DNA of 13,436 nt. It comes from Sphingomonadales bacterium (GTDB taxonomy: Bacteria > Pseudomonadota > Alphaproteobacteria > Sphingomonadales > Sphingomonadaceae). The notes beneath the pieces were generated by a model that worked only from the letters and a program-made list of their open reading frames with translations, had not been told where the DNA came from and made no database searches. Location of the stretch: NCBI GenBank assembly GCA_027489295.1, contig JAIYAA010000117.1, positions 1 to 13,436 on the forward strand. Reading direction: 5' to 3'. A program made the translations under genes and the position numbers. Positions 1 through 13,436 of the stretch are shown in pieces; position 1 is the stretch's first letter; every line of letters starts with the position of its first letter.

Positions 1-98
1 GCAGCTTCGACCATCGCGCCATCGACGGTGCCGACGGGGCCGAGATGATGAAGATCTTCAAGGAACTCGTCGAAGCCCCGATGGGCATGATCGCCTGA
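1..98 (+). CDS. pdhC: Dihydrolipoamide acetyltransferase (PDH E2), C-terminal fragment
   Basis: Partial gene entering from the left edge; the reading frame begins at base 3 and ends with TGA at 96-98. The visible 31 residues contain DHRAIDG, the catalytic His-x-x-x-Asp-Gly motif found near the C-terminus of 2-oxo acid dehydrogenase E2 acyltransferases. The tail that follows (KIFKELVEAP) is typical of the E2 C-terminus. E2 moves the acetyl group from lipoamide to CoA in the cytoplasmic pyruvate dehydrogenase complex. The lipoamide dehydrogenase (E3) gene lies about 0.7 kb downstream, which favours the pyruvate complex. The motif alone would also fit the 2-oxoglutarate or branched-chain E2, so the specific complex is inferred from context. 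Confidence 0.8.
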   Translation, partial: SFDHRAIDGADGAEMMKIFKELVEAPMGMIA

Positions 99-111
99 TC
101 GGAGCCGGGCG

Positions 112-345
112 GTGCGCGTGCTCGTCGAGCTTCTCCATATCGTCGCGGGGCTCCTCGCGGCGATGGTGATCGCGTCGCTCGCCGCCTGGTCGTACCGCCG
201 CGCCACGAACGACATCTGGCTGGTCGCCTATGTCGCCATGGTCGCGGTGGTGGTGATGGGCATCGGTCCGCTGCGCCGCGCCTATGCGGCGGACCATGCC
301 CGCACGCATGGCAACGAGGAGGCTCGCGATGATCGATCAGAATAG
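112..345 (+). CDS. Small two-helix membrane protein, hypothetical
   Basis: A 77-residue protein I do not recognise as a named family. The start is GTG at 112, preceded by GGAG at 101-104, and it begins only 13 bases after the E2 stop, so it looks co-transcribed. Two hydrophobic stretches at about residues 4-24 and 37-55 suggest two transmembrane helices, separated by a short basic loop (YRRATND). The C-terminal 20 residues are charged and hydrophilic. Its 3' end overlaps the first 17 bases of the thioesterase gene in another frame, which suggests translational coupling. Codon use in this frame looks like that of its neighbours. Its place between E2 and the thioesterase gives no firm functional clue. 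Confidence 0.6.
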   Translation: MRVLVELLHIVAGLLAAMVIASLAAWSYRRATNDIWLVAYVAMVAVVVMGIGPLRRAYAADHARTHGNEEARDDRSE

Positions 346-724
346 CGGCCCGCCCAATCGCCAGCCGGCGATCCGGGTGACGACGATGCCCGCGGATACC
401 AACCCCTATGGCGACATCTTCGGCGGCTGGCTGATGAGCCAGATGGACATGGCCGCCGGGCTTTTCGCATCGCGCTATGCGCGTGGCCGCGCGGTGACCG
501 TGGCGGTGGAGGGGATGAAGTTCCACTCTCCCGTAGCGGTCGGCGACGAAGTCTCGGTCTATGCCGAGCTGATCAAGGTCGGCCGCACCTCGATGACCAT
601 CGAGGTCCAGGCCTGGCGGCGCGGCCGGCACGTCGAGGAAAGCTGCCTGGTCACGCAGGCACAGTTCGTGTTCGTCGCGGTCGACGAACACAAGCGCCCG
701 CGGCCGGTGGAACAGATCGCTTGA
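329..724 (+). CDS. Acyl-CoA thioesterase, YciA-like hot-dog family
   Basis: A 131-residue protein matching small hot-dog fold acyl-CoA thioesterases of the YciA type, which hydrolyse acyl-CoA to free acid and CoA. The diagnostic segment is residues 25-40, NPYGDIFGGWLMSQMD, whose final Asp40 corresponds to the conserved acidic residue of the family. It is followed by VTVAVEGMKFHSPVAVGD, the usual second strand and turn. Length fits single-domain family members. I chose ATG 329 because GAGGAGG at 316-322 sits six bases upstream; the frame stays open upstream to an ATG at 284, but that start would have no such ribosome site. It overlaps the small membrane protein gene by 17 bases and probably belongs to the pdh transcript. 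Substrate chain length cannot be read from sequence. Confidence 0.88.
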   Translation: MIDQNSGPPNRQPAIRVTTMPADTNPYGDIFGGWLMSQMDMAAGLFASRYARGRAVTVAVEGMKFHSPVAVGDEVSVYAELIKVGRTSMTIEVQAWRRGRHVEESCLVTQAQFVFVAVDEHKRPRPVEQIA

Positions 725-785
725 TGCCCGCGCGGGACCACGGCGCGCGCTGCAAGTCGCCGGTTCCGCACTATTTTCTCCCCAG

Positions 786-808
786 CCCTCCCCTGAAAGC
801 GGGAAGGG
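786..808. repeat. C-rich short palindrome between thioesterase and lpd
   Basis: CCCTCCCC (786-793), a seven-base loop, then GGGAAGGG (801-808) forms an eight-pair stem with one mismatch. It lies directly before the lpd ribosome site in the 102-base gap. It has no T tract after it, so it is not a clear terminator. It resembles two other C-rich palindromes in this window at 6771-6790 and 8808-8830. The gap also holds a ten-base CCCGCGCGGG palindrome at 727-736, which may be chance at this GC content. Confidence 0.4.
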
Positions 809-826
809 AGCAGAAGGAAGCACACC

Positions 827-2224
827 TTGGCTGAATCCTACGACCTCATCGTTCTCGGCTCGGGCCCCGGCGGCTATGTCGCGGCGATCCGGGCGGCCCA
901 GCTGGGCCTGAAGACCGCCATCGTCGAGCGCGAGCTGCTCGGCGGCATCTGCCTCAACTGGGGCTGCATCCCGACCAAGGCGTTGCTGCGCTCGGCGGAA
1001 ATCTTTCACTATATGCAGCATGCCAAGGATTACGGCCTGATCGCCAACCAGATCAGCGCCGATCTGGACGCGGTGGTGAAGCGCTCGCGCGGCGTCGCCA
1101 AGCAGCTCAATCAGGGCGTCACGCACCTGATGAAAAAGAACAAGATCGCGGTGCACATGGGCACCGGCGTGCTCACCGCGAAGGGCAAGCTGACCGTCAC
1201 CGCGGCGGACGGCAAGAAGACCGATCTGGAAGCGAAGAACATCATCGTCGCGACCGGCGCCCGCGCGCGCGACCTGCCCTTCGCCAAGGCCGACGGCAAG
1301 CGCATCTGGACCTATCGCCACGCGATGACGCCGACCGAAATGCCGACCAAGCTGCTGGTCATCGGCTCGGGTGCGATCGGCGTGGAGTTCGCCAGCTTCT
1401 ACAACGACATGGGCGCCAAGGTGACGATCGTCGAGATGCTCGACCGGATGGTGCCGGTGGAAGACAAGGACGTCTCCGCCCACCTGGAGAAGGCGTTCAA
1501 GAAGCAGGGGATGACCATCCTCACCCAGACCGGCGTCGAGAAGCTCGACGTGACGGCGACCGGCGTCAAGGCGTCGATCAAGGGCAAGGACGGCAAGGTC
1601 ACCGTCGAGGAGTTCAGCCACGTCATCGTCGCGATCGGCATCGTGCCGAACACCGAGAATATCGGCCTCGAGACGCTGGGCGTGAAGACCGAGCGCGGCC
1701 ATATCGTGACCGACGGCGCCTGCCGCACCAATGTCGACGGGCTGTGGGCGATCGGCGACGTCACCGCGCCGCCCTGGCTCGCGCACAAGGCCAGCCATGA
1801 GGGCGTGATCGCCGTCGAGGCAATCAACGGCGGCCACCCGCATGCGATGGATCCGCGCAACATCCCGGGCTGCACCTATTGCCACCCGCAGATCGCCAGC
1901 GTCGGCCTGACCGAGGCCAAGGCCAAGGAAGCCGGCTACGAGGTGAAGGTGGGCAACTTCCCGTTCATCGGCAATGGCAAGGCAATCGCGCTGGGCGAGC
2001 CGGAAGGTTTCGTGAAGACGGTGTTCGACGCCAAGACCGGCGAGCTGCTCGGCGCGCACATGATCGGCGCGGAAGTGACCGAGATGATCCAGGGCTATAC
2101 GATCGGCAAGACCGGCGAGCTGACCGAGGCCGAGCTGATGGAAACGGTGTTCCCACACCCGACGATCAGCGAGACGATGCACGAGGCCGTGCTAGGCGCG
2201 TACGGCAAGGCGTTGCACATCTGA
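827..2224 (+). CDS. lpdA: Dihydrolipoamide dehydrogenase (E3)
   Basis: A 465-residue flavoprotein disulfide reductase that reoxidises dihydrolipoamide on E2 using NAD+, the E3 subunit of 2-oxo acid dehydrogenase complexes. Visible in order: the FAD-binding GSGPGG at residues 11-16; the redox disulfide Cys42/Cys47 in GGICLNWGCIPTKALL; the NAD-binding GSGAIG at 180-185; a second FAD motif, GLWAIGDV; and the C-terminal dimer-interface His-Glu pair H444/E449 in HPTISE. Length is normal and no key residue is missing. The start codon is TTG at 827, preceded by AGAAGGAAG at 812-820; no ATG start giving the complete N-terminal strand exists in frame. Linkage to the E2 gene suggests it serves pyruvate dehydrogenase, possibly shared with other complexes. 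Confidence 0.96.
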   Translation: MAESYDLIVLGSGPGGYVAAIRAAQLGLKTAIVERELLGGICLNWGCIPTKALLRSAEIFHYMQHAKDYGLIANQISADLDAVVKRSRGVAKQLNQGVTHLMKKNKIAVHMGTGVLTAKGKLTVTAADGKKTDLEAKNIIVATGARARDLPFAKADGKRIWTYRHAMTPTEMPTKLLVIGSGAIGVEFASFYNDMGAKVTIVEMLDRMVPVEDKDVSAHLEKAFKKQGMTILTQTGVEKLDVTATGVKASIKGKDGKVTVEEFSHVIVAIGIVPNTENIGLETLGVKTERGHIVTDGACRTNVDGLWAIGDVTAPPWLAHKASHEGVIAVEAINGGHPHAMDPRNIPGCTYCHPQIASVGLTEAKAKEAGYEVKVGNFPFIGNGKAIALGEPEGFVKTVFDAKTGELLGAHMIGAEVTEMIQGYTIGKTGELTEAELMETVFPHPTISETMHEAVLGAYGKALHI

Positions 2225-2257
2225 TCCGGCGGCGGTGCCGCCGAGCGCCGCCTTCCG

Positions 2258-2309
2258 CTGAAAACGAAGCTCCGGCCCGGGACGATTCCCGGGCCGGAGC
2301 CGTTTTCAG
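2258..2309. terminator. Bidirectional rho-independent terminator
   Basis: A near-perfect inverted repeat. Core stem GCTCCGGCCCGGGA (2269-2282), loop CGAT, TCCCGGGCCGGAGC (2287-2300). Outer arms CTGAAAACG (2258-2266) and CGTTTTCAG (2301-2309) extend the pairing apart from two unpaired A's at 2267-2268. The A run on one side and T run on the other give a U tract in either direction. It lies 33 bases after the lpd stop and 68 bases beyond the stop of the convergent lectin gene, so it can end both transcripts. Confidence 0.85.
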
Positions 2310-2377
2310 GGCGCACCTTCGTACATCCTGTCGTGCCGGGCGCGGGGGGAAGCTCGCACCCGGCCCGTGAACGTGGT

Positions 2378-3199
2378 TCAGGCGTCGGCCAGCGCCTGCT
2401 GCGACGAGCGCTGCAGCTCCAGGCCGATCGGCCCTTCGCCCTGATAGGTCATCGTTCCGTCGATTTCGGTGCCGTTGCCCGTCGTCTTGATCGCCACCAC
2501 GCCCTGGTTGGTGCGGCAGCCCAGCACCCAGGTGCCGCCCGGATGCCACGGCGCATCGTTGCCGCCCCACTGGTTCACCACGCTGTAGGTATTGGCCATC
2601 ACCAGCGTGCCGCGGAATCCGATCGGGCCTTCGCCCTGATAGGTCATGGTGCCCGCCAGCGTCTTGCCGCCGTCGCCGCTGCTGAGGTCGAGCGCCACCA
2701 CCGGCTGGTTGGGCCGGCAGCCGAGCACCCACTGGCCACCCGCATGCCACGGCGCATGGTCCCCGCCCCACTGATTCTGGGCGTTGAAGGCAACGCCGTC
2801 GGACACGGCACCCTTCACGCCGATCGGGCCCTCGCCCTGATAGGTCATCGTGCCGGTGAGCGTCGCGCCCTGGTCGTTCGAGTGCAGGTCGAAGGCGACC
2901 GGGTTCTGGCCGCCGCGCGCGCCCAGCAGGAACAGGCCCGCATCGTGCCATGGCGCGCTGCTGCCGCCCCACTGGTTCTCGACCCGGTAGCAGTTGGTCG
3001 TCACCAGCGTTGCGCGCACGCCGATCGGACCTTCGCCCTGGTAGGTCATCGTGCCGCTGAAGCTGTGCCCACCATCGCCGGACTGAATCTTCAGCGCGAT
3101 CGGCCGCTGGTCGGCGCGGTTGCCGATGTTGAAGATGCCGCCTTCATGCCAGGGCGCGCTGTTGCCACCCCATTGATTCTGGATCGCATAGACCGTCAT
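2378..3199 (-). CDS. Four-repeat OAA-type (OAAH/MBHA-like) mannose-binding lectin
   Basis: A 273-residue protein of four tandem beta-strand repeats of about 67 residues, starting near residues 2, 69, 136 and 203. Each carries NQWGG, then APWH, a conserved Arg, and GTMTYQGEGPIG. This is the signature of the Oscillatoria agardhii agglutinin family, which binds branched high-mannose glycans; Myxococcus hemagglutinin MBHA also has four repeats. Positions known to line the OAA sugar sites are kept: W10, R28, E56 and W77, R95, E123, with matching residues in repeats 3 and 4. The last repeat is two residues shorter. There is no signal peptide or membrane segment, so the product is probably cytosolic or released another way. 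ATG 3199 is preferred because GGAGAG lies five bases upstream and the first repeat starts there; the 23-residue extension to 3268 is unlike the repeats. It is divergent from the GT-C-like gene. The biological ligand is unknown. Confidence 0.93.
   Translation of the reverse strand: MTVYAIQNQWGGNSAPWHEGGIFNIGNRADQRPIALKIQSGDGGHSFSGTMTYQGEGPIGVRATLVTTNCYRVENQWGGSSAPWHDAGLFLLGARGGQNPVAFDLHSNDQGATLTGTMTYQGEGPIGVKGAVSDGVAFNAQNQWGGDHAPWHAGGQWVLGCRPNQPVVALDLSSGDGGKTLAGTMTYQGEGPIGFRGTLVMANTYSVVNQWGGNDAPWHPGGTWVLGCRTNQGVVAIKTTGNGTEIDGTMTYQGEGPIGLELQRSSQQALADA
2424..3050 (-). repeat. Tandem in-gene DNA repeats of the lectin
   Basis: Four near-identical stretches of about 30 bases, each starting CCGATCGG on the + strand at 2424, 2619, 2820 and 3021, mark the QGEGPIG end of each lectin repeat. 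The spacing is 195, 201 and 201 bases, that is 65, 67 and 67 codons. Conservation is high even at third codon positions in this block and much lower between blocks. This fits duplication of a coding module followed by divergence, or gene conversion of the sugar-site loop. Confidence 0.9.
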
Positions 3200-3569
3200 C
3201 GCATCTCTCCTGCATTTTTTTGGACGCGCCGCTCCCATTCGAAACGCCGCTTGGCGCATCGTTTGCAAACGACTGAAAACAGATCCAGCACAATGCTAAA
3301 CCTGTTCATATCGGTTGTTTTTATCGTTGGATGCCACCCCGCAGATACGACGACTCGTATCTACATCTTCATTCTACGCCAATTGGTCTCTACTGCAAGC
3401 ATATGAACCTCTACTTGCAAACAACTTTTCCCGCCGAGGCGCGGCGGCGCCACGATCGCCCACACGCCCGACGAACCGCCCCGGTGGCGCGAGGGCGCGC
3501 TGGCGTCGTACCGTTTTCGCTCCTAGACTCCCGGCACAAACCCTCTCTGCCGCGCAGGAAAGTTCCCGG
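3200..3569. promoter_or_regulatory. Divergent AT-rich regulatory region, lectin / GT-C-like gene
   Basis: A 370-base gap without a convincing gene. By hand count, 57 of 130 bases at 3291-3420 are G or C (44%), far below the flanking genes. It holds a perfect 12-base palindrome CGTTTGCAAACG (3260-3271), about 60 bases before the lectin start; an 8-base inverted repeat AGATACGA/TCGTATCT (3343-3350 and 3355-3362, loop CGAC); and a second TTGCAAAC at 3415-3422. Open frames inside it are short or lack ribosome sites. The remainder, 3430-3569, returns to high GC, and I see no clear + strand promoter there. Confidence 0.55.
3371..3398 (-). promoter_or_regulatory. Candidate sigma70-type promoter for the lectin gene
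   Basis: Read on the minus strand: TTGCAG (-35 like, 3393-3398), a 16-base spacer, then TAGAAT (-10 like, 3371-3376). It would give a leader of about 165 bases containing both palindromes at 3343-3362 and 3260-3271. Motif match only; closer start sites cannot be excluded. Confidence 0.3.
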
Positions 3570-5057
3570 ATGACCATGTATCGCTCGCGTTCCCAGGCCT
3601 TTGGCGGTGCGCCGCGTGGCCGGGGCGGGCGACCGCTGCAGCGGGTACCGATCGGCCCGCGTCGCAAGGCGGTGGCAGCGCTGGTGGCCGGTGGCTTGCT
3701 GGCGCTCCTCAGTCTCGTCTTCTTCTGGCCCGGCGTCGCCAGCTACGACAGCGTGGTGCAATATCAGCAGGTGCTGGGAGACAGTTTCGACGACTGGCAC
3801 CCGCCGGCGATGGCACGCCTCTGGGCGCTGGCAAATGCGGCCGGCTGGAGCGGCCAGGCGCCGATGTTCGTGCTGCAGATGCTGCTCTACTGGGCCGGCC
3901 TTACCCTGTTCGCCGGCGCGCTGGCACGGCGGCGGCAGGCGATCGCTGCGCTGGTGGTGCTGATGCTCGGCATCTGGCCGCCGCTACTCGGCTGGCAAAT
4001 CGCCGTGCTGAAGGACGGGCAGATGGCCGGCGCGCTGCTCGCGGCGGTGGGCGTGGCGAGCTGGTGGCGGCTCGATGGGCGGAGGCTGCCGCTTTGGGCC
4101 GCTGCGGCGGTGGTGGTGCTGCTCGGCTATGCGACGCTGGTCCGGTTCAACGCCGCCTTTGCCACGGTGCCGCTCGCCTTCGGGCTGCTCGGCGGGCTGC
4201 GCTGGGAGCGGCCACTGTTCCACGCCGTGCTGGTGCTGGCGACCACGGCGGCGGTGATCGGGGTCCTGACGCCGATCAACCAGCGCCTCCTCCAGGCCAA
4301 GCCGAGCGGGGTCGAACGCTCGCTGCCGCTGTTCGATCTGGCCGGTATCGTCCATCATGCCGGGCCGGATGCCGTGCCGCTGGTCCCCGCCCGGCTGTGG
4401 CGCCGCGCAGAGGCCAAGGGCTGCCTCACGCCGATCCTGTGGGACCCGATCGGGGACGAGCGCGCCTGCGGCTATATCGTCGACACGATGCAGCGCGCCG
4501 CGGCGGGGGCCAAGCTGCGCAACGCCTGGCTGCAGGGCATCGCCACGCATCCGCTGGCCTATGCCGAACACCGGATCGCGCATTGGAACAGCGAGATGCG
4601 GCTGTGGATGCCGGCGACCATGCCGGGCACCGGCCCGCTCGCCCGCTCCGAGCCCAACACGCTCGGCCTGGGCTCGCCCGACAAGCGGATCACCGGCTTT
4701 CAGAAGGCCGGCTACACGCTGGCGAGCAGCGCGGCCGGCGCGCCGATCCTGTGGTTCGCGCTGGCGCTGGGCGTGCTGTTCTGCAGCTGGCCCGCACGCG
4801 ACGGCGCCGGGGGCGTCGCCATCACGCTCGCGCTTTCCGCCATCGTCACCGAACTGGCCTTTGGTGTCGTCGGCGTCGCCTCGGACTATCGCTATCACTG
4901 CTGGGGGATGCTGGCCGCCGGGCTGGCGCTGCTCGCTGCCAGCGGCACGCGCATTTCGCCCCGCCGGGCCGCGATCGCCGCGATCGGCATCGCTGTGGTG
5001 GCGGTAGTGGTGGTCATCGCGCGGACCACGCTGCCGCCGGCCATGCCACCGCTCTGA
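3570..5057 (+). CDS. Polytopic membrane protein, GT-C glycosyltransferase-like
   Basis: A 495-residue integral membrane protein. A basic N-terminus of about 33 residues precedes helix 1 (about 34-54). Straight after it come PGVASYDS (Asp60), then DDWHPP at 74-79 and VLKD at 146-149, a pattern of acidic loop residues seen in GT-C membrane glycosyltransferases and related uncharacterised families. Several helices follow up to about residue 250, then a soluble stretch of about 130 residues and three or four C-terminal helices. Such enzymes move a sugar from a lipid-phosphate carrier on the periplasmic side; that role is inferred here, not shown. ATG 3570 is chosen because AGGAAAG lies at 3556-3562; the open frame reaches 3315, but those 85 extra residues are low-complexity and cross the AT-rich gap. 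It is divergent from the lectin and 66 bases before GH51. Confidence 0.72.
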   Translation: MTMYRSRSQAFGGAPRGRGGRPLQRVPIGPRRKAVAALVAGGLLALLSLVFFWPGVASYDSVVQYQQVLGDSFDDWHPPAMARLWALANAAGWSGQAPMFVLQMLLYWAGLTLFAGALARRRQAIAALVVLMLGIWPPLLGWQIAVLKDGQMAGALLAAVGVASWWRLDGRRLPLWAAAAVVVLLGYATLVRFNAAFATVPLAFGLLGGLRWERPLFHAVLVLATTAAVIGVLTPINQRLLQAKPSGVERSLPLFDLAGIVHHAGPDAVPLVPARLWRRAEAKGCLTPILWDPIGDERACGYIVDTMQRAAAGAKLRNAWLQGIATHPLAYAEHRIAHWNSEMRLWMPATMPGTGPLARSEPNTLGLGSPDKRITGFQKAGYTLASSAAGAPILWFALALGVLFCSWPARDGAGGVAITLALSAIVTELAFGVVGVASDYRYHCWGMLAAGLALLAASGTRISPRRAAIAAIGIAVVAVVVVIARTTLPPAMPPL

Positions 5058-5084
5058 ACATCGCATCTTTTGTCGGAGTACAAT
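5055..5084 (+). promoter_or_regulatory. Candidate promoter with overlapping operator-like site upstream of GH51
   Basis: TGAACA (5055-5060), an 18-base spacer, then TACAAT (5079-5084) resemble -35 and -10 boxes. The motif TTGTCGGAGTA (5070-5080) overlaps the -10, and with the next bases gives a TTGT-N6-ACAA dyad (5070-5083). It matches five of the six fixed positions of the FadR-type GntR consensus TNGTNNNACNA. Near-identical motifs occur at 10201-10211 and 7818-7828. The -35 overlaps the stop of the preceding gene, so GH51 could be transcribed on its own. Confidence 0.38.
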
Positions 5085-5098
5085 TCATGGCATTGATC

Positions 5099-5115
5099 CC
5101 CTGATAAAATCAGGG
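5099..5115 (+). promoter_or_regulatory. Leader hairpin overlapping the GH51 ribosome site
   Basis: CCCTGAT (5099-5105), loop AAA, ATCAGGG (5109-5115) is a perfect seven-pair stem. The Shine-Dalgarno GGGAGG is at 5113-5118, so the 3' arm covers its first three bases. The ATG follows at 5124. It may damp translation initiation; no regulator or ligand is evident. Confidence 0.4.
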
Positions 5116-5123
5116 AGGATTCC

Positions 5124-6698
5124 ATGCTTCGAAAGACACTGCTCGCCGGAGCGGCCCTGCTGCTCGCGCCCCTGCCGGCGCTGGCGCAGGACGTAACCGT
5201 CACGGTCGATGCCGCCAAGCCGGGCACGGTGATCGATCGCCACATCTTCGGCCAGTTCGCCGAGCATCTGGGCGCCGGCATCTATGGCGGCATCTGGGTC
5301 GGCAAGGAGTCGACCATCCCCAACACCCGCGGCATCCGCAAGGACGTCGTCGCCGCACTCCGGGCGATCAAGGTGCCGGTGGTGCGCTGGCCGGGCGGCT
5401 GCTTCGCCGACGAATATCACTGGCGGGACGGCATAGGGCCGCAGAACCAGCGCAAGAGCAGCGTCAACACCAACTGGGGTGGCGCGGGCGAGCCGAACAG
5501 CTTCGGCACCGACGAGTTCATGGACTTTGCCGACCAGGTCGGCGCCGAGGCCTATGTCTCGGTCAATGTCGGCTCGGGCACGGTGCAGGAAGCGGCCGAA
5601 TGGCTCGCCTACTTGACCGCCGATGCGTCCACCACGGCGGGCAAGGAGCGTGCGGCCAACGGCCATGTCGCGCCCTACAAGGTGAAGTGGCTGGGCCTCG
5701 GCAACGAGAGCTGGGGCTGCGGCGGATCGATGCGGCCCGATGCCTATATCGATCTGATGAAGCGCTTCGCCCGCTTCACCCACAATCTCGATCCCAAGCA
5801 GGGCGAGAAGGGCCCGGAGCCGATGCAGCGCATCGCGGTGGGCCCGAACGACGCCGACACCACCTATACCGAAGCGGTGATGGCCGCGTGGAAGGGGCAT
5901 GACTGGGCCTGGAACATCGAGGGCCTGTCGATGCACGCCTACACCACCGGCGGCTGGCCGCCCTCCTATCCCAGCGTCGGCTTCGACGAGACCGGCTATG
6001 CAAGGCTGGTCAAGGCCGCGCTGGCGATGGACGGGATGATCACCAAGCATTCGGCGATCATGGACAGGTACGATCCAGAGAAGAAGGTGCCGCTGGCGAT
6101 CGACGAATGGGGCGTGTGGCTGGCGCCGCTGCCGGGATCCAACCCTGGCTTCCTCTACCAGCAGAACTCGCTGCGCGACGCGATCATCGCCGCGCTGCAC
6201 TTCAACATCTTCGCGCGCCATGCCGATCGGGTACGGATGACCAATATCGCGCAGATGATCAACGTGCTCCAGGCGATGATCCTCACCGACAAGGAGAAGA
6301 TGGTCCTTACCCCAACCTACCACGTGTTCCGCATGTACGTGCCCTTCCAGGATGCGCAGGCGGTGCCGGTGTCGTTCGACGCGGGGACCTACACCCAGGG
6401 TGGCGTGACGATGCCGCGCGTCGACGCGATCGCGGCGCGGGGCAAGGACGGCAAGCTGTGGCTGGCGGTGACCAACCTCGATGCCGGCAAGCCGGCGCGG
6501 ATCGCGGTGAAGTTCGCCGGGCCTCAGGCCAAGAGCGCCAAGGGCGAGGTGCTCACCGCGGCGAAGGTCGATGCGGTCAACAGCTTCGAGGCACCCAATG
6601 TAGTGGCACCGAAGCCGATCAGCGGCAGCGTGGCCAAGGGCACCGTGACGCTGGAGTTGCCGGCGAAATCAGTCGCGGTGGTCGAGATCGGCGGGTAA
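5124..6698 (+). CDS. Alpha-L-arabinofuranosidase, GH51, exported
   Basis: A 524-residue glycoside hydrolase that releases terminal L-arabinofuranose from arabinan, arabinoxylan or arabino-oligosaccharides. A Sec signal peptide is visible at residues 1-21, with a hydrophobic core and ALA before Gln22, so it acts in the periplasm or outside. Clan A catalytic residues appear in their expected contexts: acid/base Glu195 in GLGNESWG and nucleophile Glu328 in AIDEWGVW. Other GH51 landmarks are FGQFAEHLG near the N-terminus, VRWPGGCFADEYHW and the later FNIFARHADRV. A C-terminal beta-rich domain follows from about residue 400. Length is typical. The ribosome site GGGAGG lies at 5113-5118. It faces the AraD1-type gene convergently and opens the pentose-use island. 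Many GH51 enzymes are cytosolic, so export is worth noting. Confidence 0.95.
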   Translation: MLRKTLLAGAALLLAPLPALAQDVTVTVDAAKPGTVIDRHIFGQFAEHLGAGIYGGIWVGKESTIPNTRGIRKDVVAALRAIKVPVVRWPGGCFADEYHWRDGIGPQNQRKSSVNTNWGGAGEPNSFGTDEFMDFADQVGAEAYVSVNVGSGTVQEAAEWLAYLTADASTTAGKERAANGHVAPYKVKWLGLGNESWGCGGSMRPDAYIDLMKRFARFTHNLDPKQGEKGPEPMQRIAVGPNDADTTYTEAVMAAWKGHDWAWNIEGLSMHAYTTGGWPPSYPSVGFDETGYARLVKAALAMDGMITKHSAIMDRYDPEKKVPLAIDEWGVWLAPLPGSNPGFLYQQNSLRDAIIAALHFNIFARHADRVRMTNIAQMINVLQAMILTDKEKMVLTPTYHVFRMYVPFQDAQAVPVSFDAGTYTQGGVTMPRVDAIAARGKDGKLWLAVTNLDAGKPARIAVKFAGPQAKSAKGEVLTAAKVDAVNSFEAPNVVAPKPISGSVAKGTVTLELPAKSVAVVEIGG

Positions 6699-6718
6699 TC
6701 AACTTCCCCACAATGAAC

Positions 6719-6751
6719 AGGGGGAGCGACGCGCAAGGCGTTGCTCCCCCT
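6719..6751. terminator. Convergent terminator-like hairpin, GH51 / AraD1-type gene
   Basis: AGGGGGAGC (6719-6727) pairs with GCTCCCCCT (6743-6751). Five further inner pairs, one of them G-T, close on the loop GCAAG (6733-6737), giving 14 pairs in all. It lies 20 bases after the GH51 stop and 47 bases past the stop of the convergent gene. There is no clear U tract on either strand, so termination strength is uncertain. Confidence 0.55.
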
Positions 6752-6770
6752 ACCCTGCAGTGCTCGGTTG

Positions 6771-6790
6771 CCCTCCCTGTGCCGGGAGGG
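6771..6790. repeat. C-rich short palindrome
   Basis: CCCTCCC (6771-6777), loop TGTGCC, GGGAGGG (6784-6790), a perfect seven-pair stem just beyond the 3' end of the AraD1-type gene. It may add to termination on the minus strand. It is similar in make-up to 786-808 and 8808-8830. Confidence 0.45.
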
Positions 6791-6798
6791 CGCAGACC

Positions 6799-7794
6799 TT
6801 ACAGCGTCTTCACCGTCGTCAGCCCGGTGTCTTCCACCTGCGCCAGCGGGTTGCGCAGCGGCAGGGTGAACGGCGCGGCCTCGATCTCGAACGTGTCGCC
6901 CACTTCCGTCTTCACGCCGTCGCTGAACGACAGCGTCGCGGTGCCGAAGAAGTGGACGTGCACGTCGCCCGGCTGGCGGAACAGCCCGTACTTGAAGTGA
7001 TGATGCTCGAGATTGCCGAGCGTGTGCGACATGTTCGTCTCGCCCGACAGGAACGGCTTTTCCCAGATCGTCGCGCCATCGCGCATGATCCGGCTGGTGC
7101 CGCGCACGTCGCTCGGCGCCGCGCCGACCAGCAGCTCGGGCCCCAGGGCTGCCTGGCGCAGCTTGGAATGCGCCAGCCACAGATAATTGTGCCGCTCGGT
7201 CACATGGTCGCTAAACTCGTTGGCAAGGCACAGGCCGATGCGCCACGGGCTGCCGTCCGGGCCGATCAGATAGACGCCGGCCAGTTCCGGCTCCTCGCCG
7301 CCGTCCTGCGCGAAGCCGGGCATCTCCAGCGCGTCGCCGGGGCCGACCAGATGGTGGCCATTGCCCTTGTAGAACCATTCGGGCTGCTGGCCGATCGCGC
7401 CTTCGCCCGGCTTGCCGCCCTCGACGCCTTCGAGGAACATCCGCATCGAATCGGTCTTGTGCTCGGCCGCTGCCGCATCGCGGTGCATCTTGTCACGCCC
7501 CTCGGCCGAGCCGAGATGGGTAAGGCCGGTGCCGGTCAGTACCAGATGCGCGCCGTCCGGATGATCGATCGGTGCCAGCAATTGCCCCGCCGCCAGCGCC
7601 TCGGCCGGATCGACCGAGCCTTCGCGCCCTGCCGCCGCCACCGCCTCGGCGAGCGACTGACCCGCTTCGATCGCCTGCAGCGCTAGGCTGCGGACGTCGG
7701 TGGCGCCGCGCACGAAGCCCGCGCCACTGTCGTCGGCGGCGATCACCCGCCGCACGCCATCGCTTCCCAGATACTGCATCAACCGCAACGTCAT
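6799..7794 (-). CDS. AraD1/GguC-type dehydratase (FAH superfamily), 2-keto-3-deoxy-pentonate
   Basis: A 331-residue protein of the fumarylacetoacetate hydrolase superfamily, of the kind annotated AraD1 or GguC. Related enzymes such as Caulobacter XylX dehydrate 2-keto-3-deoxy-pentonate to alpha-ketoglutarate semialdehyde, the step after the IlvD/EDD dehydratase. Acidic residues in GGEEPELAG (about 165-173) and ANEFSDH (191-197) sit where the family binds a divalent metal. The C-terminal half has LGNLEHHHFKYGLFRQPGDVHVHFFGTATLS, typical of this branch. Two in-frame starts exist, 7800 and 7794. I prefer 7794 because GAGGAG on the minus strand ends seven bases before it, against one base for 7800. 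It is divergent from the GntR regulator across an operator-like site. Whether the substrate is the L-arabinose or D-xylose intermediate is inferred from the neighbouring arabinofuranosidase. Confidence 0.82.
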   Translation of the reverse strand: MTLRLMQYLGSDGVRRVIAADDSGAGFVRGATDVRSLALQAIEAGQSLAEAVAAAGREGSVDPAEALAAGQLLAPIDHPDGAHLVLTGTGLTHLGSAEGRDKMHRDAAAAEHKTDSMRMFLEGVEGGKPGEGAIGQQPEWFYKGNGHHLVGPGDALEMPGFAQDGGEEPELAGVYLIGPDGSPWRIGLCLANEFSDHVTERHNYLWLAHSKLRQAALGPELLVGAAPSDVRGTSRIMRDGATIWEKPFLSGETNMSHTLGNLEHHHFKYGLFRQPGDVHVHFFGTATLSFSDGVKTEVGDTFEIEAAPFTLPLRNPLAQVEDTGLTTVKTL

Positions 7795-7817
7795 CGACAT
7801 GCTCCTCATCCTCGGTT

Positions 7818-7828
7818 TAGTCCGACAT
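7818..7828. promoter_or_regulatory. GntR-type operator-like site between AraD1-type gene and regulator
   Basis: TAGTCCGACAT on the + strand, ATGTCGGACTA on the minus strand, matches five of six fixed positions of TNGTNNNACNA in either direction. It overlaps a second small dyad, CCGA-N5-TCGG (7822-7834). On the minus strand it overlaps a weak -10 candidate TATGTC, 17 bases after TTGCCA. The site would suit negative control of the AraD1-type gene and self-control of the regulator. No strong + strand promoter was found in the gap. Confidence 0.35.
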
Positions 7829-7918
7829 ATTCGGGTCTGCCCGGAATGGCAATCGCACATCGTTTGCGGGACCCCCATGCTTCGCGCTACACATGAAAAT
7901 ATGCAGGAGAGCGAGCGG

Positions 7919-8677
7919 ATGGCATTGGACGAACAGGCGGACGGCGTGGACGAAGCAGGCGTGCAGCCGATCACCCGCACGCCCAAGGGCTCCGGCCGTC
8001 GTCTGCGCGGAGCAATCGCCCATTATCTCGGCACCCAGATCGTCTCCGGTGCGATCGCCCCCGGCGAAAAGCTGACCGGCGAGGTTGCCAATGCCGAGGC
8101 GCTGGACGTCTCCCGCAGCGCCTATCGCGAGGCGGTGCAGGTGCTAACCGCCAAGGGGCTGGTGGAAAGCCGGCCCAAGGCCGGCACCCGCGTGTTGCCG
8201 CGTGCGCGCTGGAATATGCTCGATCCGCAGGTGCTCGCCTGGGCCTTTTCCGGCGAGCCCGACACCGATTTCGTCCGCGACCTGTTCGAGCTGCGCGCGG
8301 TGGTGGAGCCCGCCGCCGCCCGTCTCGCCGCCGAACGCCGCGACCGCGACGATGTGAAGGCGATGCGCGACGCGCTCACCAAGATGCGGCGCCACACGCT
8401 GGCGACCGACGCCGGCCGCGCGGCGGACCGCGACTTCCACGACGCGCTGCTGGAGGCCACGCACAACAATGCGCTGGTCGCCCTCAGCGCCAGCATCGGC
8501 GCCGCGGTGAGCTGGACGACCAAGTACAAGCAGCGCGCCCGCGCGCTTCCGCGCGATCCGGTGCCCGATCACATCAAGGTGTTCGACGCGATCGCCGCCG
8601 GCGATGCCGATGCCGCCGCCGCGGCGATGCGCACGCTGGTCGACCTCGCGCTGGAAGATACCCGCCTCTCGATGTGA
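7919..8677 (+). CDS. FadR-subfamily GntR transcriptional regulator (DgoR-like)
   Basis: A 252-residue DNA-binding regulator. The N-terminal winged helix-turn-helix spans about 27-95, with ALDVSRSAYREAVQVLTAKGLV as the recognition region and KAGTRV as the wing. The linker RWNMLDPQVLAW is characteristic of DgoR-like sugar-acid regulators. The C-terminal FCD ligand domain, about 115-245, shows Asp170 and His174 in ADRDFH and His218 in PDHIKVFDAI, which fit the metal-binding pattern; a further His expected near residue 240 is Leu. ATG 7919 is chosen for AGGAG at 7905-7909; in-frame ATGs at 7901 and 7877 lack a good ribosome site. It lies between pentose genes and is divergent from the AraD1-type gene, so it probably represses them until a sugar-acid intermediate accumulates. 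The effector is inferred. Confidence 0.88.
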   Translation: MALDEQADGVDEAGVQPITRTPKGSGRRLRGAIAHYLGTQIVSGAIAPGEKLTGEVANAEALDVSRSAYREAVQVLTAKGLVESRPKAGTRVLPRARWNMLDPQVLAWAFSGEPDTDFVRDLFELRAVVEPAAARLAAERRDRDDVKAMRDALTKMRRHTLATDAGRAADRDFHDALLEATHNNALVALSASIGAAVSWTTKYKQRARALPRDPVPDHIKVFDAIAAGDADAAAAAMRTLVDLALEDTRLSM

Positions 8678-8743
8678 CGGTGTCCAATATCCGCCGGACA
8701 CGGGGAGGTAACCGGCCGAAGGCTTGGACGAGGGTGCCCCCGC

Positions 8744-8782
8744 AAAGAAAAGGGGTGCCCGCCGTCACCGGCGGTACACCCC
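8744..8782 (-). terminator. Rho-independent terminator for the permease gene
   Basis: Stem GGGGTG (8752-8757) with CACCCC (8777-8782) and inner CCGCC (8759-8763) with GGCGG (8770-8774). On the minus strand the hairpin is followed by TTTTCTTT (complement of 8744-8751). It sits 56 bases past the permease stop and fits as its terminator. It may also block read-through from the convergent regulator gene. Confidence 0.7.
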
Positions 8783-8807
8783 TCCACCACCACCTGCGGC
8801 GGCGGTC

Positions 8808-8830
8808 CGCCTCCCCCAATGGGAGAGGCG
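8808..8830. repeat. C-rich short palindrome near permease 3' end
   Basis: CGCCTC-C-CCC (8808-8817), loop AAT, GGG-A-GAGGCG (8821-8830), a ten-position stem with one C-A mismatch. It lies eight bases beyond the permease stop. Together with the 8744-8782 hairpin it fills the 161-base convergent gap between regulator and permease. Confidence 0.45.
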
Positions 8831-8838
8831 TGCTTCGA

Positions 8839-10140
8839 TCAATCCTCAATCGCGTTGGTGGGCTTGGCGCCCCACAGCGCGTAGAAGAGGATGTAGAGTT
8901 CACAGATCGCGGTCAGCAGGAACGAGTTCTGCAGGCCATAGGTATCGGCCAGCCAGCCCTGTACCGCCACCAGCGCGCCGCCGGCGATCGCCATGATCAG
9001 CAGGCCCGAGCCTTCCTCGGTCAGCGGGCCGAGGCCCTTGATGCCGAGGGTGAAGATCGTCGGGAACATGATCGAGTGGAACAGACCCACCAAGATCAGC
9101 GACCACATCGCCACCTCGCCGTGCGTGAACACGGTGACCATCATCACCACGAACGCGCCGATCGAGAAAACGGCGAGGACGACGCCCGCATCCACCTTCT
9201 GCATGATCGCCGAACCGACGAACCGGCCGACCATCATTCCGCCCCACAACAGGGTGAGGTAGCGGCCCGCCTGCTCGGTCGTCATGTTGCCGATCTCGGG
9301 ACGGCTGACGAAGTTCACGAACAGATTGCCGACGCCGATCTCGGCGATCAGGTAGATGAAGATCGCGCCGATGCCGAACACCAGGTTGCGGTGGTTCCAC
9401 AGGCTGTGGTGCTTGCGATCCTCCTTGGCGACGCGGCTGGTCGCCGAACCCATCGCCGGCAGCGGGAAGCGCGCGATCACGATCGCGAGCACCAGCAGCA
9501 CCGCGGCGACGAGCACGTAGGGCAGGATCACCGCGTGCGCGTCGGCCAGACGCTCGGCCTGGGTGAGCGCGGCCGCACCCGCCTCCGCCGTGCCGCCCTT
9601 CGAGCGACCGAGGATCAGGTACGCGCCGAACAACGGCGCGAGCATCGTGCCGGCCGAGTTCATCGCCTGCACCAGGTTGAGCCGCGACGAGGCGGTTTCG
9701 GACGGGCCGATCACCGCGACATAGGGATTGGCCGCCACCTGCAGCAGCGTGATGCCGCTGGCGATGACGAACAGCATGAACAGGGTAACGCCGTAGGACG
9801 GCAGGCTCGCCGCCAGCGTCATGCCCAGCGCCCCGGCCGCCATGATCAGCAGGCCGATCACCAGCGACTTCTGGTAGCCGATCCGCTCGATCAGCTTGGC
9901 CGAGGGGATCGAGGCGAAGAAATAGGCGATGAACCAGACGCTCTCGATCAGCGCCGCCTGGAAATAGCTGAGCTCGAACACGCTGCGCAGATGCGGCAGC
10001 AGCGTCCCGTTGATCACGGTGATGAAGCCCCACATGAAGAACAGCGTGGCCAGCAGGGCCAGCGCGCGTCCATAATGCGTGGGAGGAGAGGCTTGCCCGG
10101 CCCCCGCCGGAGCAGCCTTTGACGTAGGCACGACCGCCAT
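8839..10140 (-). CDS. MFS sugar permease, FucP/GluP type
   Basis: A 433-residue, roughly 12-helix inner-membrane transporter of the fucose/glucose-galactose MFS branch. Signature segments are FFMWGFITVINGTLLPHL at 34-51, the LQVAANPYVAVIG stretch from 133, SRLNLVQAMNSAGTMLAPLFG, and the C-terminal half motif PTIFTLGIKGLG. Compared with E. coli FucP as I recall it, the proton-coupling positions Asp46 and Glu135 appear as Gly45 and Gln134, which points to the GluP-like branch. The substrate is probably the pentose released by the exported arabinofuranosidase, but glucose or galactose cannot be excluded from sequence. ATG 10140 is preceded on the minus strand by GAGAGG, 11 or 12 bases upstream, a slightly long spacing. 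It is divergent from the epimerase gene and shares a 144-base control region. Confidence 0.9.
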   Translation of the reverse strand: MAVVPTSKAAPAGAGQASPPTHYGRALALLATLFFMWGFITVINGTLLPHLRSVFELSYFQAALIESVWFIAYFFASIPSAKLIERIGYQKSLVIGLLIMAAGALGMTLAASLPSYGVTLFMLFVIASGITLLQVAANPYVAVIGPSETASSRLNLVQAMNSAGTMLAPLFGAYLILGRSKGGTAEAGAAALTQAERLADAHAVILPYVLVAAVLLVLAIVIARFPLPAMGSATSRVAKEDRKHHSLWNHRNLVFGIGAIFIYLIAEIGVGNLFVNFVSRPEIGNMTTEQAGRYLTLLWGGMMVGRFVGSAIMQKVDAGVVLAVFSIGAFVVMMVTVFTHGEVAMWSLILVGLFHSIMFPTIFTLGIKGLGPLTEEGSGLLIMAIAGGALVAVQGWLADTYGLQNSFLLTAICELYILFYALWGAKPTNAIED

Positions 10141-10185
10141 GCTGGTATGATCCTCTCGATTTTGCCACGTACGACCGCGGCGGGG

Positions 10186-10215
10186 TTGCTCTTCGCTTTC
10201 TAGTCGGAGTATTCA
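10186..10215 (+). promoter_or_regulatory. Candidate promoter and operator-like site, epimerase-dehydratase operon
   Basis: TTGCTC (10186-10191), an 18-base spacer and TATTCA (10210-10215) form a weak sigma70-type match. TAGTCGGAGTA (10201-10211) overlaps the -10 by two bases, exactly as TTGTCGGAGTA does at the GH51 promoter. An inverted repeat GTCGG (10203-10207) / CCGAC (10218-10222) surrounds the -10. The site could also govern the divergent permease gene. Confidence 0.35.
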
Positions 10216-10284
10216 ACCCGACGTCCAGCGTCAACGGCCGCGTCGCAGCTGATCGCCGCGATAGCCCATAGGGAGAGGATTTGC

Positions 10285-11418
10285 ATGAATTATCTGATCA
10301 AGGGCGCCCTGCTCGCCGCGGCGATGGTTCCGCTCTCGGCGCATGCCGGCGAAGCGACTCGCGCGGCCTTCGGCACGACTGCGGATGGCAAGAAGGTGGA
10401 GGCGATCACCCTCACCAACGGGCACGGCATGCGCGCGACGATCCTCAGCTACGGCGCGATCCTCCAGTCGCTGGCGGTGCCCGATCGTACCGGCAAGTCC
10501 GAGGACGTGACGCTCGGCTACAACGACATGCAAGGCTATCTGGTCGCCCCGAACTATTTCGGCGCCTCGGTGGGCCGCTATGCCAATCGCATCAAGAACG
10601 GCACCTTCGCGATCGACGGCAAGACCTACACGCTCGCCAAGAACAATGGCCCGAACGCGCTGCACGGCGGCCTGAAGGGCTTCGACAAGCGGCTGTGGAC
10701 GGTGGAGAAGGTGACCAGCGGCGACACCGCGAGCGTCACCCTGCGCTACATCGCGGCAGACGGCGAGGAGGGCTATCCCGGCCAGCTGACCGTCACCGCC
10801 ACCTATGCACTGAACGAGAAGAACGAGCTGTCGGTCGAGTACACCGCGACGACGACCAAGCCGACCATCGTCAACATCACCAACCACAGCTTCTTCAACC
10901 TCGCCGGTGAGGCCTCGCAGCGCTCGATCTACGATAATGTCGTGACGATCCCAGCCGATGCGACCACTCCGGTCGACAAGACGCTGATCCCCAGCGGCCA
11001 GCTCCGCCCGGTCGAGGGCACGCCGTTCGATTTCCGGAAAGCCACCGTGATCGGCACCCGCATCCGCGACGGCCGCGATCCGCAGATCGTGTTCGGCCAG
11101 GGCTATGACGAGAATTTCGTGATCGCCAAAAGCGTGTCGGCCCAGCCGGTGCTCCACGCCCGCGTCGAAGATCCGTCGAGCGGCCGGGTGATGGAGATCC
11201 TCTCCAACCAGCCGGGCGTGCAATTCTACACCGGCAACTTCCTCGACGGCACCGCGATCGGCAAGTCGAACCACGCCTATCGCCAGGGCGACGGCCTCGC
11301 GCTCGAGCCCCAGGTCTTTCCGGACACGCCCAACCAGCCGGCGCTGGGCTCGGCGCGGCTGAATCCGGGGCAGACCTATCGCAACGTGATCGTCTACCGT
11401 TTCTCGACGACCAACTGA
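10285..11418 (+). CDS. galM: Aldose 1-epimerase (mutarotase), exported
   Basis: A 377-residue galactose-mutarotase-like enzyme that interconverts alpha and beta anomers of free aldoses. A signal peptide covers residues 1-21, with Ala-His-Ala before Gly22, so it acts in the periplasm. Family landmarks are [24 protein letters not shown] with His127, NHSFFNL with catalytic His201, QGYDENFV, and [13 protein letters not shown] with catalytic Glu341. Length is normal for exported members. The start ATG 10285 follows GGAGAGG at 10271-10277. The dehydratase gene begins 23 bases after its stop, so the two are probably one operon. In this setting it most likely prepares L-arabinose or another pentose for uptake, though family members accept several aldoses. 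Confidence 0.94.
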
Positions 11419-11441
11419 TCTTCCTCCCGCAAGGCACTTCC

Positions 11442-13235
11442 ATGACCGATACCCCGCCGAAACTGCGCAGCCGCGCCTGGTTCGATAATCCCGACAATGT
11501 CGACATGACCGCCCTCTATCTGGAGCGGTACCTCAACTACGGGCTGAGCCTGGAGGAACTGCGCTCGGGCAAGCCGATCATCGGCATCGCCCAGACGGGG
11601 TCGGACCTCAGCCCCTGCAACCGCCACCACCTCGTCCTCGCCGAGCGCATCCGCGAAGGCATCCGCGAGGCGGGCGGCATCGCGATCGAGTTCCCTGTGC
11701 ATCCGATCCAGGAAACCGGCAAGCGGCCCACCGCGGGCCTCGATCGCAACCTCGCCTATCTGGGCCTGGTCGAGCTGATCTACGGCTATCCACTCGACGG
11801 CGTGGTGCTCACCACCGGCTGCGACAAGACCACGCCCGCCTGCCTGATGGCGGCGGCGACGGTGAACATCCCGGCAATCGCCTTGTCGGTGGGGCCGATG
11901 CTCAACGGCTGGCACCGCGGCGAGCGCACCGGCTCGGGCACGATCGTGTGGAAGGCGCGCGAGCTGCTGGCGGCAGGTGAGATCGACGACGAGGGCTTCA
12001 TCCGCCTGGTCAGCTCGTCGGCGCCGTCGACCGGATATTGCAATACGATGGGCACGGCGACGACGATGAACAGCCTCGCCGAGGCGCTGGGCATGATGCT
12101 GCCGGGTTCGGCGGCGATCCCCGCCCCGTATCGCGACCGGCAGGAAGCCGCCTATCGCACCGGCAAGCGCATCGTCGACATGGTGCACGAGGACCTCAAG
12201 CCCTCCGACATCCTGACGCGCGAGGCGTTCCTCAACGCGATCGTCGTCAACTCGGCGATCGGCGGATCGACCAACGCGCCGATCCACCTTGCCGCCATCG
12301 CCCGCCATGTCGGCGCGGAACTGGCGCTGGACGACTGGCAGACCCATGGCCACAAGGTGCCGCTGCTGGTGAACCTGCAGCCGGCCGGCGAGTATCTCGG
12401 CGAAGATTATTACCGCGCCGGCGGCGTGCCCGCCGTGGTCGCCCAGCTGATGCAGCAGGGCCTGATCCACGAGAACGCGATCACTGCCAACGGCAAGACG
12501 ATCGGCGACAATTGCCGCGATGCGACGATCGAGGACGAGAAGGTCATTCGCAGCTTCGATCAGCCGCTGGTGGAAGCGGCCGGCTTCGTCGTGCTGCGCG
12601 GCAATCTGTTCGATGCCGCGATCATGAAGACGAGCGTGATCGGCCCCGAATTCCGCGACCGCTATCTCTCCAACCCGAACGATCCCGAAGCGTTCGAGGG
12701 ACCGGTCGTCGTGTTCGACGGCCCCGAGGATTATCACCACCGCATCGACGATCCCGCCACCGGCATCACGCCGGACACGCTGCTGGTGATGCGCGGCGCC
12801 GGCCCGATCGGCTATCCGGGTGCTGCGGAAGTGGTGAACATGCGCGCGCCGGCCTATCTGATCCGCGAAGGCGTGCATGCGCTGCCATGCATCGGTGATG
12901 GGCGCCAGTCGGGCACGTCGGCCTCGCCGTCGATCCTCAACGCCTCGCCCGAGGCCGCGGCGATGGGCGGCCTGGCGCTGCTCAAGACCGGCGACCGCGT
13001 GCGGATCGACCTCAACCGCGGCACCGCCGACGTGCTGATCCCGGCCGACGAACTCGCCGAGCGCCGCCGCGCGCTGGCCGAGGCAGGCGGCTTTGCCTAT
13101 CCGGCGTCACAGACGCCGTGGCAGGCGATCCAGCGCGCCGTGGTCGGCCAAATGAACACCGGCGCGATCTTGGAGGGCGCCGAGCAGTTCCAGCGCATCG
13201 CCCAGACCCACGGCGTGCCCCGCGACAACCACTGA
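11442..13235 (+). CDS. IlvD/EDD-family pentonate dehydratase (L-arabinonate or D-xylonate)
   Basis: A 597-residue iron-sulfur dehydratase converting a pentonate to 2-keto-3-deoxy-pentonate in the cytoplasm, the second dehydrogenation product's fate in the Weimberg-type route. The three cluster cysteines are Cys59 (DLSPCNRHH), Cys127 ([11 protein letters not shown]) and Cys200 ([10 protein letters not shown]). Lys129 is the expected carbamylated Mg2+ ligand, and a SGTS serine group lies at 490-493. The opening, [27 protein letters not shown], is typical of the sugar-acid branch rather than of dihydroxyacid dehydratase (IlvD). A weak AAGG precedes ATG 11442, 23 bases after the epimerase stop, consistent with coupling. 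L-arabinonate is favoured by the linked arabinofuranosidase, but D-xylonate is a real alternative because the branch includes XylD enzymes. Confidence 0.9.
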
Positions 13236-13242
13236 TCCTTGC

Positions 13243-13280
13243 GGACGGTGCAGCGGCTGGCTAGCCCCGCCGCACCGTCC
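13243..13280 (+). terminator. Intergenic hairpin after the dehydratase gene
   Basis: GGACGGTGC (13243-13251) pairs perfectly with GCACCGTCC (13272-13280), with inner GCGG/CCGC and a GGCTAGCC core. It starts seven bases after the dehydratase stop and ends just before the GNAT ribosome site. No T run follows, so it may be a weak terminator, an mRNA stabiliser or an attenuator between the two genes. Confidence 0.4.
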
Positions 13281-13293
13281 CCGAGGAGGTTCC

Positions 13294-13436
13294 ATGCCCG
13301 ACTTCACGCACCGTCTCGCCCAGCCGCACGATCTCGAAGCGCTGCGCGCGGTGATGGCCCGGGCCATCGCACAACTCCAGCACGGCTTCCTCACGCCCGA
13401 GCAGGTTGCGGCCAGCCACAAGGTGATGGGCCTCGA
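13294..13436 (+). CDS. GNAT-family N-acetyltransferase, N-terminal fragment
   Basis: A gene running off the right edge; 47 complete codons are visible from ATG 13294, with GAGGAGG at 13283-13289 as a strong ribosome site. The sequence opens with an amphipathic start (FTHRLAQPHDLEALRAVMARAIAQLQ) followed by FLTPEQVAASHKVMGL, the usual first strand and helices of a GCN5-related acetyltransferase. The acetyl-CoA binding motif lies outside the window, so the family call rests on the N-terminal pattern only. It is 58 bases downstream of the dehydratase, beyond a hairpin, and need not share its function. Confidence 0.6.
   Translation, partial: MPDFTHRLAQPHDLEALRAVMARAIAQLQHGFLTPEQVAASHKVMGL

What the first reader, a model, noticed from the sequence alone, without database searches (positions are those of the whole stretch)
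2378..3199. Four-repeat OAA-type high-mannose lectin in a sphingomonad-like genome
The sequence directly shows four NQWGG...APWH...GTMTYQGEGPIG repeats at about 67-residue spacing. The residues that line sugar pockets in OAA (W10, R28, E56, W77, R95, E123) are at the same numbers here. This family is known mainly from cyanobacteria, myxobacteria and some pseudomonads and binds high-mannose glycans. All four repeats keep the pocket residues, so up to four binding sites are predicted. A role in self-recognition, predation or host contact is inference.
Basis: partly seen in the sequence, partly recalled or inferred. Interest (0 to 1): 0.72.

Follow-up and report, generated by a model that had tools for sequence, protein, structure and literature searches.

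The report
OAA-family mannose lectin of Sphingomonas
This is a sugar-binding protein of a known family, carried by a minority of Sphingomonas species; the protein is ordinary for its family, but the stretch in front of its gene is unusually well kept and may tie its production to the cell cycle.

Summary
Four NQWGG...GTMTYQGEGPIG repeats start at residues 8, 75, 142 and 209, and all four predicted mannose pockets are complete. Pfam PF17882 and NCBIfam NF050073 match far above cut-off; AlphaFold2 gives the two-barrel OAA fold (pLDDT 93.1; TM 0.93-0.95 to BOA and MBHA). As a protein it is a new member of a known family; public sources already name Sphingomonas copies 'lectin OAA family protein'.

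New here are distribution and regulation. 18 of 295 Sphingomonas genomes carry it, and 0 of 396 other genomes sampled from the family. It lies within 3.2 kb of, and convergent to, the dihydrolipoyl dehydrogenase gene in 15 of 19 carriers; four close relatives show a lectin-free site. Eight close orthologues share a leader of about 160 nt with three hairpins supported by compensatory changes, not in Rfam, strongly matched only before the lectin. A GcrA/CcrM-type site (YGAKTCK) lies before 16 of 19 lectin genes against 21 of 244 other ORFs. Inference: a cytoplasmic agglutinin, possibly cell-cycle-timed, that meets foreign high-mannose glycans when cells break. Role, target and regulation are untested.

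The parts
2378..3199 (-). OAA-family lectin gene, 273 aa, four ~67-residue repeats, no N-terminal leader visible (first beta strand is residues 2-9)
2268..2301 (-). G+C-rich hairpin with T-rich tail after the lectin stop, in the convergent lpd/lectin gap; terminator-like
   Evidence: 1 found, 1.0 expected in shuffles, so weak by itself; a similar hairpin is seen by eye at the same place in relatives printed
3205..3213 (-). Shine-Dalgarno-like GCAGGAGAG, invariant in the 8 close orthologues
3231..3276 (-). leader hairpin P3 (weakest of the three)
   Evidence: 84.5% of 103 cells paired, 2 of 500 shuffles reach it
3277..3307 (-). leader hairpin P2
   Evidence: 95.0% of 100 cells paired, 6 cells changed on both sides, 0 of 500 shuffles reach either
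3341..3364 (-). leader hairpin P1, 10-bp stem with constant GTCG loop, followed by conserved GGGTGGC
   Evidence: 93.8% of 80 cells paired, 12 cells changed on both sides, 0 of 500 shuffles reach either
3351..3357 (-). CGAGTCG, fits the extended GANTC (GcrA) consensus YGAKTCK; in the P1 loop region, GAGTC begins 14 nt after the -10-like hexamer
3371..3376 (-). -10-like hexamer TAGAAT
   Evidence: not called by the sigma-70 scan
3393..3398 (-). weak -35-like TTGCAG (TTGC kept in the 8 orthologues)
   Evidence: not called by the sigma-70 scan

Best explanation
The gene encodes an OAA-family high-mannose lectin of the four-repeat (BOA/MBHA) build: two fused beta-barrels with four predicted pockets for branched alpha-mannose (family specificity 3alpha,6alpha-mannopentaose). 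Shown by sequence and model: family, fold, complete pocket residues, purifying selection, no visible export signal. Inferred: the protein stays in the cytoplasm as a multivalent agglutinin and acts on foreign high-mannose glycans (protist grazers, fungi, plants) when cells lyse or are eaten. Shown by comparison: its own conserved upstream region, a -10-like element, then a GcrA-type GANTC site about 8 nt into the predicted transcript, then, in the close relatives, a three-hairpin leader. Inferred: a weak sigma-70 promoter helped by GcrA on methylated DNA, so that output follows the cell cycle, with the hairpins stabilising or tuning the mRNA. The gene is an accessory trait of a minority of Sphingomonas species, lost and/or regained repeatedly, mostly at the lpd locus. 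The confidence given is for family, fold, sites and the conserved upstream region; for the cytoplasmic role alone I would say 0.4, for GcrA control alone 0.35.
For: Family and fold. All 28 pocket positions tested are complete in 13 of 19 Sphingomonas copies: the window and 12 of the 18 others. dN/dS 0.099, 0.087 and 0.116 to L054, L001 and L002. The first barrel strand is at residues 2-9, whereas metagenome relatives P0003 and P0081 carry an apparent leader (by eye). Distribution. lpd within 63-3122 bases and on the opposite strand in 15 of 19. Lectin-free sites. Own clade (99/94) apart from BOA, MBHA and Nostoc lectins. Leader structure; sense-strand fit 257 versus 207 of 283 cells; 7 of 295 genomes match the leader model at E <= 2.1e-17, each next to the lectin, the next match being 0.0016. 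GcrA-type site: 16 of 19 versus 21 of 244; GAGTC/GACTC is first of 512 5-mers in a blind scan; GcrA family protein in 17 of 18 carrier genomes.
Against: No binding, localisation or expression data. The sigma-70 scan calls no promoter here. The leader is confined to the 8-member clade; 11 of the 18 carrier genomes do not match it. Two covariation measures do not exceed shuffles for P1 (pairs with a both-sided change 77 of 500; pair types 213 of 500), and pair types do not for P2 (210 of 500) or P3 (69 of 500). Folding energy is unremarkable in L001, L003 and L005 (z -0.85, +0.66, -0.81). The YGAKTCK site is absent from the tested stretch in 3 of 19 (L053, L056, L006), and that stretch was chosen after seeing the sequences. 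Carrier genome G246 shows no GcrA hit, and the GcrA search also rings in a control archaeon. Two copies are decaying: L012 is frameshifted and L008 has one pocket destroyed and changes in the other three. Label clustering on the lpd tree is modest (21 of 500 shuffles as low).
Confidence: 0.72

Rival explanations
1. The lectin works at the cell surface, as an adhesin to plant or other host glycans or by binding the cell's own exopolysaccharide, leaving the cell by a leaderless route.
For: Carriers include named strains recalled as soil, plant or exopolysaccharide producers (titles; habitats recalled). MBHA of Myxococcus is recalled as a surface and periplasmic developmental lectin.
Against: No visible signal peptide or anchor: the model puts the first strand at residues 2-9. 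No conserved secretion or polysaccharide gene was recognised beside it among the neighbours examined; only ten neighbour proteins were given to Pfam.
Confidence: 0.3
2. The lectin serves the neighbouring sugar-use cluster (arabinofuranosidase family, AraD1 family, GntR regulator, MFS sugar transporter, aldose epimerase, dihydroxy-acid dehydratase family).
For: The arabinofuranosidase gene lies within 2 kb in the window and in 7 relatives.
Against: The same genes stand without lectin in 4 of 4 lectin-free relatives, and 11 of 19 carriers have no such arabinofuranosidase gene in the held flank. The lectin is divergent from the cluster and has its own leader.
Confidence: 0.04
3. The conserved upstream element is only a DNA operator; the hairpins are inverted repeats, not RNA.
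For: CGAGTCG occurs in either orientation (L007 and L012 have the reverse) and in lineages whose hairpin is not specially stable.
Against: In the 8-member clade the stem arms of P1, P2 and P3 change on both sides and still pair, and pairing fits the lectin-sense strand better (257 versus 207 of 283 cells; the structure was derived on that strand, which favours it).
Confidence: 0.25
4. The lectin is cargo of phages or gene transfer agents.
For: In Sphingomonas sp. PAMC 26605 it lies between terminase large subunit and portal genes of a GTA-like head cluster; the one IMG/VR hit is the same DNA.
Against: No match in 50,697 phage or 72,556 plasmid records. None of the 22 other terminase loci held (about 3-4 kb each) has a lectin hit, and 15 of 19 copies lie by lpd.
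Confidence: 0.04

Closest known systems
Burkholderia oklahomensis agglutinin (BOA) and Myxococcus xanthus hemagglutinin (MBHA), four-repeat OAA-family lectins
   Same: Four repeats, two barrels, 58-59% identity, TM 0.93-0.95 over 264-269 columns; all four pockets kept.
   Different: The Sphingomonas copies fall in a separate clade with metagenome sequences (99/94); last repeat two residues shorter, then a short flexible tail ending in ALADA.
OAA, PFA and PTL, two-repeat OAA-family lectins
   Same: Same barrel (TM 0.94-0.96 normalised to the target) and the same numbered pocket residues (PTL paper PMC8166773, passages seen).
   Different: Two repeats and two sites, not four.
GcrA/CcrM-controlled promoters of Caulobacter and Brevundimonas
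   Same: Site fits YGAKTCK, the hypothesised consensus quoted in PMC7987155 (passages seen), at a predicted place inside -40..+40 of the start.
   Different: Start only predicted; no binding, methylation or depletion data. A search for papers joining at least two of GcrA, lectin and Sphingomonas listed 15 of 355, none on a GcrA-controlled lectin by title or abstract start.

Membership tests
OAA-family lectin | Profile match over curated cut-off | tested here: met
   PF17882 253.6 bits (cut-off 20); NF050073 376.3 (cut-off 150)
OAA-family lectin | Tandem repeats of ~66 residues | tested here: met
   Four repeats, 67-residue spacing; definition from PMC8166773 passages
OAA-family lectin | Pocket residues W, GG, R, E, GP at each site | tested here: met
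   All four sites complete in the window
OAA-family lectin | Beta-barrel made of two repeats, sites at both ends | tested here: met
   AF2 pLDDT 93.1, pTM 0.89; Foldseek to BOA, MBHA, OAA. Pocket geometry itself was not measured
OAA-family lectin | Binding of 3alpha,6alpha-mannopentaose | not testable with these tools
   needs purified protein
GcrA/CcrM-controlled promoter | YGAKTCK site | tested here: met
   CGAGTCG in the window; 16 of 19 lectin upstreams versus 21 of 244 other ORFs
GcrA/CcrM-controlled promoter | Site within -40..+40 of the transcript start | tested here: inconclusive
   About +8 from a predicted start; no mapped start
GcrA/CcrM-controlled promoter | GcrA encoded in the genome | tested here: inconclusive
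   17 of 18 carrier genomes; the window's own genome is not held; CcrM not searched
GcrA/CcrM-controlled promoter | GcrA binding and dependence of expression | not testable with these tools
   needs ChIP-seq and depletion
any Rfam family (for the leader) | Score at or above a gathering threshold | tested here: not met
   whole window, none; 3210-base region of the leader at E <= 10: three microRNA families far below their thresholds

The most novel reading that the evidence does not exclude
A bacterial lectin whose synthesis is timed by DNA methylation and the cell cycle (GcrA/CcrM) and tuned by a dedicated three-hairpin leader RNA; the site follows the gene to different loci while the flanking sequence diverges.
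Probability: 0.25. Interest if true: 0.6.

Novelty: new member of a known kind. Interest (0 to 1): 0.38.

Why it matters
OAA-family lectins are studied as antiviral proteins, while what they do for the bacteria that make them is, to my knowledge, open. Here is a genus with natural carriers, natural lectin-free relatives and a conserved upstream region, so role and timing can be tested with a gene removal and a reporter. If the GcrA reading is right, it would say when such a lectin is made, which I did not find in print.

Tried and rejected
A perfect palindrome TCGTTTGCAAACGA at -73 looked like an operator but is in the window only (1 of 19). A link to the membrane-protein-like ORF 3570-5057 was considered because its family flanks the lectin in 10 of 19 carriers; rejected, since relatives occur in 165 of 295 genomes while only 18 carry the lectin, and the lectin lies on either side of it. 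That ORF has no match in Pfam, NCBIfam or PHROGs and only an E 0.12 match in the PDB. Carriage on phages and plasmids was rejected. A wider set of genes under the same leader was looked for and not found: 6 of 16 genomes hold the pattern, once each, before the lectin, and the model gives 7 strong matches in 295 genomes (strict filters may lose weak ones). The mRNA-stability idea leans on a recalled report of unusually stable MBHA mRNA; no held paper joined the terms. The test uses a stretch (-190..-95) chosen after inspection; the blind scan is fairer, though the grouping into nine lineages was mine. Function searches on cytoplasmic defence lectins gave fungal examples only by listing; none was read.

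Full report
What is there. The minus-strand gene 3199-2378 encodes 273 residues with four repeats starting NQWGG at residues 8, 75, 142 and 209; the end motif GTMTYQGEGPIG is identical in all four. Pfam PF17882 (253.6 bits, four stretches) and NCBIfam NF050073 (376.3 bits) match far above their cut-offs. A sequence search of the PDB gives 7 distinct chains, among them MBHA, BOA, SfL-1, PFA and OAA. An AlphaFold2 model from a 31-row alignment has mean pLDDT 93.1 and pTM 0.89. Foldseek's nine matches at E <= 0.001 are all OAA-family chains, TM 0.93-0.95 to BOA and MBHA.

Pockets. Passages of the PTL paper (PMC8166773) give for the W77 site E56, G57, P58, G78, G79 and the network Q31/R28/E56, and W10 with R95 and E123 for the other. 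Mapped to the window (the second barrel by repeat symmetry), the sites are W10-G11-G12-R95-E123-G124-P125, W77-G78-G79-R28-E56-G57-P58, W144-G145-G146-R229-E255-G256-P257 and W211-G212-G213-R162-E190-G191-P192, all complete. All 28 positions are complete in 13 of 19 Sphingomonas copies, the window included. L003, L005 and L006 each lack one proline and L004 two; L008 (S. pokkalii) has one site destroyed and a change in each of the others; L012 is frameshifted, so its second half could not be scored. dN/dS (Nei-Gojobori, own script) is 0.099, 0.087 and 0.116 to L054, L001 and L002, 0.174 to L005, 0.261 to L008 and 0.328 to the more distant L058; five pairs not involving the window give 0.039-0.165.

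Distribution. In the nine Sphingomonas genomes reached, four repeat matches in one place were found in each. In the genus, 18 of 295 genomes carry the family. In a sample of the taxonomic family 1 of 397 matched, the reference genome G001 itself, so 0 of 396 others. A protein search found 461 relatives, of which 120 were listed, with names from Sphingomonas, Myxococcus, Nostoc, Burkholderia, Massilia and a red alga; several Sphingomonas copies are already named 'lectin OAA family protein'. In a 61-row tree of my choosing (19 locus rows, 22 named or selected proteins, 20 metagenome proteins) the 20 Sphingomonas rows and 15 metagenome rows form one clade (99/94); a row named Candidatus Sulfotelmatobacter and three metagenome rows come next, and BOA, MBHA and the cyanobacterial rows lie outside.

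Locus. In 15 of 19 carriers, window included, lpd (dihydrolipoyl dehydrogenase) lies 63-3122 bases away on the opposite strand; in L006, L007, L012 and L059 it is not in the held flank. In some, another gene lies between (membrane-protein family in L058 and L061, amidohydrolase family in L056 and L057). Four relatives, G276, G025, G106 and G178, have the same gene order without lectin, with roughly 0.2 kb or less between lpd and the membrane-protein gene. On an lpd DNA tree of 35 rows (15 carriers; the 20 non-carriers among the best lpd matches, so not a random sample) presence needs 8 changes, 7-8 in bootstraps, 6 forced by well-supported branches; 21 of 500 label shuffles are as low. One gene tree cannot tell loss from regain. 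L006, L007, L012 and L059 are not in that tree.

Leader RNA. Eight close orthologues (window, L001-L005, L008, L054) were aligned over the 159-167 bases before the start codon. RNAalifold finds 39 pairs, 14 with a both-sided change. P1: 93.8% of 80 cells pair, 12 cells changed on both sides, 0 of 500 shuffles as high, at most 65% in slid versions. P2: 95.0% of 100 cells, 6 such cells, 0 of 500, at most 50% when slid. P3: 84.5% of 103 cells, 2 of 500, at most 49.5% when slid. Measures that do not stand out: number of pairs with both-sided change in P1 (77 of 500) and pair types in P1, P2 and P3 (213, 210 and 69 of 500). Pairing fits the lectin-sense strand better, 257 versus 207 of 283 cells, though the structure was derived on that strand. 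Folding z-scores over 165 nt are -4.90 (window), -0.85, -4.56, +0.66, -2.56, -0.81 (L001-L005), -2.15 (L008) and -2.91 (L054). Rfam has no family for it. A covariance model of P1 and P2 matches 7 of 295 genomes at E 2.3e-22 to 2.1e-17, all at the lectin; 11 further genomes have matches between 0.0016 and 1, which I take as chance; 11 of the 18 carriers lack a real match. The element pattern is absent from the four lectin-free relatives.

GANTC site. A blind count of 512 strand-collapsed 5-mers and 2080 6-mers in 400 nt before 19 lectin genes, weighted to nine lineages, puts GAGTC/GACTC first (7.5 of 9) and CGACTC and CGAGTC first and second of the 6-mers (6.5 and 6.0; next 4.6; Shine-Dalgarno CAGGAG 4.0). 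The site fits YGAKTCK, given in PMC7987155 (passages) as the hypothesised GcrA consensus on CcrM-methylated DNA; the same passages note that GANTC is over-represented at least 1.5-fold in intergenic regions of nearly all Alphaproteobacteria, which weakens the background. It occurs at -190..-95 in 16 of 19 lectin upstreams, against 21 of 244 other ORFs of the same loci and 732 of 12436 windows of the loci (ORF starts called mechanically). A TA...T hexamer with at least 4 of 6 matches lies 13-15 nt before it in 12 of 19 (the 8-member clade, L055, L058, L061, L059); such a hexamer within 9-18 nt occurs at 604 of 7600 random positions. GcrA is found in 17 of 18 carrier genomes, not in G246; the control rings in Caulobacter as expected but also in one archaeon. 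The consensus scan calls no sigma-70 promoter here, and no start is mapped. A weak -35 would suit an activated promoter, but that is inference.

How it probably works. Shown by computation: family, fold, complete pockets, constraint, no export signal by eye and model, conserved upstream region. Inferred: binding of branched mannose, cytoplasmic storage with effect on cell breakage or ingestion, GcrA-timed transcription, effect of the leader. I found no paper on this lectin in Sphingomonas (open-licence papers, listings only).

Verdict. As a protein, a new member of a known kind and expected. The regulatory anatomy is the part worth following up.

Noticed in passing
L006:5558-13329 (Sphingomonas sp. 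PAMC 26605): The lectin lies between terminase large subunit and portal genes of a GTA-like head cluster, in the same direction; IMG/VR lists this stretch as a viral contig (L151, identical DNA). Terminase homologues occur in 21 of 21 genomes searched; none of the 22 other terminase loci held has a lectin hit.
   Followed up: partly
L008:8001-8822 (S. pokkalii) and L012:5703-6526 (Sphingomonas sp. Ant H11): Lectin copies in decay: one pocket destroyed and changes in the other three in L008, a frameshift in L012.
   Followed up: partly
window 3570-5057: A 495-aa membrane-protein-like ORF without match in Pfam, NCBIfam or PHROGs and only E 0.12 in the PDB; relatives in 165 of 295 Sphingomonas genomes.
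   Followed up: partly
P0003, P0081 (metagenome relatives): Four-repeat OAA-family proteins with an apparent N-terminal export signal, unlike the Sphingomonas copies (by eye).
   Followed up: no
window 5124-13235: Sugar-use cluster: arabinofuranosidase family, AraD1 family (GguC), GntR regulator, glucose/galactose-type MFS transporter, aldose epimerase, dihydroxy-acid dehydratase family; the arabinose reading is inferred, since the L-arabinonate dehydratase model is below its cut-off.
   Followed up: no
upstream of L007:8004 and L012:5712: A different set of predicted leader hairpins before the lectin of the S. echinoides lineage; z -4.07 in L007 but -0.13 in L012.
   Followed up: no
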